Assembly: GCA_036488875.1 (NCBI GenBank)
Contig: DASXGW010000002.1
Span: 1-64,000, forward strand
Length of the DNA: 64,000 nucleotides
Direction: 5' to 3'
From: Candidatus Baltobacteraceae bacterium
GTDB lineage: Bacteria; Vulcanimicrobiota; Vulcanimicrobiia; Vulcanimicrobiales; Vulcanimicrobiaceae
The number at the start of each line of letters is the position of its first letter. Position 1 is the stretch's first letter. The notes below the pieces were generated by a model. It worked only from the letters and a program-made list of their open reading frames with translations. It did not search any database and was not told where the DNA came from. The position numbers and the translations under genes were made by a program. This document shows, piece by piece, positions 1-64,000 of the stretch.

Positions 1-525
1 AACGGCTTCGACAACGTCAAGATCACGCTTGGCGCGTTCACGACTGCCGACGTCGGTACGACGGCGTACATCAAGGTCAGCCAGAACGTGGCAGCCTTGA
101 CGAACCCGAACAACCCGGCGTTCAACTTCCAGTCGGGGGCCTACGAAGGCGACGTCATCCAAGTCGGGATCGAAGCGACGAATACCTCGACCTTGCGTAT
201 CTCGAACGTCAACCTCGCGATCTCGTCCTCCGGAAACCCGTCACTGGGTGCCGAGGACACGATCGGTCAGATCGACAACGCGCTGCAGCGTCTGCTCAAC
301 CAGCAGGCTCAACTCGGTGCGGTGGTCGTGCGCTTGAACATCGACGAGGACAGCGACAACGTTGCAGCCACCAACCTGCAAGCTGCCGAGTCGAACATCC
401 GCGACCTCAACGTCGGTCAGGCGACGACGGAGTTCACGAAGCTGCAGATCCTGGTGCAGGTCGGCACCTCGGTCTTGGCTCAGAGCAACGCCAACGCGCA
501 ATCGGTCCTAACGCTCTTCCGATAA
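1..525 (+). CDS. fliC: Flagellin, C-terminal part (5' end outside window)
   Basis: The reading frame is open from base 1, so 174 codons of the 3' part of a flagellin gene are visible. Flagellin is the exported subunit of the flagellar filament. The last ~90 residues show the conserved C-terminal D0/D1 helix pattern, with the stretch AAESNIRDLNVGQATTEF and the end NAQSVLTLFR. Residues before it (for example GAYEGDVIQVGI) look like the edge of the variable surface domain, where glycans are normally attached. A strong intrinsic terminator follows 24 bases after the stop, and glycosyltransferase genes and flaG-fliD-fliS come next, which fits a filament locus. Confidence in the family is high; the length and N-terminus are unknown. 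Confidence 0.93.
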   Translation, partial: NGFDNVKITLGAFTTADVGTTAYIKVSQNVAALTNPNNPAFNFQSGAYEGDVIQVGIEATNTSTLRISNVNLAISSSGNPSLGAEDTIGQIDNALQRLLNQQAQLGAVVVRLNIDEDSDNVAATNLQAAESNIRDLNVGQATTEFTKLQILVQVGTSVLAQSNANAQSVLTLFR

Positions 526-548
526 GTCCCGGAAGGGTAGGGAGCTCA

Positions 549-583
549 CAGAGCCCGCCGTCTCGGCGGGCTCTGGGTTTTTT
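549..583 (+). terminator. Intrinsic terminator after flagellin
   Basis: A perfect 11-bp stem (CAGAGCCCGCC / GGCGGGCTCTG) with a 5-base loop is followed by GG and six T residues. It lies 24 bases after the flagellin stop and 27 bases before the next gene, so it should separate flagellin transcripts from the glycosyltransferase genes. It is the clearest rho-independent terminator in the window. Confidence 0.92.
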
Positions 584-609
584 ATAGGACTCGACCGAAA
601 ACCGTAAGG

Positions 610-2619
610 ATGCCGATTCACGTCCGCTCGAAGCGGCGCAGCGCGTCCGTTCCGCTCCAGCAGAGCGCGGTTAGATCCAAGCAGGGCGACCTGCCGTTCG
701 GTCTGCCGCGCCCGGCGTCCGATCGCGTGCAGAAACCGCCCGGCATCAGTCTCTGCATGATCGTCAAGAACGAAGAGCGGTTTCTCGAGCAATGCCTTGA
801 GAGCGCCAAGGACGTCGTCGACGAGATGATCGTCGTCGATACCGGCTCTACCGACCGGACCGTTGAGATTGCCAAATCCTACGGCGCGGTTGTGGTCGAA
901 CGCCCCTGGCGCGACGACTTCGCATGGGCGCGCAATCAGGCGTTGGAGCTGGCGACCAAGCGTTGGATTCTCGTGCTCGATGCCGACGAGGAGTTGACCC
1001 CCGAATCGAAACCGGCACTCATGCAGCTCAAGGACGTTCCGGCCGAGCACACCGCGGTATGGGCGCGCATAAACAACAAAGCCGACGACTATCGGGGAAC
1101 GGGCTCGATGTCGCACGCGCTCGTGCGCATCTTTCCCAACGCGCAAGAGATTCGGTACGCGGGCTTGATCCACGAGTTTCCGACGATCGGCGGCGACCGC
1201 AACGGTTTGAAGGCCGTCATTGCGCAGGTGAGCATCGTTCACCACGGATACGTCAAGGAGATCGTGCACCAGCGCGAAAAAGGCGCGCGGAATCTGGCGA
1301 TGGTTCGTGCCGCCGCCGCAGCCGAGCCCGACGACCCATTCCACTGGTTCAATCTCGGCACGACCGCGTTTTTGGTCGAAGACTACGAGATGGCGCGAGA
1401 CGCGTTGGAGAAAATGCGCGCGATGGTCGGCAACGAGCGCCGCGGTTTTATGCCCAACGGTCTCTCGGTGCTGGCCGAAACGTATTGCGACAAACTGGGA
1501 ATGCCCGAAGAAGGCGAACGGGTTGCACGTCACGCGTTGGTGATTACGCCGAATTATGCAAACGCCCACTTTCAGCTGGGCAAAGCATTGGTCGCGCAAG
1601 GAAGGCTCGACGAGGCGCGGGAGGCATATCTCGCCGCGATCGACGACCGAAACCACGCATCGCACCAGTTCGTCTTGGACGATCAGGTCTACATTTGGAA
1701 AGCGCAGAGCGAACTGGGCTCGACGTACGTTCTCGAGAAGAACGACGAGAAAGCGATCAAGTGGTTCGAGAAAGGGTTGAAGAACGCGCCCCAAGCGGAG
1801 CCGCTGCACATCAACCGCGCACGCGCGCTCGAACGATTGGGAAAGTTCGATGAAGCGGAGAAAGGGTACCGCAGCGTCTACGAGCTGCATCGAAGCGACG
1901 ACTCGGGTATCGAGTACGTGAACTTCTTGTTGCGGCGCCAGCGCGAACGTGAGGCGCTCGCCGTCATCGAGGAGTGTTACCCGTCGTGCGTGCCGTCCAA
2001 AGCCGTACCGCTGCTGATGGCGGGTGCCGCCGTCGCAAAGCGTATGGGCTCGGCCGACGACGAACGCTATCTCCTCGAAGCGGCGAGGTTGATGCCCTGG
2101 TCGGCCGAGATCCTCGATCCACTCGAAGCCCTGCTGCACGAGCGCGGGAAAGACTCGGAGATCGCGTCGCTCATCGAGCGCGAGGAGCGCGAGTCGCCGG
2201 TGACGGCGTCCGACTTTGCCCGCCGGGCGCGCAGAGCGATCGCCGCCGGCCGATCCGCCGAAGGTTTGGAGCTCGCGCGCGGAGGCCTCGAAAAGGATCC
2301 CGAACAGCCGCTGTTGCGATACGCGGCCGCCGCCGCGCACGCGCAGCTGGGCGAAGACGACGCCGCGATCGAGATGTTGAACGCGATTGGGGAAGCGCCG
2401 CCGCCGCTGCAGGTTGCCATATTCACCCTAAAGGCAAATCTTTTGCGTACCCGCGGACGCGTCGACGAGGGCATCGACTCCATTCGGCGGGCGCTCGAAA
2501 TCGATCGCGGCAACGAAGACGCGATGCGTGCCGCACTGGAGCTCTCCGCGTGCTGCCTGCGCGAGCAACGCTTTGCCGACGCCGCGGCGATCGCGGACTT
2601 CGCGTTGCAACGGAGCTGA
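610..2619 (+). CDS. Family 2 glycosyltransferase with TPR tail
   Basis: This 669-residue protein has an N-terminal GT-A fold glycosyltransferase domain (about residues 46-270) with the opening SLCMIVKNEERFLEQ, the nucleotide-binding DTGSTD at 77-82 and a DAD metal motif at 124-126. The rest is a long run of TPR-like helical repeats, for example NAHFQLGKALVAQGRLDEA. Enzymes of this SunS-like GT2-TPR architecture often sit beside flagellin genes and glycosylate proteins, with the TPR part holding the acceptor. The start is an ATG with only a weak TAAGG directly before it; a later start would still keep the catalytic domain. It stops 5 bases before the next glycosyltransferase. The sugar donor cannot be read from the sequence. 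Confidence 0.85.
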   Translation: MPIHVRSKRRSASVPLQQSAVRSKQGDLPFGLPRPASDRVQKPPGISLCMIVKNEERFLEQCLESAKDVVDEMIVVDTGSTDRTVEIAKSYGAVVVERPWRDDFAWARNQALELATKRWILVLDADEELTPESKPALMQLKDVPAEHTAVWARINNKADDYRGTGSMSHALVRIFPNAQEIRYAGLIHEFPTIGGDRNGLKAVIAQVSIVHHGYVKEIVHQREKGARNLAMVRAAAAAEPDDPFHWFNLGTTAFLVEDYEMARDALEKMRAMVGNERRGFMPNGLSVLAETYCDKLGMPEEGERVARHALVITPNYANAHFQLGKALVAQGRLDEAREAYLAAIDDRNHASHQFVLDDQVYIWKAQSELGSTYVLEKNDEKAIKWFEKGLKNAPQAEPLHINRARALERLGKFDEAEKGYRSVYELHRSDDSGIEYVNFLLRRQREREALAVIEECYPSCVPSKAVPLLMAGAAVAKRMGSADDERYLLEAARLMPWSAEILDPLEALLHERGKDSEIASLIEREERESPVTASDFARRARRAIAAGRSAEGLELARGGLEKDPEQPLLRYAAAAAHAQLGEDDAAIEMLNAIGEAPPPLQVAIFTLKANLLRTRGRVDEGIDSIRRALEIDRGNEDAMRAALELSACCLREQRFADAAAIADFALQRS

Positions 2620-2624
2620 GCTTT

Positions 2625-5234
2625 TTGGACTACTCGATCGTCATACCGGTTTTCAATAAAGCGTCCCTGACTCGACACTGTTTGCAAACGCTTCGTCCGT
2701 CCCTCGATGGCGCCGGCGAGGGCGAGATCATCGTCGTCGACAACGCTTCGACCGACGAAACGCCGGAAATGCTTGCGGAGTTTCCTTGGATCCGGTTGAT
2801 TCGTAACGAGAAAAATCTCGGCTTCGCCGGCGCCAACAACCAAGCCGCAAGAGAGGCGCGCGGCAAGTATCTCGTGCTGCTCAACAACGATACGCAAGGG
2901 TTGGAGGGATGGCTTGCGGCGATGCTGGAGACGGCGGCGCAGCCGGACGTCGGCATCGTCGGCGCGCGGCTCCTCTATCCGAACGATACCATCCAACACG
3001 CGGGCGTCGTTATCGCGCCGCTGCTGTTTGGCCGCGCGGGATTGGCGCCGTACCATTACGCGTGGAAGGCCGCTGCGAACGCTCCGAACGTCGGCGAGCG
3101 TCACGAGTACCAAATCGTTACCGGCGCGTGCATGGTGACCCCGCGCGAGTTGTACGATCGGGTCGGAGGCTTGGACGAAGTCTATTGGAACGGCTATGAA
3201 GACGTCGATTACTGCCTCAAGGTTCGCGCTGAAGGACTCAAGGTGATCTACGAGCCGAAGGCGACACTGTACCACTTTGAGTCGCAGTCGGGCGTTCAAC
3301 GCTTTCGCAAGGTGTCGTGGAACATTCATACCTTGGCCGAGCGATGGACCGGTGCCGTCGCGTTTGACTCCAACTCGCGCAACGTGGAAAACGGCGAAAT
3401 TCCGGTACTCCAACGCGATGAAAATGCGGCGATGGTTACTCTTCTAACGCCGACGCCGCCCGCGGACCTGATCGTGCATGGGGAGATCGATAAAGAGCTG
3501 CGGCGCGAGCTTGAAGTCTCGCTGCGAGCCTGTCGTTCGCCCATCGCCGCAATCGACTTTTGCGACTCGTCGGAGGCGCTCGCTCGGGCGCGCGACGCAA
3601 TGCAGATACGAGGCGAGCGGTTTTTAGTGCTGATCGACGCACGTTGCCGCTTGACGACCGGGTGGCTTGACGAAATGGTGGCGCAGACCGCCGCCCCGAC
3701 GAACGTTGCAGCGGTCACGAGCGTGCCGGAACTTCCGTATGGCGAAAACGTCGTTACGCTTGCCGCCGACGCCCGCTGCACGCTCCTCTCGCTCAAGCAG
3801 TTCCCGCAACACCTAGAACTGGGCGATTTCGACACTCTGGGCGGCGCGGTGGCCGACCTGCTCTTGCGTTGCGTCGAGTTCGAGAGGGCCACGCGCGGCG
3901 TTACGAAGTCAATCGGTAGTATACCGCCCGGCGCCGAGGACGCTTCCTTTCACGCGGCCGCAGCGCGCGCGCTGACCTCGGTTTTCGACACCGATCCCGG
4001 AGCGATCGAAAGCGTGCTTCGATCTCGCGAGAACGCGGCTGTGCCCCTCGTTTCGATCGTCATGCTCAGCTGGAACGCGCCTGCGTTTACGAAGAAGGCT
4101 CTCGAATCGATTTACAGCCGTACGCGCGAACCGTATGAGGTGGTGATCGTCGACAACGGATCGGGCGCCGAAACGCTGGAGATGCTGCGCGCGATAGACG
4201 ACCCGCACGTGCGGGTCGTCTATAATTCGACCAATCGGGGTTTTTCCGGCGGAAACAACGACGGCATCGTCGCATCGCGCGGCCGGTACGTCGTGTTTCT
4301 CAACAACGACGTGATCGTGACGGAAGGGTGGCTCGATAGCCTAACGGCGCCGTTTCGTCATTCCCCCGGAATCGGCGTCACCGCGCCGCGAAGCAATAAG
4401 GTCGTAGGACACCAACAGCTTGCCGACGCGGTGTATCAGTCTGAAGAAGGCATGATCGCGTTCGCACAGCGGCGACGGGAGCTCAACGAGGAGCGGGGAT
4501 ACTTCGCCGACCGGGCAATAGGCTTGTGCTTGTGCGTGGATCGCCGCGTCCTCGACCAAGTCGGCGGTTTCGACGAGCGCTTCGCACTGGGCAACTTCGA
4601 AGACGACGATTTCTGCATTCGCGTCCGCGCCGCGGGATACGGAATTTTTATCTGCGACGATGCGTTCATTCACCATTTCGGCAGTGCGTCGTTCGCCGCA
4701 AATAACGTCGATTACACCAAGACCATGCACGCAAATTGGACGCGCTTCGCGGAAAAGTGGGGATTTTCAAGGGAGTTTCCGGTCAACGGCTACCACCCGC
4801 GCCGCGCGATCGCTAAGGGATTCGATCGCTCGACGCACTTCGCGCCGCTGCCGGTCGAAGCGGCGAGCGGCGAATCCGATCTGCCTGCGGGCGTGCGAAT
4901 GGTCTTCTGCGCCGAGGTGCACGAAGAGCGCGATTGGGCCAGAACTGCGGAGTTTCTCAAGCGCTTTGCGCGTTCGTTTACCATTGACGACGGCGCAATG
5001 TTGGCAATCGGGGCTTTCGGGTCCGAAAGCGCGGAAACGCTTGCCGCCAGGGTTCGGCGGATTTTTGCGCGGGCCGGCGTCGACCCGGAACGGTCCGGAT
5101 ACGTGGAGATCAGCGATGAAGATCGCGCCGAGCAATGGCGCCGGCGATTCGAGCACGTGCGCGCGATCGACTTGCCGGCGTTGAACGATCGGAGCCCAAG
5201 CGCCTTGAGGCGCTTGGTGAAGGAGTCTTCGTGA
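2625..5234 (+). CDS. Tandem two-domain family 2 glycosyltransferase
   Basis: A TTG start at 2625, preceded by GGAG at 2612-2615, gives 869 residues beginning right at the first GT-A domain (DYSIVIPVFNK). The frame is open much further upstream but that stretch only shadows the previous gene. Domain 1 (about 3-280) has VDNASTD and the NND motif at 87-89. Domain 2 (from about residue 474) repeats the pattern with IVDNGSG and FLNNDV. A poorly conserved linker lies between them. Two catalytic domains in one chain suggest addition of two sugars or of alternating linkages. The stop overlaps the GTG start of the next gene, so the two are translationally coupled. Likely role: flagellin or surface glycan assembly in the cytoplasm. 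Confidence 0.85.
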   Translation: MDYSIVIPVFNKASLTRHCLQTLRPSLDGAGEGEIIVVDNASTDETPEMLAEFPWIRLIRNEKNLGFAGANNQAAREARGKYLVLLNNDTQGLEGWLAAMLETAAQPDVGIVGARLLYPNDTIQHAGVVIAPLLFGRAGLAPYHYAWKAAANAPNVGERHEYQIVTGACMVTPRELYDRVGGLDEVYWNGYEDVDYCLKVRAEGLKVIYEPKATLYHFESQSGVQRFRKVSWNIHTLAERWTGAVAFDSNSRNVENGEIPVLQRDENAAMVTLLTPTPPADLIVHGEIDKELRRELEVSLRACRSPIAAIDFCDSSEALARARDAMQIRGERFLVLIDARCRLTTGWLDEMVAQTAAPTNVAAVTSVPELPYGENVVTLAADARCTLLSLKQFPQHLELGDFDTLGGAVADLLLRCVEFERATRGVTKSIGSIPPGAEDASFHAAAARALTSVFDTDPGAIESVLRSRENAAVPLVSIVMLSWNAPAFTKKALESIYSRTREPYEVVIVDNGSGAETLEMLRAIDDPHVRVVYNSTNRGFSGGNNDGIVASRGRYVVFLNNDVIVTEGWLDSLTAPFRHSPGIGVTAPRSNKVVGHQQLADAVYQSEEGMIAFAQRRRELNEERGYFADRAIGLCLCVDRRVLDQVGGFDERFALGNFEDDDFCIRVRAAGYGIFICDDAFIHHFGSASFAANNVDYTKTMHANWTRFAEKWGFSREFPVNGYHPRRAIAKGFDRSTHFAPLPVEAASGESDLPAGVRMVFCAEVHEERDWARTAEFLKRFARSFTIDDGAMLAIGAFGSESAETLAARVRRIFARAGVDPERSGYVEISDEDRAEQWRRRFEHVRAIDLPALNDRSPSALRRLVKESS

Positions 5235-7219
5235 GGCAGCACGATCGGTTTGCGCAACTCGTGCCGCACATCGACGCCGAGCGGTTTCATCGCGTCGTGC
5301 GTGCGGAACACCTTGCGGCGGCTCGTCTCGACACCGGTTTTTCAGCGCGCATCGACAACTACGGGACGCTCGATCTGGTGTTCGTTGCACGCGACGAAAT
5401 TCAAGTCGTTCCTTTTATCGTCGTTCAGGGCCTGATGCTGTTCTTACGCGAGGCCAGCCCTTTCGTCTGGCCCGTGTGGCTTCCGCCGATGCGCGCGGCG
5501 CTCGTACGCGAGATCGAAGCGGCGGTCGAGCCGTGGCTGCGATCGCTTGCGGTGGCGCGATTCGTCAACGGCGAGGCCGTGAAGTTCTTCGAGTGCACGC
5601 CGGAGTTCCGCGAACTGTTTGCGCGAGTGCGGGCTTTGGGGTTCGTTGGTGCGGCCGCGACGGAGGATGCGATCGTCGCCGTTTCTCCGTACGTCTTCGC
5701 ACAGCGGTTTGCCGCCGATGGGCGCGTCGCGATTGCCGACGTTCGCGGCGCCGGTGGTGCGGCGATTCTCGCGCGCCGGGCGACGGTTCACGTCGACCTC
5801 GGCGATCGATTGCGAAACGAGGACGCTGGGCGCTGGTTCGGGCCGGCGGCGTTCGAGAAGGCGATCGCGGAAGGCCCCTACGAGCTTGCGATCGGCGATC
5901 GCGCGATGCTCCCGAAGGCGAGGGTCACCGTCGCGCTCGAGGACGCGGGGAACGGCGAACGCACGGTCCGCGTCGCGCAACCGATTCCGTTGTCGGTGAT
6001 GGTGAGCTTCGACGTAGGCGACGGCGGCGAGGTACGCCGGTTCGCGGTTGCCGCCCCAGCCGTGACGTTGCGCGAGCATGCCGGCCTTGCGACTCCGGTT
6101 ATCGGCGGTTCGGCGGGGCGTATAGGCATCGTGGTGCGCGATGACTATCTCGGAGTGCCCGACGCCGACGGCGACGCGGCGCTGGCTTTGGCCGATCACC
6201 TCAACGCGCAAGGTTTTAGCGCAAAGGTGGTGGGCGCGAGCCACGTGCGCACGGTCGATTTCGATCTGCTGCACGTGTTTGGTTACCGCTGCGCCGGCTC
6301 TTTGGCTGGAGCGCTGGCGCGGGCGCAAGGGCCGCGCCCGCCGATCGTCATTCAGCCATACCTCGACGACCCGAAGTGCGAAGCGGAGTGGGGGAGCGCC
6401 GTCACCGCCGAGTCGCTGGCAAACGCTGCCGACGAAGCGCTGCGTGCGACCTATGCCGCGGCGATTGCCAATCGCCGGCTCGCGGCGAAAACGGTTCCCG
6501 AGATCGGAACGTCGGCCGCGAACGAGCCGATCGTGCGTAATCTGCTCGCGGCCGCGCGCGGCGGCGTCTTCGCATCGGACGAGGAAGAGCGGCGCGCCCG
6601 CGAGGCCGGCTTCAGCGGAACCGCGAGCATACTTCCGGCCGTCCTCGCCGACGAGCCCGTGGCCGACGAGCGCATCGCCTCACTCGTCGGATTGGACGAG
6701 TTCGTCTTGGTGCACGCGCCGCTCGATGCCCGGTGCAACCAATATGCCCTCGTGCGCGCGTGCGCCCAGCTAGGGTATCGGGTCGTGCTGCTCGGTTCGG
6801 TCACCAATACCGAATATTACGGCGACGTCGTCGCAGCTCTCGACCACGGCGGCGTGTGGCTGCCGCAAGCCGAGCTCTCGCCGGCTGAGATTGCCGCACT
6901 CTACCGGCGCGCCCGGGTCTTCGCCGATGTGTCGTGGACCGCCGCGGGGCTATACCGTCTGACGCGGGCGGCGGCGGCCGGGGCGGCGCTCGTGGTACCG
7001 GCATCGGGGTTCGCCAGAGTCACGTGGCCGGGGCACGCCCAGGCCGTCGATCCGGCTTCGGGGCCCAGCATCGAGAAGGGTCTGCGCACCGCATGGGAGC
7101 GCGCCCGCGAGCTTGGACCGGCCCTGGCCGCCCGGACCCTCGAGAAGTACCGCCCCTTCGACATGCTGGTCCTGACCCTCAACGCCTACCAGAGCGCCGC
7201 TACCTTAGCGCCTTCCTAA
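5231..7219 (+). CDS. Putative GT-B type glycosyltransferase with large N-terminal domain
   Basis: A GTG start at 5231 is preceded by a perfect AGGAG at 5221-5225 and overlaps the stop of the previous gene (GTGA), giving 662 residues. Residues from about 296 onward look like a degenerate GT-B fold: a Rossmann-like start (GRIGIVVRDDYLGVP), LLHVFGYRCAG, and a C-terminal half with FVLVHAPLDARCNQYALVRA and a glycine/alanine-rich donor-side segment. The first ~290 residues match no family I recognise. Position at the end of the glycosyltransferase run beside flagellar genes supports a glycan role; the activity itself is inferred and the catalytic residues are not obvious. Confidence 0.55.
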   Translation: MRQHDRFAQLVPHIDAERFHRVVRAEHLAAARLDTGFSARIDNYGTLDLVFVARDEIQVVPFIVVQGLMLFLREASPFVWPVWLPPMRAALVREIEAAVEPWLRSLAVARFVNGEAVKFFECTPEFRELFARVRALGFVGAAATEDAIVAVSPYVFAQRFAADGRVAIADVRGAGGAAILARRATVHVDLGDRLRNEDAGRWFGPAAFEKAIAEGPYELAIGDRAMLPKARVTVALEDAGNGERTVRVAQPIPLSVMVSFDVGDGGEVRRFAVAAPAVTLREHAGLATPVIGGSAGRIGIVVRDDYLGVPDADGDAALALADHLNAQGFSAKVVGASHVRTVDFDLLHVFGYRCAGSLAGALARAQGPRPPIVIQPYLDDPKCEAEWGSAVTAESLANAADEALRATYAAAIANRRLAAKTVPEIGTSAANEPIVRNLLAAARGGVFASDEEERRAREAGFSGTASILPAVLADEPVADERIASLVGLDEFVLVHAPLDARCNQYALVRACAQLGYRVVLLGSVTNTEYYGDVVAALDHGGVWLPQAELSPAEIAALYRRARVFADVSWTAAGLYRLTRAAAAGAALVVPASGFARVTWPGHAQAVDPASGPSIEKGLRTAWERARELGPALAARTLEKYRPFDMLVLTLNAYQSAATLAPS

Positions 7220-7244
7220 ACTGACTTCCCCCCGCCGCCGAAGA
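7217..7244 (+). promoter_or_regulatory. Possible sigma-28 (FliA) promoter for flaG-fliD-fliS
   Basis: TAAA at 7217-7220 is followed after 16 bases by GCCGAAGA at 7237-7244, close to the flagellar sigma-28 consensus (TAAA, N15, GCCGATAA); the spacer is one base long and the -10 matches 6 of 8. It overlaps the stop codon of the previous gene and lies 34 bases before the flaG start, with a purine-rich leader between. The placement before late filament genes makes it credible, but it is a motif match by eye only. Confidence 0.35.
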
Positions 7245-7278
7245 CTAGAAGGAGCGGAGAGAGGGAGATCGGAGTTAC

Positions 7279-7671
7279 ATGGATGTTTCGACGACCGGCC
7301 AAGCCGTGGCCGCCGTCGTGCCACAGGCGAATGTAGAAACGGTCACGGGTACCGTCGGTACCTCGTCGACGAACGTACACCTCGACGGTGTCGTCACAAA
7401 CGCCTCCGCAAATCAGTCGCACGACAGTACGCAATCCGGCAAAAGCGCGCTCGCTCCGGCGATCGCTAAACTTTTCGCGCTTCCCGGACCGCGCGCGCCG
7501 ATAAGCCTTAACGTTTCGTATCGTATCGAAGGCGATTCCGATACGATCGTTACGGTTTTTAGCGACCCGAAGACGGGTCAAGAGGTCGCGCAGTTTCCCC
7601 CCGACGTGCTGGCTCAGGTCGCTTCGTTTTTCGACCAGCACCGCGGCGCCACGCTCGACAAAAGCGCGTAG
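7279..7671 (+). CDS. flaG: FlaG family flagellar protein
   Basis: A 130-residue protein with an unstructured, Ser/Thr-rich N-terminal half and a C-terminal FlaG-type core: ISLNVSYRIEGDSDTIVTVF, then DPKTGQEVAQFPPDVL, which matches the FlaG hallmark of a two-strand segment followed by a (Q/R)(I/F)P-P motif. FlaG proteins affect filament length or filament-cap function in several genera; the exact mechanism is unsettled. The ATG follows a GGAG-rich leader. It begins the flaG-fliD-fliS unit, 11 bases before fliD, which is the usual order. Confidence 0.85.
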   Translation: MDVSTTGQAVAAVVPQANVETVTGTVGTSSTNVHLDGVVTNASANQSHDSTQSGKSALAPAIAKLFALPGPRAPISLNVSYRIEGDSDTIVTVFSDPKTGQEVAQFPPDVLAQVASFFDQHRGATLDKSA

Positions 7672-7682
7672 GCAGGTAAAGC

Positions 7683-9707
7683 GTGTCGACCAACAGCGTG
7701 CCGGGAACCAACGTCCCGCCAATCAGCTTTCCGGGCATCGTCTCGGGAATCGATTATAATGCGATCATCACTCAGCTGACGAAGTTGTCGTTGGCTCCGA
7801 CGATCAGCCTCAACTCGCAGATCGCGACGCTCAACAACGCCAACACCGAGCTGATCAAAATCAACAATCTCCTCGTCTCGGTTCAAAACTCGCTCCAAAA
7901 TCTCTCCGATCCCAATATCTTTAACTCCTACGACGCGACGTCTTCGAATACGACCGCGTTGACGGCTTCCGGGATCCCCGGCGTCGCCGCCGTTCCGGGC
8001 GTCTACACGATTACTAAGGTACAAACGGCGACGGCATCGAGCGTGGTAAGCAATGCCGCGGCCGGCCACAGCATCACCGATGCGATCGGAGGAACGCCCT
8101 CCGACCAGCTGCCGTTGGCTCAGTCGTACGCGTCGGTTACGCCGAGCAACGGAAACGGCACGCTCGGACAAATCACCGTCGACGGCGTCTCGCTGTCGTA
8201 CAACGTCAACAACCAATCGCTCGATCAAATTCTCAGCAACATTACGTCGGCGGTGCAGGCTAAGGCCGACTCCGGTTTCACCGCGACGCTGGTCGGCGGC
8301 GTCGTGCAGTTCACGTCGACCGATGCGCCGATCTCGATCGGCAGCAGCTCGGATTCGGGCAATCTGCTCGACGTTCTCAAGCTGACCAACGCGCAAGTCA
8401 ACAATGCCCCGGGCGGCGGCTCGATCGTAGGGACGGGCGACGTCGGCGGGATCAATCCCGCCGCTAGTTTCGATACCACCACCGCTGCCGGTTATAAGAC
8501 CGCGGTCACCGGTGGATTTTTTACGCTCAACGGCACGAAGATCACCGTCTCGACCGGCGACAATACCAACGACATCATCAACCGCATCAATTCGGCCGGC
8601 GCTGGTGTCGTGGCAAACTTCGATACGACCACGGGTCAAATCACCCTCACCGCTACCAGTACGGGACCGCAGAGCGTCGTGCTCGGCGCGGCCGGCGATA
8701 CGAGCAACTTCCTCGCGGCAGCGGGGCTGACCGCAGCCTCGGGTGCGAAGGTAAGCGTCGGCACGCAGTCGGAGGTCGACGTCCAAAACTCGAGCGGCGG
8801 CACGCAGAAGTATTTCAGCAACTCCAACGCGGTGACGACGGCAATCCCCGGGATCACGCTGAACCTGCAGACCAGCACGGTGACGCCGTTTACGGTGAGC
8901 GTGTCGCAAGATACCAGCGGACTCGTGGGTGCGGTGCAATCCTTCGTTACGAGCTACAACGCGGCGATTGGCGAGATCAATAACGCGACCGCGGCTCCGG
9001 TTGTCATTCCGGCGGCACCTGGATCCGGCGGCCAGGCGCAATCGATCGGCGGCGGCGTGCTTTTCGGCAACTCCAACGCACAATCGATCGTGCAGCAACT
9101 GACGCAAATCGTCGGCGGCTTTCTTGGGTCGGGCAACTCCTACAACTCGCTTTCGCAAGTGGGCTTAAGCCTGAGCGATACCTTCACCCAGTTAACCGCC
9201 ACGAATAACGGCGAGGGCAACTCGAGCGCCAGTTCCAACTCAACGCAGGGTGTCGGCGGGCAGACGGTGCAGACGACCTCGGCCCCGGGTACCGACGGAA
9301 CGCTGCAACAGCTCGACGTGAGCAAGCTGCTCGCCGCGCTCACGGCAAATCCATCGGCAGTCGGCAGCGTGCTCAACGGAGCCAACGGCCTCACCGCGGT
9401 TCTGGGCTCGTACCTGACGAGCGTGACGGCGACGCCGACACTTCTGAACTCGGGTCCGGTCGGCAGCATACCAACGGTGTCGATCATCCAGAACTTCGAG
9501 AACGCCAATACTGACGCGATCTCGTCGCTACAGCAGCGCGTCTCGTCGATCACCGACAGCACGAATCAACAGGCCGACGCGCTGCGTACCCAGTTCGTCG
9601 CGAGCGAGGCGCTCATCGCGCAGCTGCAGGCCGAACAGCAGCAGCTGGCCGCCGCGTTCGGCTTCAGTGTATCGTCATCGTCGTCGTCTTCGGGATCAAA
9701 GGGGTAG
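7683..9707 (+). CDS. fliD: Flagellar filament cap protein FliD (HAP2)
   Basis: A GTG start gives 674 residues. The N-terminal FliD_N region begins ISFPGIVSGIDYNAIITQL, the typical (G)xxSGID opening. The C-terminal FliD_C region ends in a coiled coil (NFENANTDAISSLQQRV, then QQADALRTQFVASEALIAQL), as expected for the leg helices of the cap. The middle is Ser/Thr/Gly/Asn-rich, the usual variable surface part, and somewhat long compared with typical 450-550 residue FliD proteins. FliD forms the cap at the filament tip, where exported flagellin is folded and inserted. It sits between flaG and fliS, 3 bases before fliS, so it is almost certainly co-transcribed with its export chaperone. Confidence 0.93.
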   Translation: MSTNSVPGTNVPPISFPGIVSGIDYNAIITQLTKLSLAPTISLNSQIATLNNANTELIKINNLLVSVQNSLQNLSDPNIFNSYDATSSNTTALTASGIPGVAAVPGVYTITKVQTATASSVVSNAAAGHSITDAIGGTPSDQLPLAQSYASVTPSNGNGTLGQITVDGVSLSYNVNNQSLDQILSNITSAVQAKADSGFTATLVGGVVQFTSTDAPISIGSSSDSGNLLDVLKLTNAQVNNAPGGGSIVGTGDVGGINPAASFDTTTAAGYKTAVTGGFFTLNGTKITVSTGDNTNDIINRINSAGAGVVANFDTTTGQITLTATSTGPQSVVLGAAGDTSNFLAAAGLTAASGAKVSVGTQSEVDVQNSSGGTQKYFSNSNAVTTAIPGITLNLQTSTVTPFTVSVSQDTSGLVGAVQSFVTSYNAAIGEINNATAAPVVIPAAPGSGGQAQSIGGGVLFGNSNAQSIVQQLTQIVGGFLGSGNSYNSLSQVGLSLSDTFTQLTATNNGEGNSSASSNSTQGVGGQTVQTTSAPGTDGTLQQLDVSKLLAALTANPSAVGSVLNGANGLTAVLGSYLTSVTATPTLLNSGPVGSIPTVSIIQNFENANTDAISSLQQRVSSITDSTNQQADALRTQFVASEALIAQLQAEQQQLAAAFGFSVSSSSSSSGSKG

Positions 9708-9710
9708 CGT

Positions 9711-10148
9711 ATGCGATCGTCAGCCGAACAGCGCTACCTCGAGACCTCGATCTCGACCGCGGCGAAAGAAGATCTCATCGTCAAGATCTTCGACGCCTTG
9801 ATCATCGCGTCGCAGCAAGCGCACGACAAGCTTCTGCGCGAGCGCCACGACATCGAAGGCATCCATAAGGCGCTCCTGCGAGCCCAGCGCGCGTGCTGCC
9901 TGCTCATGGGTTCGCTCAACATGGACATCGGCGGCGACCTCGCCAAGAATCTCTTCCGCGTGTACGAGTTTTGGCATCACGAGCTCGTGATGACCAACAT
10001 GCAGAAGGACATTACGCGCCTCGAGCGCGTCATGCCGTACTTCAAAGACTACCGCGAGACGTGGCAAAAAGCGGTAACGATGTTCAAGGCACAGCGGCTG
10101 CAGAATCAAGCGGCCGAAGCGGGGGGTTCCTTTGCCAGCGTCGGCTGA
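9711..10148 (+). CDS. fliS: Flagellar export chaperone FliS
   Basis: A 145-residue, all-helical protein with the FliS pattern: a YLETSISTA-type N-terminus, the LIVKIFDALIIASQQA helix in place of the common 'LI.mLydgal..l..A', and helices around RAQRACCLLMGSLNMDIGGDLAKNL. FliS binds the C-terminal helices of flagellin in the cytoplasm, prevents early polymerisation and hands it to the export gate. It starts 3 bases after fliD and its end overlaps the following small gene by 17 bases, a coupling typical of fliS-fliT pairs. Confidence 0.92.
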   Translation: MRSSAEQRYLETSISTAAKEDLIVKIFDALIIASQQAHDKLLRERHDIEGIHKALLRAQRACCLLMGSLNMDIGGDLAKNLFRVYEFWHHELVMTNMQKDITRLERVMPYFKDYRETWQKAVTMFKAQRLQNQAAEAGGSFASVG

Positions 10149-10521
10149 GGCTCGCGCCGCGGTCGAACGAGAGGTCGAGGAACTCGAGCGGCTCTGCCTT
10201 GCTCTGGAGCACGATCTCGTCGGCGGTCGCTGGGACGGCGCTTCGCAGACTCTGCGCGACACCCGCCGCGTAACGCACGCGCTGCTCAATGCGATGGACG
10301 CGGCGGCGCCGTATCGGGACGAGCCGTTCGACGCCGCCTTGAACGCGCGGGTTAAGCGAGTCTTCGATCTGCGCGACGATCAACTGCACCGGTTGCAAGA
10401 GTATCGCGACCAGGTCGGCGAGCGGCTGCAGACGTTCTCGCGCTGGAAGTCGTTCGCGCGATCGATCGGGGCGAAGAACGCCCGCTCGAAGCGAACCGTC
10501 GGACTCGACAGCCGCCGCTAA
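10132..10521 (+). CDS. Small helical protein, FliT-like position
   Basis: A TTG start at 10132, after a GGGGGG stretch at 10121-10126, gives 129 residues predicted to be largely helical (VEREVEELERLCLALEHDL; RVFDLRDDQLHRLQEYRDQV) with a basic C-terminus. Overlap of 17 bases with fliS and position at the end of flaG-fliD-fliS are those of fliT, the chaperone for FliD, and the size is right. I do not see a clear FliT signature, so the call rests on context and secondary-structure character. Its last 4 bases overlap the end of the convergent gene on the other strand. Confidence 0.55.
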   Translation: MPASAEARAAVEREVEELERLCLALEHDLVGGRWDGASQTLRDTRRVTHALLNAMDAAAPYRDEPFDAALNARVKRVFDLRDDQLHRLQEYRDQVGERLQTFSRWKSFARSIGAKNARSKRTVGLDSRR

Positions 10522-11294
10522 TCCGTCTCCACGTAGGTAACATCCGCAGGGACTTGGCGCTCCGCTTTAGCGGCGATGTCGCCTGCCTCTTCGAGTGGAA
10601 CCAGCTCGTAACGATCGTTCTTTAAAACCAGCACGCGCCGGCGACCGCTGCTTTGCGCAGACTCCCACTGCGGTGGTGCGGCCGCGTTACGACCGCGGTC
10701 GAAGTGCTTGCATCGGACGCCCGGGTGCAGCAGCACTGCGTGGCCGTTGCGGCGCACTCGCGCGCAGAACAAATAATCCTCGTTACAGACGCGCACGCGG
10801 CCGTCGGCCTTTTCCATGTAGATCTGCGTGGCGAAGAAGGGACGATCGAACGAGCGGATCGCCTCGGCACGAATGACGACGCAGCCGAAACCCACGCCGT
10901 CGACCGCGACCGGCGTTCGGTCGTCGAACGCGGGGATCCATCCTTGTCGCGTGTCGGCGGCGTTCCAACCGTCGACGACGAGCGGACGCAGGCCGTCGCG
11001 CGAGTAGTATAACGCCCCGGCGATTGCGGCGGACGGGTTGCGTGCGAGCGCGTCGCACAGATTGGCCAGCGCATCGGGCGGAAGGATCATGTCGTCGTCG
11101 CACATCGCGATCGCGTCGGCACCCCACTCGAGCGCGCGTTCGACCAGCAAGTCACGCTGGGCCGGGACGAAGTTTCCCGTAACGATTCCGCGCTCGAACG
11201 CCTGCACTGCGTCGGGCAGAACGATACGGCTGAGGCTCTCGACGAACGGCTGGGCCGGCGCGCCCGCGCTCGGCACGCCGAGAAATAACCTCAC
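10518..11294 (-). CDS. GT-A fold glycosyltransferase-like protein
   Basis: A 258-residue protein with a GT-A type layout: a hydrophobic first strand (RLFLGVPSAG), GNFVPAQRDLLVERAL, and the metal-binding CDDDMILPPDAL, a DDD variant of the DxD motif. Later VDGVGFGCVVIRAEAI and NEDYLFCARVRRNGH resemble the acceptor and catalytic side of family 2-like enzymes. A GTG start overlaps the stop of the upstream DUF11-like gene (GTGA). It is the last gene of a five-gene minus-strand operon beginning at 16515. Substrates are unknown; a role in the glycan cluster is inferred from context. Confidence 0.7.
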   Translation of the reverse strand: MRLFLGVPSAGAPAQPFVESLSRIVLPDAVQAFERGIVTGNFVPAQRDLLVERALEWGADAIAMCDDDMILPPDALANLCDALARNPSAAIAGALYYSRDGLRPLVVDGWNAADTRQGWIPAFDDRTPVAVDGVGFGCVVIRAEAIRSFDRPFFATQIYMEKADGRVRVCNEDYLFCARVRRNGHAVLLHPGVRCKHFDRGRNAAAPPQWESAQSSGRRRVLVLKNDRYELVPLEEAGDIAAKAERQVPADVTYVETD

Positions 11295-12733
11295 GCCAGC
11301 GCGCGCTTGAGGTGTCCGATGACGGACGTTGCTGCGGCGTCGAAAGCCGGTTCGTTGGCAAACAGCAAGCCGGTCGTGCGATCGATGCGAATGCGAACGA
11401 ACAGTTTTTGCAGCACCGTAACCGACGCCTGCGCGTACGCGCGCAGCGCGGTTTCGATGTCGCTCGCGAGCCGCTCGTCGTCGATGCCGCCGACGTTTTG
11501 AGCCTGAAGCGCGAGCGTAAGCTGACGTGCTTTCACGAAATCCCAGCGGGCGCGCTCCTCGGAGATCTTCGCTAGGAGCTGACGCGTGGGCTCGGAAATT
11601 TCAACGACGAGCGCGATGCGGTCTTTCCCTGCGGAGGGTGTCTTCGCGATCGGTTGCGGCCGCATGTCGTCGATCGACGCGAGCAGCTCGCCGGCGTATT
11701 CCGAGATCGGTTCCTTTTTGCCGAGTTTCTCGTGGAGCCCGATCCGATGAAGAATTGCAGCCTGCGCGTCGAGATGACGTTTTAGCCCGTAGGAGTCGGC
11801 GCTCCGGCCGTCGAGCGTGCACGCCAGCGCGCCGCCGAAGATGCAGTGCTGCAAGATCGTCGGCGGTTTGCTTCCTGCGAAGATGCGTTCGAAGAAAGCG
11901 AGCGTAGCGCGGTCGAACGTTCCGTAGACGGCAACTGCCTCGCGCACGGGAACCGGCGGTTCGGGCTCGGGTTGCGGTTCGGGTTCGACGATGCCCGTCT
12001 CGAGCTGCGGTGCGGGCACGACGGGCGCGGCGGTCGACAGCGCCGCGTCGGCAGCCTCGTACACGAGCTGCTCCTCTTCATCGAGCTCGTAAATCGGCAG
12101 ATCCGTAGCCGGAATGTCCACCGGGATGAGCGGTTTGCTGTCGTAGATCGTCGCGTCGGCTTGCACGACCTCACCCGCAAACGCGGTAGCGACCTGATCC
12201 TTACGTCCGATAACGACGGAACGGCCGCCTACGACCGCGGCGTTACCGCTGCGCACGTGCGGCGAGATGACGAGCGGCTTGGTTCCCAGACGAACCCCGA
12301 TCTTCCATTGAAACGTGGCGCGCGCGCCGGCAACCAGCGCGCCGATCGGCAATCCTTGATTGAAGAAGCTGTCGGCAACTTCGTCGTACGTCGACCGCCC
12401 GTTCCAAACGAACGTACCCGGCCGGTACGCGGCTCCGCCCGGTAACGGCGCGAGCACGACAACGTCGTCGGCCTCGGCCGCGCCTTCGTTGGCAACGCTC
12501 AACGACATCGTTACGACGGCGCCGGCAATGACGCCGTCGGGTGGGAATGCGGCGGCTTCGACTGCCAATACCGGAGTTCTACCGGGTTCCGGCTCGCTTT
12601 GCGCTACCGGGATGCCTTCGGTGGTGTGACGGCTTTCCCACGACGTTCTTTCGCGCGGAGGCAAGCCGAGCGCGCCTCGCTGCAGCTCGAGCAGACGCAT
12701 ATCCGCGCTAAGCTCGAAATCCGGCTCGCGCAT
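11291..12733 (-). CDS. DUF11-like domain protein with long C-terminal domain
   Basis: A 480-residue protein without an obvious signal peptide. Residues ~50-165 form a DUF11-like immunoglobulin fold (AGAVVTMSLSVANEGAAEADDVVV, here cut: the 'N.G...A..V.v...lp.g..y..g' pattern with GGAAYRPGTFVWNG). A low-complexity Glu/Pro linker (EPEPQPEPEPPVP, about 255-270) leads to a helical C-terminal half I do not recognise, with LFVRIRIDRTTGLLFANE near the end. DUF11 domains are normally found in cell-surface repeat proteins, so a free cytoplasmic copy is odd. It lies 3 bases after the ExeA-like ATPase gene and overlaps the next gene by 4 bases, so a joint function with the ATPase is likely. Confidence 0.5.
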   Translation of the reverse strand: MREPDFELSADMRLLELQRGALGLPPRERTSWESRHTTEGIPVAQSEPEPGRTPVLAVEAAAFPPDGVIAGAVVTMSLSVANEGAAEADDVVVLAPLPGGAAYRPGTFVWNGRSTYDEVADSFFNQGLPIGALVAGARATFQWKIGVRLGTKPLVISPHVRSGNAAVVGGRSVVIGRKDQVATAFAGEVVQADATIYDSKPLIPVDIPATDLPIYELDEEEQLVYEAADAALSTAAPVVPAPQLETGIVEPEPQPEPEPPVPVREAVAVYGTFDRATLAFFERIFAGSKPPTILQHCIFGGALACTLDGRSADSYGLKRHLDAQAAILHRIGLHEKLGKKEPISEYAGELLASIDDMRPQPIAKTPSAGKDRIALVVEISEPTRQLLAKISEERARWDFVKARQLTLALQAQNVGGIDDERLASDIETALRAYAQASVTVLQKLFVRIRIDRTTGLLFANEPAFDAAATSVIGHLKRALA

Positions 12734-12736
12734 ACG

Positions 12737-13672
12737 TTACTCCGTCGAACGGCGCGCGAAGAGCTTGCGCAAAAACCCTCGCTCGGCACGGTGGGGAGCC
12801 GAGCCGTTCGGCAAGCTGTCGGTGAGGACGGCCACTGCCGGGCGGCGGTCGACGACGATGCCGCGCATGGCCATCGCGGTTAAGACGTGATCTTCATTGA
12901 CGAGGGTGCTGGCTCGATCCGCGGCCTCTTCCATCGCGAGATGCGCCACCATCGTTAACCGGCGCGGCAAGCCCGTCGCGCCGGCAATGAGCAGCTCCCG
13001 CGCGTCGGCCGTGAAGACTTGCTGTCCGGGCGTTAAGCCGGCGCGCTGCAGTCGAAAATCGAGAATTGCCGAGGCCATCGCGTCGTCCATGCGCCCAAGC
13101 CGTACCCACCCGTCGACACGATCGGCAAGATTGCCCTTCGCGGCGATGCGCGCCTCGAGTTCGCTCTGCCCGAACAACATAATATTCAGCAGCTTGCGCT
13201 GCGGCACGTGGTAGTTCAACAGCAGACGCAGGGCTTCGAGATTCTCTTCGCTGAGATTCTGCGCTTCGTCGACGATGAGCGCCAACGTGCGCTTTTCTAA
13301 CACGGCCGTTTCGAAGAAGAAGTTCTTCAACGCATTCTTGAGTGCGGCGCTGGAGCGCGGCGGAAGCGCGAGGCCGAAGACGCGGCCGACGGCAATGAGA
13401 AACTCCACGTCGGTCGCGAACGACGGATCCAAGATCTTACCGAGGACCATGCGTTCGTCGGCGAGGAGGTCCTGTTCGAGGGCGCCGCTGAGGCTCGTCT
13501 TGCCGGTTCCCGGATCGCCGATGACCACCGTTAGGCCGCGCGACGATTCTACCGAGTCGATCAACCGGTCTTTGGCCCGGCGCAGCGTGCCGAGTTCGCA
13601 ATAGAAGTAGGGATCGGCCGTATCGAGGAACGGATCGCGCTCCAGACCGAAAAAGCGGTAATATCTCGGCAT
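12737..13672 (-). CDS. ExeA/GspA-type AAA ATPase
   Basis: This 311-residue protein opens with the family signature YYRFFGLERDPFLDTADP, then a P-loop GDPGTGKTSL (about 52-61), a Walker B LALIVDEAQNLS and the NIMLFGQSELEARI sensor segment. These are the marks of ExeA/GspA/MshM ATPases, which in characterised cases help assemble secretin or pilus complexes, or serve transposition (TniB-like). The peptidoglycan-binding C-terminal domain of ExeA is absent; the tail is short and basic. It lies between a sulfotransferase gene and the DUF11-like gene with 0- and 3-base spacing in the glycan operon, an unusual setting. No transposase is nearby, which argues against a transposition role. Confidence 0.82.
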   Translation of the reverse strand: MPRYYRFFGLERDPFLDTADPYFYCELGTLRRAKDRLIDSVESSRGLTVVIGDPGTGKTSLSGALEQDLLADERMVLGKILDPSFATDVEFLIAVGRVFGLALPPRSSAALKNALKNFFFETAVLEKRTLALIVDEAQNLSEENLEALRLLLNYHVPQRKLLNIMLFGQSELEARIAAKGNLADRVDGWVRLGRMDDAMASAILDFRLQRAGLTPGQQVFTADARELLIAGATGLPRRLTMVAHLAMEEAADRASTLVNEDHVLTAMAMRGIVVDRRPAVAVLTDSLPNGSAPHRAERGFLRKLFARRSTE

Positions 13673-14746
13673 CTAGGTCGTCTCAGTTTGACCAGCGGCG
13701 GCCGAGCTCATTTGTGGGCCGCCCGCAGATTCGGTACTCCACAGCCGCAGGCACCGGTCGAAGGCCGCGCGTAACGCACCGGCGCGCGTCCAGTAGGGGT
13801 CGTCCGCCGGCCGGACGTCGTTTTCACTGACGAACGGTATCGAAGCGCCGTACTCGGCCGCGATCTGCGCATTATCCGATGCAAAACTCCGCAGGAGCCG
13901 GAGATGCTCCTCTCGGTCGAAGAGCGCGAAACGCGCCACCGCATCCGCCTCGGAAACTTCGGGTGCGTGAATGCCGATGAACTCCATGGCGTCGTCCGGA
14001 AGGGGCTCGCCGGGGCGCAGCATGACGTGCAGCGTTCCGAGAAGTTCGACGAACGGAAGGCTCGCATTTTCGCGCGGGTGTTTGAGTTGCAGCTTGAGCC
14101 CATCGCGGGCGAACTGAGCATCGAGCAGCGAAAGCGCGCCCAGAAAGTCCTTGAAGATCAACGACGGTTCGCCGGAACCCGTAAAAATCCGGACGTGCAT
14201 GTGGTCACGGCCGAACGCGGCGGCGAACGGTTCGAGAAGGCGCGTGTATTGGAACTGAATCGCTTGCACGGTACCCTCGGGGACGTAGCATCCCGTTCTC
14301 ACGATCGTGTCCAGGTAGCTTTGGATAGGGCGAATGTGACCCTGCTTGACGCGCTCCACGTACATGGATTCGGCAAACGCTCCTTGAGCGCGCAAATAGA
14401 CGAGCACGTGCGGATCGTAACCCGCGGACCGTACGGCTCCGGCGAGCTTTTCCAGCGCACGCGGCCGCGCGTGCAATAGAGAAAAGTCTTCGGCGCTCAG
14501 CAATGCCGTGCGGTATGGGTTGGCGCGAAGCTCTTCAACCAGAAGCGCGAGCAGCGTTTCCGATCGTTCGCCGACCAGCTCCCACGCCAACTCGGCATTC
14601 CCCGGAAGATCTCCGTGCCACCCCGACTGCACGAAGTGAATGCCCGAGCCGTGCAGCGCGTCGAGATTTTCCTGGAACGCGATCTGCAGGGACGTCGTGC
14701 CCGTTTTATGCGTGCCGATGTGCAAAATGCACGGGCGCATGCTCAC
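13673..14746 (-). CDS. Sulfotransferase family protein
   Basis: A 357-residue protein starting with CILHIGTHKTGTTSLQ (residues 6-21), the 5'-phosphosulfate loop that binds the PAPS donor. A downstream PHVLVYLRAQGAFAESMY segment corresponds to the 3'-phosphate-binding strand with its Arg and Ser (the 'R.P..R..S.y' motif in degenerate form). Sulfotransferases of this type transfer sulfate from PAPS to carbohydrate hydroxyls. It overlaps the upstream glycosyltransferase gene by 4 bases and directly abuts the ExeA-like gene. The PAPS-forming cysD-cysNC genes lie ~15 kb away in the same island, so a sulfated glycan is a reasonable inference. Acceptor unknown. Confidence 0.78.
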   Translation of the reverse strand: MSMRPCILHIGTHKTGTTSLQIAFQENLDALHGSGIHFVQSGWHGDLPGNAELAWELVGERSETLLALLVEELRANPYRTALLSAEDFSLLHARPRALEKLAGAVRSAGYDPHVLVYLRAQGAFAESMYVERVKQGHIRPIQSYLDTIVRTGCYVPEGTVQAIQFQYTRLLEPFAAAFGRDHMHVRIFTGSGEPSLIFKDFLGALSLLDAQFARDGLKLQLKHPRENASLPFVELLGTLHVMLRPGEPLPDDAMEFIGIHAPEVSEADAVARFALFDREEHLRLLRSFASDNAQIAAEYGASIPFVSENDVRPADDPYWTRAGALRAAFDRCLRLWSTESAGGPQMSSAAAGQTETT

Positions 14747-16515
14747 GCCGGACTCCGTTCGTCTGACGGTATCGGCGCAACGGGAACGACCGAGCTGCTC
14801 ATGGCGCCGATCACGATGCCGGCACGTCGCGACGGGTCTGCGGCCTCATTTGCGCGCCGCTCTTGATCGGCGAGCATGTTGGCTTGTGCCGTGTGAAGGC
14901 TCGCGCGACCTTCGATGCCGGATGCGTACCGCGCGGTGATGGTCCGGTACGCTCCGACGAAGTCCCATTGATGCTCGATCGTCATGTTTCCGCGCACTGG
15001 ATCGTAGCGCCACGAGTATTCGCACGTTACGCGGTCGACGCGAACGAATCTCGCACCGAGCGAAGCAATCCGCAGCCATAACTCCCAGTCGTCGGTTACC
15101 GGCAGATCTTCATCGAAGTAACCGAAGCGGTCGAAAACCGTCCGGTTGTGGACGATCGTATGGATCGGCGAAAGGTTCGAAACGTAAATGTCATCGGGAT
15201 GGAACTCCCGGTCGAGGTAGATCTGATAGCCCAGCACGTGCTTTTCGTCTCCGTTCATCTGCGCGTATTCCGCCAGGCACGTGGTGAAAACGACGTCGGC
15301 CTGCGTGCGTTCGATGGCCTCGACTGCAAGTGCGCAGTGATCGCCGTAAATCAAGTCGTCGTCGTCGAGGTAGCCCACGAACGTTCCGCTTGCGGCACGG
15401 GCACCGGCATTCGAGGCGGCGCTGATGTGGCGCCGCTGGTCGAGCGTCTCGTAACGGTACGGACGGCCGTTTGCGGCGGCCTCGACGATCGAGCGTACGT
15501 CCTCGCCCCCGTTGTTGACGACGACGATCTCGACGTTTCGATACGTCTGCGCCGCGACGCTCGCGACCGCGCGGCGGAGCAGCTCGGGGCGGTCGTACGT
15601 CCGAATGACGATCGAGATTCGGCGCCCGTCCAGTCGCGCCGCCGCGTACCGCGCCACCGTGCGCAACGTTTCTTCCGGCGAGGATGGGACGCGATCGCTG
15701 CCGCCGGATGCGACGAGCGCTGCTGTGACGGCGCTTTGCATACCGCGGAGGTCCGGCGCCGCATATCCGAAAATGCGTTCGTCGCAGTCATCGACGCGCA
15801 TGGCGTTGGGAGCGACGACGTGATGCCCGAGTGTCGCAAGCGTGCGCGCGCGCATCGATCGCCATTCGGGAGCTACCACGACGCGCGTCGTAGGCCTCTC
15901 CATCGCGTTCTCTGCGCAGATCACGCGTACGTCGAGGCGCAGGCGCACCAGGACGGCTGCGTACACTGCGAGCGCCGCACGAGACATCGAGGGGCCATAT
16001 ACCGTTACTGCCGCGTCGTCAAGCGCAGTCGCGCGCTCGTCTCCCATCGTTGCGACCGGTAGCAGCGCAAAGCGCCGAAAAGCGCGATTCAGCCCGCGTA
16101 CCCATCGGTCGCGTTCGCCGGGCGCGCCGACGATCAAGACGTCGGCAACGCGCAGCGCGAGCGCGGCCGCATCGAGGTGGCGCTGCGCGAGCGTAGCGAG
16201 TTCGTGCGGCTGCTTTCCGTTAACGAGAAGCTGACCGGAGCTTAACGCTGAAATTTGAGCGGCCCGATCGTCCTCGCCGGCCGTAGCGGCAATCGCCTCG
16301 ATAATGGATCGCAGCGTACCTTCGTACGGCTCGGCTAATACGGGCAAGAGCGCGGTCGTAAGACCCCGGCGGCGGGCGCCGATCAATGCGGCGATCCCTT
16401 CGGCGGGCGAAGTCAAGTCGATCCCAAAAAACCGGACCGCCGTGTCTTCGGGGATCGCCGCAAGTGCGGACGCCTCTTCGGGAAAGGCGGCTGGATCGAA
16501 GAAGATGCGCTTCAA
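14743..16515 (-). CDS. Bimodular glycosyltransferase with C-terminal family 2 domain
   Basis: A TTG start at 16515 with AGGGA upstream (16522-16526 on the complementary strand) gives 590 residues. Residues from about 299 are a family 2 GT-A domain: RRISIVIRTYDRPELL, EIVVVNNGG, the metal motif GYLDDDDLIYGD and the acceptor-side DDWELWLRIASLG. The first ~290 residues resemble a degenerate GT-B half (alternating hydrophobic strands, EWRSMRARTLATLGHHV) without clear catalytic residues. The neighbouring gene ending at 17233 has the same layout. It heads the minus-strand operon that includes the sulfotransferase, ATPase and DUF11-like genes and is divergent from a methyltransferase gene. Confidence 0.8.
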   Translation of the reverse strand: MKRIFFDPAAFPEEASALAAIPEDTAVRFFGIDLTSPAEGIAALIGARRRGLTTALLPVLAEPYEGTLRSIIEAIAATAGEDDRAAQISALSSGQLLVNGKQPHELATLAQRHLDAAALALRVADVLIVGAPGERDRWVRGLNRAFRRFALLPVATMGDERATALDDAAVTVYGPSMSRAALAVYAAVLVRLRLDVRVICAENAMERPTTRVVVAPEWRSMRARTLATLGHHVVAPNAMRVDDCDERIFGYAAPDLRGMQSAVTAALVASGGSDRVPSSPEETLRTVARYAAARLDGRRISIVIRTYDRPELLRRAVASVAAQTYRNVEIVVVNNGGEDVRSIVEAAANGRPYRYETLDQRRHISAASNAGARAASGTFVGYLDDDDLIYGDHCALAVEAIERTQADVVFTTCLAEYAQMNGDEKHVLGYQIYLDREFHPDDIYVSNLSPIHTIVHNRTVFDRFGYFDEDLPVTDDWELWLRIASLGARFVRVDRVTCEYSWRYDPVRGNMTIEHQWDFVGAYRTITARYASGIEGRASLHTAQANMLADQERRANEAADPSRRAGIVIGAMSSSVVPVAPIPSDERSPA

Positions 16516-16527
16516 GGTAGCGTCCCT

Positions 16528-16546
16528 GTTATCGGCAGCCGATAAA
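16528..16546. promoter_or_regulatory. Symmetric divergent promoter/operator
   Basis: A perfect inverted repeat TTATCGGC-A-GCCGATAA (16529-16545) lies in the 37-base gap between two divergent genes. On the plus strand GATAAA (16541-16546) is a -10-like hexamer 6 bases before the GTG at 16553; on the minus strand GATAAC (16533-16528) sits 12 bases before the TTG at 16515. One palindrome may therefore give back-to-back -10 elements, or be a regulator site. GCCGATAA also equals the sigma-28 -10 consensus, but no TAAA -35 is found at the right distance on either strand. Confidence 0.45.
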
Positions 16547-16552
16547 CCAATA

Positions 16553-17236
16553 GTGAATCCGGAGAGTGCGGCACTGGACTCCTCCCTAGAGCGTTCCGTC
16601 GAGGAAGTAGCGCGTTACTGGCACCAAGACCCCTACTACGATCGCGCGGAACAGGCCGACTGGCTGAGAGCATTTTGGGCGACTGGGAATCCTCAGCGAC
16701 CGTTTCGCCGCATGTTCGACGCGCTCAATCTACGTATGACCGCAGAACTCGCCTGCGGTCACGGGCGCCACGCGGCGCAGATCCATCACCAGATACCCGG
16801 TCTGGTTTTGATCGACGTCGTAGCCGAAAACGTGGCGTTTTGTCGCGAGCGATTCAAAGATGCCGGTAACGTTGCCGTCATGCAGAACGACGGTGCGACG
16901 TTCCGACCGCTTCCCGACGGATTTTTGAGCGCCATTTACTGCTACGACGCAATGGTGCATTTCGAATTCGACGTGGTGCTCTCGTACGTGAACGACAGCG
17001 CTCGAGTGTTGGAGCCAGGGGGCCGTGCGCTCTACCATCATTCCATTGTGGACTGCTTTCCCGGTTTGGATCACCGTAGGGCTCCCGGCGGGCGCAACTT
17101 CATGAGCCAGCAGCTTTTTCTGCACGCTGCGCGACGCGCCGGCCTTCGCATCTTGGAGTCGGTAACGTTCGACTGGGACGCGCCGAATACGGACTGTCTG
17201 ACCCTGCTCGAGAAACCCTTAACGGCCTGCGCTTAA
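16553..17236 (+). CDS. Class I SAM-dependent methyltransferase
   Basis: The 227-residue product has an ARYWHQDPYYDRAEQADW opening and a methyltransferase core: AELACGHGRHAAQI (motif I, replacing the usual E.G.G.G), VLIDVVAENVAFCRERF (motif II), then IYCYDAMVHFEF and ARVLEPGGRALYHHS (the post-motif PGG turn). It probably methylates a sugar or glycan. The start is uncertain: the GTG at 16553 is preferred because a -10-like GATAAA lies 6 bases before it (leaderless pattern); an ATG at 16505 would add 16 residues but would overlap the divergent gene. Its end overlaps the convergent glycosyltransferase gene by 4 bases. Confidence 0.8.
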   Translation: MNPESAALDSSLERSVEEVARYWHQDPYYDRAEQADWLRAFWATGNPQRPFRRMFDALNLRMTAELACGHGRHAAQIHHQIPGLVLIDVVAENVAFCRERFKDAGNVAVMQNDGATFRPLPDGFLSAIYCYDAMVHFEFDVVLSYVNDSARVLEPGGRALYHHSIVDCFPGLDHRRAPGGRNFMSQQLFLHAARRAGLRILESVTFDWDAPNTDCLTLLEKPLTACA

Positions 17237-18966
17237 GAGTCTCGCCAAGGCGGCCACGGCGCGTCCGAAACGTGGGCGGCCGGCTCGCCGGCTAATCCCA
17301 TGTTCCCTCGCGCGATCGATTGCAGTATTCCCTCGCGCCGTCGCTGCAGCAGCGGCCGTCCCTCAACGGGATATCGCGCATAGAGAGCGCGGTAGCCCTC
17401 GAGCGTTCCGCCGGACCACATCACGGATTGCTGCTGAGCACCGCGGTTGCGAATCGTGTAGCATGACGTGATACGCTCGACGTGAACGAGATCGTTGTCC
17501 GCCGCAAGCCGGAGCCAAAGTGCGTAGTCGCGACAAAATGGAATCGACGCGTCGAACGGCGGATCGCCAAAGACCGCCTCGCGCCGGAACATGACGCCGA
17601 CGGCACCAACTTGGTTGCTCACCAGCAGCGCGCTAGCCTCGGCGCTGCGGCTCATGTTGCTTTCGAGGCCGTATAGCAGCCAATCATCGTTGTTGCTTCG
17701 AAGAAATGCCGTTAGGACGTCACCGTGTGCGACCGACCCGCCGGAGCGTTCCAGTGCGGTTACGAGCTCCGCGACGTGGTCGGGAAAGAAGAGGTCGTCG
17801 TCACTCAATAGCGTGACGTATTGGCCGGAGGTCGCCGCGAACGCGGCGTTTGACGACTCGACGGGATTGTTCTCAGCCATATGCATGAAGGTGACGTCGG
17901 GAAACTGCGATGCCAATGCGTCGAGGCGCGGGCCGCCGTCCACCACGACGATCGTCTCGACGTTCGTATAGCTTTGGCGCGCGACGCTTTCGAGCGCATC
18001 GCGAAGCATGGCCGGCCGGTCTAAAGTCGGTATCATCACGGAAACCTTGGGCCCGCTGCGCAGCAGCTCTCTTGGCGCCAACGGTTCCGTGACCGGCGCA
18101 CCGGGGCGTGGACGGGAAGACGCCATACCGATTGCGGCCACGGCGGCCTCGAAAATGGAGGCCATGCGCCGGCGATCGAAAACGCGGACGCCGTCGAGAA
18201 CTTCTTGAACGCCGCTCTCGGCGTCTGCGACGAGCGACGCGCCGTAGGACGCGAGGGACAGCGCGTCATCGCATCCGTAGGCGTTCGCGTCGACGATTAC
18301 TTTGGCGCCGTGCAAAATCGCATCGGCATCGGCAGCGGTCAGCCAGCGCGCGAGATCGTTGCTGGGCGGTGCGTCGGCGCTGACGACCCATAGCGGCTCC
18401 TGCATCTCCGCCAGCGCGAGCACGAAGCCGAACGCGACGCTGCCTGGAAGATGGGGTGCCCAAACGACGAGGCCCGACCGTTGGACGGGGGACGGGGAGC
18501 GTCGCGCACCGGGCTTTACGGGTGCGATCACTGCGGCGGGGTCCACCGAGAGAAGGTCGCAGACGCGGCGGCGTTCGATTTGGCTGCACACGAATAAGCC
18601 GTCCGACAGCCGAACCGCCGCCTGCATGAGGCGCAGCGAGGCTGCATCGTAAGCGGCTAGATCCGCTAAGCGCTGTCCATTGACGTTCAAGACGCCGGCA
18701 AAGGCTTGTTCGAGCGCCTCGCGCCGTTCGTCTTTGCCGGCAAGCGTAGAGATAATGGCCGGCAAAACGGCGTCGCTGCGCATCGAGTGCTCGCGCTGCA
18801 ACAGCGCGCGTACGAAGAATCTGCGGTTTTGGAAGCGTCGCCGCGTGCAGTCTCGAAGCGCCTCGGCGGCGCCGGTATGATCGAAGACGATCAGGGGCTC
18901 GTCGCAGTGCAGCGCGTCGCCAAAGCGTGACGCGATCGGTCCGTACGCCGCGACTGACGATTTCAT
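17233..18966 (-). CDS. Bimodular glycosyltransferase with C-terminal family 2 domain
   Basis: With an ATG at 18966 (MKSSVAAYG) the protein is 577 residues. The family 2 GT-A domain starts near residue 307 (PKVSVMIPTLDRPAML), with TIVVVDGG, the LLSDDDLFFPDH metal motif and CRDYALWLRLAAD on the acceptor side. The N-terminal ~300 residues look like a GT-B type half (GLVVWAPHLPGSVAF; GLFVCSQIERR-like segment), as in the gene at 14743-16515. No ribosome-binding site precedes the ATG; the frame is open further upstream but coding quality drops. A TATAAT at 19017-19012 on this strand could be its promoter, with a ~40-base leader. Likely a glycan-chain glycosyltransferase. Confidence 0.78.
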   Translation of the reverse strand: MKSSVAAYGPIASRFGDALHCDEPLIVFDHTGAAEALRDCTRRRFQNRRFFVRALLQREHSMRSDAVLPAIISTLAGKDERREALEQAFAGVLNVNGQRLADLAAYDAASLRLMQAAVRLSDGLFVCSQIERRRVCDLLSVDPAAVIAPVKPGARRSPSPVQRSGLVVWAPHLPGSVAFGFVLALAEMQEPLWVVSADAPPSNDLARWLTAADADAILHGAKVIVDANAYGCDDALSLASYGASLVADAESGVQEVLDGVRVFDRRRMASIFEAAVAAIGMASSRPRPGAPVTEPLAPRELLRSGPKVSVMIPTLDRPAMLRDALESVARQSYTNVETIVVVDGGPRLDALASQFPDVTFMHMAENNPVESSNAAFAATSGQYVTLLSDDDLFFPDHVAELVTALERSGGSVAHGDVLTAFLRSNNDDWLLYGLESNMSRSAEASALLVSNQVGAVGVMFRREAVFGDPPFDASIPFCRDYALWLRLAADNDLVHVERITSCYTIRNRGAQQQSVMWSGGTLEGYRALYARYPVEGRPLLQRRREGILQSIARGNMGLAGEPAAHVSDAPWPPWRDS

Positions 18967-19011
18967 CGGGCGGACGTTCGCACCGAAGAGGCACTGTCCC
19001 CTCGCTCGCCG

Positions 19012-19018
19012 ATTATAT
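19012..19018. promoter_or_regulatory. Overlapping divergent -10 elements
   Basis: The seven bases ATTATAT give a perfect TATAAT on the minus strand (19017-19012), suited to the gene starting at 18966, and TTATAT on the plus strand (19013-19018), exactly 6 bases before the ATG at 19025. Weak -35 resemblance (TTAGCG at 19040-19035) is seen only for the minus strand. This looks like a symmetric promoter giving a leadered transcript one way and a leaderless one the other. Confidence 0.5.
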
Positions 19019-19024
19019 GTGCGG

Positions 19025-19585
19025 ATGGCAGATGCGCTAACGCTTCGTACGGCACGCCTGAGCCTCGTACCGGCGGCAGTGGCGCACGTCCCGTTGCTCT
19101 TCCCGCTGATGAGCGATCCGCGCGTCACGACATTCCTGGCATGGGAAGCACACGCGAGCGAATCGGAAACCCTTGAAGTCGTCGAAGCACTCGTCTCGGC
19201 GCAGTCCCGCGCAATGGGCTACCACTGGACGATTTTCGAAGGGGAACGTGTGCGAGGATTGGTCTCGCTGATCGACGTGCAGCGCAAGCATCGCTCGTGG
19301 ACGCTCGAGCGCGCCGAAGTTGCGTACTGGGTAGATCCGGAGAGTCAGGGCAAAGGGATCGCGACGGAGGCAACCGCAGCCGTCGTTGCATGCGCTTTTG
19401 AACGGCTAGGTTTGAACCGCTTGCGCATTTCGCATACCGGCGCGAATCCGGCGAGCGGTCGCATTCCGCAGAAACTTGGCTTTACGTTCGTCGGCACCGA
19501 AAGGCAGTTCTTCAAGAAGAACGACGTGTGGCACGACATGAATCACTACGAGCTCCTAGCGCAGGATTGGCTGCCGGCTCAATGA
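19025..19585 (+). CDS. GNAT family N-acetyltransferase (RimJ/RimL type)
   Basis: A 186-residue protein (ATG at 19025) with the RimJ/RimL-type GNAT fold: LRTARLSLVPAA at the start, VAYWVDPESQGKGIATEA carrying the acetyl-CoA pyrophosphate loop (Q-G-K-G-I-A), and the closing HTGANPASGRIPQKLGFTFVG. Such enzymes acetylate protein N-termini, amino sugars or small amines. Placement in a glycan cluster and coupling (ATGA overlap) to a glycosidase-like gene hint at acetylation of an amino sugar, but this is inference. There is no Shine-Dalgarno; TTATAT 6 bases upstream of the ATG suggests a leaderless mRNA. A GTG at 19019 in frame is less likely. Confidence 0.85.
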   Translation: MADALTLRTARLSLVPAAVAHVPLLFPLMSDPRVTTFLAWEAHASESETLEVVEALVSAQSRAMGYHWTIFEGERVRGLVSLIDVQRKHRSWTLERAEVAYWVDPESQGKGIATEATAAVVACAFERLGLNRLRISHTGANPASGRIPQKLGFTFVGTERQFFKKNDVWHDMNHYELLAQDWLPAQ

Positions 19586-20529
19586 CGACGTTCCGGTGGA
19601 AGAAGAAGGGGCGTATCTTTGCACCGAGCGGTGAGTTCGACTGGATGGAGAGCCACGCCCAAAATCCGGCAGTTCTCCCACTCGAGGACCGGTTGCGTGT
19701 GTACTTCAACACCCGCTCCAAGAAGGATGCCGATGGAAAGGTCAGCGCTCGTGCGGCGTACGTGGACGTTCGCAGAAACGATCCCGGCTCGGTCATTGGC
19801 CTGGGCTCGCGTCCCGTGCTCGAGCTTGGCGAACTCGGAACGTTCGATCAATTCGGCGTGATGTCGAGTAGCGTTCTTCGCGTCGGCAACGACGTGTGGA
19901 TGTACTATGTGGGATGGAGCCGCTGCGAAGGCGTGCCGTACGATCACGCGATCGGACTGGCGATCAGCCGCGACGACGGCATGACGTTCGAGCGAATCGG
20001 AAGCGGTCCCGTGGTTACGCGCAATCAGAACGAACCTTTTATCCAGAACAGCCCATCGGTGCTGCGGGTCGGCGATTTGTTCCATATGTGGTACAGCACG
20101 GGAACTGCGTGGATCGCGCGAGGGACATCCGTTGAGTCCGTGTACGTCGTCGTACACGCCACTTCGCTGGACGGAATCGCGTGGAATCGGGACGGCGTCC
20201 CGTGTTTGGAGACCAAAGCCGAGTTTGAATGCCAGACCAGTCCATCGGTGATTCGCATCGGCGAACGCTACCATATGTGGTTTTGCTATCGCTACGGTAT
20301 CGACTTTCGCAACGCGCAGCGAGGGTATCGCATCGGATACGCCTGGTCGGATGACCTCACGCAATGGCACAGAAACGACGATCTGGGCGAATTGTCGCCG
20401 TCGGACGAAGGCTGGGACTCCGAAATGGTGTGTTACCCCTTCGCGTTTGCGTTGGATGGGCGAGTTCTGATGCTTTACAGCGGGAACTATTTCGGCCGCG
20501 ACGGTTTCGGGTATGCGGAGCTCAGCTGA
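19582..20529 (+). CDS. Beta-propeller glycosidase-like protein
   Basis: A 315-residue protein built of repeating blade motifs of the kind seen in five-bladed glycoside hydrolase folds (GH43/GH32/GH130-like): SSVLRVGNDVWMYYVGW, SPSVLRVGDLFHMWYSTG, SPSVIRIGERYHMWFCYR, each followed by 'S.D...W.R' (SRDDGMTFERIG; SLDGIAWNRDG; SDDLTQWHRND). No signal peptide is visible, so it acts in the cytoplasm, perhaps as a phosphorylase or transferase on an intracellular glycan intermediate. Catalytic acids cannot be assigned by eye. It overlaps the acetyltransferase by 4 bases at the start and a convergent methyltransferase gene by 8 bases at the end. Confidence 0.65.
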   Translation: MTTFRWKKKGRIFAPSGEFDWMESHAQNPAVLPLEDRLRVYFNTRSKKDADGKVSARAAYVDVRRNDPGSVIGLGSRPVLELGELGTFDQFGVMSSSVLRVGNDVWMYYVGWSRCEGVPYDHAIGLAISRDDGMTFERIGSGPVVTRNQNEPFIQNSPSVLRVGDLFHMWYSTGTAWIARGTSVESVYVVVHATSLDGIAWNRDGVPCLETKAEFECQTSPSVIRIGERYHMWFCYRYGIDFRNAQRGYRIGYAWSDDLTQWHRNDDLGELSPSDEGWDSEMVCYPFAFALDGRVLMLYSGNYFGRDGFGYAELS

Positions 20530-21589
20530 ACTGAACGAAGAGCGCTTTCCCGCAGAGAAACGCGCGGCGTACGTCGGTGCGGCGTTCCAACAGGGCATTG
20601 CCGGCGCGATAAGGGCCATCGCCGTGCGCCCAGACGTAGTCGTCGAGAATCAACCAGCCATTAGGCACGATCGCAGGCACCCATAGGTCACAATCCTGCT
20701 TCACAAAACGGTAGTCGTGATTTCCATCGATATGGATAACGGCGATCTTGCCGGCGTACCGCACCTCTGCGAACTCGTCCGTTCGAATCTCGCGCCGTGC
20801 GCTATACACCTTGAATCCCTCTTCGGAGGTCATTCGCAGGTAGTTGAACTGTCCACGAGCCGTCGGCAGCATGTTGATCACGAAAGCCTTACGCAGTAAG
20901 TCGTAATCCCATTGATCGTCCATCGTTCTCTGGACGTCACCGGGGATCTCGTGCTGGAACGACGCGCTAGGCGAAAGCGGGTCCACGGAGAGCACCGGCC
21001 CTATGCCGTAGCGCTGTGCTAAGAACTGAAGTACAAACGCGGAGCGCCCCATTAGCGATCCGATTTCTACGACGTCGCCCTTGGGCGCTTCGGCGAAGAG
21101 GGCGATCATGGCCGCCAGCTTCTCTTCGTTTGACTCACCGTAAATGTCGGCAGCGTGCTTGAGTATTGCTGCGATCTCGAGCTCGCCGGCGATGAGCGCC
21201 GACTCGCCGGCGCACGCGGCGGCAAAGCGCCGCGCTCGTGAAGCTCTCTCGAGAACGTCGCGATACGCCGTGACGACGGCCGCGATTGGCGACTCACCGA
21301 CCAACTCGACTGGCAGCGCTTGGCTTGCGATGTACGATTGCAGAAAAGCGTGAACGCTGGCGACCGGAGCGTAGATGCGTCGAATGCCGCGGGACTTCAC
21401 GAGGCCCGTAAGCGCTTCGCCAAAGGCGGTGTCGTAGACGTATGGAAGGATGAAAAGGTGACCGAAGGTGCGCTCCATCTGCGGATCGTGGACCGATGCC
21501 GCAGCGACGATCGTTTCGCCTCGCCGAGCGGCCGCGTCGCGGTACTCGACCGCCAATCGGTTGAGGGCGGGAAAGACGAGCGTTGCCAT
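20522..21589 (-). CDS. SAM-dependent methyltransferase with extra N-terminal domain
   Basis: The 355-residue product has a C-terminal methyltransferase of the Methyltransf_24 / CmcI-like group: GDVVEIGSLMGRSAFVLQFL (motif I), VLSVDPLSPS (acidic end of strand 2), then IAVIHIDGNHDYRFVKQDCD and GWLILDDYVWAHGDG, the usual metal-linked D...H.D core. About 170 N-terminal residues form a separate Rossmann-like domain (ATLVFPALNRLAVEYRDAA) like the leading domain of ATP-grasp proteins, but no ATP-grasp core follows. A glycan or sugar O-methyltransferase is the best guess. It stands alone on the minus strand between two plus-strand units; no good ribosome-binding site is visible. Confidence 0.75.
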   Translation of the reverse strand: MATLVFPALNRLAVEYRDAAARRGETIVAAASVHDPQMERTFGHLFILPYVYDTAFGEALTGLVKSRGIRRIYAPVASVHAFLQSYIASQALPVELVGESPIAAVVTAYRDVLERASRARRFAAACAGESALIAGELEIAAILKHAADIYGESNEEKLAAMIALFAEAPKGDVVEIGSLMGRSAFVLQFLAQRYGIGPVLSVDPLSPSASFQHEIPGDVQRTMDDQWDYDLLRKAFVINMLPTARGQFNYLRMTSEEGFKVYSARREIRTDEFAEVRYAGKIAVIHIDGNHDYRFVKQDCDLWVPAIVPNGWLILDDYVWAHGDGPYRAGNALLERRTDVRRAFLCGKALFVQFS

Positions 21590-21676
21590 CGCGTCGTCAT
21601 TTGAGTCGGCGGCGCAGGAGCTCCTTTCTCGGGTGGTGGATTTGTTGGCCGATGTGACGGAGGGACGACTTAAGGC

Positions 21677-22702
21677 ATGCGCGTGACTGACGCCGCGGTT
21701 TACCGCTGCCCGGCCACTGGTGAATCGCTCGCTCTCGAGATTTCCGAACGCAAGGGAGACGAAGTCGTTTCGGGACAGCTTCGCTCGCCCGGCGGAGCGA
21801 GTTATGCGATCTCCGGCGGCATACCGGACCTGAGATACCCGGCTACGCTGGCCGGCGAAGACGCGTTCGCGCGCGACATCTACGACACCGTCGCGGACGT
21901 ATACGACGAATATCTCCCGCTAACGTTTATGACGTTCGCGAGCGACGAAACCGAAACGCGCGAACTCATGGTGGATCGTCTGCGGCTGCGCCCGGGCCAG
22001 CGAGTGCTGGAAGTCGGTGCGGGAACGGGACGTACCAGTGCATTCATCGCCGGCAAGCTCGGCGGCGAGGGGCACGTGTACGTGCACGACATATCGCGCG
22101 GGATTCTGCTCAAAGCCGTGGAGCGGCTTGCAAGTGAGTCCGTAGGGCTTTCATTCCTGCTCAGCAACGGCGTTTACTTACCGTTTCCCGACGGCTACTT
22201 CGATGCGGTCTTCCACTTTGGCGGTCTGAACATGTTTTCGGACGTTCGGCGCGGACTGTCGGAGATGGCGCGCGTCGTTCGTCCTGGTGGCCGCGTCGTC
22301 GTGGGCGACGAAAGCGTTCCGCCGTGGCTGCGCGGTACGGAGTTTGGCCGAATCCTCATGAACTCGAGTAAGCACTACGAGGCGCCGCTACCGCTAGACG
22401 ATATGCCCGTGTCCGCTCGCGACGTGGTCATCGAGTACATTCTCGGCGGCGTATTCTATCTGATCAGCTTTACCGTCGGGGTTGGGGAACCGACTGCGAA
22501 CTTCGATTTCGACATTCCGGGCGCACGCGGCGGAACGCACCGCACGCGAATGTATGGAAACCTCGAGGGGGTCACTCCTGAGGCGAAGGAACTCGCGGCG
22601 CGCGCTCGCGCTAAGCGCGGCCTGAGCATGCACGCGTGGCTCGACGCGGTGGTACGTGAGGCGGCACGTCGAGATATCGGCGATGACGACGTACCGGTAT
22701 AA
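21677..22702 (+). CDS. SAM-dependent methyltransferase (UbiE-like)
   Basis: A 341-residue protein. Residues ~6-55 look like a Trm112-type stub (YRCPATGESLAL ... ISGGIPDLRYP), then a UbiE/COQ5-like core: GQRVLEVGAGTGRTSAFIAG (motif I), VYVHDISRGILLKAVERL, PFPDGYFDAVFHFGGLNMF (motif IV region) and ARVVRPGGRVVVGDES. A C-terminal extension of ~110 residues follows. The ATG is preceded by a GGAGGGA stretch. It begins a plus-strand run with an adenylating enzyme, another methyltransferase and a sulfotransferase, overlapping the adenylating enzyme by 20 bases. Substrate unknown. Confidence 0.8.
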   Translation: MRVTDAAVYRCPATGESLALEISERKGDEVVSGQLRSPGGASYAISGGIPDLRYPATLAGEDAFARDIYDTVADVYDEYLPLTFMTFASDETETRELMVDRLRLRPGQRVLEVGAGTGRTSAFIAGKLGGEGHVYVHDISRGILLKAVERLASESVGLSFLLSNGVYLPFPDGYFDAVFHFGGLNMFSDVRRGLSEMARVVRPGGRVVVGDESVPPWLRGTEFGRILMNSSKHYEAPLPLDDMPVSARDVVIEYILGGVFYLISFTVGVGEPTANFDFDIPGARGGTHRTRMYGNLEGVTPEAKELAARARAKRGLSMHAWLDAVVREAARRDIGDDDVPV

Positions 22703-24233
22703 CGCCGGCTCGGCCTTCGCAGAACAGGTCGCGAAGGCCCCGGCGCGCCCGGCTCTAAAGATGGCCGGCGGCTCGAGTGTCTCGTACGGCGATCTCAACA
22801 CTCTTGCCAATAGGATTGCCGGAGTATTTCGTCGCCGCGGTGTGAATCGGCACGACGTGGTTGGGATCGTCCATACCAAAACGCCGTCGTCTTACGCAGC
22901 GATGCTGGCTGCGTTGAAGATCGGTGCGGCCTACGTCAATCTCGACGACCAGAACCCTCCGGCCCGGCTCGAACGCATCTTCTCGACCGCACGACCCAAG
23001 GTAGTTTGCGCCGAGGCGCTCTCTGCGCCGATGCACCAAGCGGTCACGCATGCCGGCATCAGCGTGCTGGAATGGTCGGGCGAGGGGGTTCCGAGCGAAC
23101 TTTCGAGTGCTGGGACGGCCGAGCCGGACGATTGCGGTGACGTCACCGGGGCAGATCCCGCGTATATCATGTATACGTCCGGGTCGACGGGCGTTCCCAA
23201 GGGCGCCTGTATGACGCATGCCAACGTCCTGAACTTCGGCGCGTGGTGTGGATCGCGATTCGGCATCGGCCCCGACGACGTCCTGACCAACGTCAACCCG
23301 ATGTATTTCGATAACTCGGTGTTCGATTTTTATGGTGCTATGCTCAACGGTGCGTCGATCGCACCGGTTACACGCGAGACTCTCGCCAACCCCGCTGATG
23401 CCTTGAGCCAAGTCGAGGAAGCCGGCTGTACGATCTGGTTTTCGGTGCCGTCGCTATTAATCTACTTGAGCACGGTGAAGCTATTGAGCCCGAACCGGCT
23501 GCCGGCTATCCGCTCGTTCGTCTTTGGCGGCGAGGGCTATCCGAAACCGGAGCTCGCCAAGCTTTTTAAAACGTACGGGCAGCGCGCAAAGCTGATAAAC
23601 GTCTACGGTCCGACCGAATGCACCTGTATCTGTTCGGCATGGGACGTTCGACCGGAAGACTTGGCGAATCCGGACGGATTGGTGACCCTTGGACCCGTAA
23701 CGGAGAATTTTTCGATGCTCGTGCTGGACGAAGAGCGCGGGGTTTCGCCCGGCGAAATCGGCGAGCTCTGCCTATTGGGTCCCCAAGTCGGTCTCGGGTA
23801 CGTAAACGATCCGGAGCGAACCGCTAGTGCCTTCGTGCGCAGTCCCCTCAATAACCGCTGGTACGAGAAGATGTATCGCACCGGAGATCTAGTGCGCCTT
23901 TCCACCGACGGCCGTTCGCTCGATTTCGTGGGACGAAAAGACAACCAAATCAAGCACATGGGATATCGCATCGAACTCGAGGAGATCGAGTCGGCGCTCA
24001 ACCGCATCACCGGGGTGACGCAGTCGGCCGTCGTCCAAAAGGCCGGGCGGCGCGAGCAGAAGATTCTTGTTGCATACGTTGCTGCCGAGAAGCCGCTCGC
24101 GGAGGACCGGCTCCGGTCTGAGCTGCAGGATCTGTTGCCCCCGTATATGATCCCGCAGCGTTTTGAGATTCGCGAGGCTCTACCGAAGAATTCAAACGGC
24201 AAAGTGGACCGCGTCGCGCTGCGTAACGAATAA
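22683..24233 (+). CDS. Free-standing adenylation enzyme (amino-acid/acyl AMP ligase)
   Basis: An ATG at 22683 gives 516 residues with a full set of adenylation-domain core motifs in order: YTSGSTGVPKG (A3), MYFDNSVFDFYG (A4), YGPTECTCIC (A5), YRTGDLVR (A7), GRKDNQIKHMGYRIELEEIE (A8) and NSNGKVDR with the catalytic Lys (A10). There are no condensation or carrier domains, so it resembles DltA and other stand-alone A proteins that load a separate carrier protein. A lone acyl carrier protein is encoded at 27323-27574 on the other strand and is the probable partner. The activated acid, amino or hydroxy, cannot be deduced safely. Likely purpose: to supply an acyl group for an amino sugar. Confidence 0.85.
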   Translation: MTTYRYNAGSAFAEQVAKAPARPALKMAGGSSVSYGDLNTLANRIAGVFRRRGVNRHDVVGIVHTKTPSSYAAMLAALKIGAAYVNLDDQNPPARLERIFSTARPKVVCAEALSAPMHQAVTHAGISVLEWSGEGVPSELSSAGTAEPDDCGDVTGADPAYIMYTSGSTGVPKGACMTHANVLNFGAWCGSRFGIGPDDVLTNVNPMYFDNSVFDFYGAMLNGASIAPVTRETLANPADALSQVEEAGCTIWFSVPSLLIYLSTVKLLSPNRLPAIRSFVFGGEGYPKPELAKLFKTYGQRAKLINVYGPTECTCICSAWDVRPEDLANPDGLVTLGPVTENFSMLVLDEERGVSPGEIGELCLLGPQVGLGYVNDPERTASAFVRSPLNNRWYEKMYRTGDLVRLSTDGRSLDFVGRKDNQIKHMGYRIELEEIESALNRITGVTQSAVVQKAGRREQKILVAYVAAEKPLAEDRLRSELQDLLPPYMIPQRFEIREALPKNSNGKVDRVALRNE

Positions 24234-24235
24234 TC

Positions 24236-24922
24236 GTGCCGGAAAACGCGTATACGACGTTTCACAGTCAGCGGGTGGGGGCCCATCTCTACCCCACCGA
24301 GTTCGTCGTGCGTACGATGCTCGGGACCTATCCGGGCCTGAAGCTCGAGAGGAAATACAAGAACGCCCGGTTGCTGGACCTTGGCTTTGGAGACGGGAGA
24401 AACTTTCCGCTCTTTGCGAATCTGGAAGTCCGCATTTACGGCGCCGAGCCGGACCGCGAATTATGTTCGCTCGTGAGCGAACGCATGAGGCCGTTGGGCA
24501 TCCAATGCGAATTGCGACCGGGAAGCAACGCCCACGTTCCCTTCGAGGACGGATTCTTCGACTACGTCGTGGCTTGCCACTCGATCTACTATGTTGACTC
24601 CGGCGATACGTTTTCACAGAACGTCGCCGAAGCGGCGCGCGTTCTTAAACCGGGGGGCTGGATTATCGCGTCCGTGCCGGATCGCGAGAATTTCATTCTG
24701 GCGGGGGCGGACGCCTTACCGGACGGCCATTGGAGGATACGCTCGGATCCCTATGGCCTGCGCAACGGCTCTATTTTTCGCGCGTTTGCGGACCGGCAAG
24801 AGGTCGCCGCGGCCTTTACGGATTGTTTCGAGGAATTGTCCATTGCGTCGTTTCGCGACGATTGGTACGGAATTCTCGTGAGCGGATTCGTCGTGGTTGC
24901 TCGCCGATCGGAGACGGCATGA
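24236..24922 (+). CDS. Class I SAM-dependent methyltransferase
   Basis: A GTG start 2 bases after the preceding stop gives 228 residues. Motif I reads LLDLGFGDGRNFPLF, followed by YGAEPDRELCSLV (strand 2 acid), VPFEDGFFDYVVACHSIYYV and AARVLKPGGWIIASVP. This is a Methyltransf_11-type protein. It is coupled downstream to a sulfotransferase gene by a 4-base ATGA overlap, and upstream to the adenylating enzyme, which suggests it modifies the same glycan or acyl group. Confidence 0.8.
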   Translation: MPENAYTTFHSQRVGAHLYPTEFVVRTMLGTYPGLKLERKYKNARLLDLGFGDGRNFPLFANLEVRIYGAEPDRELCSLVSERMRPLGIQCELRPGSNAHVPFEDGFFDYVVACHSIYYVDSGDTFSQNVAEAARVLKPGGWIIASVPDRENFILAGADALPDGHWRIRSDPYGLRNGSIFRAFADRQEVAAAFTDCFEELSIASFRDDWYGILVSGFVVVARRSETA

Positions 24923-25893
24923 AGCCCGCCGCACTATTGCACGTCGGCTTAGCCAAATGCGCGTCGACGTTTCTGGGCGACCAGGCTCTCAAGGCGCAGC
25001 AGCGCGGCGTTGCATCTGCACTGGTCTGGAGACCCTTCGATCTGCTGATCAACCGAGCGTTCGCGGAGCTCGGGGGAACCGTCGTCGCGTTCCCCGACTC
25101 CCCGCCGCTTCCCGTCACGATACCTACGGACCGTCCGCTCATTGCCACCAATGAATGCTTGACGGGGCATTTCCCGCAGCCGCTGCGCCTTGTCTCGCAT
25201 CCCATTTATACGGGGGATACACTTAAGGCGCTGCAGCGTCGCGTGGCGGAACTTCTTCGCGCCATGAGCGTTGAAGCGCTGTCGCCGTTCGACGTTACGG
25301 TGCTGCTGATCGTCAGGAGTCCGCAACGATGGCTTCACAGCCTCTACCGAAATCTCGTTGTCATGGGTGTCGCCGAAAGCGCGGAGATATTCTTCGACCG
25401 GTTCGGAGGCGTAGTAGTTCAGTGGGCCGACGTCGACTATCTCGTGCAGCTGTACGCCGAACTTTTCGGTAAGGAGCGCGTGCGCATTCTCCCAGTCGAG
25501 ATGCTGCGTGACGATACTGCGACGTTCTTCGCTCGCGTCAACGAAATGGCCGGCGCGCAGGTCTTGCTCGACAACGAACCGCGTAACGTTGGGCTTTCCG
25601 ACGGCGCCTCGGAGCGGCTTCGTGCGTTATGGGGTGAGATCGACCGCATCGCCCCGCCGCAACCTTCCTGGTCGAACCGGACCGTCCGCTTCAAACAAGA
25701 GACGTGGGAGTTTCTGCACAACGCCGTCTTGAACGACGAGTCGGCCGTCAAACGAGCCAATGAGGTCTGGCGCGACGACCGGGTCATCTACGAAATGCCG
25801 CGAGCGCTCGTCGAGACGATGCAAACGCACATGACCGCACTGCGGCATATTGAGGGATTTGAGCGATACCGGGAAGAGTACTTCTCGGGGTAA
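24919..25893 (+). CDS. Sulfotransferase-like protein
   Basis: With the ATG at 24919 the protein is 324 residues. It begins AALLHVGLAKCASTFLGDQ, matching the PAPS 5'-phosphosulfate loop pattern (hxHhG..K.(G/A)(T/S)(T/S)) with Cys-Ala in place of Thr-Gly. TVLLIVRSPQRWLHSLYRNL fits the 3'-phosphate site, keeping the Arg and the Ser. It ends seven bases before a convergent gene. This is the second sulfotransferase of the island and is clearly diverged from the one at 13673-14746, so the two probably sulfate different positions. The family call is moderately sure; the acceptor is unknown. Confidence 0.7.
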   Translation: MKPAALLHVGLAKCASTFLGDQALKAQQRGVASALVWRPFDLLINRAFAELGGTVVAFPDSPPLPVTIPTDRPLIATNECLTGHFPQPLRLVSHPIYTGDTLKALQRRVAELLRAMSVEALSPFDVTVLLIVRSPQRWLHSLYRNLVVMGVAESAEIFFDRFGGVVVQWADVDYLVQLYAELFGKERVRILPVEMLRDDTATFFARVNEMAGAQVLLDNEPRNVGLSDGASERLRALWGEIDRIAPPQPSWSNRTVRFKQETWEFLHNAVLNDESAVKRANEVWRDDRVIYEMPRALVETMQTHMTALRHIEGFERYREEYFSG

Positions 25894-25900
25894 TGCGCGT

Positions 25901-26578
25901 TTAACGCAGCTTTGAAATTTTGAGGAACCGTTCGCTGTCGAGGCGGAAGAGCTGGGTATTGGCGCCCACGAAGACGCTTTTCGCAGGAGCGCACTTCGTG
26001 ACGAGTACGCCGGCGCCCAGGAAGCTGCGCTCGCCGATCTCGACCTCGTGACCCACGACCGCACCCAAGCCGACGAACGATCCCGCTCCGAGCCGGGCGC
26101 TGCCGCCGAAGGTCGCGTGCCCCGCGATCCAGGCATGATCTTCGATCACGCTGTGGTGACCGATCAAAGCGCCGCTCCATACGACCACGTTGCTCCCGAT
26201 GTGCGTCCCGGGTTCGATGATCGCGCCGTCGAGGATGACGCAGTTGTCACCGATGTCGAGCCAATCGCCGGTGCTGGCCTTAGGACTGACGTAGGAAATC
26301 AACCGATAGCCCTTGGCTTTTGCTTCTGCGTATTTCTTTTGCCGTAAGGCGTTGAGATCGTGATAACCGACGGCCACGATCATCGAAAACTGGTCAGGCG
26401 GAAAATGCCGTTCGACGTCGTCAAACGCGACGATCGGGCGGTCGAAGAAATGACCCTCCTTCGGGAGAAAGCCGGCATCGCACGCGAAGGCCGCTACGTC
26501 GTACTCGTCGGATCTGCGTAGGTGATGGAACACGACGTCGGCTACTTTCCCGGCGCCGAAGATCACAACGTTGGTCAC
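25901..26578 (-). CDS. NeuD/PglD-type sugar O/N-acyltransferase
   Basis: A GTG start with AAGGAAGC upstream gives 225 residues. The N-terminal third is a Rossmann-like sugar-nucleotide-binding domain (VVIFGAGKVADVVFHHL). The rest is a left-handed beta-helix made of hexapeptide repeats (GDNCVILDGAIIEPGTHIG; GSNVVVWSGALIGHHSVI; GERSFLGAGVLVTKCAPA). This is the PglD/NeuD architecture, which acylates UDP- or dTDP-linked amino sugars or sialic acids using an acyl-CoA; in some homologues the donor is an acyl carrier protein. It is the last gene of a minus-strand operon with a DegT aminotransferase, WbqC-like protein, acyl carrier protein and dehydrogenase, which fits acylation of a 4-amino sugar. 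Confidence 0.85.
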   Translation of the reverse strand: MTNVVIFGAGKVADVVFHHLRRSDEYDVAAFACDAGFLPKEGHFFDRPIVAFDDVERHFPPDQFSMIVAVGYHDLNALRQKKYAEAKAKGYRLISYVSPKASTGDWLDIGDNCVILDGAIIEPGTHIGSNVVVWSGALIGHHSVIEDHAWIAGHATFGGSARLGAGSFVGLGAVVGHEVEIGERSFLGAGVLVTKCAPAKSVFVGANTQLFRLDSERFLKISKLR

Positions 26579-26591
26579 GAGAAGCTTCCTT

Positions 26592-27320
26592 TCAAACGGT
26601 CAATCCGCCGTCGATGTGGAGTGTCCGGCCCGTCAGGAAGTCGTTTTCAAGAGCGAAGACGACCGCAGCCGCGACTTCGCGCGGCGCGGCCAGACGCCGC
26701 AGCGGCGTTCTGCGCTTGACGTCGTTCAAAGTTGCCTCCGCAACGGCGGCGTGCGTCGTAGGCGTGTCGGCGAAACCGGGCGCGATCGAGACGACGCGAA
26801 TGCCGAGCGGTCCCAGTTCCCGTGCCCATACTACGGTAAGCGCCTCGATGCCGGCTTTGGCGGCGGAATACGCGGTTTGTCCCGGATTGCCGGCAGCGGC
26901 GACCGAGGAAAAGTGCACGATGACGCCTTTGGTTCGCGAAGCGGCCATTCGTTCGGCAAATACCGCGCCCAAAACGAACGCTGCCGTGAGATTGCCCCGA
27001 ATGACGGTATTCCAGCTTTCGATCCCGTGCCGGCGCTGCCTGGGATTAGCGAGGTTGACGAGCGGTTCGCTATGGATCACGCCGGTGCAGTTGACCAGCG
27101 CTTCGACGCTGCCGTGCTGCTCGACGATTTTGTCTACCGCCGCGATGACGGACGTTTCGTCCGTGGCATCGGCACAAACCCACTGCGGATCGTCGCCCTC
27201 CGGCGTGCGAAGATCCAGAAGGACGACGTTAGCGCCCCGCTGTTGAAGGTCGGCCGCGACGGCGGATCCGAGGTTGCCGGCAGCGCCTGCGACGACGACG
27301 TTCTTCCCTGCGATGTCCAT
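26592..27320 (-). CDS. Short-chain dehydrogenase/reductase
   Basis: A 242-residue classical SDR of the FabG type: NAD(P)-binding VVVAGAAGNLGSAVAADL (G..G.. pattern in which GxxxGxG is replaced by GAAGNLG), the NCTGVI segment in the NNAG position, catalytic Ser in VHFSSVAAAG and the YSAAK pair, and DGGLTV at the C-terminus. Such enzymes reduce 3-oxoacyl carrier protein or sugar ketones. It starts 2 bases after the acyl carrier protein gene, so a carrier-bound oxoacyl substrate is plausible, giving a hydroxyacyl group for transfer to an amino sugar. Substrate not provable from sequence. Confidence 0.87.
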   Translation of the reverse strand: MDIAGKNVVVAGAAGNLGSAVAADLQQRGANVVLLDLRTPEGDDPQWVCADATDETSVIAAVDKIVEQHGSVEALVNCTGVIHSEPLVNLANPRQRRHGIESWNTVIRGNLTAAFVLGAVFAERMAASRTKGVIVHFSSVAAAGNPGQTAYSAAKAGIEALTVVWARELGPLGIRVVSIAPGFADTPTTHAAVAEATLNDVKRRTPLRRLAAPREVAAAVVFALENDFLTGRTLHIDGGLTV

Positions 27321-27322
27321 GG

Positions 27323-27574
27323 TTACAATGCGATGGACTTGTCGCGCAGAACGCTCTTGATCGTGCCGACGCTTCGCATAGCCACAATTTCGTCAGCCGT
27401 AAGCTCCACGCCAAACTCGTCTTCAATCGCGGCGATGAGCTCCATGTGGCTTAAGGAGTCCCACGTGCCGGTCTCTTCCATATCGAGACCGTCGGTAATG
27501 TCGCTGCGCTCGATCCGCAAGACGCCGGCGACGATCCCGGATAATCGATCCGCGGGCGCGATGCCATCACTCAT
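27323..27574 (-). CDS. Acyl carrier protein
   Basis: An 83-residue acidic helical protein with the carrier-protein signature ETGTWDSLSHMELIAAIEDE; Ser40 in DSL is the phosphopantetheine attachment site. FGVELTADEIVAMRSVGTIK is the usual helix III region. It is a dedicated carrier placed between a WbqC-like gene and an SDR gene rather than in a fatty-acid locus. The likely loading enzyme is the adenylating protein at 22683-24233. Similar small carriers occur in flagellin and O-antigen clusters that attach hydroxyacyl groups to amino sugars. Confidence 0.9.
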   Translation of the reverse strand: MSDGIAPADRLSGIVAGVLRIERSDITDGLDMEETGTWDSLSHMELIAAIEDEFGVELTADEIVAMRSVGTIKSVLRDKSIAL

Positions 27575-27612
27575 CGTTCACCGTCGATACCGTGTCACCC
27601 AAGCGCTTACCT

Positions 27613-28290
27613 TCACGGCGTAACCACCGTTTCGCGCCGGATTTCCGCGCCGAGTTGATCGGGCGGTTCTTCGATCAGACGAGTAAGAACGCTCGCATAG
27701 CTTCCACCGTACGGCGAAAGGAATCCCAGCTCGACGCCTGATTCGGCAAACGACGCATGGTCGTAGAGTTCGCGACCGCCCGAAGGATTGACGTACCGGT
27801 TTCCGCCTGCGGCTTTGACGGCGGCGATGACGCGATCTTGACCGCGCAGGTCGTTGGGAAGGCTCATACGACTCGATCGCAGCATCGGGCGCTCGATGCC
27901 CAAAATCGCGACGACGTCGCGGATAAGATCCACGAGGTACTCCGTAACGTCGCCCGACTCGCCCACGCCCAGGAGTCGCGCAAGCAGGGGATGCTGCTGT
28001 TTGCGGGCGCTCTCCAACGTAGGGAAGCGGCAAACCTGGGCTTCCAAACGCGCCGGCGCGTCCGGCGTAAACCGAAGATCGGCGATCGCGACTTCGCGCT
28101 CGGCCTTTTGGAGCGGCAGCGTTAGCCATGCCGGTTCTCCGGTGCTGGTCGCAAAACGGTTGCGATGAACCCAGCCTCGACGCGGAAACTGCACGCAATC
28201 GAACAGAACGACCGCGTCTGCGGCGGTGAAGAGGCGAAAGTAACCGGCATATGGGACGAAGTACGGCTGAATGACCGCGACGCTGGTCAC
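27613..28290 (-). CDS. WbqC-like family protein
   Basis: A GTG start overlapping the aminotransferase stop by 4 bases gives 225 residues. It opens VAVIQPYFVPYAGYFRLFTAAD and continues FDCVQFPRRGWVHRNRF, the standard WbqC N-terminus with the 'Q..Y.Py.gYf.li...D' pattern, and ends with a GGRELYD and FLSPYGGS segment. WbqC-like proteins recur in O-antigen and flagellin glycan clusters next to DegT aminotransferases; no biochemical role is firmly assigned as far as I know, though acyl-group transfer or maturation has been suggested by context. Another frame is open over the same span (27578-28327) but encodes nothing recognisable. Confidence 0.85.
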   Translation of the reverse strand: MTSVAVIQPYFVPYAGYFRLFTAADAVVLFDCVQFPRRGWVHRNRFATSTGEPAWLTLPLQKAEREVAIADLRFTPDAPARLEAQVCRFPTLESARKQQHPLLARLLGVGESGDVTEYLVDLIRDVVAILGIERPMLRSSRMSLPNDLRGQDRVIAAVKAAGGNRYVNPSGGRELYDHASFAESGVELGFLSPYGGSYASVLTRLIEEPPDQLGAEIRRETVVTP

Positions 28291-29435
28291 AACATCGCTG
28301 CGCGGAGGCCGCCGCGGGCTTCGTCAAACGAGCTCAGCACGCGTTCGAATTGCAGGTCGCTCATGTCGTGAAAGAACGGTAGGCCGAAGACGCGCGAGCC
28401 GAGCGAATCGGTGACCGGCAGTTCGTCGCGCCCGAATGGCCGGTAGGCGCGCTGGTGATGAACGCCGCTCTGCCACCAGCGCCGCGTTGCGATGCCGAGC
28501 CGTTCCAGGCGCTCGATGGTGCCGGGCGCGTCGTCGACGGCGACGTTGCAATAACACGACACCCATCCGCCGGCATACCCCGGCACCGTAGCGATGCCGG
28601 AGCGCTGCGCAAGCGCCGCTGCATAGCGTTCGGTGAGGGCGGCGAGCGCCGCACGGCGAGTTTGCCAGCCATCGAGCGCGGCGAGCCCGACTGCCGCATG
28701 ATACTCACTGAGTTTGCCGTTGTAGCCGAGAATCTGCCCTTCCGGCGAATCCCATACGCCGAAGTTGCAAATGCGGTGAAAGCGACTCATCGTCCGGTCG
28801 TCGAGCGAGATCACGACCCCGCCTTCGCCGGTGCCGAAGACTTTCGTCGCGTGAAGACTGATCATGATCGGCGATTTGCCCGGCCGCGCTTGCGCTACGG
28901 ACGTTACGGTGTCGAAGGAAGCTGCGCAGTCGATGATGACCGGGATGCCGGTGCGAGCCGTAAACGCATCCCAGGCTTGCGTGTCGACGGGAGCGCCGAA
29001 CGCCGAAACGGCCATGACCGCGCCCACGCCTTCTAGATCGCCGCGCCGTTCGATCTCGAGCGGATCGAGCATCCACGTCGACGGTGAGACATCGACGAAG
29101 TACGGCGTGAGATTCGCCGCCCAGATCGCGGCGGCCGAAGCTACGAACGTCCAAGACGGCACGAGGCAGCGAGATCCGATCGGGGCGCCGACTGCCAGCA
29201 AGGCAGCACTGAGTGCAACTGTCCCGTTGGCGACCAATGACAGTTGCTCGGGCTGCACGCCGAAGTGAGTAGCGAGTCTGCGTTCGAGTTCCCGTAAGAG
29301 CGGCCCGTGATTGGAGTAATAGCGGGCGGCGTCGATGCGCTCGAGGTATGGGCTTAGCTGCGCAACGTCGGGCAGCTGCGGCCTCATGACGGGGATCGCC
29401 TCAGCTTGCCTCGCGTGTACCATCTCTACGGTCAT
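28287..29435 (-). CDS. DegT/DnrJ/EryC1 PLP-dependent sugar aminotransferase
   Basis: The 382-residue product shows the sugar-aminotransferase pattern: YYSNHGPLLRELERRLATHFG, VANGTVALSAALLA (cofactor phosphate binding), VIIDCAASF with the Asp that pairs the pyridine nitrogen, and SLHATKVFGTGEGG with the PLP-lysine at residue 198. SLHATK is typical of enzymes that aminate dTDP-4-keto-6-deoxyglucose at C-3 or C-4. rmlA and rmlB, which make that substrate, are ~4 kb away, so a dTDP-amino-dideoxyhexose such as viosamine is a good prediction. A GGAGG ribosome-binding site lies 5 bases before the ATG. First gene of the operon ending at 25901. Confidence 0.9.
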   Translation of the reverse strand: MTVEMVHARQAEAIPVMRPQLPDVAQLSPYLERIDAARYYSNHGPLLRELERRLATHFGVQPEQLSLVANGTVALSAALLAVGAPIGSRCLVPSWTFVASAAAIWAANLTPYFVDVSPSTWMLDPLEIERRGDLEGVGAVMAVSAFGAPVDTQAWDAFTARTGIPVIIDCAASFDTVTSVAQARPGKSPIMISLHATKVFGTGEGGVVISLDDRTMSRFHRICNFGVWDSPEGQILGYNGKLSEYHAAVGLAALDGWQTRRAALAALTERYAAALAQRSGIATVPGYAGGWVSCYCNVAVDDAPGTIERLERLGIATRRWWQSGVHHQRAYRPFGRDELPVTDSLGSRVFGLPFFHDMSDLQFERVLSSFDEARGGLRAAML

Positions 29436-29494
29436 CGGCCTCCGCGAACGCCCTTTTTACGCTCCACGGGGTAGGAAACGGACCCGGCCGAGCC

Positions 29495-29501
29495 GATAAT
29501 A
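29495..29501. promoter_or_regulatory. -10-like element for cysD, symmetric
   Basis: GATAAT at 29495-29500 ends 7 bases before the cysD ATG at 29508, the spacing expected for a leaderless transcript; no Shine-Dalgarno is needed, although AGGCGGG fills the gap. On the other strand the same bases read TATTAT (29501-29496), a possible -10 for the divergent aminotransferase gene with a ~55-base leader. No -35 is evident. Confidence 0.4.
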
Positions 29502-29507
29502 GGCGGG

Positions 29508-30317
29508 ATGCCCACGGCTACCGATTCCGATCTCGACGCGCTCGAGTCGCGTACGATATTCATTCTGCGCGAGGCGTTCTCGTGCGTTTCGCCTATTTGC
29601 ATGCTCTGGTCGATCGGCAAAGACTCCACGTCGCTGCTCTGGATGGTGCGCAAGGCTTTCCTCGGCGACGTGCCCTTTCCGGTCGTGCTGCTCGATACGG
29701 GCATGGAGTTTCCGGAGGTCTACGCCTTCCGCGATCAGCTGGTGCGCGATTGGAATCTCCCGGTCCACAACGAGGCTTGCCCGCCCGAAAGCACCGTCGA
29801 TCAGACGCTGCCCCCGGCCGCTCGCCACGCCGCCCGCAAAACCGCGGGGCTGCGCGCCCTGATCGCACGCGAGAACTATCGCGGCATCATTTTGGGTATC
29901 CGGCGCGACGAGCAAGCCATTCGCGCGAAAGAGCGCGTTTTTAGCCCGCGCAACGCCGACGGCTCGTGGGATCCGCGATCGCAGCCGCCCGAGTTGTGGG
30001 ATTACTTCCCCTACGAAGTGCCCGACGGCGCGCACGTACGCATCCACCCGCTGCTGCACTGGACCGAACTCGACATCTGGCGTTACACGCAGCGCGAGAA
30101 CATTCCGTACGTGCCTTTGTATCTGGCTAAGGACGGTATGCGCTACCGGTCGCTGGGCGAGAGCAACATTACCGTGCCGATTGCGAGCACGGCCGAAACG
30201 CTCGATCAGGTTATCGCCGAGCTCGAGCAGACGCGCGAGCCGGAGCGTGCCGGACGCACGATGGATACCGAGAGCGAAGACGCGTTCGAAAGACTGCGCA
30301 CCACGGGGTACATGTGA
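29508..30317 (+). CDS. cysD: Sulfate adenylyltransferase subunit 2
   Basis: A 269-residue PP-loop ATPase with CMLWSIGKDSTSLLWMV (SxGKDS loop), LLDTGMEFPEVYAFRD, GIILGIRRDEQAIRAKERVFSPR and HPLLHWTELDIWRY, all standard CysD features; the usual family length is ~300. With CysN it makes adenosine 5'-phosphosulfate from sulfate and ATP. The next gene, a CysN-CysC fusion, overlaps it by 4 bases. No cysH, cysJ or cysI reduction genes or sulfate transporter genes are nearby, so the pair seems to serve PAPS supply for sulfotransferases rather than assimilation. Confidence 0.93.
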   Translation: MPTATDSDLDALESRTIFILREAFSCVSPICMLWSIGKDSTSLLWMVRKAFLGDVPFPVVLLDTGMEFPEVYAFRDQLVRDWNLPVHNEACPPESTVDQTLPPAARHAARKTAGLRALIARENYRGIILGIRRDEQAIRAKERVFSPRNADGSWDPRSQPPELWDYFPYEVPDGAHVRIHPLLHWTELDIWRYTQRENIPYVPLYLAKDGMRYRSLGESNITVPIASTAETLDQVIAELEQTREPERAGRTMDTESEDAFERLRTTGYM

Positions 30318-32164
30318 GACAAGTTCGCATCGTCATGGTCGGCGACGTCGACGCTGGTAAGTCGACGATCCTGGGCCGTATGCTGGTCGATCTCGGCCAA
30401 GTGACGCCGGCGAAGCTGGCCGAGTTGGAAAGCTCGAGCACGAAGCGCGGCGTTCCCATCGAGTACTCGTTTCTGCTCGACGCCTTCCAACTGGAGCGCG
30501 ATCAGGCCATCACGCTCGACATCTCGCGCATCTGGCTGCGGATGCCCGAACGCGATTACGTGTTCGTCGACGCACCCGGCCATCGCGAGCTGATCCGCAA
30601 CCTGCTCACCGGCGCCTCGGAAGTCGATGCGGCGATCATGGTCGTGGCCGCCGACGAAGGCATCACGCTGCAGACGCGCCGTCAAGCGCTGTTCTTACAG
30701 TGGTTCGGCTTCAAAGAGCTCCTCGTTGCGATCAATAAGCTCGATCTCGCAACCGACGCCGAGACCGCGTTCGCCCGGCGCAAAGCCGAAGTACGCGCGT
30801 TCTTGGAACAGCTCGACATCAAAGCGGTCGACATCGTTCCGGTCGCCGCACGCGACGGTGAGAACGTCGCCCTGGCCAGCAAGAAGTGGTCGTGGTGGAA
30901 AGGCCAGACGCTGCTGGACTCGCTGCACCAGCTGCGTCCCTACGTGCCGCACGCGGGCGGACCGCTGCGCTTCGTCGTTCAAGACGTCTTCCGCCGCGGA
31001 CCCAACCGTATGATCGCCGGGCGCGTCGAGTCGGGAACCATGCGCGTCGGCGAACGCATCGTCTTCTGGCCGTTGCAGACCGATGCGGTCGTTACCGAGA
31101 TTCACGACTGGCCCGATAAGGTCGACGAAGCCAAAGCGGGCAAGTCGGTGGCGATCATGCTCGACGAGCGCGTCTTCGTCGATCGCGGTGCCGTCGCGAG
31201 TTATCCGGGCGATGCGCCGGGCTTGGGTCATGCCATGCAGGCTACCGTCGTCTGGCTCGGCGGCGAGCCGGCTCCGGTCGGCGAGCCGCTGCGGCTGCGC
31301 ATCGGCACGCGCGAAGTGCCGGTGACCTTGCAGCGCATCGACGAGATCATCGATCCCGACACGTTGGAAGGCAAGTCGGCTGAGTCGATCGGCAAGAGCG
31401 ACGTCGGTGTCATCACATTGCTGTCGCGCGAGCTAATCGCCGGCGACCAGGAACTCGAAGATACGAGTATCGGGCGCTTCGTACTGCTGCACGAGACGAA
31501 TGTGGTTGCCGGCGGACGCGTGCGCGCGATCATCGGGCGGCCGCGTTCCGAAGGCGCGACCGACGTAGTTGCTCAGATGTCCTCGGTCGTCGCGGCCGAG
31601 CGCATCATTCGCAACGGTCATTCCGGCGGAGTCTTCTGGCTGACGGGCCTGCCCAGCTCCGGTAAGTCGACCTTGGCGATGACCGTGCAGCGCATGCTCT
31701 TCGATCGCGGCCGTCACGTCTACGTGCTCGACGGCGACACCTTACGCACGAGCCTAAACGTCGATCTCGGGTTCTCCGAGGAAGACCGCACCGAGAACGT
31801 GCGCCGCGCGGCTGCAGTCGCCGGACTGCTGGCCGACGCGGGATTCATCGTCATCTCGGCGTTGATCTCACCGTTTTCGGCCGACCGTTCGCGCGCTCGC
31901 GCGGCGTATCCGACGAGCTTTCACGAAGTCTACGTTGCGTGCGACCTGCAGACGGCCGAACGGCGCGACGTCAAGGGGCACTACAAGCGTGCTCGCGCGG
32001 GCGAGATCGCGAAGTTTACCGGTATCTCGTCGCCCTACGAAGTTCCGGAGAATCCGGATCTGCTCATCGACACGACGAGGCACAGCGTGCCGGAGTCCGC
32101 GGCGAACTTCATCGAGTACATCGAAGAAACGACCCGCATCAAGGTAGACGAGCTCAAGAAGTAG
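30314..32164 (+). CDS. cysNC: Bifunctional sulfate adenylyltransferase subunit 1 / APS kinase
   Basis: A GTG start gives 616 residues. The first ~420 are the CysN GTPase: GDVDAGKSTILGRM (G1), VDAPGHRELIRN (G3), AINKLD (G4) and EF-Tu-like beta domains. From about residue 435 comes an APS kinase (CysC) domain: WLTGLPSSGKSTLA (P-loop), YVLDGDTLRTSLN, FSEEDRTENVRR and ALISPFSADRSRAR. The fusion turns sulfate into PAPS without release of APS, as in NodQ-type proteins that feed Nod-factor or polysaccharide sulfation. This is the best sign that the two sulfotransferases of the island have a dedicated donor supply. Its end overlaps the convergent rmlA gene by 11 bases. Confidence 0.94.
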   Translation: MRQVRIVMVGDVDAGKSTILGRMLVDLGQVTPAKLAELESSSTKRGVPIEYSFLLDAFQLERDQAITLDISRIWLRMPERDYVFVDAPGHRELIRNLLTGASEVDAAIMVVAADEGITLQTRRQALFLQWFGFKELLVAINKLDLATDAETAFARRKAEVRAFLEQLDIKAVDIVPVAARDGENVALASKKWSWWKGQTLLDSLHQLRPYVPHAGGPLRFVVQDVFRRGPNRMIAGRVESGTMRVGERIVFWPLQTDAVVTEIHDWPDKVDEAKAGKSVAIMLDERVFVDRGAVASYPGDAPGLGHAMQATVVWLGGEPAPVGEPLRLRIGTREVPVTLQRIDEIIDPDTLEGKSAESIGKSDVGVITLLSRELIAGDQELEDTSIGRFVLLHETNVVAGGRVRAIIGRPRSEGATDVVAQMSSVVAAERIIRNGHSGGVFWLTGLPSSGKSTLAMTVQRMLFDRGRHVYVLDGDTLRTSLNVDLGFSEEDRTENVRRAAAVAGLLADAGFIVISALISPFSADRSRARAAYPTSFHEVYVACDLQTAERRDVKGHYKRARAGEIAKFTGISSPYEVPENPDLLIDTTRHSVPESAANFIEYIEETTRIKVDELKK

Positions 32165-32879
32165 AGCGGTCGCGCGCGATCAGTTCGTTTGCGTACGCGA
32201 GACTCTCGAAAGTACCGGCGTCGGTCCACCAGCCGTCGAGGACGTCGTAAAAGAGATCGCCTTCGCGGATGTAGTGGTTGTTTACGTCGGTAATCTCGAG
32301 CTCGCCGCGGCCTGACGGCTTGAGATGGCGGATGAAGTCGAAGACGCGCCGGTCGTACATGTAGATGCCGGTGACGGCGAAGTTGCTCTTGGGCTGCGCC
32401 GGTTTCTCTTCGATGCGAACGATGCGGTCGCCGTCGAGCTCGGGAACGCCGAATCGCTGCGGATCCGTGACTTCTTTGAGAAGGATCCGCGCCCCCGAAT
32501 CCTGCCGCTCGAACTTGCGCACGAACGGCGAGATGTCGTCGTGGACGATGTTATCGCCGAGGATCACGACGATGCGGCTGCCTTCGGCGAAGTGTTCGCA
32601 CAACCGCAGGGCGTCGGCGATGCCGCCCTCGCCCTCTTGGTACGTATAGAAAATGTCCTTCAAGCCGAACTCGGCGCCGTTTCCGAGCAGCCGCAAGAAA
32701 TCGCCGGCCGAGGTGCCGCCGGTGACGATCATGATATCCCGGATTCCCGCTTTGCACAGCGTCTCGATGGGATAATAAATCATCGGCTTGTCGTAAATCG
32801 GCAGCAGATGCTTGTTGGTGACCTTGGTGAGCGGCCTCAATCGCGAGCCTAGCCCGCCGGCCAGAATAACGCCTTTCAC
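32154..32879 (-). CDS. rmlA: Glucose-1-phosphate thymidylyltransferase-like nucleotidyltransferase
   Basis: A GTG at 32879 with GGAG 10 bases upstream gives 241 residues that start exactly at the catalytic domain: KGVILAGGLGSRLRPLTKVT, then NKHLLPIYDKPMIYYPI, the activated-sugar nucleotidyltransferase signature. VVILGDNIVHDDIS and the RFGVPELDG / IEEKPAQPKSN segments fit RmlA. It is shorter than classical ~290-residue RmlA, lacking the C-terminal regulatory helices, as in short RmlA/RfbA homologues. Product: dTDP-glucose for RmlB. The two are neighbours but separated by 159 bases rich in hairpins. Confidence 0.88.
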   Translation of the reverse strand: MKGVILAGGLGSRLRPLTKVTNKHLLPIYDKPMIYYPIETLCKAGIRDIMIVTGGTSAGDFLRLLGNGAEFGLKDIFYTYQEGEGGIADALRLCEHFAEGSRIVVILGDNIVHDDISPFVRKFERQDSGARILLKEVTDPQRFGVPELDGDRIVRIEEKPAQPKSNFAVTGIYMYDRRVFDFIRHLKPSGRGELEITDVNNHYIREGDLFYDVLDGWWTDAGTFESLAYANELIARDRSTS

Positions 32880-32910
32880 TTTGAAGGCACTCCGGCTCCG
32901 CCTCCGCGCC

Positions 32911-32989
32911 CCCCACGCTGCGCGTGGGGCCCCCAAACCATGGGGCGCATAAACGTATTGGCTTGCAACGATTCCCCTAGGGCGCCCCA
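32911..32989. repeat. Hairpin-rich gap between rmlB and rmlA
   Basis: CCCCACGC (32911-32918) and GCGTGGGG (32922-32929) form a perfect 8-bp stem with a 3-base loop. TGGGGCGC (32941-32948) and GCGCCCCA (32982-32989) form a second, wider inverted repeat. There is no T run, so this is not a plain intrinsic terminator; it may be a REP-like element or a stem that limits read-through from rmlB into rmlA. The rest of the 159-base gap (32880-33038) shows no gene. Confidence 0.5.
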
Positions 32990-33038
32990 AACAAACGCGT
33001 TTGCGTCAGCCGTCTTGCCATCGGGACCGCGTCGGGCA

Positions 33039-34043
33039 TCAACGATGTGCATATTGCCGTTTGTAATACTCCAAGAACTCGCCGGATTTGAGTGGACGCC
33101 ACCACGATTCGTTGGCCCGGTACCATGCGACCGTTTCTCGGATGCCCTCTTCGAACGCGACGCGCGGCGACCATCCCACGTTGCGCAACTTCGAACAGTT
33201 CAGGGCGTAGCGCCGGTCGTGACCTGGGCGATCCAGCACGTGTTTGACGTGCGTCTCTATCGAACGGCCGCAGTCTTCCACCAGCAGCCGCGTGATCTCC
33301 ATGTTCGTGCGCGGGTTGCCGCCGCCGACGTTGTAGACGTGTCCGGGCTCCCCGTTTTCCAATGCGTGCAGAATGCCGCGCGCGTGGTCCTCGACGTAAA
33401 TCCAATCGCGGATTTGGAGACCGTCGCCGTAGACCGGTACGGATTGATCGTCGATGAGGTTGGTGACGAACAGCGGAATCAGTTTCTCGGGATACTGATA
33501 CGGTCCGTACGTATTGCTGCCGCGCGTGATCAGTACCGGCGTGCCGAAGGTTTCGCGATAGGCGAGCACTTGCAGATCGCCGCCGGCCTTACTCGCGGAG
33601 TACGGGCTGCGGGGCCGAAGCCCGTCATTCTCGGTCGATTCGCCTTCGGCGACGTGGCCGTACACTTCGTCGGTCGAGACTTGGAGATAACGCGGGATCG
33701 ATCGTTCCCGCACCGCTTCGAGCAGCACGTGCGTTCCCAGAATATCGGTGCGCAGGAAGGCTTCGGGATCGAGGATGGAGCGGTCGACGTGCGTTTCGGC
33801 TGCGAAGTTGACGATCGCGTCGACGCCGTCGCCGATCGCTTCACGCACGGCCTGCGCGTCGCAGATGTCGCCTTTGACGAATCGATAGCGAGCATCGCCG
33901 GCGACGTCGGCGAGATTGGCGGGATTGCCGGCATAGGTCATCGCGTCGAGGTTGACGACGCGCACGTCCGGCCGTTCGCGCAGTACGAGGCGCACGAAGT
34001 TCGAGCCGATGAAACCGAGTCCGCCGGTGACGAGCCAACGCAT
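33039..34043 (-). CDS. rmlB: dTDP-glucose 4,6-dehydratase
   Basis: With ATG at 34043 (AAGG about 9 bases upstream) the protein is 334 residues, the normal length. MRWLVTGGLGFIGSNFVRL is the NAD-binding GxxGxxG start, STDEVYGHV holds the Asp-Glu catalytic pair next to the Thr, and SPYSASKAGGD carries the YxxxK. RGSNTYGPYQYPEKLIPLF is also typical. It converts dTDP-glucose into dTDP-4-keto-6-deoxyglucose. No rmlC or rmlD follows, so the intermediate is probably not used for rhamnose here but passed to the DegT aminotransferase at 28287-29435. Confidence 0.95.
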   Translation of the reverse strand: MRWLVTGGLGFIGSNFVRLVLRERPDVRVVNLDAMTYAGNPANLADVAGDARYRFVKGDICDAQAVREAIGDGVDAIVNFAAETHVDRSILDPEAFLRTDILGTHVLLEAVRERSIPRYLQVSTDEVYGHVAEGESTENDGLRPRSPYSASKAGGDLQVLAYRETFGTPVLITRGSNTYGPYQYPEKLIPLFVTNLIDDQSVPVYGDGLQIRDWIYVEDHARGILHALENGEPGHVYNVGGGNPRTNMEITRLLVEDCGRSIETHVKHVLDRPGHDRRYALNCSKLRNVGWSPRVAFEEGIRETVAWYRANESWWRPLKSGEFLEYYKRQYAHR

Positions 34044-34079
34044 AGACCGCGCCTTACGGGCGCCCGGCATGGCCTTCCT

Positions 34080-36449
34080 TCAGTATAACGGACTCTTGAA
34101 CAACCCGCTGCACGCGGCGCCTCCCGATGGGGGCCAGGAGTCCTTAGAACCCGGGACGCTCAAATCCAAGATATTGTACAACAGCGTGTCGAGGTCGCTG
34201 ATCTCGAGGCGCGAAAGCGCCTCGCTGCTGCTCAAAGCCTCTAAGTAACTGCAGATCGCGGCTCCGGCGCATTGCTCGAACCACGTCTGCGCTGCGGCTC
34301 CTTGGAGTCCGGAGAGCGGCGCCTCGACCGCGCCGGCAATGCAGCGGAAGAAGTCGCCGTAGAACTGGATCATCGCGTAGAGCGTCGACCAATCGTTGGC
34401 GCGCGCGATCGCATACTCGGCGAGCTCTTGTCCGGCGCCGTCGGGACCCATCCGTCCGATAAGGTTTCCGTACGCGGTATCGATCTGCCACCAGCCGATG
34501 CGCGGCGTTGCGCCGAGGTCGACGGCTTTTGCCGGCGCCAGCGCCATGCCGCCGTACTGCGGACCGTTGAGGACTTGCAGCGCAACGCCGTCTTTTTGCG
34601 CCTGCGCCATCACCGCGATCGTTCCGCCGTCGTTGGGCGACGACCAGAGGTGTTGCTCGGCGTATTCGTCGGCGTACCCGCGCGTGAAGTTTACGCGAAT
34701 CGCGGCCGCCGGCTGCGCGCCGGTTGCCGCCATCGAGTTATCGACAACGTCAAATGCTTGTACGCTCGACAGCCGTCCGTCGCGCAGATCGAAACCGTGG
34801 TGCTCGAGCGCGATCTGCGGCCGGTCGAAGAAGAAGCGCGCGCCGGTCGATTCCAGCCGGCGGCGCATGAGTTGATCGGCCTCGAAATAATGCAGCGCCT
34901 GCATCGGATAGGTTTGCGACGATGGCGGCGGCATTTGCTTGCCGTTGCCGCCCGCGGCGGCATAAGCCATGAAACCGCGCACCGCCTTCAACCCGTCAAT
35001 TTCTCGAAGTCCGGCAAAACCTTCATCGAGGTCGCCCGTAAGCGGCAAGATGTTGTAGACGCCGGTGAGTGCGTACGCCGTGCGTGGGATACTCCAAGAC
35101 GGATCGACGGCTTTGCCGTCGGGCGTGCGCCGGTCGAGAACCGTGCGCCGGTACGCGCGCAGCGGCAACCCCGGCTGCGCAACGTCGATTTGCAGCTCGA
35201 CCGTCGCGAGATCGCCGGTGTCGAAGGCCTCCCCGGTTTCTTCGCCGTCAACGCTGCCGATCGACGGCGTAAACGACGTCGCCGTCGCAATCGCCGACGA
35301 ACCGCTATTGCGGTTCCCAATCGTCACGACCACCGGCTGCGCGTCGACGTCGGCCAGCTTCATCTGCTTCTCGACCAGCGTACTCGTTTGCATCGCTCCG
35401 CCCGCGATGCTGATGCCGACGAGCCGCACCGTCATCGTGGTTTGCACCGTATCGGGCAGCGAATCGAGTGCGTCGGTCGCCGGCGTCGCGCCCAGGTGCG
35501 TTCCCGGCGCTGCGTTTGGAAGCGTCGGATCTTCGTCGATCCAGTTGCCGTTCTGCTGCACCTGCAGCCACCAATGATCGCGCAGCGACGCGCTCCAGGC
35601 TTGACGCAGCGCAGCGTCGCCGGTTGCCAGTGCGACGTTCTTGCTCTTGAGCGTCGCCAGCAGTGCGTCGGTAGCCGCGCGCGACGTTTCGATCGTCGCG
35701 TCGGTTCCCGCATCGACGCGCTTGCGAACGCTTGCGGCGCCGGCGCGCGCCGCCGCAACGTCGACGCCGAGCGCTTTGAAGGCCGCCGAAAGGTCGTAGG
35801 GCTGCGGAGAGGGCGGCACGGCGTTTACCGCGGCGACCACCGTGGAGATCTCCTGGTCGCTCAAGTCGGCGTGCACGAACCGGTACGGAATGCTTTTCGC
35901 GCCGAGCAGCGCCGCCATCAAGAGCGCCTTGTCGGCGCTCGATCCGGCGCGCGCCTGCAGCGTTCCAGCCGCCCCGCGCATGACGCCGGGGTAGGCGTCG
36001 GTGTGAATGCGGTCGCGCACGAACGCGAAGATGGCGTTTGCGTCGGCGAGTTCGTCGGCGCGCGCCGCGGGATCGAAGCCGTCGGTCGGAACGTACTTCG
36101 CGCTCTGTGCGATCGCATCGAAGCGCGCCGAAACGTCGTGCCGCAGTCCCTGGCACGCGGCCGATGCGCTTGGTGCCGGCGTCGGCTGCGCGCCGCCGAG
36201 CGCGCCGGCAAAGCCGCTGACGTTGCCGGCGCCGGTTTGACCCATCGCTTCGGCCTTACCGGCACCCGGCGCCCAGCCCTCGATGCCCGCAAGATCGTTG
36301 GGATCTTCGGGACACGCAATCGGACCGCTGGGAAACAGCGTCGTGAACGCCGCGCTGCTTGCCGCACCTCTCCCGAACCGCATGCGCCACGCAACGAAGC
36401 CGGCGACCACGATGAGTACGAGGAGGACGAGCAGTGCCTCACGTTTCAT
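34080..36449 (-). CDS. Membrane-anchored transglutaminase-fold protein, catalytic Cys replaced
   Basis: The 789-residue product has one N-terminal transmembrane helix (LLVLLVLIVVAGFVAW, 6-21) and then a large extracytoplasmic part. About 148-310 is a transglutaminase-like core: FVRDRIHTDAYPGVMRGAAG, then ARAGSSADKALLMAALLGAK, where Ser171 sits at the place of the nucleophilic Cys (GxCxD), followed by DHWWLQVQQNGNWIDEDPT with the expected His292 and Asp307. Without the Cys it is unlikely to crosslink or cleave; it may bind peptides or act through Ser. The remaining ~480 residues are unassigned beta-rich sequence. Its start overlaps the OmpA-domain lipoprotein stop by 4 bases, so the two form one unit. 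Confidence 0.65.
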   Translation of the reverse strand: MKREALLVLLVLIVVAGFVAWRMRFGRGAASSAAFTTLFPSGPIACPEDPNDLAGIEGWAPGAGKAEAMGQTGAGNVSGFAGALGGAQPTPAPSASAACQGLRHDVSARFDAIAQSAKYVPTDGFDPAARADELADANAIFAFVRDRIHTDAYPGVMRGAAGTLQARAGSSADKALLMAALLGAKSIPYRFVHADLSDQEISTVVAAVNAVPPSPQPYDLSAAFKALGVDVAAARAGAASVRKRVDAGTDATIETSRAATDALLATLKSKNVALATGDAALRQAWSASLRDHWWLQVQQNGNWIDEDPTLPNAAPGTHLGATPATDALDSLPDTVQTTMTVRLVGISIAGGAMQTSTLVEKQMKLADVDAQPVVVTIGNRNSGSSAIATATSFTPSIGSVDGEETGEAFDTGDLATVELQIDVAQPGLPLRAYRRTVLDRRTPDGKAVDPSWSIPRTAYALTGVYNILPLTGDLDEGFAGLREIDGLKAVRGFMAYAAAGGNGKQMPPPSSQTYPMQALHYFEADQLMRRRLESTGARFFFDRPQIALEHHGFDLRDGRLSSVQAFDVVDNSMAATGAQPAAAIRVNFTRGYADEYAEQHLWSSPNDGGTIAVMAQAQKDGVALQVLNGPQYGGMALAPAKAVDLGATPRIGWWQIDTAYGNLIGRMGPDGAGQELAEYAIARANDWSTLYAMIQFYGDFFRCIAGAVEAPLSGLQGAAAQTWFEQCAGAAICSYLEALSSSEALSRLEISDLDTLLYNILDLSVPGSKDSWPPSGGAACSGLFKSPLY

Positions 36450-38761
36450 TGTAGCCGCTCAAGCTCGACGCGACGGTTGAGCGCCTTGCCCGCCGCCGTC
36501 GAGTTCGTCGCGACCGGACGGGTGAGGCCGTATCCCTTCGGTACCATGCGCGAGCGCGCGATACGGTAGCGCGAAACGAGATCGTTCACTACGGCTTGTG
36601 CGCGCCGCTGGGATAGACCGAGATTATAGGCTGCGCCCCCATCGGAATCGGTGTGACCGGAGATCTCGAACTTCCACGCCGGATTGTCTTTCATAAGCGC
36701 GGCGATCTGTGCGATCACCGGTTCCGAGCGCGGTTGAATGTGCGCGCTGTCGACGTCGAAGTGAATGCCGTAGATGCGGATACGCTGATGCTTCTTGAGG
36801 ACCGCCTTCTTGAGCGGTGCGGCTCCCGTGATGGTAATCGACGCTTGCGCGGTCTTTCCGTCGTTACCGGTACCCACGACGTTGACGGTATAGGCGCCGG
36901 GCTTCGTGGAAGCGGGCACGTTCACGGTTACCGCGAGCGGCTGCGTGCCGCCGCTCATGTCGAACCCGTTGGGCGTGACCGTTGCCGGGAAGTCGCCGGT
37001 GGTCGTAATCGTTATGTGACCGGCCCAACCGAGATTCGCCAGCGTCTCCATCGGTGCGTGCAGCGTCGAAGCGGTACCGGAGGTAAACGTTGCTTCTTGG
37101 TTTGGTTGTATCAGGAACGAGAGCGAGGCGCTCTGGGTGCAAGGCATCGACGCCGGTACCGGCATCGCGAACTCGAGGCGCCTGACGCGCTCGTATCCGG
37201 GCGTTCCCGCATCGTCGTGATCGAAGCCGTCGTAGATGATGATGCCCTGACCGTACGGTGCGTACATCTGCATGAAACCGTTGTCGTGCTTGACGTTGGT
37301 TCCGAACAGGTGACCGCACCAATGCGCGTCTTGCGTCGTCACGATGTTGGCGTCGCCGAGCTGGTTGCTGCCGCCGTTAATGAAGGTCTTCGGATCGAAG
37401 AAATGATCCGTATCGCTCTTGTCGCTCGTTCCGAGCGCGTCGTTCTCGACGATGATCAGCCGATCGCCCGAAGCGCCTTGTGCGCCGGGATTCGACGTGT
37501 CGAACGCATACGGCAAGAACGAGTAGTCGGTCTTCGGCGTACACGAGTCAGAATCGATGATGAGTAGCTTGTGGCCCGCCGCGACCCACGCAACCAGAGT
37601 TGCCGCCTGTTCGGGGGAGATCTGCTCCAGCGGATGACAAACCATGTTGAAAATCGCGAGCTCGTGGCCCGACAGCGCCGCATCGTCGAGCATTCCCGCA
37701 TCGATCCGGTCGTAACTGTACCCGGGCAGCGAGTTGTCGTCCATCGGCCAAAACGAAGCGGGACCCTGCCGATCGAGCACCAGCACGTGGTGGGGACCGC
37801 TGCCGCTCGACTGCGGCTCGCAAAACTTCGGTTGTGCGCTCGTGCGCAGCAAATAGCGCGGGTCCTGATCGGTATCCGAGCCGACGATCATCGACGCGTC
37901 GTCGTTAAGGACGAGCCGTGCCGAACCCGATCCCTTCCCGAAGGTCCAATAGCGGCCGTCGAATGTGCCGGGATACGCGTCGCCGGTGTGTCCGTTAAAA
38001 CAGCGAACGGCGGTCAGCCCTTTGCCCATGGCGACGAGACGGCGATACCAGGGGTCGTTTCCCGTGTCGGTCGGGTCGAGCGTTCCGTTCTTATATGGCG
38101 ACGGGACCAGCTCCACGTAAATGCCGGCGGGAGAGACGGTCGCGCCCACCGGCGGCAACGTACCGGTTGCGCCGATGCTCTCGAATCGCGGGCCGTTTGC
38201 CGTGACGCGAACCCAGCGGGCGGCGACGTTGGCTGGCAGCGTCTGGGGGTTGTCGTCGGTGGGATGCGCGGTCAGCGTGCCGACGTCTTTGAAATCGCCT
38301 CCAGCGCCACTGGTCGACACGGCAAACGTGACCGTCGCGGGAGCCGAGCTTGGCTCGACCCTTGGCAGCTGCGCCGTGAAACTCGCGATCGATGCCGTCC
38401 CGGGCAACTCGTAGACAAAAACGAACGGCCCCGATGCGTTCTGCACGTAATTCACGCCCTCGACGATGTCGTTGGGGTCGAAATTCTCCGTGAGGCGCAG
38501 CACGGGGTAGGCACGGACGATCGCGCCGTTCTTCCAGGAGAGCAGGTTCGGGTCGGGGGTCGCCGTCGGTTCGGGCGTGGGCGTGGCCCCGCTTGGCAGC
38601 GCGGTAGCCTCCGCGGATGCGGCGGAGGTCGCGGCCAGGGTTGGGGCGGCCGTTGCGGCCGGGGGCGAACTCGACGGGGCAGATGTAGCGTGGCCGCCGC
38701 CACCGCACGCGGTTAGGGCCAGGACGGCGATCAGCTGGGTGAAGCGCGCGAGTCTCTGCAA
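36446..38761 (-). CDS. Lipoprotein with C-terminal OmpA-like peptidoglycan-binding domain
   Basis: A TTG start with GGAGG 7 bases upstream gives 771 residues. A lipoprotein signal ends in LALTAC with Cys19 as the lipidation site, followed by a Ser/Pro/Ala-rich linker. The middle has a beta-rich module with an acidic, Gly-rich stretch and a class I amidotransferase-like or ThuA-like segment (HELAIFNMVCHPLEQISPEQ; GHKLLIIDSDSC). The last ~115 residues are an OmpA-like domain: IHFDVDSAHIQPRSEPVIAQI, ISGHTDSDGGAAYNLGLSQR, RAQAVVNDL, NRRVEL. It should sit in the envelope, tied to peptidoglycan. Co-transcribed with the transglutaminase-like gene downstream; divergent from rpsB. Confidence 0.8.
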   Translation of the reverse strand: MQRLARFTQLIAVLALTACGGGGHATSAPSSSPPAATAAPTLAATSAASAEATALPSGATPTPEPTATPDPNLLSWKNGAIVRAYPVLRLTENFDPNDIVEGVNYVQNASGPFVFVYELPGTASIASFTAQLPRVEPSSAPATVTFAVSTSGAGGDFKDVGTLTAHPTDDNPQTLPANVAARWVRVTANGPRFESIGATGTLPPVGATVSPAGIYVELVPSPYKNGTLDPTDTGNDPWYRRLVAMGKGLTAVRCFNGHTGDAYPGTFDGRYWTFGKGSGSARLVLNDDASMIVGSDTDQDPRYLLRTSAQPKFCEPQSSGSGPHHVLVLDRQGPASFWPMDDNSLPGYSYDRIDAGMLDDAALSGHELAIFNMVCHPLEQISPEQAATLVAWVAAGHKLLIIDSDSCTPKTDYSFLPYAFDTSNPGAQGASGDRLIIVENDALGTSDKSDTDHFFDPKTFINGGSNQLGDANIVTTQDAHWCGHLFGTNVKHDNGFMQMYAPYGQGIIIYDGFDHDDAGTPGYERVRRLEFAMPVPASMPCTQSASLSFLIQPNQEATFTSGTASTLHAPMETLANLGWAGHITITTTGDFPATVTPNGFDMSGGTQPLAVTVNVPASTKPGAYTVNVVGTGNDGKTAQASITITGAAPLKKAVLKKHQRIRIYGIHFDVDSAHIQPRSEPVIAQIAALMKDNPAWKFEISGHTDSDGGAAYNLGLSQRRAQAVVNDLVSRYRIARSRMVPKGYGLTRPVATNSTAAGKALNRRVELERLQ

Positions 38762-38829
38762 GGGAGCCCTCCGTTGAAGCTAGAGGTGCCTTGCTACTTT
38801 TGACGGGTGATTGCGCCCTGCCAAGCGAG

Positions 38830-38860
38830 TTGCCCTCAGGCACGCCGCGTGTGCTATAAT
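38830..38860 (+). promoter_or_regulatory. Vegetative promoter for the rpsB operon
   Basis: A perfect TATAAT at 38855-38860 is preceded by TG-C (an extended -10) and by TTGCCC at 38830-38835 as a partial -35 with a long 19-base spacer. Transcription would start near 38867, giving a ~120-base leader before rpsB. This is the strongest consensus promoter in the window and suits a ribosomal protein operon. Confidence 0.7.
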
Positions 38861-38867
38861 GCCCCGG

Positions 38868-38917
38868 GCCGCCGCAAGGCGGCTCTTAGTACACTACGCC
38901 CGGCACGAGGCCGGGCG
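38868..38917 (+). promoter_or_regulatory. Structured 5' leader of rpsB (possible S2 autoregulatory leader)
   Basis: Two consecutive strong hairpins lie right after the predicted transcription start: GCCGCC-GCAA-GGCGGC (38868-38883, GNRA loop) and CGCCCGGC-ACGAG-GCCGGGCG (38897-38917). Another G-rich stretch follows up to the start codon. rpsB leaders in several phyla bind S2 to repress translation; the fold here is not a match I can name, so function is inferred from position. Confidence 0.45.
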
Positions 38918-38987
38918 GTTATGGCTCCAGACCAGGGTCGCGATGCCAGGAGGGCCGGCGGCCGGGGCCAGAGAGGGTTCTTTCATC

Positions 38988-39761
38988 ATGTCCGTCGTGA
39001 CCATGCGCGAGCTGCTGGAGGCGGGAGTCCACTTCGGCCATCAAACGCGCCGGTGGAATCCGAAGATGAAGCCGTTCATCTTCCAAGAGCGCAACGGTAT
39101 TTACATCATCGATCTCGCGCTCACCGTTGCGAAGCTGCGCGAGACGTACGAAGTCGTCAAACAACTGGCGCGCGAAGGCCGCGTCATTCTTTTCGTCGGC
39201 ACGAAGAAACAAGCGCAGGACGTCGTTCGCGAAGAAGCCGAACGCGCCGGCACGTATTTCGTCAACCAGCGCTGGCTGGGTGGAACGCTGACGAACTTCT
39301 CCACGATTCAGAAGCGTATCGCGCGTCTGCGCGAGCTCGAGAATATGAAGACTCAGGGCGATTTCGACCGCCTTCCGAAGAAAGAAGTCGCCAAGCTCCA
39401 AGACGAGATGAACAAGCTCGAGCGGTTCTTGGGCGGCATCAAAGACATGCATCGTTTGCCGGACGCGATCTTCGTCGTCGATCCGAAGAAAGAGCGCATC
39501 GCCGTATTGGAAGCGCGCAAGCTCAAGATTCCGATCATCGCCGTGATCGATACGAACTGCGATCCCGACGAAATCGACTACCCGATCCCGGGCAACGACG
39601 ACGCCATTCGCGCCGTCAAGCTGATGGTCGGCAAGATCGCCGACGCGATCATCGAGGGTCGCACCGAGAGCGAGAGCTCTTACGACGAAAACGCGTACGG
39701 AACCGGTTCCGACGAGTTCGCTCAGAATGGATCGGCCGCCACGGCCGAGGCCGAAGCATAG
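38988..39761 (+). CDS. rpsB: 30S ribosomal protein S2
   Basis: A 257-residue S2 with the classic start [39 protein letters not shown], the [12 protein letters not shown] segment, [15 protein letters not shown] and [19 protein letters not shown]. The ATG at 38988 follows GAGAGGG at some distance; MRELL at 39003 is an alternative. The frame is open upstream through the leader but that part is not protein-like. First gene of the block rpsB-tsf-pyrH-frr-uppS-cdsA-dxr-rseP-ispG, an order shared with many bacteria up to rseP. Confidence 0.97.
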
Positions 39762-39776
39762 AGTTTAGGAGAATAC

Positions 39777-41131
<1,355 letters not shown>

Positions 41132-41132
41132 A

Positions 41133-41690
41133 ATGGCCGACAAGTACTTCGCGGACATCGAATCCAAGATGAGCAAGTGCGTCGACGCGACGCGCTCGGA
41201 TTTTGCGTCGATTCGAACCGGTCGCGCCACCCCGGCGCTGCTGGACCGGGTTTTAGTCGAGGCGTACGGACAATCGGTTCCGCTCAAGCAAGTCGCCGGC
41301 ATCTCGGTGCCGGACACGCGTACGCTCGTTATCACCGCCTACGATAAGAGCGTGGTGCCCGAGATCAAGAAAGGCATCGAAAAAAGCGACCTTGGGCTGA
41401 CTCCCAACGTCGACGGAACCGCGATTCGTTTGACGATCCCTCCGCTCAACGAAGAGCGGCGCAAAGATCTCGCCAAAGTCGTTAAGAAGAAGGCCGAAGA
41501 CGGCAAAGTAGCCGTGCGCAACGTCCGCCATCACGGGCACGACGACATCAAGAATCAGCTCAAGAAGCACGAGATCACCGAAGACGACAACAAGCGGATG
41601 CTCAAGACGTTAGACGACCTGACCGCACGCTTCGTCAAAGACATCGACGCGCTGGTCGTCGCCAAAGAAAAAGAAATCATGGAAGTGTAG
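41133..41690 (+). CDS. frr: Ribosome recycling factor
   Basis: A 185-residue protein of standard RRF length: SDFASIRTGRATPALLDRVLVEAYG, then QVAGISVPDTRTLVI, LGLTPNVDGTAIRLTIPPL and RRKDLAKVVKKKAEDGKVAVRNVR. With EF-G it splits the post-termination ribosome. The ATG is preceded by GAGGAG (41122-41127) inside the pyrH end. Confidence 0.97.
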   Translation: MADKYFADIESKMSKCVDATRSDFASIRTGRATPALLDRVLVEAYGQSVPLKQVAGISVPDTRTLVITAYDKSVVPEIKKGIEKSDLGLTPNVDGTAIRLTIPPLNEERRKDLAKVVKKKAEDGKVAVRNVRHHGHDDIKNQLKKHEITEDDNKRMLKTLDDLTARFVKDIDALVVAKEKEIMEV

Positions 41691-41695
41691 GCCCC

Positions 41696-41902
41696 GTGAA
41701 CGAGGATCTGATTCTCTCTCGGGAGGTCGACGCACGACGGGCCCTGCGCGGGCGTCGCGTTAGCTTTTCCGTGCTCGCGCCGTATGGACCGTGGGTCGGC
41801 TGCGGCGCGCTGCGCGTGCTGCGCTTGAAGACCGCGGACGACGATTCGGCAGAACTCGTCGCCGGATACGAGCGCTACGAACGCCACGAGTTCGCGCAAT
41901 GA
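41696..41902 (+). CDS. Small unassigned protein between frr and uppS
   Basis: A GTG start 5 bases after frr gives 68 residues; the stop overlaps the uppS start as ATGA, so it is placed as a translated, coupled gene. The sequence is charged at both ends with a core RRVSFSVLAPYGPWVGCGALRVLRL that could form a small beta sheet, and no signal peptide. I recognise no family. Most genomes have no gene at this point in the frr-uppS block. It may be a lineage-specific component or a regulatory peptide for translation of uppS. Confidence 0.55.
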   Translation: MNEDLILSREVDARRALRGRRVSFSVLAPYGPWVGCGALRVLRLKTADDDSAELVAGYERYERHEFAQ

Positions 41903-42627
41903 TCAATCCGCGAACCGAGCTCGCTACGGGACGAATTCCGCGACACGTCGCCATCATCATGGACGGCAACCGCCGCTGGGCGAAGTGCCACGGTTTCCCC
42001 GCTATCGAAGGACATCGGCGCGGCATCGTGTCGCTGCGCCGGGTAACCCGCGCGGCGAGCGACCTGGGCATCCAAGCGCTGACCGTCTACGGATTTTCGA
42101 CGGAGAACTGGAATCGCGACGCGGGCGAAGTCTCGCTGCTGTTCGATCTCTGCGTCTATTTCGCACGGAACGAGCTCGCCGAGCTGCAGCGCAACAACGT
42201 GCGCGTGCGCATCATCGGCGATTGGGAGTCGCTGCCCGACTCACCGCGCCGCGCGCTAGCCGACTTGCAGCAGGGTACGCTGCGCAATACCGGCCTGCTG
42301 CTCAACATCGCAGTTAACTATAGTTCGCACGCCGAACTCGAGCGCGCGATGCGCGCGATCGCGCGCGACGTTGCCGAGCGCAAACTCTCGCCGGACGCGA
42401 TCGATGAAGCGCTCATCGCGCGGCATCTGTATACCGCGGACCTGCCCGAGCTCGATCTTCTCATCCGGCCGGGAGGCGAGCACCGGCTTTCAAACTTTTT
42501 GCTGTACCAGGCGGCCTATGCCGAGCTGGTCATGACCGACGTCTTCTGGCCCGATTTCTCCGGCGAGGATCTCATTGCCGCCGTCGTCGAGTTTCAGCAA
42601 CGCGAGCGGCGGTTCGGCGGAGCGTGA
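41899..42627 (+). CDS. uppS: Isoprenyl (undecaprenyl) diphosphate synthase
   Basis: An ATG at 41899 gives 242 residues. Hallmarks of cis-prenyltransferases: PRHVAIIMDGNRRWAK (the catalytic Asp), GHRRG, LTVYGFSTENWNR, and the C-terminal LIRPGGEHRLSNFLLYQAAY followed by DVFWPDF. The T of the common RTxGE motif is a Pro here. It makes the C55 lipid carrier precursor for peptidoglycan and O-glycans, so it also feeds glycan assembly. Overlaps cdsA by 4 bases. Confidence 0.95.
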   Translation: MINPRTELATGRIPRHVAIIMDGNRRWAKCHGFPAIEGHRRGIVSLRRVTRAASDLGIQALTVYGFSTENWNRDAGEVSLLFDLCVYFARNELAELQRNNVRVRIIGDWESLPDSPRRALADLQQGTLRNTGLLLNIAVNYSSHAELERAMRAIARDVAERKLSPDAIDEALIARHLYTADLPELDLLIRPGGEHRLSNFLLYQAAYAELVMTDVFWPDFSGEDLIAAVVEFQQRERRFGGA

Positions 42628-43466
42628 CGGAGGGCTCGTTAAACAGCCGCTTCGTCGTCGGCACCTTCGGCCGGCGGGTCGTGGTCGGCTTGATCGTCGC
42701 CGCCATCGGCTTGGGATGCGTTTTCGTTCCGTGGATCTTTTATCTGTTGCTGCTCGCGATCGGTTTGGCGAGCATTTACGAACTGAATCGGCTGTGCGAG
42801 ATCAAAGGACAGCCGCTCGAGTACCAGGTGGCCGTCGTCGGGGTCGGCGCGTATATCGCGATGGCCGTCTTCGGGATGATCCACAGGTGGGAAGGCGTGC
42901 TGCTGGCGGGGATCGTCGTTGCGGCGTTTTGCATCGGGATGTACGGCGAGCAAAAAGGGTACTTCGCGCGCACCGCTTACACGCTGTTGGCGGTTCTGTA
43001 CATCGGCAAGCTTCTCACGTACTTCGTCTTCATCCGCCAGATCCCCGGAACGGGATTGGCGATGAGCTTCTACGTCATCGTGACGATCGCGCTCACCGAC
43101 ATCTTCGGGATGCTGATCGGTTCGGCGATCGGACGCCATCAGATGACGATGATCTCGCCGAAGAAGACCATCGAGGGATCGCTCGGCGCGCTCGCGATCG
43201 TCGTGGTTTTTGCGGTCGGCGCCACGTGGCTGCCGCAGCTCCATCTCGTGTGGTGGCAAGGTGCGGTGCTCGGCGCGTTTACGTGCATCGCGGCGCAAGC
43301 CGGCGATCTCGCGGAGTCGGCGCTTAAGCGCGACGCGGGCGTGAAGGACGCGGGCGACATGATCGTCGGTCACGGCGGCGTGCTCGACCGCTTCGATTCG
43401 TATCTGTTCGGCGGAGTGGCGTTTTTCGCGACCTTGCATTTGCTCGGAATCCTGCAGGTGCAATAG
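42624..43466 (+). CDS. cdsA: Phosphatidate cytidylyltransferase
   Basis: A GTG start (GTGA overlap with uppS) gives 280 residues with about eight transmembrane helices. The C-terminal CDP-alcohol signature is clear: AQAGDLAESALKRDAGVKDA followed by GHGGVLDRFDSYLF, and SPKKTIEGSLG precedes it. The enzyme makes CDP-diacylglycerol, the branch point for phospholipids, in the inner membrane. Position between uppS and dxr is the standard one. Confidence 0.96.
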   Translation: MTEGSLNSRFVVGTFGRRVVVGLIVAAIGLGCVFVPWIFYLLLLAIGLASIYELNRLCEIKGQPLEYQVAVVGVGAYIAMAVFGMIHRWEGVLLAGIVVAAFCIGMYGEQKGYFARTAYTLLAVLYIGKLLTYFVFIRQIPGTGLAMSFYVIVTIALTDIFGMLIGSAIGRHQMTMISPKKTIEGSLGALAIVVVFAVGATWLPQLHLVWWQGAVLGAFTCIAAQAGDLAESALKRDAGVKDAGDMIVGHGGVLDRFDSYLFGGVAFFATLHLLGILQVQ

Positions 43467-43467
43467 C

Positions 43468-44640
43468 GTGCGACGCCGCGTTGCGATATTAGGCTCGACG
43501 GGATCGATCGGGACGCAGGCGCTCGACGTGATCGCGCGCCATCCGGACCGCTTTGAAATCGTCGCATTGGCCGCGGGACGCAACGTCGATCTGCTGCGCG
43601 AACAAGTCGCCCGTTTCAAACCGGCGATTGCGACGTCGGCCGATGACGGGCCCGACGGACTGCGCCGCGTCGCCGTCGAGAGCCGGCCCGACGTCGTTCT
43701 CGCAGCAACCGACGGCGCCGTCGCATTCGACGCGGTGCTTGCCGCGATCGAGCGCGGCACGGCGATCGCCGTTGCGAATAAAGAACTCATCGTCGCGGCC
43801 GGCGAGCTGTTCGTCGCGCAGGCTAAACGTCACGGCGCGCGGCTGCTTCCCGTCGACAGCGAGCACAGCGCAATCTTCCAATGTTTGGTCGGCGAGGAAT
43901 CGTCGTCGATCGCCGAGATCGTCGTTACCGCTTCGGGCGGACCGTTCTGGCGGCACACGAAGGAAGCGATGGAGCGCGCCGATCTTTCGGCGGCATTGGC
44001 GCACCCGACGTGGCGGATGGGAACCAAGAACACGATCGACTCCGCGACGATGATGAACAAAGGACTCGAGGTGATCGAAGCGAGCCGCTTGTTCGGCGTT
44101 CCCGGCGATCGCGTTCGCATCGTCGTCCATCCGCAGTCGATCGCGCACGGGTTCGTGATCTTCACCGACGGCAGCGTCAAGGGCCAGCTCGCAGCCCCCG
44201 ACATGCGCATCCCCATCGGCTACGCCCTCGCATATCCGGATCGCCTCCCTTGTCATCCTGAGCGTAGCGAGCGCGCGAGCGAAGTCGAAGGGCAGGCGAA
44301 TCCTCTCGTGGCACTTGGGGCGAAGCCCTCGGCTGAGGCGCTGCGTTACGATTTCGAACCTCCGGACCCCGAGCGGTTCCCGTGCGTCCGGCTGGCGTAC
44401 GAGGCGCTGGCGGCGGGGGGAACCGTACCGGCCGTGCTCTCGGCTGCAAACGAAGTCGCCGTCGGCGCGTTTGTCGAAGGTAGGATCGCTTTTGGGGAGA
44501 TTTCGCGTATCATCGAAGCCGCGATGCACCAAGTCGAGCGCGGGGAGCCGACGCTCGACGGCGTGCGCTCGGCCGACCGGAAGGCTCGCCAAACCGCAAC
44601 CGCTATGCTAGAGACGATCGAAAGGCCCTCCCCTTGTTAA
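43468..44640 (+). CDS. dxr: 1-deoxy-D-xylulose 5-phosphate reductoisomerase with in-frame repeat insertion
   Basis: A GTG start gives 390 residues. Dxr features: VAILGSTGSIGTQALDVI (NADPH binding), AVANKELIVAAGELF, LLPVDSEHSAIFQ with the metal ligands, ASGGPFW, HPTWRMGTKNTIDSATMMNKGLE and the flexible-loop region. It catalyses the second step of the MEP isoprenoid route; ispG of the same route is two genes downstream. Residues ~262-277 (CHPERSERASEVEGQ) are the translation of a REP-like repeat at 44250-44302, inserted in the linker before the C-terminal helical domain, so the gene carries an in-frame insertion yet stays open. It overlaps the protease gene by 7 bases. Confidence 0.95.
   Translation: MRRRVAILGSTGSIGTQALDVIARHPDRFEIVALAAGRNVDLLREQVARFKPAIATSADDGPDGLRRVAVESRPDVVLAATDGAVAFDAVLAAIERGTAIAVANKELIVAAGELFVAQAKRHGARLLPVDSEHSAIFQCLVGEESSSIAEIVVTASGGPFWRHTKEAMERADLSAALAHPTWRMGTKNTIDSATMMNKGLEVIEASRLFGVPGDRVRIVVHPQSIAHGFVIFTDGSVKGQLAAPDMRIPIGYALAYPDRLPCHPERSERASEVEGQANPLVALGAKPSAEALRYDFEPPDPERFPCVRLAYEALAAGGTVPAVLSAANEVAVGAFVEGRIAFGEISRIIEAAMHQVERGEPTLDGVRSADRKARQTATAMLETIERPSPC
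44250..44302 (+). repeat. REP-like palindromic element inside dxr
   Basis: This ~53-base stretch begins TTGTCATCCTGAGCGTAGCG and ends GTCGAAGGGCAGGCGAATC. The same element occurs twice more as an inverted pair at 47430-47544. The internal AGCGAGCGCGCGAGCG can fold back. It lies in frame in dxr and adds about 15-17 codons. Elements starting TGTCATCCTGAGC are widespread intergenic repeats in several phyla; one inside a core gene is unusual. Confidence 0.85.
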
Positions 44641-45803
44641 CCGCCACCCTCGCAGTCATCACGTTCGTCGGACTCGGCAAAGTCCTGACGTTCGTCATCA
44701 TGCTGAGCGTGCTGGTCGTGCTTCACGAGTTCGGGCATTTTCTGGTCGCGCGCCGTAACGGCGTCAAAGTCAACGAGTTTGCCGTTGGCATGGGTCCAAA
44801 GATCGTCGGCTGGACCAGTCCTCGAACCGGCACGCTCTACTCGTTCCGCGCGCTGCTCATCGGCGGCTACTGCGCGATGGAAGGCGAGGATAATAAAACG
44901 TCGGAAGCCGAGCAGCAGCGCGAGTTCCGCGAGCATGAGAAGTCATGGCGGCTCGAGGAGCGGCCAAATCGTCTGATGCTGGGCCATAACTTCCAATCCA
45001 AAACGCCGTGGCAGCGTTTGGCGATCGTGCTGGCTGGCCCGGTCGCAAACTTCATTCTGTGTTTCCTATTGCTGCTTGCCAGCGCGGTGTTGTTCGGCGT
45101 GCAAAGCGATCAAAAGCAGCCGATGGTCCTGCAGCTCGTCAGCGGTTCGCCCGCCGATCATGCGGGAATCCGCGTGGGCGATCGTATCGTCGAGCTCAAC
45201 GGCGTTGAGGTCACGAGCGGTCAAACGCTCATCGACAAGATTCACAACTCGCTGGGCAAACCGCTCGAGCTCGTCTACCAGCGCGACGGTATCCGCACCA
45301 AAGTCCGCGTGACGCCGGCCAAGTGTCCCCCGACCCAACCGCACCAGGGATGCATCGGATTCGTTCCGGTGCCGGCTTACGAGCACGTCGGGCTCGGCAA
45401 AGCGTTCTCGCAGAGCATCGGCGAGTTCGAATATATTGCGGACGTAACGTTCGGCAGCATCGGCATGATCGTGATGCACTTCACGCAGTACGCCCCGCAG
45501 GTGTCGGGAGTGATCGGCATGGGTCAAGCCGCGACGACCATTCAAGATTTCGGATGGGGACCGTATTTGTGGCTGGCGGCGACCATTTCGTTCGCACTGG
45601 GACTCTTTAACTTGTTGCCCGTGCCCGCGCTCGACGGAGGCCGTGCCGCCTTCATCGTCGCCGAGCTCCTTCGTGGAAAACCGGTCGATCCGGAAAAGGA
45701 GGCAATGGTGCACGTCGCCGGCTTTGCGGCATTGATGGCGTTGATGCTGCTCGTCGCTTTTCACGATATCGCACGCATCGTCAGTGGAAATGGAGTAATG
45801 TAG
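44634..45803 (+). CDS. rseP: Site-2 membrane metalloprotease (RseP family) with PDZ domain
   Basis: A TTG start within the dxr end gives 389 residues. The zinc site HEFGH lies in the first transmembrane helix (VLVVLHEFGHFLVARRNG), a PDZ domain spans about 160-245 (VSGSPADHAGIRVGDRIVELNG), and the distal NLLPVPALDGGR holds the third zinc ligand. The family cleaves anti-sigma factors or other type II membrane proteins within the membrane. Standard position after dxr. The start is not certain because no good Shine-Dalgarno is present. Confidence 0.92.
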   Translation: MLTATLAVITFVGLGKVLTFVIMLSVLVVLHEFGHFLVARRNGVKVNEFAVGMGPKIVGWTSPRTGTLYSFRALLIGGYCAMEGEDNKTSEAEQQREFREHEKSWRLEERPNRLMLGHNFQSKTPWQRLAIVLAGPVANFILCFLLLLASAVLFGVQSDQKQPMVLQLVSGSPADHAGIRVGDRIVELNGVEVTSGQTLIDKIHNSLGKPLELVYQRDGIRTKVRVTPAKCPPTQPHQGCIGFVPVPAYEHVGLGKAFSQSIGEFEYIADVTFGSIGMIVMHFTQYAPQVSGVIGMGQAATTIQDFGWGPYLWLAATISFALGLFNLLPVPALDGGRAAFIVAELLRGKPVDPEKEAMVHVAGFAALMALMLLVAFHDIARIVSGNGVM

Positions 45804-46948
45804 TGGCCGTCCGCCTACGCCGTAAGAGCAAACCGATCTTCCTGCAGAATAAGACCGGTAAATCCGACGCAAAGAGTGTGTGGATCGGCGGCGACTATCC
45901 GGTCGTCGTGCAATCGATGACCACGACCGACACCGCGGATGCCGACAAGACGCTCGAGCAGATCTACGGCTTGGCGATGGAGGGCTGCGAAGTCGTTCGC
46001 GTCACGGTCAAGGACCCGCCCGACGCCGCCGGTTTACCCGCGATCGTCTATCGCTCGCCGGTGCCGATCGTCGCCGACATTCATTTCGATCACAAGATGG
46101 CGCTGGCGGCGATCGAAGCCGGCGTTGCGAAACTGCGTTTGAATCCGGGTAACATCCGCGACCCCAAGAAGGTCGCCGAAGTCGTCACCGCGGCAAAGGC
46201 TAAGGGCATTCCGATCCGCGTCGGCGTGAACATGGGATCGCTCGCGCCCGATCTCGAGAAGACCCTGGGACACTCGCCCGAGGCAATGGTGGAATCGGCG
46301 CTGCGCCACGTGGCGATGCTCGAAGAGCACGGACACGAAGACATCGCGATCTCGCTCAAGGCGCACGATGTCACGACGACCGTGCACGCCTATCGGCTGA
46401 TGGATCGGCGCCTGCGCGAGCGCAACACGCCGTACGCGCTGCATCTGGGCATTACCGAAGCCGGCTTGTTGCGCGACGGCACCATTAAATCGTCGATCGG
46501 TCTGGGCATTCTGCTCTTCGAGGGCATCGGCGACACGATTCGCGTTTCGCTGGCTGCCGATCCGATCGAAGAAGTGCCCGTCTGCTGGAGCATGCTCAAG
46601 GCGTTGGGACTGCGCGAAAAGGGCTTCGAGATCACCGCGTGTCCGTCGTGCGGACGTGCCGAGATTTCGGTGCTCGAACTGGGACAAGCCGTCGAAGCGA
46701 TTGCAAAATCGTATCAAGCGCCGGTGAAAGTCGCGGTTATGGGCTGTGTCGTCAACGGTCCGGGTGAATCGAAGATGGCCGACGTCGGCGTCGCCGGCGG
46801 TAAAGGCAAGGGCGCGATCTACCGCGCGGGTGAGCTCGTCGGCACGTATCCCGAAGACGAGCTGCTCGGCATGCTGCGTCTGGAAATCGAAAAGGTCATC
46901 GCCGAAAAATACCCCGCCTACTTGCACGAGATCGGCGCGAAGAGTTGA
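45803..46948 (+). CDS. ispG: (E)-4-hydroxy-3-methylbut-2-enyl-diphosphate synthase
   Basis: The GTG start shares one base with the rseP stop (TAGTG). The 381-residue product has VWIGGDYPVVVQSMTTTDT, the TIM-barrel core, and the [4Fe-4S] ligands in ITACPSCGRAEISV and MGCVVNGPGESKMAD. IspG converts ME-cPP into HMBPP near the end of the MEP route. In many bacteria proS follows rseP; here ispG takes that place, so dxr and ispG are in one transcription unit, and proS is found at 57859. Confidence 0.96.
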   Translation: MAVRLRRKSKPIFLQNKTGKSDAKSVWIGGDYPVVVQSMTTTDTADADKTLEQIYGLAMEGCEVVRVTVKDPPDAAGLPAIVYRSPVPIVADIHFDHKMALAAIEAGVAKLRLNPGNIRDPKKVAEVVTAAKAKGIPIRVGVNMGSLAPDLEKTLGHSPEAMVESALRHVAMLEEHGHEDIAISLKAHDVTTTVHAYRLMDRRLRERNTPYALHLGITEAGLLRDGTIKSSIGLGILLFEGIGDTIRVSLAADPIEEVPVCWSMLKALGLREKGFEITACPSCGRAEISVLELGQAVEAIAKSYQAPVKVAVMGCVVNGPGESKMADVGVAGGKGKGAIYRAGELVGTYPEDELLGMLRLEIEKVIAEKYPAYLHEIGAKS

Positions 46949-47424
46949 CCTATCGAATCCCGAGTTGGCGTACGCTAACGGTGACGGCGTTCGTTGCGCT
47001 CGTCGCGTCGGCGCTATTAGCTTTCTCGCGACCCGCGGTGATGATGGTCGACGGGCAGCGCGTCGAAAGCGACGTCCCTCCCGTCACCACGACCGCGGAT
47101 AAGGTGTTCGTGCCCCTGCGCTCGCTCGCAGAAGCGCTGGGTGCGCAGACCGACCTCGACGAAAAAGGGCGCATCGACGTCGTGCGGGGTAATCAGTCCC
47201 TGCGCGTGCGCGTCGGCGATACCCACGCGACGCTCAACGGCATGCCGCTGACGATGAAGCATCCACCGTTTCGCGTGCGCGGCCGCGTGATGATTTCGCT
47301 AAAAACCGTCGCTGCCGCTTTCGGCGTACGCGTGAGTTACGATCCGCGCACGCAGCGTATCGACGTGCTGACGCCCGGAATCGGTCAAGCCACGACCCCC
47401 GGCTCTACCGACACGACCCAGTAA
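46945..47424 (+). CDS. Secreted copper amine oxidase N-terminal-like domain protein
   Basis: A TTG start overlapping ispG by 4 bases gives 159 residues: a signal-anchor helix (TLTVTAFVALVASALLAF, about 9-26) and two repeats of the stalk domain seen at the N-terminus of copper amine oxidases: VPLRSLAEALGAQTDLDEKG and ISLKTVAAAFGVRVSYDPRT. Such modules occur in many envelope proteins and have no catalytic role by themselves. A low-complexity Thr-rich tail ends the protein. It is the last gene of the operon. Confidence 0.82.
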   Translation: MTYRIPSWRTLTVTAFVALVASALLAFSRPAVMMVDGQRVESDVPPVTTTADKVFVPLRSLAEALGAQTDLDEKGRIDVVRGNQSLRVRVGDTHATLNGMPLTMKHPPFRVRGRVMISLKTVAAAFGVRVSYDPRTQRIDVLTPGIGQATTPGSTDTTQ

Positions 47425-47429
47425 CCGCA

Positions 47430-47544
47430 TTGTCATCCTGAGCGTAGGCGCGAAGCGCCGAAGTCGAAGGGCAGGCGAATCGCAGCGTTTGAGGCGCCTG
47501 CCCTTCGACTTCGCTCGCTGCGCTCGCTACGCTCAGGATGACAA
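47430..47544. repeat. Large inverted repeat of the REP-like element between convergent genes
   Basis: Two copies of the element found in dxr face each other: one at 47430-47481 and its complement at 47495-47544, with a 13-base centre. The outer parts (TTGTCATCCTGAGCGTAG) and inner parts (AAGTCGAAGGGCAGGCG) match exactly; a middle stretch differs. The whole can form a ~48-bp hairpin and fills the gap between two convergent genes, where it could stop transcription from both sides. Confidence 0.9.
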
Positions 47545-47550
47545 GGCTAG

Positions 47551-49077
47551 CTAAGCGTACTCGGTGAGGCCTTCGGGTTCTTCGACGGGGACGACGTCGT
47601 CGGGATTGGATTTACGGAATCCGTAGCTGAAGAAGAAGATCAGACCGACGACCAGCGCGAGCAGGAACCAGGTCCACGTCGCGCGCGATAGACCAAAAAC
47701 GGCCAGGAAAAGCGAGAACGCAATTCCGAGCAAGGGAAAGAGCGGCACGAAGGGGACGCGGAACGAGCGCGGCATATCCGGCTTGCGTTTGCGCAGATAG
47801 AGCACCCCGGCGCACACGACGGTAAAGGCGATGAGCGTTCCGATGTTCACGAGGTTGAGCAAGTTGTTGAGCGGCACGATCAACGCGAGCACCGCTACCG
47901 CGACGCCCGTGATCATCGTCGTGACCATCGGTGTCTGAAACTTTGGGTGAACGGCCGCGACGGCCGGCGGCAGCATGCCGTCGCGCGCCATGACGTAGAA
48001 GATCCGCGATTGCCCTAAAAGCGACGCAAGTGCGACGCTGGTGGTGCCCGCCAAAACGCCTACGGTGATGACGGCTGTGAAAATGGGTGAGTGCAGCGGC
48101 GCTAATGCGTAGACGAGCGGATTCTTGATCGGCACTTCGTTCCACGGAACCGCACCCACCAGCACGATTGCGGTCGCGCAGTAGATGATCGTGCCGATGA
48201 CCAGTGCGCCGATGACGCCCACGGGAATGTCGAACTGGGGGCGCTTACATTCCTCCGCCGTCGTCGTCGCGGTGTCGAACCCAATGTAGCTGAAGAAGAC
48301 GTACGCGCCGATCGCGATGATCCCGTACGGTTGCGCGGTCGACGAATAGTCTGCTACACCGCCGAACGGATGCAGCGTGCCCCAGCCGACGGGATTGAAG
48401 TTGGCGAAGTGGCCGGCGTGAAACAGGAGCGCGCCGGCGGCGATGAACACGAGCAGTGCTGAAATCTTCAATACGACGAAAATGTTGTTGACCGTTGCGG
48501 ACTCGCGAATGCCGATCGACAGCAAGAGGCTCAGGCCGATAACGAAGAGGGCCGCGAGCACGTCGCATTGCGAATGGGCGAGATCCCAGCTGCCGAGTTG
48601 CCACCACGATCCGTTGACGACCAGGTTCGATTGCTGTGCCCACGTGGGAAAGGAGATGCCGATCGATTTGATCGCGTCTTGCAAAGCGGCGGAGAACTGC
48701 TGCGCGACCGGCGCGGCGCTGATGCCGTATTCGAAAATCAGCGCGAAGCCGATGATCCACGCAAACAGCTTGCCGAGCGTCGCGTACGCGTACGTATAGG
48801 CGCTTCCGGCGACGGGAACCATCGCGCCGAGTTCCGCGTAGCACAGGGCCGCGAAGAACGACGTGAGTCCCGCGAGCAAGTACGACACCATGACGGCCGG
48901 GCCGGCGCCTTTGACGCCGGTTCCGATGGTCGTGAAGATGCCGCCGCCGATCATCGTTCCTAGCCCGATGGCGACCAGGTCCTTGGCGGTGAGGGCGCGT
49001 TTGAGGATTTTGCGCGTGCCAAGCTCGCGCAGCTTATCGACGTTGGTCGTCGCGAATAGCTGGGAAACGAAGGACAT
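47551..49077 (-). CDS. APC family amino acid permease
   Basis: With ATG at 49077 (MSFVSQLF) the protein has 508 residues and 12 or more hydrophobic helices. DLVAIGLGTMIGGGIFTTIG is the substrate-binding first helix of APC transporters; FFSYIGFDTATTTAEECKRP is typical of the cationic amino acid transporter branch. It probably imports an amino acid across the inner membrane. The frame is open to 49161 but that start would run into the divergent NUDIX gene. A 7-bp inverted repeat AGAGGGG/CCCCTCT (49093-49117) lies in the divergent gap. Confidence 0.9.
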   Translation of the reverse strand: MSFVSQLFATTNVDKLRELGTRKILKRALTAKDLVAIGLGTMIGGGIFTTIGTGVKGAGPAVMVSYLLAGLTSFFAALCYAELGAMVPVAGSAYTYAYATLGKLFAWIIGFALIFEYGISAAPVAQQFSAALQDAIKSIGISFPTWAQQSNLVVNGSWWQLGSWDLAHSQCDVLAALFVIGLSLLLSIGIRESATVNNIFVVLKISALLVFIAAGALLFHAGHFANFNPVGWGTLHPFGGVADYSSTAQPYGIIAIGAYVFFSYIGFDTATTTAEECKRPQFDIPVGVIGALVIGTIIYCATAIVLVGAVPWNEVPIKNPLVYALAPLHSPIFTAVITVGVLAGTTSVALASLLGQSRIFYVMARDGMLPPAVAAVHPKFQTPMVTTMITGVAVAVLALIVPLNNLLNLVNIGTLIAFTVVCAGVLYLRKRKPDMPRSFRVPFVPLFPLLGIAFSLFLAVFGLSRATWTWFLLALVVGLIFFFSYGFRKSNPDDVVPVEEPEGLTEYA

Positions 49078-49135
49078 TCGCCCACGGTTCGCAGAGGGGA
49101 GGGAAGCATCCCCCTCTCCGAATCGGTCAGCGTCA

Positions 49136-49687
49136 ATGGAAGCAGATCCGTACGTTCGCATTCGCTCGAAAGAGCTCTATCGCAATCCGTGGCTAGCCGT
49201 CGAGGCGCACGAGATTCTTCATCCCAACGGCGAGCCGGGAGAGCACGTGCTCGTCGTCATTCCAAAGGCCTGCGCGGTCGTGGTGGAAGACGGCGACGAT
49301 CTCATCTTCGCGCGACAGCCGCGCTTTGGAGCGCGTCGCAGTGTCGTCGAGATCGTCAAGGGTGGTCACGACCCGGGAGAATCGCCGCTCGAGTGCGCGC
49401 AGCGCGAGCTTCGCGAGGAGCTCGGTATCGTGGCGGCGTCGTGGACGGAGCTGGGCAGCTTGTTCGAGATCCCGTCGATCGTGAACGAGCCGCTGACGCT
49501 GTTCGTCGCGCGCGACCTCACGTTCGAGGCGGCCACGCCCGAGCGCCAAGAGAGCATCGAGCTCGTCCGCTATCCCATTCGTACCGCGCTTCACTACGCG
49601 CTCGACGGCGTTATTGACGATGCCGTGACGGTTGCGGCACTCTTCCGTTATGCCGCTACGAAGGGATTCGTCCGGCCGCCGTCGTGA
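49136..49687 (+). CDS. NUDIX hydrolase (ADP-ribose pyrophosphatase type)
   Basis: An ATG at 49136 gives 183 residues. YVRIRSKELYRNPWLAVEAHEI resembles the N-terminus of ADP-ribose/ADP-sugar pyrophosphatases. The NUDIX box is VKGGHDPGESPLECAQRELREELGIV, with the REL.EE core intact (here split: GG.DPGES / RELREELG). It should hydrolyse a nucleoside diphosphate linked to another group. The stop overlaps the GTG start of the next gene. A longer frame upstream is not credible because it runs antisense to the permease. Confidence 0.88.
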   Translation: MEADPYVRIRSKELYRNPWLAVEAHEILHPNGEPGEHVLVVIPKACAVVVEDGDDLIFARQPRFGARRSVVEIVKGGHDPGESPLECAQRELREELGIVAASWTELGSLFEIPSIVNEPLTLFVARDLTFEAATPERQESIELVRYPIRTALHYALDGVIDDAVTVAALFRYAATKGFVRPPS

Positions 49688-50349
49688 AGAGACAGGTCGT
49701 GCGCAGAATTCAGGCGGCTTTCTATGGCGCGCTCGTCTTGGTGACCGGAGCAATTTCGGCCATCCTGGCGCACGTCGTCATCGACGTTGCCGGCGATTAT
49801 CTGCTGCCGCACGACGCCTACGACGGCATGGAGCATCACTCGCGCGCCGTCTTCGCGGCAATCACCGTTACGTTGACGGCCGTCGTCGCGCTGCGCTTTC
49901 TCTGGGAAGCCCTGGATCGCCGCTGCACGTCGCTGACCGAGCTTCTGCGCGGTCTGCGCGCCGCGCGCGGCGCATCGCCGTGGCGATTCGTCGCGCTGGT
50001 CGTGGCCGTTGCGTTCGCCGCACTGCTGGCGATGGAGTACGCCGACGCGCTGAGCGATCGCGTCGTCGTCAACGGATTCGAGGATCTGCTCGGCGGTTCG
50101 TTTTGGCTTGGTATGAGCAGCGTGACGCTCGTGAGCGTCGCGGTAGCCTGGTGCGTACGCTTTGCACTTCACGCACTTGCCGATTGGGAACCCGTCATCG
50201 CGGCCCTTGTCGAGCGGCTGCTGGGCCGGCGCAGTCACCGGTCGCCGTCGCTCGCGACGCACGAACCGCTCACCATCACGCTCGACGGCGCTTGCCGTCT
50301 CGCGCGGCGTTCCGGAAAACGCGCACCGCCGCTCTTCACTCCCGCTTGA
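49684..50349 (+). CDS. Small multi-pass membrane protein of unknown function
   Basis: A GTG start coupled to the NUDIX gene gives 221 residues with about four hydrophobic segments (AAFYGALVLVTGAISAILAH; AAITVTLTAVVALRFLW; FVALVVAVAFAALLAMEY; SSVTLVSVAVAWCVRFAL) and a basic, soluble tail. I do not recognise the family. It lies 36 bases before the TonB-dependent receptor gene on the same strand, so a role in the same uptake process is possible but unproven. Confidence 0.65.
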   Translation: MKRQVVRRIQAAFYGALVLVTGAISAILAHVVIDVAGDYLLPHDAYDGMEHHSRAVFAAITVTLTAVVALRFLWEALDRRCTSLTELLRGLRAARGASPWRFVALVVAVAFAALLAMEYADALSDRVVVNGFEDLLGGSFWLGMSSVTLVSVAVAWCVRFALHALADWEPVIAALVERLLGRRSHRSPSLATHEPLTITLDGACRLARRSGKRAPPLFTPA

Positions 50350-50385
50350 TCTAACACATACAGCACCTTTTCCGGGAGTGTCCAT

Positions 50386-52866
50386 TTGCAACGCCTCATC
50401 AGGCGCGTGTCTCGGACGGCACGCGCGTTCTCACTGCTTGCAGCGATAGTACTGCTCTTCGCGGTGCGCGCCCTCGCCGACGAGCATCACGACAACCACG
50501 AGCATCGCGACGTGCACGGAACCGTCGCGACGAGCGATGGCAATCCGATCGCCAATGCCAGCATTACGCTCAACGGCGGCCGGAAAATCGTTCGCGCGAC
50601 GAGCGACGTGCGCGGGCGGTTCGAGCTCAAAGAGGTTCGGGCGGGCACGTATTTGATTTCCGTCGTGGCGCCGGGATACAGCCCGATCTCGGGGCGCACC
50701 ATCGACGTCGGGGGCGATCGCGAAACGCGGCTGTCGCTCGTTATGGAACCGGAGACGACGAGCTCACTGACCGTGATCGGCGACGTCATCTCAAACGCCG
50801 GCTCGACCGTGTCCACGTCGTCCGCACCGAGCGTCAACATCAACGCGCAGACGGCGGCCGCCCAGGGAACGACGTCGGTGAGCGACATGCTCTGGGGAGA
50901 GATGGGGACGACGCCGTCGCTGCCGCTGGGCGGTGGAAGCAACGCAATCGTCAGCATGGCCGTGCGCGGTCCCGATCCAACCGAAACGCTCGTGGATATC
51001 GACGGGCATCAAGTCAACAACGGCAACACCGGCGACTTCGATCTCTCGCTGCTCGATCCGGCGGCGCTGGCCGACGTGCAAGTCGTCTACGGCATTTCGC
51101 CGTCGTCGCTGGTCGGACCGAACACGCTCGGCGGAGCGGTCAACATCGTTACGCTTCAACCCAGCGCCCAGCCGCAAACCCTGCTGCGCGGATTTTTGGG
51201 GTCGTTCGGCAGCACAGGCCAGACGCTGCAAACGACTGGAAGCAGCGGACGCTTCGGCTATGCCGCATCGTTGCACCGGGCGACGTCGCTCGGCAGCGTC
51301 AATCAATCGGTGGTGAACTCCGACGGCGACGCTGCAACCGTCGGGAGCGACTTCTTCGGCGAAACGATGCTCTCGAAACTGCGTTACCAGCTCGGCGACG
51401 GATACGGGTATCTGCAGCTGAGCGTCCGCGATCAGGCCGTCAACGAAGATCTCTCGTCGCTGCTCACCAACTATACTCCTTCGGGCTTCGGCGGCGGCGA
51501 CGACGCGATCGCGCGATTCGCGCCGCACGACGACCCGAGCGACGGCGGTTATCAGACGTTCGCGGGAACGTCGATGGCGTCGCATCAAGCGAACTACGGA
51601 TTCGATGCCGTCGTTCCGCTAGGGCCCTCGATCGACGGCGGCGCACCGGCGACGACGTTGTCGTTTAGTCACTTGACGACCTTGGCGCAGCAATCCGTCG
51701 ACGGTCCGGGGGCGCAGACGAGCCCGTACCTGTACAATCAGCGCGATCTGCTCGGCGACGATTGGATGCAGGTCGATCATCAGTTCGCCAAAGGCGATCT
51801 CTCGCTGAAGTACGACCTGTTGACCGAGGCGATGTCGACGCAATACGTGCCGGGTGCCGTGAGTGCCGACGTCATCGGGATCGGCCTGCCGAGCACCGCA
51901 AAGCAGCAAGGACCGCTCGATATTCCGCTTGCCCAGACGCAGCGGTATATCGTCGCGCGATACGACGGCAATCCGAGCACGTTCTTTCACTACTCGCTAG
52001 CCGCGTACGACAGCACGTTTAGCACCTTCGGTCATCACACCGACCCCCGGGCGGGCGTCGTTTGGACGCCCACGTCGCGGACGTCGGTTCGTGCGTCGGT
52101 CGGAACGACGTTTCAAGTCCCGCAGTTGTCGTCGCTGTTCGTGCCGCCGGTGCCTCCTCCGCCGTCGGGCGGCGTGATTTCAATCGGCAATCCAAACCTC
52201 AAACCGGACTTCGCGACGGAATACGATCTGGGCGCGGAGCAAATCTTCGGTCAAGACGGAAGCCAGCTGCATCTGTCGGCCGACGTCTACCGGACGAACA
52301 TCCGAGCGGCGATCAACATCCTGGCAGTCACTCCACAACCGGGATGCAAGAAGCACTGCCCCATAGTGATGCCCATCAACGCAGGCGATCAGGTCTATCG
52401 CGGCATCGACCTTCACGCCGAGCAGCAGCTGGGCAAGCAATACCGTCTTCGTTTCGGATGGAGTCTGGATAGTTCGTACTTTTCGAAGGTACCGGCGAAC
52501 GTTCAGGACGGGACGATCGTCGTGGGCGAGCAAACGCTGGGCGAACCGCTCCACAAAGCGTATCTCGGCATCGAACGCGACGTCCAGCGCGGATGGGTGT
52601 ACGGCGCCGATCTCGATTGGGAAGGAACGTATAACGAGCTCAATCGCTCGCCGTACGCTACGCTAGACGCGCACGTCGCCTACCGGACGAACCGTTTCGA
52701 AATCGGCGCCTACGGAACCAACCTGACCAACGTGTATGCCAATCCGTTCACGGTCATCGGCGGCGGCGTTCTCTACGGATCGCTGCCGGGAACGCCTACG
52801 ATCCCGACGGACGCGTACGTGTTACAGGGCGCGAAGGTCGTCTTCGTCGTGACGGACAGAATGTAG
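50386..52866 (+). CDS. TonB-dependent outer-membrane receptor
   Basis: A TTG start with GGGAG 7 bases upstream gives 826 residues. A signal peptide (LLAAIVLLFAVRALA) is followed by a His-rich segment EHHDNHEHRDVHG, then a carboxypeptidase-regulatory-like domain (GTVATSDGNPIANASITLNG), a plug domain (MAVRGPDPTETLVDIDGH; GPNTLGGAVNIVT) and a beta-barrel ending in an aromatic-poor strand (AKVVFVVTDRM). The His cluster suggests metal, metallo-chelate or cobalamin-like cargo, but the ligand is not readable. It is convergent with the cob(I)alamin adenosyltransferase gene, 6 bases away. No cobalamin riboswitch is seen. Confidence 0.88.
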   Translation: MQRLIRRVSRTARAFSLLAAIVLLFAVRALADEHHDNHEHRDVHGTVATSDGNPIANASITLNGGRKIVRATSDVRGRFELKEVRAGTYLISVVAPGYSPISGRTIDVGGDRETRLSLVMEPETTSSLTVIGDVISNAGSTVSTSSAPSVNINAQTAAAQGTTSVSDMLWGEMGTTPSLPLGGGSNAIVSMAVRGPDPTETLVDIDGHQVNNGNTGDFDLSLLDPAALADVQVVYGISPSSLVGPNTLGGAVNIVTLQPSAQPQTLLRGFLGSFGSTGQTLQTTGSSGRFGYAASLHRATSLGSVNQSVVNSDGDAATVGSDFFGETMLSKLRYQLGDGYGYLQLSVRDQAVNEDLSSLLTNYTPSGFGGGDDAIARFAPHDDPSDGGYQTFAGTSMASHQANYGFDAVVPLGPSIDGGAPATTLSFSHLTTLAQQSVDGPGAQTSPYLYNQRDLLGDDWMQVDHQFAKGDLSLKYDLLTEAMSTQYVPGAVSADVIGIGLPSTAKQQGPLDIPLAQTQRYIVARYDGNPSTFFHYSLAAYDSTFSTFGHHTDPRAGVVWTPTSRTSVRASVGTTFQVPQLSSLFVPPVPPPPSGGVISIGNPNLKPDFATEYDLGAEQIFGQDGSQLHLSADVYRTNIRAAINILAVTPQPGCKKHCPIVMPINAGDQVYRGIDLHAEQQLGKQYRLRFGWSLDSSYFSKVPANVQDGTIVVGEQTLGEPLHKAYLGIERDVQRGWVYGADLDWEGTYNELNRSPYATLDAHVAYRTNRFEIGAYGTNLTNVYANPFTVIGGGVLYGSLPGTPTIPTDAYVLQGAKVVFVVTDRM

Positions 52867-52872
52867 CCGCGT

Positions 52873-53469
52873 TTACTCCGGAGGGCGCGTCGTGGGATTC
52901 CAAAGATACTCCGGCTCCCCCAGCGAGTCGTTAATCCAGCGCGACCACACGAAGAGCGCGTCGGAAAGACGATTGAGATAGCGCAGCGCGTCCTCGGAAA
53001 TGCCTTCCTCCTTCTCGCGCAAGGTGACGAGGTGGCGTTCGGCGCGGCGGCAGATCGTGCGTGCGAGATGCAGATGCGCCCCCGGCAGCGATCCGCCGGG
53101 AAGAATGAACGTGTCGAGCGGTACGAGGTCGTGCTGGGCTTCGTCGATCGCGCGTTCGAGCGCCGCAGCGTCATCGGCATCGACGAGCGGCATGCCTTCC
53201 CAGCGATCCTTCGGCAACGTTGCGAGTTCGCTGCCGAGATTGAACAGCTCGTCCTGCGTCCACGCGAGCCACGCGTCTAAGCGCGCCGCGCGCGGGTTGT
53301 CGCGCAACGGCCGGAGCGCCGATCGCACGACGCCGATCGCGCTGGAAAGCTCGTCGACCGTGCCGTACGTTTCGATGCGCGGCAGGTTCTTGGCGACGCG
53401 CTGGCCGCCGACGAGCCCCGTCGCGCCGCTGTCGCCGGTGCGCGTGTAAATTCGCGTGTACTTTGCCAT
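52873..53469 (-). CDS. ATP:cob(I)alamin adenosyltransferase (PduO type)
   Basis: The 198-residue protein starts YTRIYTRTGDSGATGLVGGQ, the PduO-type phosphate-binding motif, continues with TYGTVDELSSAIGVVRSAL and ends with TICRRAERHLVTL and RYLNRLSDALFVWSRW, the corrinoid and ATP-binding helices. It makes adenosylcobalamin from cob(I)alamin and ATP. The 80-base upstream region has no B12-box, so it is not obviously under riboswitch control. Its neighbour is a TonB-dependent receptor, which might import corrinoids. Confidence 0.93.
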   Translation of the reverse strand: MAKYTRIYTRTGDSGATGLVGGQRVAKNLPRIETYGTVDELSSAIGVVRSALRPLRDNPRAARLDAWLAWTQDELFNLGSELATLPKDRWEGMPLVDADDAAALERAIDEAQHDLVPLDTFILPGGSLPGAHLHLARTICRRAERHLVTLREKEEGISEDALRYLNRLSDALFVWSRWINDSLGEPEYLWNPTTRPPE

Positions 53470-53549
53470 GAATGTAAAGGCTTCGCCACGGCCTGATGAA
53501 GCCCGGCCAAAGGGACGCTTTTTGGACGAACGGGCCGCATGCTGCTAGC

Positions 53550-53729
53550 ATGGCAACGGCGATGTATCTGACGGTGTCCATCGGCTTGCTCCTGATGCTG
53601 TTCTGGAAGTACGCTTCGTCGGAACGCGCCCGGCGCCGGCGCGGCTGGTCGTTCGACCGGGCCGAGCGCGCAGAAGATCGGGAGGGCGCGATGGTACGGA
53701 GCGCGTCGAACTCTCGCGGGTGGCGGTAG
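53550..53729 (+). CDS. Possible small single-span membrane peptide
   Basis: An ATG at 53550 opens a 59-residue frame with one hydrophobic segment (MYLTVSIGLLLMLFWKYA) followed by a highly charged tail (SSERARRRRGWSFDRAERAED). The layout is that of a small membrane protein. There is no clear Shine-Dalgarno, no known family, and the tail runs to a stop just before the regulator remnant in the same frame. It could equally be chance coding in a decayed region. Confidence 0.35.
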   Translation: MATAMYLTVSIGLLLMLFWKYASSERARRRRGWSFDRAERAEDREGAMVRSASNSRGWR

Positions 53730-53790
53730 ATCGCTCCGGAAGCCGAAGCCTATTGCGCGCTGCCGTTCAATCGACAGCTGCTCGCGCACG
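53730..53790 (+). pseudogene. Remnant of the C-terminus of a second BTAD/AAA regulator
   Basis: In frame 3 these bases read ..EAEAYCALPFNRQLLA.., closely matching the C-terminal SAYSSLPFNRALLEGA of the regulator at 54103-57570. The DNA itself is similar (CCGTT.AATCG...GCTGCTCG). As in the intact copy, the stretch overlaps the 3' end of a convergent ~65-residue gene. Nothing upstream aligns, so the body of this copy has been lost. The alignment is short (~16 residues), so chance is not excluded, but the matching context supports a duplication followed by deletion. Confidence 0.5.
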
Positions 53791-53961
53791 CCAACGGTCG
53801 AGAAACTCGCACAACTCGCCGTAGTTTGTGAAGTAGTGGCGCTGACCCGACGAGACGTGGGTCACCGAGGCGCGCCAAAGACTACGGACCATTCGATCGC
53901 TCTCAGACCAGATCCGAATGACGAACATCTCGTCGCGGGAACGGCGTTGCGTGCTGGCCAT
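53767..53961 (-). CDS. Small conserved protein, paralogue of 57567-57764
   Basis: A 64-residue protein with the core WRASVTHVSSGQRHYFTNYGELCEFLDRW. A second copy at 57567-57764 keeps nearly every residue of this core (QVTHVTSRERHYFTNYGELC), so both are real genes. The fold looks like a short beta-hairpin followed by a helix; the charge balance suggests a soluble binding protein. On this strand GATAAT (53973-53968) ends 6 bases before the ATG, predicting a leaderless transcript. It is divergent from the large regulator and overlaps a remnant of another one. Function unknown; a link to the regulator is inferred from the repeated arrangement. Confidence 0.75.
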   Translation of the reverse strand: MASTQRRSRDEMFVIRIWSESDRMVRSLWRASVTHVSSGQRHYFTNYGELCEFLDRWRARAAVD

Positions 53962-53967
53962 GTTCGT

Positions 53968-53973
53968 ATTATC
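53968..53973 (-). promoter_or_regulatory. -10 element, leaderless, for the 64-residue gene
   Basis: ATTATC on the plus strand is GATAAT on the minus strand and ends 6 bases before the ATG at 53961. No Shine-Dalgarno is present. No recognisable -35 is seen. Confidence 0.5.
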
Positions 53974-54102
53974 TGGGCCTCGCGTCCACAAACCGTCCAG
54001 GTGTGAAGGGCTCGGGGGATCGGTCCCCGACCGCCTTCGGAGGGTCCTGGACGCTGGATGGACGGGAGCCGGACGATAATTAACGATACAGGTCACCTAG
54101 AT

Positions 54103-57100
54103 ATGGAGCGATTGGTTATCCGGCTCTTTGGAGAGCCGGGAGCGTTCTTCGACGGTAAGCCGTGGAAATGGTCGGCTCCGCCGCGTTGTTTCCCATTGCT
54201 GGCGCTTTTGGGACTTGCGCGCGAGACACCGCCGACGCGGGCTTGGCTGGCATCGACGATGTGGCCCGAAGAGATCGAGTCGGACGCGCGATCGAACCTG
54301 CGGCGCCACCTTCACCGGCTAGCTCGGGCCCTGCCGCAAGTCGAAGGCGTCGAATGGATTCGCGGCGACGAGCGATCGATCGCGTGGAATGACGCGGCGC
54401 CGGCGCGGCTCGACGTTCGCGCGTTTGAAGAAGCCGTCGCCGATCCCGCGCGCCGCGCCGAGGCCGTCGAGATGTACCGCGGCGATTTGCTCGAGGGATT
54501 CTACGATGAATACATTTTGGCCGAACGAGAACGGCTGCGTACGCTGTATACCGACGCGCTCGCGGATCTGATCCGCGAAGCACGCGCAAAACGCGATCTG
54601 CCCTCGGCCGTCCGTTTTGCCGAGCGTTTGCTGGCCGAGGACGAATGGCGCGAAGACGCGCTGCGCGAGTGGATTTCGGCGAAATACGCTTCGGGCGATC
54701 GCTCGGGCGCGCTTGCCGGCTACGAGCGGTTCGCGCGCCGTTTGCGCGAGGAGTTTTCCTCCGAGCCGATGCCGGAAACGACGGCACTGCGCGACGCGGT
54801 GCGAGCCGGAATCGCGTTGCCCGACGATCCGCAAGACGTACTGGAACATTCGGTGTCCTCGCTTGCGGCCGTTCGATCCCCGTTCGTGGGGCGATCGGAC
54901 GAGATGGAGAAGCTGCGCTCTGCGTGGACGCGCGCGGCGCGTAAGAGCGGAAGCGTGGCGTTCGTTTCGGGCGAGGCGGGTATCGGCAAATCGCGTCTCG
55001 TCGCCGAACTCGTAGCAATCGTGCGCGACCAAGGCGGCCACGCGCTCGTCGGAACGACGTCGAATCCGGAGGGCGAACCGTATCAGGCCGTTCTTTCGGC
55101 GCTGCGCGCGGGCTTGCCGAAAATCGCTCAGGCGCAACTCGATCGCGCGTGGCTCTCGTCGTTGGCCGGCGTTCTCCCCGAGATACACAGCCTTCGGCCC
55201 GACCTCAACGAAACCGAGGCGATCGAAAACGGCCGCGCGCGCGAGCGGCTGTTCGAGGCGTTCGTGCGAACCGTCGCGCAGCTCGGCGCGATGCGTCCGC
55301 TGTGCATCGTGCTGGAAGATCTGCACTGGGCCGGTCCCGCGACGATCGACGTACTGGCGGCGCTCGCGCGACGCGTGGGAACGCTGCCGGTGCTGGTCGT
55401 GGCGACGTACCGCAGCGAAGAATCGGCAACCGGCCATCCGTTACGGGAGTTGCGGACGCAGCTCGTGTCGGAGCGGCGTGCAATCGCCATTCCGCTCGAG
55501 CGCCTGTCGGAGTCGGACGTCACAAACGTGGTAAAGGCGCTCGCGGGCGACGATGCCGGCGCGACGCTCGGCGACAGCGTCGTGCGTTTGAGCGAAGGAA
55601 ACCCGCTCTTCGTCGTGCAGCTGCTCGAGGGATATCGCGAGACGGGTGAAGTTCCCGACACCTCGCACGCGTTGCGCAGCGTCGGCGACGTCATCGGCGC
55701 ACGCGCTAGCCGGCTGGACGACGAGGTACGTGCGGTCGCCGAAACCGCCGCGACGATCGGGCAGTCGTTTTCAGCCGACGTGGTCGCCGATATCGGCGGC
55801 TGGGACGAAAACGCCGTGCTGGACGCCGTAGGTGCGTTGATCGATCGTGCGCTCGTTCGCGAAAGTGGAAACGGATCGCTCGAATATGCATTCACGCACG
55901 CGTTGATCGCGGCGTCGATTTACGAGTGCTCCGATCCCGAGCAGCGAGCCGCGCGTCACCGGCGAGCGGCACAGGTTCTCCAACGGCGGCACGGCAGCGA
56001 TCGCGCCGAAAAGGCGGCGATCGCGCGGCACTGGAACCTCGCCGGCGATGCGTCGCGCGCCGCGGCGGCGTACGTGACGGCGGCGCAGGCGGCGCTCGAC
56101 GTGTACGCGCGCGAAGAAGCGATTTCACACGCGTATGCCGCCTTCGCTCTTGCACCGGACGACCGGCTGCGGTTTGAAGCGCTCGAGATCGCGTGCCGCA
56201 CGCAGATCCGCACCGGCGTCGTCGAGCGTTGGAAGCGCGATGTAGATCGGCTGGTTAGAGTCGCGTCTTCGCTGGGAATTGACGAACAGTTTGCCGCGCT
56301 CAAGCTGCAGGAACGCTATGCAGCCCAGATCGTCGACTACTCACTCGAGCTATCGGCCGTCGACGCAATGTTTGCCCTGGCGAAACGCTCCGGAAACGAG
56401 GAGCATCTCGCGGAAGCGTATTATGCGCGCGGATTCTTGGAAGGCCAGCGCGGCGACGTCGGTGCCAGTCTCGCAACGCTCTCCACGGCACGCGAAATCG
56501 CGTCGAAGCTTCCCGTCGACGATCTCAACGCGCGGATCGGGCGGCAGTTCGTCAGCATGCTCGGGCGCTCGGGAAACCTCGCGCGGGCGCGGTCGGAACT
56601 CTCGGTGCAGCGCCAGCTGGTCGAGAGCGCAAACGCGTCGGCCGACCGGCGTTTGGATTTGCTGGCTTCCGAATCGACGCTCGCCGCGATGCTCGAAGAC
56701 GGCGCGTGGATGGAGCGCATCGGAACCGAGATGATGTCGCTGGCGTGCACGATCGGTGACGAGTACCTCGAAGCACGCGCCTATGCGACGCTGGCCCACT
56801 CAGCGTACATGCGCCGCGATTTCGCCGCGATTCGCAGTAACTACGATCGGGCGATCGAGCACTTCACCAACGTCGGCGAGCTGCGCGCCGTACGGGTGAC
56901 GTACATCAATCGCAGCGAGCTGGAGCTGCGCGTCGGACGCGTTGACGAAGCGATGCGATGGCTCGAAAAATGTTTATCGGGCGGGGATCAGCTGCACGGC
57001 CTCGACGGCGTCAGCGCGTATCGCCTCAACCGTATCGAGGCACTCTTGCTGCTCGGCCGCGCGCGCGAAGCGTTGGCCGAGGCACACGAGGCCTACGAAC

Positions 57101-57570
57101 TGAGCTTGAGCGTCTCCGAGACGCGTTTCATGGATCAGGCGCTCACCGTGCTCGGCGCGGCCGAGTCGCTGACCGGGGACGTTGACGGTGCGGTCAAACA
57201 TTTGAGCGAGGCGTTGGAAATGGCCCGTACGCGTGAGGCGTGGGGCGACTACGCAACGACGCTATGTTACCTCGTCGAGGCGTTGTTGAGCGCGGGGCGC
57301 ATCGACGATGCACGCCGCTACGGCGATGGCCTCGAGGAAACGTTTTTGCACTATCATGCGCTGACGATTCATCCGACGCGGCTGTGCGCGACTTTGGCTC
57401 GCGTGGCCGAAGATTCCGGCGACGCGGCCGGCGCGCAGGTCTGGAGAACCCGCGGTTTGTCGTTGCTGGAGGCGGAGCTCAAGCGGTTCAGCGATCCAGC
57501 CGACGTCTCGGCGTATTCGTCGTTACCGTTTAATCGCGCGCTGCTCGAGGGCGCCGCGATGACGGCCTAA
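54103..57570 (+). CDS. Large transcriptional regulator: winged helix, BTAD, AAA ATPase and TPR
   Basis: With ATG at 54103 the protein has 1155 residues (an upstream in-frame ATG at 54058 would add 15). Residues ~1-95 resemble an OmpR/SARP-type winged helix (WPEEIESDARSNLRRHLHRL), ~100-245 a bacterial transcriptional activator domain (EMYRGDLLEGFYDEYILAE; ALREWISAKYASGDRSGAL). A STAND-type ATPase follows with SGEAGIGKSRLVAEL (Walker A, ~residue 289) and CIVLEDLHWAGPATIDVL (Walker B, ~404). The rest is helical TPR-like repeats. This is the SARP/AfsR-like architecture, where nucleotide state and a ligand gate promoter binding. GATAAT at 54075-54080 may be its -10. It is flanked by two paralogous ~65-residue genes. 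Confidence 0.88.
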   Translation: MERLVIRLFGEPGAFFDGKPWKWSAPPRCFPLLALLGLARETPPTRAWLASTMWPEEIESDARSNLRRHLHRLARALPQVEGVEWIRGDERSIAWNDAAPARLDVRAFEEAVADPARRAEAVEMYRGDLLEGFYDEYILAERERLRTLYTDALADLIREARAKRDLPSAVRFAERLLAEDEWREDALREWISAKYASGDRSGALAGYERFARRLREEFSSEPMPETTALRDAVRAGIALPDDPQDVLEHSVSSLAAVRSPFVGRSDEMEKLRSAWTRAARKSGSVAFVSGEAGIGKSRLVAELVAIVRDQGGHALVGTTSNPEGEPYQAVLSALRAGLPKIAQAQLDRAWLSSLAGVLPEIHSLRPDLNETEAIENGRARERLFEAFVRTVAQLGAMRPLCIVLEDLHWAGPATIDVLAALARRVGTLPVLVVATYRSEESATGHPLRELRTQLVSERRAIAIPLERLSESDVTNVVKALAGDDAGATLGDSVVRLSEGNPLFVVQLLEGYRETGEVPDTSHALRSVGDVIGARASRLDDEVRAVAETAATIGQSFSADVVADIGGWDENAVLDAVGALIDRALVRESGNGSLEYAFTHALIAASIYECSDPEQRAARHRRAAQVLQRRHGSDRAEKAAIARHWNLAGDASRAAAAYVTAAQAALDVYAREEAISHAYAAFALAPDDRLRFEALEIACRTQIRTGVVERWKRDVDRLVRVASSLGIDEQFAALKLQERYAAQIVDYSLELSAVDAMFALAKRSGNEEHLAEAYYARGFLEGQRGDVGASLATLSTAREIASKLPVDDLNARIGRQFVSMLGRSGNLARARSELSVQRQLVESANASADRRLDLLASESTLAAMLEDGAWMERIGTEMMSLACTIGDEYLEARAYATLAHSAYMRRDFAAIRSNYDRAIEHFTNVGELRAVRVTYINRSELELRVGRVDEAMRWLEKCLSGGDQLHGLDGVSAYRLNRIEALLLLGRAREALAEAHEAYELSLSVSETRFMDQALTVLGAAESLTGDVDGAVKHLSEALEMARTREAWGDYATTLCYLVEALLSAGRIDDARRYGDGLEETFLHYHALTIHPTRLCATLARVAEDSGDAAGAQVWRTRGLSLLEAELKRFSDPADVSAYSSLPFNRALLEGAAMTA

Positions 57571-57764
57571 ACGACCGCGGGCCGTTCGCGGCAGCGATCG
57601 ATGAACTCGCAGAGCTCGCCATAGTTGGTGAAGTAGTGCCGCTCGCGGGACGTCACGTGCGTGACCTGCGCCCGCCAGCGTCCCGAAGGCTTGTCGCCGT
57701 CGTCTCGCCACATCCGAACGACGAAGAGATGGTCGCGTACCCGCGGGCGTTCGGCTTCACTCAT
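57567..57764 (-). CDS. Small conserved protein, paralogue of 53767-53961
   Basis: A 65-residue protein: HLFVVRMW at the start, core QVTHVTSRERHYFTNYGELC, then EFIDRCRERPAVV. The other copy lies on the far side of the regulator gene, same orientation. The last 4 bases overlap the regulator stop convergently. TACAAT on this strand (57776-57771) ends 6 bases before the ATG, again a leaderless pattern, which supports the start. Unknown function; the strictly kept RHYFTNYGELCEF stretch would be the binding surface. Confidence 0.78.
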   Translation of the reverse strand: MSEAERPRVRDHLFVVRMWRDDGDKPSGRWRAQVTHVTSRERHYFTNYGELCEFIDRCRERPAVV

Positions 57765-57770
57765 GAAGCA

Positions 57771-57776
57771 ATTGTA
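57771..57776 (-). promoter_or_regulatory. -10 element, leaderless, for the 65-residue gene
   Basis: ATTGTA on the plus strand is TACAAT on the minus strand (5 of 6 to TATAAT) and lies 6 bases upstream of the ATG at 57764, the same spacing as at the paralogous gene. No -35 is seen. Confidence 0.5.
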
Positions 57777-57858
57777 AAGAGACCGCCGTCCAGAACTCGT
57801 CCATATGGCCCGGCCGGGCGCAGGCGAAGCGCCGGTTTGGGTCAAAACGGGGCCGGTC

Positions 57859-59316
57859 ATGTCCGATGGCTCCCACGTCCCCGTCGTTAAGGAGATCCCT
57901 CCGAAAGCGGCCGACCTCTCCGCGTGGTACACCGCCGCTTGCCTAAAGGCCGAGCTGGTGTCGTACTCGCCGGTGCGCGGCTGCGTCGTCCTGCGGCCCT
58001 ACGGATTCGGTTTGTGGGAGAACCTGCAGCGCCATCTCGACGAGCGATTCAAAGCGACCGGCCACGAGAACGCGTACTTTCCGCTGCTGATTCCCGAATC
58101 GCTATTGATGAAGGAAGCGCAGCACGTGGAAGGCTTCGCGCCCGAAGTGGCGTGGGTAACGCAGGGCGGCCAGGAAGAGCTCACCGAGCGTTTGGCAATC
58201 CGGCCGACCTCTGAGGTCATCATCGGCACGATGTACGCACAGTGGGTCGAATCGTATCGCGATCTGCCGATCCTCATCAATCAGTGGGCCAACGTCGTGC
58301 GGTGGGAGAAGGCGACGCGTCCGTTCTTGCGGACGATGGAGTTTCTCTGGCAGGAAGGTCACACGGCGCACGCGTCGGCGCGCGAGGCGCGTGAGGAGAC
58401 GCTGCGCATGCTCGACGTCTACCGCGATTTCGCGGAGAACGTCGCGGCGGTGCCCGTCTACGCCGGCGTCAAGAGTGCCAGCGAACGCTTCCCGGGTGCG
58501 ATCGAGACTTTTTCGATCGAAGCGCTGATGCCCGACGGTAAAGCGCTGCAGTCGGCGACGTCGCACGATCTCGGTCAGAACTTCGCACGCGCGTACGATA
58601 TCACGTTCACCGATACGGACCAGCAAGTCAAACACGCACACACGACCTCCTGGGGAATGTCGTGGCGCATGCTCGGCGCGATGATCATGGTGCACGGCGA
58701 CGATCGCGGACTCCGCGTGCCGCCGAAAATGGCGCCGATCGAAGCGGTTTTCGTTCCGATCGTCCGATCGAACGACGACCGGGCGCTGCAGGCTTGCCGC
58801 GAAACGGCCGACGTGCTTTCGAAGGCCGGCTTTCGCGTGCGCGTCGACACGCGCGACGAACAGCCCGGATGGAAGTATAGCGAGTGGGACGTGCGCGGCG
58901 TTCCCGTGCGAATCGAGATCGGCCCGCGGGACGTCGAAGCCGGAACCGCCGTGGTCGTGCGCCGGGATCGCCCCAAAGGCGACAAACAGCAGAAGCAGAC
59001 CGTTTCGCTGGAGACCCTCCCGCGGATTTTGCCGGCGTTACTCGACGACATCCAGCAATCGCTCTTCGATCAAGCCAAGCAGTTCCTGGAGGAGCACACC
59101 TTCCTCACTCAGGATCGCTCGCAGTTCTTCGACATGTGCCGCAATCGGGCCGGCATGATCGAGATTCCGTGGTGCGGCCGCCCCGAATGCGAAGCGCACG
59201 TGAAGGCCGAAACGAGCGCGACCACGCGCGTTCTGCGCGATCTGGCCGGCCACGCGCTCTGCGTCGCCTGCGGCGAACCCGCCAAAGTGAATGCGTACTT
59301 TGCGCAGAGTTATTAG
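57859..59316 (+). CDS. proS: Prolyl-tRNA synthetase, archaeal/eukaryotic type
   Basis: An ATG at 57859 gives 485 residues (the frame is open to 57805). Class II motifs: motif 2 around LRTMEFLWQEGHTAHAS, and RPTSEVIIGTMYAQWV; no bacterial editing (INS) domain is inserted. The C-terminus has a zinc-type segment (DMCRNRAGMIEIPWCGRPEC, ALCVACGEPA) and ends in the hallmark Tyr (YFAQSY) of archaeal-type ProRS. This form is used by several bacterial phyla in place of the long bacterial ProRS. It charges tRNA-Pro in the cytoplasm. Its end overlaps the next gene by 26 bases. Confidence 0.95.
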   Translation: MSDGSHVPVVKEIPPKAADLSAWYTAACLKAELVSYSPVRGCVVLRPYGFGLWENLQRHLDERFKATGHENAYFPLLIPESLLMKEAQHVEGFAPEVAWVTQGGQEELTERLAIRPTSEVIIGTMYAQWVESYRDLPILINQWANVVRWEKATRPFLRTMEFLWQEGHTAHASAREAREETLRMLDVYRDFAENVAAVPVYAGVKSASERFPGAIETFSIEALMPDGKALQSATSHDLGQNFARAYDITFTDTDQQVKHAHTTSWGMSWRMLGAMIMVHGDDRGLRVPPKMAPIEAVFVPIVRSNDDRALQACRETADVLSKAGFRVRVDTRDEQPGWKYSEWDVRGVPVRIEIGPRDVEAGTAVVVRRDRPKGDKQQKQTVSLETLPRILPALLDDIQQSLFDQAKQFLEEHTFLTQDRSQFFDMCRNRAGMIEIPWCGRPECEAHVKAETSATTRVLRDLAGHALCVACGEPAKVNAYFAQSY

Positions 59317-59857
59317 CGCGCTCGCGAGCGTCGCGTTCGCCGTGCAGCTAACCTGCGGCGTCGCATTCGCGCACACTCCTACGGTGGCGGAGTTGGATGC
59401 GGATTCGCGTGCCGCCGGCAACCGAGTCGATATCGCCGAGCGAATCGGCGAAAGCGTCTTCAAGACGACGTGGGCGGCACAAGTCAGTCAGATCTCCGCG
59501 AACGCGGTTGGCAAGCACGTGATCGTGGGCATCCGCGTGTGGGGCGTGAAGTTTCACCGCCCGATCGCGCGCCGCGAGTTTCTCGACGAGGTGGCGTCGC
59601 TGGTTGAGACGGCGTTTGCGGCGGCGCCCGAGGCGGAAGAAGTCGACCTATGGGCGAGCGTTCCGATCTCGGTGGGCAAGGGTGTCATCGTCAGCGGCGA
59701 TCTCGCCAAGCCGACCACCCGAACCGTCTTCAGCATCAGCGTGCGTCGCGGCGCGACGTCCGAAGCGATTCTCGCGAAGGCTTCCGGCTCGACCGCGTTT
59801 TGGGACCAGGATTGGGAGCGTTCGGCTTTCAACAGTGGATTAGCCAGGAACCCGTGA
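59291..59857 (+). CDS. Secreted protein of unknown function
   Basis: An ATG at 59291 opens a 188-residue protein with a signal peptide (LASVAFAVQLTCGVAFA, cleavage after AFA) and a single compact domain rich in beta strands (KHVIVGIRVWGVKFHRP; VDLWASVPISVGKGVIVSG). I recognise no family. It begins within the last 26 bases of proS and ends 6 bases before the M16 peptidase gene, so it is co-transcribed with both. Possibly a periplasmic factor linked to the peptidase, by context only. Confidence 0.7.
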   Translation: MRTLRRVISALASVAFAVQLTCGVAFAHTPTVAELDADSRAAGNRVDIAERIGESVFKTTWAAQVSQISANAVGKHVIVGIRVWGVKFHRPIARREFLDEVASLVETAFAAAPEAEEVDLWASVPISVGKGVIVSGDLAKPTTRTVFSISVRRGATSEAILAKASGSTAFWDQDWERSAFNSGLARNP

Positions 59858-59863
59858 GTTAGG

Positions 59864-61120
59864 ATGTATCAAAAAACGACGCTCCCGAACGGATTACGCG
59901 TGCTCACCGAGACGATGCCTGCGGTGCGCTCGGCGTCGATTGGGGTATGGGCCGACGTCGGGTCGGCGCTGGAAACGCGCGCGTCGCGCGGGATCTCGCA
60001 CCTGGTCGAGCACATGCTCTTTAAGGGTACGACGCGCAGGTCGGCCCGCGCGATCGCCGAGACGATGGACGGCGTTGGCGGTAACCTCAACGCCTTTACC
60101 GATAAAGAGACGACCTGCTACTACGCCAAGGTGATCGATCGTCACGTGCCGCTGGCGCTCGATGTATTGGCGGATATGTTTCTCAACTCGACGTTCGATC
60201 CGGGCGAGCTCGCCAAAGAGCAGAACGTCGTGCTGGAAGAAATCAAAATGTACGAAGACTCCCCCGACGAGCTCATTCACGATCTCTTCCTGCAGACGAT
60301 GTGGAACGGAGCCGATCTCGGCGAGCCCACGATTGGATTCGCGGACAGCGTCCTCAAGGTGACGCCCGACGCGTTGCGGACACATATGCGCGGGCACTAC
60401 GCGCCCAACTCGGTCATCGTGGCCGCCGCCGGCAACGTCGAACACGACCGCTTCGTCGAGATGGTGTCGGAGCAGTTCGCGTCGTTCGAAGGCACCTGCG
60501 CGTTGCCGACCGCCGAAGCGCCGCAGTCGACGCCGGCCGTGCACGTGCGTCACAAGGACAGCGAGCAGGCCTACGTCGTGCTCGGAACGCGCGGCTTATC
60601 CGTTCGCGACGAGCGTCGCTACGCGCTTTCGCTGCTGGACACTATTCTGGGCGGCGGCATGTCGAGCCGGCTCTTCCAAGAAATTCGCGAGAAGCGCGGG
60701 CTGGTGTATACGGTCTATTCGTTCCAAGCCGCCTACCGTGAAGCCGGCCTGTTCGGCGTGTATTGCGGCACGTCGCCCGAACACGTGCAGTCGTGCATCG
60801 ACCTCACCGTCGAGCAGTTTCATCGCGTCGCCGACGAGCGCGTGAGCGACGACGAGCTGCATCTGGCCAAAGAACACATGAAGGGGAACCTCACCCTGTC
60901 GCTCGAGTCCACGTCGAGCCGAATGATCCGCTTGGGGCGCAACGAGTTCGCGCTCGGGCGCTATCTGTCGCCCGAGGAGATCGAGGCGCGCGTCGATGCA
61001 GTGACGGCGGACGAACTCCAAGAGCTGGCACAGGAACTGCTGCCCGACCCTAACGTCGGGCTGTGCGTCATCGGACCCGTCGACGAATCTACGATTTCCT
61101 GGAGTCGCGACGCGGCCTAG
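59864..61120 (+). CDS. M16 family zinc metallopeptidase
   Basis: The 418-residue protein has the inverted zinc motif HLVEH (His46, Glu49, His50) in SRGISHLVEHMLFKGT, the downstream Glu ligand in NVVLEEIKMYEDSPDEL, and the C-terminal-domain GLVYTVYSFQAAY (R/Y pair). This is the single-unit mitochondrial-processing-peptidase-like type common in bacteria, without a signal peptide, so it is probably cytoplasmic. The stop shares one base with the GTG start of the next gene (TAGTG). Confidence 0.93.
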   Translation: MYQKTTLPNGLRVLTETMPAVRSASIGVWADVGSALETRASRGISHLVEHMLFKGTTRRSARAIAETMDGVGGNLNAFTDKETTCYYAKVIDRHVPLALDVLADMFLNSTFDPGELAKEQNVVLEEIKMYEDSPDELIHDLFLQTMWNGADLGEPTIGFADSVLKVTPDALRTHMRGHYAPNSVIVAAAGNVEHDRFVEMVSEQFASFEGTCALPTAEAPQSTPAVHVRHKDSEQAYVVLGTRGLSVRDERRYALSLLDTILGGGMSSRLFQEIREKRGLVYTVYSFQAAYREAGLFGVYCGTSPEHVQSCIDLTVEQFHRVADERVSDDELHLAKEHMKGNLTLSLESTSSRMIRLGRNEFALGRYLSPEEIEARVDAVTADELQELAQELLPDPNVGLCVIGPVDESTISWSRDAA

Positions 61121-62004
61121 TGGCCCCTAACCACTTCCCGATTCCAGAGGTATGGTCGGGCCGTCTTATTGGCGCGATAGCCATCACGTTCATTACGCAA
61201 GGGATAACGATCGGCGCGTACGCCGCGCGCCTGGCGGGCGTGCAGACCAAACGCATCGCTACCTCGATCTCGCTTTTCAACCTGTTCGTGACGGCCGGAC
61301 GTCTGGCGAATTTGTTTATGATTTTCTTCGTTGGGCCGCTTGCCGATCAAGCCGCGGGCGCCGTGACGAAGCTGGCGAGCGACCCTGCAGCGGCGGCGGT
61401 TTGGCAGCGGACGTTTGAAGTGCAGCTTCGCCTGATCGTCTTAGGTGGAACCGTCGGTATGGCGTTGTTCGCGTTGCTGCTCCCGCTGTTTGCCTATTTA
61501 TTCCGTCGCGGGGTGCACTCGTTCGAAGCGCGCGGCTCGATTCCGCACTCGCTGGCGCGGCTCGTGTCGCCGAGGGTCATTGGAGAGGTACTGCGTGCCC
61601 AGCGTCTGCCGTCTTGGAGCGAGATACGGGCGTTCGAATGGCGCTGGATTCCCAAACGGTTGTTGATCTTCAATACCGTCGTCATGTGCGTCTACGCTAT
61701 CGGCGTGCAGGCGTCGTACCTTGCGTCCGTGCTCGACGTGCACTGGCGTGCGACGGCGATCGGCCTCTCGGGGGTGATAAACGGAGTAGGAACCATCGCT
61801 TTCACCCTATTCGTCGACCCCACGTCGGCGATGATCACGGACCAGGCCGTCCATGGAAGGCGCACCGTCGAGGAAGTCCGCAGCATGGTGTTCTATCTTT
61901 CTTTGACGGCCATCGTCGGGACGTTGTTGTCTCAAGCCATCTTTTACCCGGCCGCGGTCGTCATCGAGGCTGTAGCGCGCTTTGCGGGACATGTACGGTT
62001 TTAG
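61120..62004 (+). CDS. amj: Amj-like lipid II flippase
   Basis: A GTG start gives 294 residues with about six to eight hydrophobic helices. The segment YAARLAGVQTKRIATSISLF followed by TAGRLANLFMIFFVGPLAD matches the signature of Amj (DUF2837): 'Y..R.aGvr..riA.s.sLfn..vl.sR.sN....plig'. IPHSLARLVSPRVI is also typical. Amj flips lipid II across the inner membrane as an alternative to MurJ. Its end overlaps the next lipoprotein gene. Family call made by pattern from memory, fairly confident; the organism probably has MurJ elsewhere. Confidence 0.75.
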   Translation: MAPNHFPIPEVWSGRLIGAIAITFITQGITIGAYAARLAGVQTKRIATSISLFNLFVTAGRLANLFMIFFVGPLADQAAGAVTKLASDPAAAAVWQRTFEVQLRLIVLGGTVGMALFALLLPLFAYLFRRGVHSFEARGSIPHSLARLVSPRVIGEVLRAQRLPSWSEIRAFEWRWIPKRLLIFNTVVMCVYAIGVQASYLASVLDVHWRATAIGLSGVINGVGTIAFTLFVDPTSAMITDQAVHGRRTVEEVRSMVFYLSLTAIVGTLLSQAIFYPAAVVIEAVARFAGHVRF

Positions 62005-62644
62005 GTTAGCGACGACGTTGGCTCTGCTGATGACCTTGTGCGGCTGCGCCGGGTCGATCGAGCATTGGATCGTCAACGTGCGCGTGCACCAGGGCGACGC
62101 CGCGCTGGTCCGCGGGAACGTCCGCGAAGCTTCGCTGGCCTACGGACTGGCTTTGCGCGTCGATCCAACCGACGTACGCGCCCAAGCGGGCTACGTGGAG
62201 GCAGCGGCGGGGTTGGCCAAAGACGAGTACACCAAGGGCGACTTCGAAGACGCGATGGCCACGATCGCGCACGGACTGGCGGTCGATCCGCAGAGCGTCC
62301 GGCTCGAAGGCCTCAAGACCACGATCGAACAGGCGCGCCTCAAACGCGAGATCGTCATATCGAACTATCCGACGTACGGACAGAGCGGATTAGCGATCGA
62401 GAAAGCGTACGTTCAGCTCGATACCACAAACAAGCTGCTGCTGCGCAGCCTGCACCGATTCGGTTATACGTTCGACGCTAACGATCTCACCGACGCGATC
62501 AAGCGCAGCTACGAGCTGCAGTTGGACATTTCGAAGAACACGAATCGCCTGATCGTCTACCGGCAGCTCGTGACCTCCGGCGTTCCAGCGGCCACGTCAA
62601 CCGTCACGTCGGGCAGCTCGTCTTCGCTGTTGCCTCTGCCGTGA
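61991..62644 (+). CDS. Lipoprotein with TPR-like repeats
   Basis: An ATG at 61991 gives 217 residues. The signal ends TLCGC with Cys20 as a lipidation site. Two or three TPR-like helical pairs follow (GDAALVRGNVREASLAYGLAL; DEYTKGDFEDAMATIAHGL), then a helical C-terminal half and a Ser/Thr tail. It is an envelope-attached scaffold or assembly protein of unknown partner. It overlaps the Amj gene by 14 bases and lies 10 bases before a DUF4239 membrane protein gene. Confidence 0.75.
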   Translation: MYGFRLATTLALLMTLCGCAGSIEHWIVNVRVHQGDAALVRGNVREASLAYGLALRVDPTDVRAQAGYVEAAAGLAKDEYTKGDFEDAMATIAHGLAVDPQSVRLEGLKTTIEQARLKREIVISNYPTYGQSGLAIEKAYVQLDTTNKLLLRSLHRFGYTFDANDLTDAIKRSYELQLDISKNTNRLIVYRQLVTSGVPAATSTVTSGSSSSLLPLP

Positions 62645-62654
62645 GGCTGCCCTG

Positions 62655-63440
62655 ATGATCCAGTCTTTCGAGCAGTTGCCGATCGCGCTGAGCGGGATTT
62701 TGGTTATCGGCGGCTTCTTGGTGCTGACCCTCGTTATTGGTAATATCATCGCGCGTGTGCTGCCCTCCAGCGTGCGCGAGGAGCATAACGACTTGGCCGG
62801 GTTTATCTTGGCCGTGGTCGGCGTCATTTACGCCGTACTGCTCGCATTCATCGCCATCGGCGTCTGGGAACGGTTCGAAATGGCCGAAGCGCGTACGTAC
62901 GAGGAGGCGACAAACCTGACGATCGTCTATCGCGACGCCGGATCGTTTTCGACCGGATCGGGGCTGCGCGCGGCACTGCGCGATTACGTTAAACACGTGA
63001 TCGACGACGAGTGGCCGATGATGCAGCGCGGCGAGCGGGCCGTTGAGGCGCGATTACTTTTGGAGTCCGTCGATCGCGACATCCGTAACCTTCCGGCCAA
63101 TTCGCCGCGTCTGCAGAATATCCAAGCGCAGATGCTGGCGGCGATAGCGGTCGCGCTCCAGGACCGCGACGCCCGGCTGTCGATGGACGCGACGGGGATC
63201 AACGGGATCATGTGGGCCGTTTTGATCGCTGGTGCGTTCGTAACGGTCGGATTTACGTACCTCTTCGGATTCAAGCAGACGATCATGCAACAGCTCATGA
63301 TCGGATCGCTCAGCGTTTTGATCGGGCTCGTGCTCTTCTTGACGCTTGCCCTGGACTATCCGTTTAGAGGGGGACTTACGGTGGCGCCCGATGCCTTTGA
63401 GAACGCCCTCTGGGTGTTCAATACGATCGGGCCGCAGTAG
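62655..63440 (+). CDS. DUF4239 (bestrophin-like) membrane protein
   Basis: A 261-residue protein with two hydrophobic segments near the N-terminus (ALSGILVIGGFLVLTLVIGN; AGFILAVVGVIYAVLLAFIA) and two near the C-terminus (GIMWAVLIAGAFVTVGFTYL; LMIGSLSVLIGLVLFLTLAL) around a soluble helical loop (WERFEMAEARTYEEATNL). This is the layout of DUF4239, a bestrophin-related family of unknown transport role. The end overlaps the convergent gene by 23 bases. Confidence 0.85.
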   Translation: MIQSFEQLPIALSGILVIGGFLVLTLVIGNIIARVLPSSVREEHNDLAGFILAVVGVIYAVLLAFIAIGVWERFEMAEARTYEEATNLTIVYRDAGSFSTGSGLRAALRDYVKHVIDDEWPMMQRGERAVEARLLLESVDRDIRNLPANSPRLQNIQAQMLAAIAVALQDRDARLSMDATGINGIMWAVLIAGAFVTVGFTYLFGFKQTIMQQLMIGSLSVLIGLVLFLTLALDYPFRGGLTVAPDAFENALWVFNTIGPQ

Positions 63441-64000
63441 GCAGCGTACAGACGCGGTGCGCGTCGAGAAACGCGCGCCCACGTCCGCGGCGTTCGGCGT
63501 TGCGAAACGCACGCCAGAACGCGTCGGCCTTCGGCGCAATTCTAGCAGGGTCGGTTTGGTAAACGGGCCATTCGGCCGTCGGATTTAGCAGCGGAAAGCG
63601 CTGCAACCACGCGCAGAGCTCGGTATTGCGGCGCAGCCGGTTGTCTTCGATCGAGATGAAATAGCGCGCACCCTTGCGGATCGCGCTCTCCTCGTCGAAC
63701 GGGGTCCAAAGCGCGGGATCTTCCTCCCACCCAAAGCGATCGACGTAGTACTGCACGTCGGGTCCGTAGTGTCCGATGACGACCAGCGCGTTGCGATCGA
63801 GCGTGCGGTCGAGCGCGACGGCATTGCGATAGGCCGCCTTGGGGTAGGCGTAGTAGGGCGCGGCGGTCGCGACGCCGTCGACCAGTACGACGGCGCCCAC
63901 GAGCGGAACGATCGCGACGAGCGCGTACCGCGCCGCCGCGGCGAGCGTCATCCGTGCGATCGAGCTGACGTAGGCGGCGAGCGCGCCTCCCGTGACCAGC
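63418..64000 (-). CDS. C-terminal part of a membrane glycosyltransferase-like protein (5' end outside window)
   Basis: The minus-strand frame is open to the window edge, giving about 193 residues of the C-terminus. A hydrophobic helix (YALVAIVPLVGAVVLVDGV) is followed by a soluble domain with NALVVIGHYGPDVQYYVDRF and RKGARYFISIEDNR. This resembles the C-terminal periplasmic part of ArnT/dolichol-phosphate-mannose type membrane glycosyltransferases (GT39/GT83-like). The catalytic N-terminal loops are not in view, so the call is tentative. Confidence 0.55.
   Translation of the reverse strand, partial: LVTGGALAAYVSSIARMTLAAAARYALVAIVPLVGAVVLVDGVATAAPYYAYPKAAYRNAVALDRTLDRNALVVIGHYGPDVQYYVDRFGWEEDPALWTPFDEESAIRKGARYFISIEDNRLRRNTELCAWLQRFPLLNPTAEWPVYQTDPARIAPKADAFWRAFRNAERRGRGRAFLDAHRVCTLPTAARSY

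What the first reader, a model, noticed from the sequence alone, without database searches (positions are those of the whole stretch)
53730..57776. Two paralogous ~65-residue genes paired with a SARP-like regulator, and a fragment of a second regulator
Order: regulator C-terminal fragment (plus), small gene (minus), full regulator (plus), small gene (minus). Each small gene overlaps the 3' end of a regulator copy convergently, and the fragment (AYCALPFNRQLL) matches the intact end (AYSSLPFNRALL). This indicates duplication of a regulator plus small-protein unit and later loss of one regulator. The small proteins share the near-invariant RHYFTNYGELCEF and are leaderless. A small partner or antagonist of a large STAND-type regulator would be a new regulatory pair.
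Basis: partly seen in the sequence, partly recalled or inferred. Interest (0 to 1): 0.68.

Follow-up and report, generated by a model that had tools for sequence, protein, structure and literature searches.

The report
Small proteins switched on by SARP
Two small genes beside a large antibiotic-regulator-like (SARP) gene carry that regulator's kind of binding site in their promoters, and the same gene pairing recurs in three bacterial phyla, so an uncharacterised small-protein family appears to be a standing target of this class of switch.

Summary
Both ~65-residue genes are real paralogues under purifying selection. The regulator is a large SARP (DNA-binding/BTAD domain, AAA_16 ATPase, TPR). 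The upstream fragment is a true remnant of a regulator C-terminus (E 1.4e-5; next window hit 0.12). The small family matches nothing in Pfam, NCBIfam, PHROGs, PADLOC or PDB sequences, yet occurs in Eremiobacterota, Chloroflexota and Lysobacter-like proteobacteria. It lies within 2.5 kb of a BTAD regulator in 33/45, 29/43 and 11/11 sampled cases (about 1% expected).

New here: both small genes and the regulator carry SARP-type direct repeats (TGGACG-N5-TGGACG, 11-bp period) 9-10 bp before a -10 box; the small genes look leaderless. The exact motif occurs 12 times in this genome and 15 in its sister; a reversed control gives 0. Other sites mostly precede lipoprotein genes, plus a STAS protein. 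Across phyla, small-gene promoters are enriched for 11-bp repeats over other spacings and other genes. The small gene is best read as a conserved SARP target, wired like AfsR-afsS in Streptomyces. What the protein does, including feedback or antagonism, is untested. All evidence is computational.

The parts
53767..53961 (-). sp1, 64-residue protein, predicted leaderless
   Evidence: ORF and family profile; purifying selection against the G041 orthologue
57567..57764 (-). sp2, 65-residue paralogue of sp1, predicted leaderless; its stop overlaps the regulator's stop
   Evidence: predicted beta-beta-beta-alpha fold, pLDDT 81.6
54103..57570 (+). large SARP regulator (DNA-binding/BTAD, AAA_16, TPR), 1155 aa from the likely start; ORF-list start is 54058
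   Evidence: Pfam hits; start chosen relative to the operator and G041
53748..53783 (+). Remnant of a regulator C-terminus (AYCALPFNRQLL)
   Evidence: Profile E 1.4e-5 in the window six-frame translation, next best 0.12
53983..53999 (-). Putative SARP operator of sp1, TGGACGGTTTGTGGACG; -10 GATAAT at about 53968-53973
   Evidence: Exact pattern match and geometry
54048..54064 (+). Putative SARP operator of the regulator itself, TGGACGCTGGATGGACG; -10 GATAAT at about 54075-54080
57787..57803 (-). Putative SARP operator of sp2, TGGACGAGTTCTGGACG; -10 TACAAT at about 57771-57776

Best explanation
The locus is a self-activating SARP switch whose nearest targets are two copies of a conserved small protein. 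The large SARP binds tandem TGGACG repeats one helical turn apart, overlapping the -35 region of the sp1, sp2 and regulator promoters, and recruits RNA polymerase, as AfsR does at afsS. The same operator precedes about nine other loci in this genome, mostly genes for lipoproteins (some with beta-propeller or beta-helix domains) and a STAS protein. Shown by sequence: gene pairing, operator geometry, genome-wide motif enrichment, conservation. Inferred: that this regulator is the one that binds this motif, that it activates rather than represses, and that the small protein then acts as an intracellular regulatory output, most likely feeding back on SARP-dependent transcription. The confidence given is for the wiring (small genes as SARP targets); the feedback step alone deserves about 0.35.
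For: Exact TGGACG-N5-TGGACG: 12 sites in this genome and 15 in G041, reversed control 0; most of the other 97 family genomes have 0-1. The only three exact window sites lie in front of sp1, sp2 and the regulator. Of 12 own-genome sites, 8 have a start codon 21-23 nt downstream; TANNNT boxes peak at offset 9-10. Published SARP sites: direct repeats 11 bp apart, 3' repeat 8 bp from the -10 (PMC10936776). Identical 7-mers at lag 11 upstream of small genes: 14/44 Eremiobacterota, 12/43 Chloroflexota, 6/11 proteobacteria, against 6/186, 1/137 and 1/37 control genes. Linkage to BTAD genes 33/45, 29/43, 11/11. Shared targets in G041: regulator, small genes, STAS protein, two small lipoproteins.
Against: No binding or expression data. 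At least three other long SARPs in this genome could bind TGGACG. About a third to a half of small genes show no clear lag-11 repeat, and several have no BTAD gene nearby on an intact contig. Four of the 12 own-genome sites do not have the 21-23 nt geometry. Nothing here tests the proposed feedback role.
Confidence: 0.7

Rival explanations
1. The small protein is an antagonist or co-factor that binds the SARP itself and sets the switch by feedback.
For: Tight linkage to SARP genes across three phyla, in all relative orientations, and presence beside BTAD-only regulators, which would place the contact on the SARP domain. Being a target is what a feedback regulator would be.
Against: No interaction data. 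Several loci carry two copies beside one regulator, and some copies lie in front of other operons without a nearby SARP.
Confidence: 0.35
2. The small protein is an effector or accessory of the secreted or injection-system products made by the regulon, not a regulator.
For: In Chloroflexota it lies upstream, on the same strand, of Pvc16 and tail-sheath genes or of surface proteins; in a Lysobacter relative it precedes a giant trypsin/amidase/C70 protein. Most regulon members here look like lipoproteins.
Against: No signal peptide was seen in the small proteins by eye; the window copies are not followed by such genes; neighbours vary while the SARP link stays.
Confidence: 0.3
3. The pairing is passive: linked genes that moved together, with the repeats being a general feature of these promoters.
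For: Linkage alone can persist by shared transfer.
Against: Lag-11 repeats are not enriched in control genes of the same loci, the motif is rare in family genomes outside this genus, and orientation changes while proximity stays.
Confidence: 0.05

Closest known systems
AfsR-afsS (Streptomyces)
   Same: Large SARP with ATPase and TPR domains activates an adjacent gene for a 63-residue protein through two 11-bp direct repeats overlapping -35 (PMC10936776, PMC6988585).
   Different: AfsS is described as sigma-like with three 12-residue repeats (PMC2267785); the family here is predicted to be a single beta-beta-beta-alpha domain and no such repeats were seen. AfsS was not aligned to it. Phyla, operator sequence and regulon differ.
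SARP/BTAD regulators with heptameric repeat operators
   Same: BTAD domain, direct heptameric repeats near -35 with short spacers (PMC10972967).
   Different: Targets here are small proteins and lipoproteins rather than known antibiotic clusters.
BTAD genes associated with eCIS loci
   Same: BTAD is reported as a recurrent eCIS-associated domain (PMC8213781); some Chloroflexota small genes precede eCIS genes.
   Different: The passages read there do not mention this small protein; the window has no eCIS genes beside the pair.

Membership tests
Large SARP regulators (AfsR type) | BTAD domain with STAND/AAA ATPase and TPR | tested here: met
   BTAD E 6.4e-17, AAA_16 E 1.3e-26, TPR_12 E 5.5e-9
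Large SARP regulators (AfsR type) | Target promoters with direct repeats 11 bp apart near -35 and -10 about 8 bp away | tested here: met
   Sequence geometry only, binding not shown
Large SARP regulators (AfsR type) | The protein binds these repeats and activates transcription | not testable with these tools
   Needs footprinting or transcription assays
NCBIfam AfsR equivalog NF053617 | Score over the curated cut-off of 1430 bits | tested here: not met
   31.9 bits
AfsS | Three repeats of a 12-residue segment | tested here: not met
   No such repeat seen on reading the two 64-65-residue sequences; no repeat program was run on the proteins
AfsS | Sequence homology to AfsS | not tested
dsRBD-, MBD- or similar nucleic-acid-binding folds | Significant structural match | tested here: inconclusive
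   Best Foldseek E 1.0, all VIA-align Z under 5

The most novel reading that the evidence does not exclude
The small protein is the founder of a widespread family of SARP co-regulators, induced by the SARP and acting back on SARP-dependent transcription in at least three phyla.
Probability: 0.3. Interest if true: 0.75.

Novelty: new variant of a known kind. Interest (0 to 1): 0.58.

Why it matters
It gives a predicted operator, an explicit short target list and a conserved small-protein output for SARP switches outside Actinomycetota, so a poorly characterised regulator class becomes directly testable by footprinting and reporter assays. It also suggests that a SARP driving a small adjacent protein, known from AfsR-AfsS, is a recurring design.

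Tried and rejected
Pfam, NCBIfam, PHROGs, PADLOC and PDB sequence searches gave no usable hit for the small protein. Fold searches gave no significant match, so a DNA- or RNA-binding fold is not claimed; family charge is mixed, median pI about 6. Phage and plasmid collections had no match. A loss-of-regulator story for the fragment is kept only as one option. Long open frames were examined for fusions: most look like non-coding upstream extension, and one 209-residue form has a long C-terminal extension with no Pfam hit. The lag test upstream of sp1 and sp2 in the window picks other, chance 6/7 pairs first, so the window sites rest on the exact-pattern search. Literature searches found no paper describing this small protein beside SARPs.

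Full report
Observation. The window holds sp1 (53767-53961, minus), a large regulator (likely 54103-57570, plus) and sp2 (57567-57764, minus). The regulator has BTAD, AAA_16 and TPR domains. sp1 and sp2 are about 56-58% identical. Against the sister species G041, sp1 shows dN/dS near 0.05; sp2 shows dN 0.10 with saturated dS.

Fragment. A profile made from regulator C-termini of other genomes, window excluded, finds two places in the window: the intact C-terminus (E 1.8e-9) and 53730-53790 (E 1.4e-5); the next is 0.12. So the remnant is real. G041 has the same gene order and flanks without it. Either a regulator copy was lost, or a segment with sp2 and the regulator's last codons was duplicated; the evidence does not decide.

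Family. A profile of the small protein finds it in 37 of 121 searched genomes of the phylum, in 62 of 301 sampled genomes of the phylum of a Chloroflexi record, and in Lysobacter, Pseudoxanthomonas and Hydrogenophaga records. No library names it. AlphaFold2 gives beta-beta-beta-alpha, pLDDT 81.6, with no significant fold match.

Linkage. A BTAD gene lies within 2.5 kb in 33/45 Eremiobacterota, 29/43 Chloroflexota and 11/11 proteobacterial small genes; roughly 1% would be expected by chance. Seven and five of the misses are near contig ends. The loci were fetched because they held the small gene, not because of the regulator. Orientation varies: divergent, convergent and same-strand all occur. 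In a Lysobacter relative the partner has BTAD but no AAA or TPR domain. Two of the four long BTAD regulators in this genome have a small gene, two do not.

Operators. By eye, and then by search, the promoters of sp1, sp2 and the regulator carry TGGACG-N5-TGGACG. With no mismatch there are 12 sites in this genome and 15 in G041; the reversed pattern gives 0 in both. With one mismatch allowed, counts are 37 and 38 against 12 and 9. Most other family genomes have none or one. TANNNT boxes follow at offset 9-10 and start codons cluster at 21-22 nt; 8 of the 12 own-genome sites have a start at 21-23 nt, p about 3e-6 under a rough 10% expectation. This matches published SARP sites (PMC10936776; PMC10972967). 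The motif was chosen after seeing it at this locus, so the genome-wide count and the sister genome are the independent tests.

Predicted regulon. Besides the three local genes, first genes after the sites include seven proteins with lipobox-like N-termini, a STAS-domain protein and a 255-residue protein. One holds a Vgb_lyase domain, one NHL repeats, one a weak beta-helix match. Orthologous or related targets recur in G041.

Generality. Upstream of small genes, identical 7-mers at lag 11 occur in 14/44 Eremiobacterota, 12/43 Chloroflexota and 6/11 proteobacteria, against 0-2 at other lags. Control genes of the same loci give 6/186, 1/137 and 1/37; Fisher p 2e-7, 1e-7 and 2e-4. Relatedness among loci means these p values overstate independence. 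The third small gene of this genome (C13) has its own pair, CGGCACG-N4-CGGCACG, 21 nt before its ATG, as expected if each SARP reads its own heptamer.

Mechanism. The supported reading is a self-activating SARP with the small genes as direct targets. The wiring resembles AfsR-afsS, where AfsR activates an adjacent gene for a 63-residue protein (PMC6988585). AfsS is described as having three 12-residue repeats (PMC2267785), which were not seen on reading these sequences, so membership is not claimed. Whether the small protein feeds back on the SARP, acts on other genes or serves the exported products is open.

Noticed in passing
L112 7576-12027: A 1484-residue ORF with Trypsin_2, Amidase_2 and Peptidase_C70 domains follows the small gene in Pseudoxanthomonas.
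   Followed up: partly
L175 6203-10228; L179 6336-8258: Pvc16 and tail-sheath genes of contractile injection systems follow the small gene in Chloroflexota.
   Followed up: partly
L188 6388-10269; L198 2326-5907: Regulators with BTAD at the C-terminus behind STAND-like and HEAT or TPR regions, beside small genes.
   Followed up: partly
L236 2170-2796: A 209-residue small-family protein with a long C-terminal extension and no Pfam hit, beside a BTAD gene.
   Followed up: partly
G141 (genome of L104): Sixteen matches of the small family in one Chloroflexi genome.
   Followed up: no
window 53475-53740: About 270 bp more than in G041 between the cobalamin adenosyltransferase gene and sp1, next to the regulator remnant.
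   Followed up: partly
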